Source: Kiloniellales bacterium (lineage in GTDB: Bacteria > Pseudomonadota > Alphaproteobacteria > Kiloniellales > JAKSDN01). Taken from it: a stretch of 6,400 bases of DNA. The notes beneath the pieces are model-generated. The model saw only the letters and a program-made list of their open reading frames with translations. It was not told where the DNA came from and did not search any database. The stretch covers positions 1 through 6,400 of the forward strand of contig JAKSDN010000645.1 of assembly GCA_022360075.1 (NCBI GenBank). Direction: 5' to 3'. Of the stretch, positions 1 through 6,400 are shown one piece after another. Position numbers and translations under genes: made by a program. Position 1 is the first letter of the stretch, and every line of letters starts with the position of its first letter.

Positions 1-648
1 CCACTCGCTCACGGCCTTGCTGGCCGGCCTGGCGGACATCCTCTCGAACCAGGCCGTGATTCGCGAGTGCTTCTTCCAGACCTGTTCCGGAATGATGTTG
101 CCGGCGTCGTGGGAGACGAGCTCGTGGAACGCGGCCAGATCGGCATAGCTGACCTCGTCGCCGCAAACATAGGCGCGGTCCTTGAGCCAATAGCTCTCCA
201 TGACGTCCATCGACTCGTAGAGAACGTGGTAGCCCTTCCGGCGCTCCGCCGTGAAATCCTTGTCCGAGCCGTAGATCATCGGCGCGAAGACGGTCCAGTG
301 GAACGCGCCCCCGCCCAGGCGCAGCGTGTAGGCATACCACTGCACGAACTGATTGATCTGCGCGCGTTCGCGCAACGTGGACCCGAACCAGTGGCTGGGA
401 CAGTCGAACTTTTCGTTCAGGTAGCGCCCGATGGCGACGTTCTCCCAAACGGTGAAATCGCCATCGACGAGGATCGGAACCTGTCCGGTGGGGTTGTACC
501 TGTCCCTGAATTCCTGCGTCTCGTTGATGTTCGTCGTGATGTCGACGACTTCGTCCTCGAAGGGGATATCGTTCTCGATCATGAACTGCCGTGCCGAGCG
601 ACAGGGCTGGGATGCGGGGTGATGCAGGTAGCGCAGCTTCGAACTCAT
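1..648 (-). CDS. dcmA: Dichloromethane dehalogenase-like theta-class glutathione S-transferase (partial, C-terminus beyond left edge)
   Basis: The frame is open from ATG at 648 to the window edge (216 codons). Family members are about 265-290 aa as I recall, so roughly 50-70 C-terminal residues are missing. The thioredoxin-like domain (about 1-82) contains HHPASQPCRS, with Ser13 as the expected glutathione-activating serine (Ser12 in DM11 numbering without Met). It also has the cis-Pro motif QVPILVDGDF (Pro58) and W-E-N-V-A-I at 68-73. The helical domain holds WYAYTLRLGGGAFHW (Trp118 matches the active-site-region Trp117 of DM11) and the N-capping box SYAD at 167-170. These motifs are those of DcmA, which converts dichloromethane to formaldehyde and HCl through S-chloromethylglutathione in the cytoplasm; ordinary theta GSTs share only SQPCR and VP. 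The divergent DcmR-like gene supports the call. One oddity is Asn70 where the family usually has Ser in the glutathione-binding E-S pair. Dehalogenase activity is inferred; another haloalkane could be the substrate. Confidence 0.85.
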   Translation of the reverse strand, partial: MSSKLRYLHHPASQPCRSARQFMIENDIPFEDEVVDITTNINETQEFRDRYNPTGQVPILVDGDFTVWENVAIGRYLNEKFDCPSHWFGSTLRERAQINQFVQWYAYTLRLGGGAFHWTVFAPMIYGSDKDFTAERRKGYHVLYESMDVMESYWLKDRAYVCGDEVSYADLAAFHELVSHDAGNIIPEQVWKKHSRITAWFERMSARPASKAVSEW

Positions 649-654
649 AGCGGT

Positions 655-662
655 CTCCTCCC
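655..662 (-). promoter_or_regulatory. Strong ribosome binding site of the dcmA-like gene
   Basis: On the minus strand the sequence GGGAGGAG lies 6 bases before the ATG at 648. It is a near-perfect Shine-Dalgarno site and fixes that start. It suggests efficient translation, which fits DCM dehalogenase, a slow enzyme made in large amounts in known methylotrophs. Confidence 0.75.
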
Positions 663-671
663 TGTTGACGG

Positions 672-697
672 GTGGATTCTTGAAAAGGTCGATCCAC
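672..697. repeat. Imperfectly supported inverted repeat GTGGAT-N14-ATCCAC in the dcmA-like leader
   Basis: The arms GTGGAT (672-677) and ATCCAC (692-697) are separated by 14 bases. They lie 24 to 49 bases before the ATG of the dehalogenase-like gene, just ahead of its ribosome binding site. It could be an operator or a leader hairpin. Arms of 6 bp could also occur by chance. Confidence 0.3.
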
Positions 698-820
698 TCC
701 GATTGTCGCTTTTGCCTGTGGTGGCCAGAACTGACCGGCAGGATGCGATTTCACCGCTTCCATCCGGTTTTGAGCCCCAAAAAAAGGTTAACAATGCTCG
801 ACACAGATCGTCAATCAGAT

Positions 821-842
821 TACAGGAAAGTACATCACTGTA
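821..842. repeat. Inverted repeat TACAG-N12-CTGTA before the dcmR-like gene
   Basis: The arms TACAG (821-825) and CTGTA (838-842) sit in the AT-rich stretch directly before the proposed TTG start of the regulator. The spacing places the arm centres 17 bases apart, less than two helical turns. It is a possible autoregulatory site, but the arms are short and the assignment is tentative. Confidence 0.3.
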
Positions 843-848
843 TAGGAC

Positions 849-857
849 AAGGTGAGG
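849..857 (+). promoter_or_regulatory. Ribosome binding site that favours the TTG start at 863
   Basis: AAGGTGAGG ends 5 bases before TTG 863. It is a better site than the AAAAAGG (781-787) in front of the upstream in-frame ATG at 794. It is one of two reasons, with the base composition, for choosing the downstream start. Confidence 0.5.
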
Positions 858-862
858 CACCG

Positions 863-1630
863 TTGGTCACGACCCGGCCCGACCCCAATTCGGATCTCCT
901 GAACATCAAGGAGGCCGCCGCCCTGCTGAAGGTCAGCGAGGCGTCGTTACGGCGTTGGACCAATGCGGGCCGGCTTGCCTGCCTGCGCCTGGGCGCCAAG
1001 CGCGAGCGCCGGTTCCGGCGCGCAGACCTGATGGCGTTCCTCGAAGAGCGCGAGGGGGCCGCGGCGCCGTCAGCCGCCGCTCGACCGAGCGAGGTGGTGC
1101 TGGAAGGCATCGCGATCGAGTACGGCAACCACATCTGCACCCTCTATGAGAACGATCTCGGCCGGCTCAAATGGTCGGTCCCCTTCCTCGCCGACGGACT
1201 GCGCCACGGCGAGGGCTGCTTTCTGATTGCCACGGAAGCGGTTCGCGACGAGATCCTAAGCCACATCGGCGAGGCCTATGACGGACTGCCGCAGGCCTTG
1301 GACCGAGGTCAGCTCGTTCTGAGCGACGGCATCGCCGACGGCGAAGCCATGTGCCGCTTCGTGGAGCACAGCCTGGTCATGGCGACCCGTTCGGGCCTGC
1401 GGTCCTTCAGGCTGCTCGGCGACATGACCTGGTGCTTGCACCAAGGCATGAACTACGACGAGCTGATCGCTTACGAGGTTCGCTATAACTACGCCGTCGC
1501 GCGCCAGTTCCCGCTGGTCAGCGTCTGCCAATACGATGTGCGCGATTTCTCCGGCCGCGCCGTCCTGAACGCGCTGAAGTGCCACGAGGACACCTTCAAC
1601 TACCCGCTTTCCCGCTTCCTGGCGCTGTAA
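863..1630 (+). CDS. dcmR: DcmR-like transcriptional regulator: helix-turn-helix plus MEDS sensory domain
   Basis: This protein is 255 aa from TTG 863, or 278 aa from ATG 794. I prefer TTG because the 23 extra codons are AT-rich, use codons rare here (ATA, GTA, TCA, AGG) and precede a good ribosome binding site. Residues 11-61 form an excisionase/MerR-type winged helix-turn-helix (LNIKEAAALLKVS..SLRRW, then a basic wing KRERRFRR). Residues about 86-250 match the MEDS domain (methanogen/methylotroph DcmR sensory): HICTLYEN at 90-97, FLADGLRHGEGCFLIAT, RLLGDMTW at 183-190, YE at 204-205 and CQYDVRDFSGRAV at 222-234, ending near His241. There is no Walker A motif, as expected for MEDS. DcmR represses dcmA in Methylobacterium DM4 until dichloromethane is present, and here too the gene is divergent from the dehalogenase. 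Repression of its neighbour is inferred; the inducer is unknown. No terminator with a T-run follows the stop. Confidence 0.85.
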   Translation: MVTTRPDPNSDLLNIKEAAALLKVSEASLRRWTNAGRLACLRLGAKRERRFRRADLMAFLEEREGAAAPSAAARPSEVVLEGIAIEYGNHICTLYENDLGRLKWSVPFLADGLRHGEGCFLIATEAVRDEILSHIGEAYDGLPQALDRGQLVLSDGIADGEAMCRFVEHSLVMATRSGLRSFRLLGDMTWCLHQGMNYDELIAYEVRYNYAVARQFPLVSVCQYDVRDFSGRAVLNALKCHEDTFNYPLSRFLAL

Positions 1631-1711
1631 GCCCTGGCGTATCGCGGTGTCGCGCCCCTGAGAGTCTAACTCGAAACGAATTCTGTAAGATCAATAAGTT
1701 GCCACACTCAG

Positions 1712-1802
1712 TTTGTCATCACCGGGCTTGACCCGGTGATCCAGAGTGGCGCCCGGGTCAAGCGATGTCTGGATTGCCGGATCAAGTCCGGTAGATGACA
1801 AA
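1712..1802. repeat. Palindromic intergenic repeat of alphaproteobacterial type
   Basis: The outer arms TTTGTCATC (1712-1720) and GATGACAAA (1794-1802) are perfect inverted copies. Inside them, 1721-1744 and 1769-1792 are imperfect inverted copies of each other. Each half also folds locally: ATCACCGGG / CCCGGTGAT (1718-1726, 1732-1740) is a perfect 9 bp stem with a 5-base loop, and CCGGA / TCCGG (1777-1781, 1787-1791) is a second. Elements with the CCGGGCTTGACCCGG core are familiar between genes in many alphaproteobacteria (recollection, not searched). It lies between the 3' ends of two convergent genes, where it could limit read-through from both sides. There is no T-run after either stem, so it is not a standard intrinsic terminator. 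The rest of the gap, 1631-1711 and 1803-1866, shows nothing I can name. Confidence 0.85.
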
Positions 1803-1866
1803 GGGTCCGACCGACGCCGTATGCGGCTCCTGGCGGACCGTCGGGCGAGAAGGATACTCAAGCCGC

Positions 1867-2970
1867 TCACTTGACGTCAGCAACCAGCGTTTCCGCGCGG
1901 GCGATCACCTCGTCCTGCCAGGGCTCGAGCTCTTGCCCCGCGAGGGTCGCCAGATAGTCCGGGAGGTAGGGATCTTCGGCCGGCGTCCTGTGTCCCGACA
2001 GGGTCTCGACCGTCGCCAGGCCGCACCAGGGAACGTAGACCTGGGAATAGCCGCCCTCGTGGCACATGAGCAGACGCCCCCCGCAGAGCCGGTCGGCCGC
2101 TTCCATGAGCACGCCGGTCATCGCTCGAAAGGTCTCCGAGGTGCACATCTGCCGACCGAGCGGGTCCATGGCGTTGGCATCGAAGCCGGACGGCACGACG
2201 ATCACGTCGGGCTTGAAACGCTCGAGCGCGGGCACCACCACGCGCCGGACGGTCTCGACATAGGCCCCGTGCCCCGAGCCGGCGGGCAGCGGCACGTTGA
2301 TGTTGTAGCCCATGCCCGGTCCGGTGCCGCGCTCGTCCATGCCGCCGCTGTCCTGCGGGTAATAGTTGTCCTGATGCAAGCTGATCGTCAGCACGTCGTC
2401 CCGGTCGTAGAAGGCCTTTTGCGCGCCGTTGCCGTGGTGGACATCCCAGTCGAAGGTCGCGACGCGCTGCAGCCCCCGCTCGGCGAAGCCGTGCAGGACG
2501 GCGATCACCACGTTAGCGAAAATGCAGAAGCCGCGCCCGCGGTCGGCCTCGGCGTGATGGCCCGGCGGCCGGTTGAGCACGTAGGCGTTGCCGACGCTGC
2601 CTGCCAAGACCGCGTCGAGCCCGACGATGCATCCGCCGGCGGACAGCCGTGCGATGTCGAAGCTGTCGGGGCCGATCGGCGCCAGCTCTCCGGCATCGCC
2701 GTAGCCGGCCTCGCTCATCTCCTTCACGGCCTTGAGGTAGTCCGGCGTGTGAAAGCGCAGCAGCTCGTCCTCGCTGGCGTGGCGCGGCGTCAGCGGTGCG
2801 AGCTGTTCGGCGAGTCCGGAAACCTCGATCAGCGAGCGGAAGCGGCGCTTCGAGGGCACGCTCTCGATGTGGTTGTCCGGCTCCACGTATCCCCCGGCCG
2901 GAATCTGCCCGGCCGCGATGCCGGTGGAATGCCACATGTAGCGTTCATGCCAAAGGAAACCGGTCGCCAT
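1867..2970 (-). CDS. Class II histone-deacetylase-like zinc amidohydrolase (HDAC/acetylpolyamine aminohydrolase superfamily)
   Basis: This 367 aa protein matches the usual 340-370 aa of bacterial HDAC-like amidohydrolases, and all catalytic elements are present. RPPGHHA carries the His pair (138-139), and FDWDVHHGNG (173-182) carries zinc ligands Asp176 and His178. PSGFDANAMDPLG holds the third ligand Asp264, and HEGGYS (304-309) the transition-state Tyr308. The form GFDANxxDPLG and the GFCIFAN motif point to the class II-like branch, as in Bordetella HDAH. Such enzymes remove acetyl or other short acyl groups from amines (polyamines, acyl-lysine-like or xenobiotic amides) in the cytoplasm; the substrate here is not known. 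No signal peptide is visible. The start at 2970 follows GGAG at 8 bases. It is divergent from the amidase operon across a palindrome-bearing gap, which suggests joint control. Confidence 0.92.
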   Translation of the reverse strand: MATGFLWHERYMWHSTGIAAGQIPAGGYVEPDNHIESVPSKRRFRSLIEVSGLAEQLAPLTPRHASEDELLRFHTPDYLKAVKEMSEAGYGDAGELAPIGPDSFDIARLSAGGCIVGLDAVLAGSVGNAYVLNRPPGHHAEADRGRGFCIFANVVIAVLHGFAERGLQRVATFDWDVHHGNGAQKAFYDRDDVLTISLHQDNYYPQDSGGMDERGTGPGMGYNINVPLPAGSGHGAYVETVRRVVVPALERFKPDVIVVPSGFDANAMDPLGRQMCTSETFRAMTGVLMEAADRLCGGRLLMCHEGGYSQVYVPWCGLATVETLSGHRTPAEDPYLPDYLATLAGQELEPWQDEVIARAETLVADVK

Positions 2971-3072
2971 GCTTCGCGCTCCGCTACCTGTCGGACGTCG
3001 AGCGGCCTTCGCCCCCTCGCCGCGCCGAGACCATCTCTTCCAAGCCCGAGTGGGTGAATTAACCAGGCAAAT

Positions 3073-3102
3073 TTAACATTTTCAGTCAATAGAGGTTATG
3101 CT
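3073..3102 (+). promoter_or_regulatory. Candidate sigma-70-type promoter of the amidase operon
   Basis: TTAACA (3073-3078, 5 of 6 to the -35 consensus), an 18-base spacer and TATGCT (3097-3102, 4 of 6 to the -10) would start transcription near 3109. That leaves a leader of about 68 bases before the amidase ATG. The -10 lies inside the palindrome, so a protein bound there would block it. Confidence 0.45.
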
Positions 3103-3109
3103 CTATTGA
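3086..3109. promoter_or_regulatory. Perfect 9+9 bp inverted repeat, probable operator
   Basis: TCAATAGAG (3086-3094), a 6-base spacer GTTATG and CTCTATTGA (3101-3109) form an exact inverted repeat in an AT-rich gap. It is 24 bases long overall, the size expected for a dimeric repressor site. It overlaps the candidate -10 of the amidase operon and the possible minus-strand -35 of the deacetylase gene. The DeoR-type regulator encoded two genes downstream is the natural candidate to bind it; this is an inference. No T-run follows, so a terminator is unlikely. Confidence 0.65.
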
Positions 3110-3176
3110 ACCAGGATGCAAACCGAACCGCGCCAGGCTCCTATCATATCTGAATCTCGCTTAGAAACTGGCAAAC

Positions 3177-4616
3177 ATGAACATCCAGATGACGGCGCCG
3201 AACCAAATGACAGCTCGGGAGATGGCTGCCGCCATAAGGGACGGCCGGGCCACCAGTGTCGATCTGGTATCAAGCTGCATCGAAACCGTCAAAAGCCACA
3301 ATAAAACAGTCAACGCCTTCTGCCAGCTCTGGGAGACCGAAGCCCTCGCCGCCGCCGAAGCCACCGACCGCGCCCGGGCCCAGGGCAAGGACCTGAGGCC
3401 GCTCGAGGGCGTGCCCGTTGCGGTCAAGGACCTGCTGGACATGGCGGGGACCCGCACGGAACGCGGTAGCCGGCTCTACCAAGGCGCGGTCTCGCAGCGC
3501 GACGCGCCGGCGGTTCGTCGGCTCAAGGCGACGGGCGCCATCTTCATCGGCAAGACCACGACCTCGGAGCTCGGCTGGACCGGCGCCGGCCGCTCGCCGC
3601 TCGCCGGCGCGACGCGGACGCCCTGGAACCCGGCGCTCACAAGCGGCGGCTCCTCCGCCGGCTCGGCCGCGGCTCTCGCCGCGCGCATGGTACCGCTGGC
3701 TCTCGGCTCCGACGCCGGCGGTTCGGTGCGCATTCCGGCCGCCTTCTGCGGTGTGTTCGCACTCAAAGGCCATCTCGGCCGCATCCCTCACGCGCCCTGG
3801 TCGGCGACGGAGAGCTTGAGCTGCGTCGGTCCCATGAGCCTGTCGGTCGACGACAGCGCGCTCGCCTTCGACCTTCTCAAAGGCCCGGATCCTAGGGACC
3901 ACCTGAGCCTGCCCGCCGAGGACGAGAGCTACCTCGACGCCTGCGACCGGCCGCTGGACGGCCTTCGGCTCGGCTTTGCCGAGACGCTATTCGGCGTCTC
4001 CGTAGAGCCGGCCGTAGCGGAGACCGTCGCGCAGGCGGTGGAGCGCATCGCGGCTTCCCTGCCGGTGCGGCTGAGCCGCACCGCGCCCGACTGGCCCGAC
4101 ATGACCGACGTCTTCGAGATCCTTTGGACGGTCGGCCGCGGCCACACCAACCGCGACCGCGCGGCGGGCCGGCTCGATACGCTCGACCCGGGGCTTGCAC
4201 GCATGATCTCCGAATGCGAGCGTTTCTCGGCGCGCGACTACGTGATGGCGCTGAAAGCGCGAGCCGATTTCACGGCGCAGGTCGGAACCCTCTTCGAAGA
4301 GATCGATCTCTTGCTGCTTCCCACCATGCCGGTCTTGCCCTTCCCGGCCGATAGTCCCGGACCGCCGGAGCGGATGACCGGCCGCCTCGTCGACTGGGCG
4401 GACTGGACCCCCTTCACGCATCCTTTCAACCTGACCATGCAGCCGGCGGCGTCCCTGCCCTGCGGCTTTACCGCGGCGGGGCTGCCCGTCGGCCTGCAGA
4501 TCGTCGGACCCCGCTTCGGGGAAGCGGCGATCTTTCGGCTTGCGGCCGCGGTCGAACGGCTGATGCCCTGGCGGGATCGCCTGCCGCCCTTGCTTTCGGC
4601 CGGGGACGAGGGCTAG
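3177..4616 (+). CDS. Amidase-signature family amidohydrolase
   Basis: This 479 aa protein has the normal length for a stand-alone amidase-signature enzyme. The catalytic Lys-cisSer-Ser triad is complete: Lys84 in GVPVAVKDL, Ser159 in SGGSSAGS and nucleophile Ser183 in GSDAGGSVRIP. The spacings of 75 and 24 residues equal those of fatty acid amide hydrolase (142, 217, 241). The C-terminal THPFNLTMQPAASLPCGF and GLPVGLQIVGPR segments are also typical. The family hydrolyses linear amides to acid and amine or ammonia. Substrate-specific assignments such as biuret, allophanate or aryl acylamide cannot be made from these motifs. No gatB or gatC lies nearby, so a role as GatA is unlikely. The ATG at 3177 has only a weak ribosome binding site; ATG 3189 is an alternative. 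It is the first gene of a three-gene operon, divergent from another amide-cleaving enzyme. Confidence 0.9.
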   Translation: MNIQMTAPNQMTAREMAAAIRDGRATSVDLVSSCIETVKSHNKTVNAFCQLWETEALAAAEATDRARAQGKDLRPLEGVPVAVKDLLDMAGTRTERGSRLYQGAVSQRDAPAVRRLKATGAIFIGKTTTSELGWTGAGRSPLAGATRTPWNPALTSGGSSAGSAAALAARMVPLALGSDAGGSVRIPAAFCGVFALKGHLGRIPHAPWSATESLSCVGPMSLSVDDSALAFDLLKGPDPRDHLSLPAEDESYLDACDRPLDGLRLGFAETLFGVSVEPAVAETVAQAVERIAASLPVRLSRTAPDWPDMTDVFEILWTVGRGHTNRDRAAGRLDTLDPGLARMISECERFSARDYVMALKARADFTAQVGTLFEEIDLLLLPTMPVLPFPADSPGPPERMTGRLVDWADWTPFTHPFNLTMQPAASLPCGFTAAGLPVGLQIVGPRFGEAAIFRLAAAVERLMPWRDRLPPLLSAGDEG

Positions 4617-4623
4617 GCCGGCG

Positions 4624-5412
4624 ATGTCCGTCACCAGCGAGGGCCGCCGGGCACAGATCATGACCCTGATCAAGGATCAGGGGCGCATCTCCGTGCCGGC
4701 GCTGGCCGAGCAGATGAAGGTCTCGCAGGAGACGATCCGGCGCGACCTCAAGCTGCTGGAAGAATCCGGCAGCCTGAGGCGCGTCCACGGCGGTGCCGTC
4801 CTGCCGAGCCTGCTGATCGAGCAGCCGGTGACCGAGCGGCTGGGCCTGCACCGCGTGGCCAAGGATCGGATCGCCGCCAAGGCCGTCGAGCTGATCCAAG
4901 AGGATATGTCGCTCTTCCTCGACCCGAGCTCCACGGCGATCGCGCTCGCCCATGCCCTGGTCGGCTTTCACAAGCTCACCATCGTGACCAACTCCCTCGA
5001 GGTCGCGCGGATCGTCGGCGAGCGCTCGAGCAACCGGCTCATCGTCATCGGCGGGCTCTACAAGCGGGAGGACGCGGCCATGTTCGGCTTCGATCCGCCG
5101 GTCCAGTCGGCGCGCTATCGCTACGACATCGTCTTCAGCGGCATAGCGGCGATCACCGCCGGCCACGGCCTGATGGACTACGAAGAGGAGGAGGCGCAGT
5201 TGCGCCGCGCGCTCGTGCCGGCGGCGCGCCGCTACGTCATCCTGGCCGACAAGAGCAAGTTCAATTGCATGGCCTTCATCCAGGCGCTCACCTTCGACGA
5301 CGTCACGGACCTGATCACCGACGAGGCACCGCCGCGCGACATTGTAGAGGCGCTGGGGACCGCCGACGTGACGCTTCACCTGGCGGGCCGGCGACACCGG
5401 TCGGCCGACTAG
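4624..5412 (+). CDS. DeoR/GlpR-family transcriptional regulator
   Basis: The protein is 262 aa, near the usual 250-260 aa of the family. Residues 6-61 are the DeoR winged helix-turn-helix (RRAQIMTLIKDQGRISV, then VSQETIRRDLKLLEESG and the hallmark RRVHGGAVLP). Residues about 77-235 are the DeoRC sensor domain, related to ribose-5-phosphate isomerase. It shows LDPSSTA at 99-105 (usually LDSGST-like), VTNS at 121-124, the GG of IGGLYKRE and ADKSKF at 208-213. Such proteins are mostly repressors released by a phosphorylated metabolite. The gene begins 7 bases after the amidase stop, so it is co-transcribed and probably translationally coupled. A kinase-fold gene follows, and this fits a sensor that responds to a phosphorylated compound. 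The palindrome at 3086-3109 is its most likely target here. Confidence 0.93.
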   Translation: MSVTSEGRRAQIMTLIKDQGRISVPALAEQMKVSQETIRRDLKLLEESGSLRRVHGGAVLPSLLIEQPVTERLGLHRVAKDRIAAKAVELIQEDMSLFLDPSSTAIALAHALVGFHKLTIVTNSLEVARIVGERSSNRLIVIGGLYKREDAAMFGFDPPVQSARYRYDIVFSGIAAITAGHGLMDYEEEEAQLRRALVPAARRYVILADKSKFNCMAFIQALTFDDVTDLITDEAPPRDIVEALGTADVTLHLAGRRHRSAD

Positions 5413-5431
5413 AGATAGGGGTCGGATAGCG

Positions 5432-6394
5432 ATGGCAACCGGGACGAAGACGAACCGCTCGCCGGCCGAGGCCCTGGCCGCGGTCTTGGCCCGCCGGGGA
5501 ATGGTCCAGGGCGTCGAGATAGAGCTCGCCGCTCCCCCAGTAGCCTCGCCGGTGCACCGCGGCGTGGCCCATCACTGCTATCGCGTCGCCGCGCCGGGCC
5601 AGGCACCGCTCTTCTGCAAGCTGCCGGCGGCCGACCAGGATGGCCTGATGGATGCCGCCGCCGCGGCCGAGATGGCGGCGCTGGCCGGCGACACTGCCGT
5701 CGCCCCGCCGGTCGCCTGGTTCGACGCGGAAAGCGACGTTCTCGCCACGCGTTGGCTCGAGGGGGACTGGCGCTATGCCAGGGTCGAGGACCTGCGCCAG
5801 CCGGAGCGTCTGCGCGTCGTCTTCGCCCGCTTGCAAGCCCTGCACCGGGCGCCGCCGCCGTCAGGCGCCACGCGGCACGATCCGAGGGCCCGGCTGAGCC
5901 GGCAAGACAAGATCCTGCGCGACTTGCCGGTCGAGCGGCCGCCGAACTACGACTGGCTCCTGGACCAGGCGGCGAGCGCGCTTAGCGCGCTCAAGCCGGA
6001 GCGGGCGCCTGCCGTGCCCTGCCACCTCGGCACGATCGCCTCCAACGTCATGCTGGGCCCCGACGACGCGCTGCTGCTGGTCGACTTCGACCAGGCCGGG
6101 CTGAGCGAGCCGCTGCACGACCTCGGAATTCTCCTGACCGAAGCCTTCGACTTCGAGGACGAATGGGCCGACGCTCTCGCCCCGCACTACGGCGCGCAGA
6201 CCGCGCAGGTGGTTCATCGTGCCCGCCTCTGGGGCTTGGTCGACGATCTTTCCTGGGCACAGTGGGCGCTGATCTGCCACGCCCGCGCGCAGCGCAGCGA
6301 GATCGAGTACTTCAAGTACGCGAGCTGGCGCTTCATGCGCGCCACCTTGACGGCCGCCGACTGGACCTTCGAGCGGCGCTTGAGACAAGCCTGA
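5432..6394 (+). CDS. APH/choline-kinase-fold phosphotransferase with altered catalytic motif
   Basis: This 320 aa protein has the APH/choline kinase fold. The N-lobe has a G-loop-like segment around 44-52, an ATP-binding Lys63 in LFCKLP and a partner Glu80. The C-lobe has PCHLGTIASNVM (196-207) as the Brenner/catalytic loop, LLVDFDQAG (215-223) with metal-binding Asp218, and the PLHDLG helix start. The C-terminal W-rich segment with YFKYASWRFMRA is typical of choline/ethanolamine-kinase-like bacterial proteins. The family moves phosphate from ATP to a hydroxyl of choline, ethanolamine, thiamine, amino sugars or similar. In the HxDxxxxN motif, His198 and Asn205 remain but the catalytic Asp is Gly200. 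This suggests reduced, changed or non-catalytic function. It starts 19 bases after the DeoR stop, with AGGGG at 5417-5421 as a somewhat distant ribosome binding site, and closes the operon within the window. Antibiotic resistance is not indicated. Confidence 0.82.
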   Translation: MATGTKTNRSPAEALAAVLARRGMVQGVEIELAAPPVASPVHRGVAHHCYRVAAPGQAPLFCKLPAADQDGLMDAAAAAEMAALAGDTAVAPPVAWFDAESDVLATRWLEGDWRYARVEDLRQPERLRVVFARLQALHRAPPPSGATRHDPRARLSRQDKILRDLPVERPPNYDWLLDQAASALSALKPERAPAVPCHLGTIASNVMLGPDDALLLVDFDQAGLSEPLHDLGILLTEAFDFEDEWADALAPHYGAQTAQVVHRARLWGLVDDLSWAQWALICHARAQRSEIEYFKYASWRFMRATLTAADWTFERRLRQA

Positions 6395-6400
6395 TCCCAC

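Follow-up and report, generated by a model that had tools for sequence, protein, structure and literature searches.

In this study, we analysed a 6,400-nt stretch of DNA, here called the window, whose left end carries a divergent gene pair. The minus-strand gene (1-648) encodes a dcmA-like glutathione transferase (GST) with GST_N and GST_C domains, and the divergent plus-strand gene encodes a dcmR-like protein with HTH_17 and MEDS domains. The features are listed in Table 1. The GST motif strings quoted in an earlier sequence-only reading were found in the translation, and the HTH plus MEDS architecture that it ascribed to the neighbour was borne out by matches to PF12728 and PF14417. The same reading had called the pair complete. 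This does not hold for dcmA, which is cut by the window edge with its frame still open after 216 codons, against about 268 in relatives and about 267-288 expected of an intact DcmA gene. DcmA-clade relatives are mostly 263-289 aa long (among the best 120 of 226 listed), and the GSTs encoded at the 14 loci of its own branch (branch III, see below) have 268-270 aa.

Table 1. Positions and strands of the features of the dcmR-dcmA-type region in the window.
Feature	Position	Strand	Remark
dcmA-like glutathione transferase, first 216 codons	1..648	-	ATG at 648; 3' end past window edge
Ser13 codon in HHPASQPCRS, presumed glutathione-activating serine	610..612	-	invariant in 25-row and 34-row alignments
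YAYTLRLGGGAFHW block, residues 105-118	295..336	-	contains 6 of 10 DcmA-diagnostic positions
Inverted repeat GTGGAT-N14-ATCCAC, dcmA leader	672..697	-	23 nt before ATG; folding energy not unusual
Conserved block between the genes, probable operator and promoter of both	786..846	.	core TGTACTTTCCT at 824-834
Putative dcmA promoter TTGACG-N17-TTAACC	786..814	-	basis is conservation; consensus scan did not report it
Putative dcmR ribosome-binding site AAGGTGAGG	849..857	+	
dcmR-like regulator, 255 aa, TTG start	863..1630	+	
HTH_17 DNA-binding domain (PF12728)	896..1051	+	domain match
MEDS sensory domain (PF14417)	1130..1585	+	domain match

The mechanical ORF of the regulator begins at TTG 665. 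The most likely start of dcmR is TTG 863, because AAGGTGAGG lies just upstream, an identical 255-aa database protein exists (P0121, a cluster representing 5 contigs of up to 142,474 bp), and relatives align from there. With this start, the intergenic region covers 649-862 (214 bp).

The remaining window genes encode a histone-deacetylase-like protein, an amidase, a DeoR regulator and an APH-like kinase. When these four were compared with the stretches around the relatives, only amidase-family matches (27-39%) were found, in 4 of the 24 loci (L002, L005, L012, L013). These matches do not lie beside dcmA in the relatives, and we did not count the other window genes as members of the unit. The earlier remark that the window has no IS element agrees with our domain scan, which covered its six main ORFs and gave no transposase domain. 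No tRNAs were found, plasmid records gave only GSTs and MEDS proteins at <60% identity with no DNA match, and PHROGs gave uninformative GST and excisionase-like matches. The GC content was 61-66% in dcmA and dcmR (1-1630) versus 67-71% in the other four genes (1867-6394), a mild hint of a separate origin. Between dcmR and the next gene (1710-1800), a repeat-like tract was seen by eye, with inverted segments gggcttgacccggtgatcc, followed by cccgggtcaag and gccggatcaagtccgg.

In GTDB species genomes, a scan found 39 pattern matches; relatives are encoded at 24 of these. Two trees were built. The maximum-likelihood tree of 52 rows contained 19 of the 24 loci (L003, L005, L015, L018 and L024 excluded) and 32 database protein (P) rows, hand-chosen for spread. 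The quick tree of 89 rows contained every one of the 24 loci, with L022 taken from the start of its match, plus P0046 and 66 other P rows, minus three duplicates. In the 52-row tree, the window GST fell inside the DcmA clade (100/100). The branches were I (DM11, Binatota and Gammaproteobacteria; 99/94), II (DM4-type; 100/100) and III (100/100), which holds the window and 19 others. Branches II and III were sisters (98/88). The 89-row tree recovered the same groups, with SH-aLRT 100 for the DcmA clade and 86 for II plus III, and assigned 14 loci to branch III (L001-L013, L023), nine to I (L014-L021, L024) and one to II (L022).

Among the best 120 of 226 proteins, the nearest specifically named enzyme was the dichloromethane dehalogenase of Methylophilus leisingeri DM11 (67%). 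The 44 DcmA rows (at least 43 of them alike) are told apart from the eight outgroup rows by ten positions, and at each of these the window GST carries the DcmA residue. The N-terminal serine in HPASQPCR and the WYAYTLRLGGGAFHW block are both present and conserved; we take Ser13 to be the catalytic serine that activates glutathione. The dN/dS of the GST against 13 relatives was about 0.07-0.2, and the gene is under purifying selection. These results indicate that the window GST is, by phylogeny, a DcmA member of a third, uncharacterised branch. For the dcmR-dcmA-type reading, tree placement of the GST had been proposed as the refutation test; the reading was upheld by this placement and by the neighbour, a full-length divergent DcmR homologue. 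Since branches with characterised dehalogenases surround branch III, dihalomethane activity would be the parsimonious expectation for it. On the chromosome of L017, a second dcmA-like copy was seen (L024:10001-10510); its frame stops after 171 residues, and it is perhaps a decaying duplicate.

The sequence-only reading had also proposed that the GST resembles the DM11 enzyme more than the DM4 enzyme. Over the visible part, it is identical to DM11 DcmA (P0046, M. leisingeri) at 144/216 residues and to the DM4-type L022 at 148/216, while DM11 and L022 share 149/267. Among 58 sites at which branches I and II differ in majority residue, the window has the branch I residue at 24 and that of branch II at 22. 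A DM11-like window GST was rejected by the tree, in which III is sister to II, by the identities and by the site counts. The two enzymes would belong to the same length class, and both contain FHWTxFAPMIYG, a common stretch that we infer is better read as ancestral. DM11 DcmA lies in another branch (I), with Binatota and gammaproteobacterial sequences. Its branch-I relatives L020 and L021 have a DcmR homologue away from dcmA, unlike the divergent pair of the window. The suggestion of a distinct combination survives in a different sense, as a third DcmA branch with an apparent control region of its own.

Next to the GST gene, the regulator matched DcmR of Ancylobacter dichloromethanicus (L022), presumably a dichloromethane user by its name alone, at 45% over 246 residues. 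A divergent dcmR lies beside dcmA in seven of the 14 branch-III loci (L001, L007, L008, L010, L011, L012, L023) and in L022, which makes 8 of 24 loci. This recurrence, together with the dN/dS of the GST, strengthens the earlier argument that the pairing goes beyond chance. A whole-genome search with a threshold of E<=1e-20 yielded DcmR for 10 of the 23 dcmA-carrying genomes. None of the seven genomes whose branch-III locus is without an adjacent dcmR has DcmR elsewhere at that threshold. In G020 and G021, the 3.7 kb surrounding the DcmR homologue contain no GST. At E<=1e-40, the genomes with DcmR numbered one among 385 of a class, five among 397 of an order and one among 11 of another, and every such genome is a dcmA carrier from the 23. 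About 778 other genomes (a number read from their handles), searched for DcmR and not for dcmA, gave none at this cut-off.

A protein search returned 540 regulator relatives. Among the best 120 listed for each protein, a DcmA and a regulator relative lie on identically sized contigs in the pairs P0001/P0128, P0003/P0124, P0014/P0177 and P0017/P0144. The same was observed for P0050, a GST just outside DcmA, and P0204, a DcmR relative at 70%, both on contigs of 97,220. Because these two contigs are identical in size, this DcmR type may partner and govern other GSTs too, such as the sister GST, and its association with dcmA need not be exclusive.

We then compared the intergenic regions. Eight branch-III regions have a common block, with the consensus CTATACAATCATATACTTTCCTGTC-TTTGATTGACAAT followed by GTTAAC, which covers 786-846 in the window and is weaker in L011 and L012. 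In its widened form, GATSSATAGCCT, the DM4 regulatory motif had no match in the window with up to two mismatches allowed. This form occurs in two exact copies between the L022 genes (0 of 200 shuffles). The literal published motif GATC(C/G)ATAGCCT gave no match in nine intergenic regions, L022 included. Sigma-70 and terminator scans reported nothing in 600-1800, and therefore the dcmA promoter call rests on conservation. These results suggest that branch III has a predicted control region of its own, changed relative to DM4.

Closer to dcmA, six loci (the window, L001, L007, L008, L010, L023) contain an inverted repeat, GTGGRY-N12-15-RYCCAC, whose end lies 17-23 nt upstream of the ATG. Two of its six pairs change on both sides among the six sequences, a level reached in 15 of 500 shuffles. 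The repeat is absent from the seven branch-III loci without dcmR and from the dcmR-bearing L011, L012 and L022; L003, which is without dcmR, has an inverted repeat of its own at roughly this position. Rfam had no match in 600-950. An unusually stable RNA was rejected on folding energy (z 0.14). The repeat is a lead for either an RNA leader or an operator palindrome, and the DNA palindrome reading is as good.

The closest known system is dcmRABC of Methylorubrum extorquens DM4 and related methylotrophs, represented here by L022. The assignment of L022 to the DM4 type is based on 160 of 169 residues matching the DcmA peptides given for Hyphomicrobium MC8b (PMC7760279, Table 1 and text) and on the published DM4 dcmA promoter, TTGACA-16-TATAGAACTAGCCC, which L022 carries. 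The divergent dcmR-dcmA order is shared. The window DcmA differs in having neither the N-terminal extension nor the 3-residue insertion, and the intergenic region differs as described above. A transposase lies near dcmR in L022, with none among the six scanned window ORFs. In branch III, dcmB follows dcmA in 7 of 14 loci (L002, L003, L005, L007, L008, L010, L023), as it also does in L020, L021 and L022. It is in two pieces in L002 and cut by the end in L010, while the L001 stretch ends just past dcmA; in the window, dcmB, if any, would sit left of base 1. No dcmC was detected in the stretches searched around the 14 branch-III loci, and it was seen only in L020, L021 and L022. Reports on DM4 give dcmB and dcmC as genes of unknown function and only dcmA as essential (PMC5585157, PMC9320726, PMC12750041).

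Hyphomicrobium sp. MC8b resembles the window in having divergent dcm genes without flanking IS elements (PMC7760279). Its DcmA is of the DM4 type by its peptides and its dcmC is described as a relic, whereas the window enzyme lies outside the DM4-type branch. Human theta-class GSTs (T1-1, T2-2), which are eukaryotic enzymes, showed 26% identity in a structural alignment. PMC7760279 describes DcmA as the sole dichloromethane degradation system with sequence-level characterisation, and the legend of its Figure 3 gives a few sequences (DM4-like, MC8b and DM11) as the known diversity. We found no description of a third DcmA branch in the literature searched, which excluded most subscription journals.

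We also examined formaldehyde oxidation routes in the hosts. Glutathione-dependent formaldehyde dehydrogenase was over the cut-off in 20 of the 23 dcmA genomes and fae in 4, with at least one of the two in each. In branch III, the dehydrogenase was found in 13 of 14 genomes and fae in 1. S-formylglutathione hydrolase was over the cut-off in 9 of 23. The background frequency of the dehydrogenase was 100 of 150 genomes of one order. Because the enrichment is borderline (p about 0.05), its distribution does no more than agree with the fate proposed for the product.

We consider it quite probable that the two genes form an inducible unit of the dcmR-dcmA kind for the glutathione-dependent dehalogenation of dihalomethanes. 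In such a unit, the N-terminal serine of the GST would activate glutathione, and the enzyme would displace one halide from CH2X2, where X is Cl and perhaps Br or I. The resulting S-halomethylglutathione would hydrolyse to S-hydroxymethylglutathione and then give formaldehyde. DcmR would bind the conserved intergenic block and repress both dcmA and dcmR until its MEDS domain senses a halomethane or a derivative. In most branch-III hosts, the product would pass to glutathione-dependent formaldehyde dehydrogenase and not to the Fae/tetrahydromethanopterin route. On the best reading, the unit would be new in lineage and control region and not in mechanism. Several results count against this explanation, namely the seven branch-III loci without an adjacent dcmR, the absence of the DM4 operator motif, a dehydrogenase that is common anyway, the low count of S-formylglutathione hydrolase, and the P0050/P0204 link, by which this DcmR type perhaps governs GSTs outside DcmA. 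A further one is that MEDS regulators also occur in an epoxyethane cluster (PMC11507031).

This last observation, together with nearest GSTs outside DcmA that have no known function here and of which one may have a DcmR partner, would fit a GST whose target for detoxification is a different small electrophile, either an epoxide or a haloalkene, sensed by the MEDS regulator. We regard this as unlikely, given that the GST keeps all ten DcmA-diagnostic positions and that two branches with characterised dichloromethane dehalogenases bracket its own. Far less probable still is that the GST is a remnant or that the genes are mere neighbours. The window edge hides whether the gene is intact, and the relative L024 is truncated; against this, the 216 visible codons are open with a dN/dS of about 0.07-0.2, eight of the 24 loci have the divergent arrangement, and the intergenic block is conserved. 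The dcmR-dcmA-type unit is real and conserved, and very probably functional, while being truncated in the window.

A stronger competitor, which may be right without being the reading we would choose, holds that the enzyme is DcmA by descent and that its natural substrate is a biogenic dihalomethane (CH2Br2, CH2I2), for detoxification and not for growth on dichloromethane. All 14 branch-III loci come from MAGs, none of them named as a dichloromethane degrader, and the rarity of fae in these genomes points the same way. dcmA of branch I was reported in one genome of the sponge-associated Binatota order Bin18 (PMC8262859), so that branch I in Binatota is already in print, and one soil study reported dichloromethane dehalogenase genes only in natural-environment samples (PMC10385969). 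Substrate preference, on the other side, is not readable from the sequence here. Tentatively, and with some doubt, branch III might be a naturally occurring pool of dihalomethane dehalogenases among uncultured, mostly Fae-less bacteria, a pool that is distinct from the spread of dcm genes among pollutant degraders and predates it. It would be coupled to glutathione-dependent formaldehyde oxidation, have its own DcmR operator and dcmA leader element, and use dibromo- or diiodomethane of biogenic origin as its substrate.

A third deep branch with a dcmR partner and often dcmB indicates where more DcmA diversity sits. Its sequences are concrete material for studying the origin of the dcm genes and whether dihalomethane dehalogenation plays any part in unpolluted habitats, and they offer a putative second DcmR-operator system for comparison with DM4.

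Several observations were made on the genes around dcmA. DcmB (L008:10957-11910, L022:5040-6032) matches the sequences of solved 2-oxoglutarate-dependent dioxygenases (7eus, and NvfI 7de2 and 7emz) with E values of 7e-9 to 1e-14, and a 30% match of DcmB to a cephalosporin-biosynthesis protein has been reported (PMC7760279). In L004, a TauD-family dioxygenase gene (L004:11022-12032) lies just 3' of the branch-III dcmA, at the place of dcmB in other loci. In three loci of branch III (L007:4610-5590, L008:14667-15725, L012:9873-10796), genes of one nitrilase-family cluster lie no more than 5-6 kb from dcmA, and a nitrilase close to the dcm genes has also been reported for DM4 and MC8b (PMC7760279). 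The L008 neighbourhood contains a GFA-domain gene as well.
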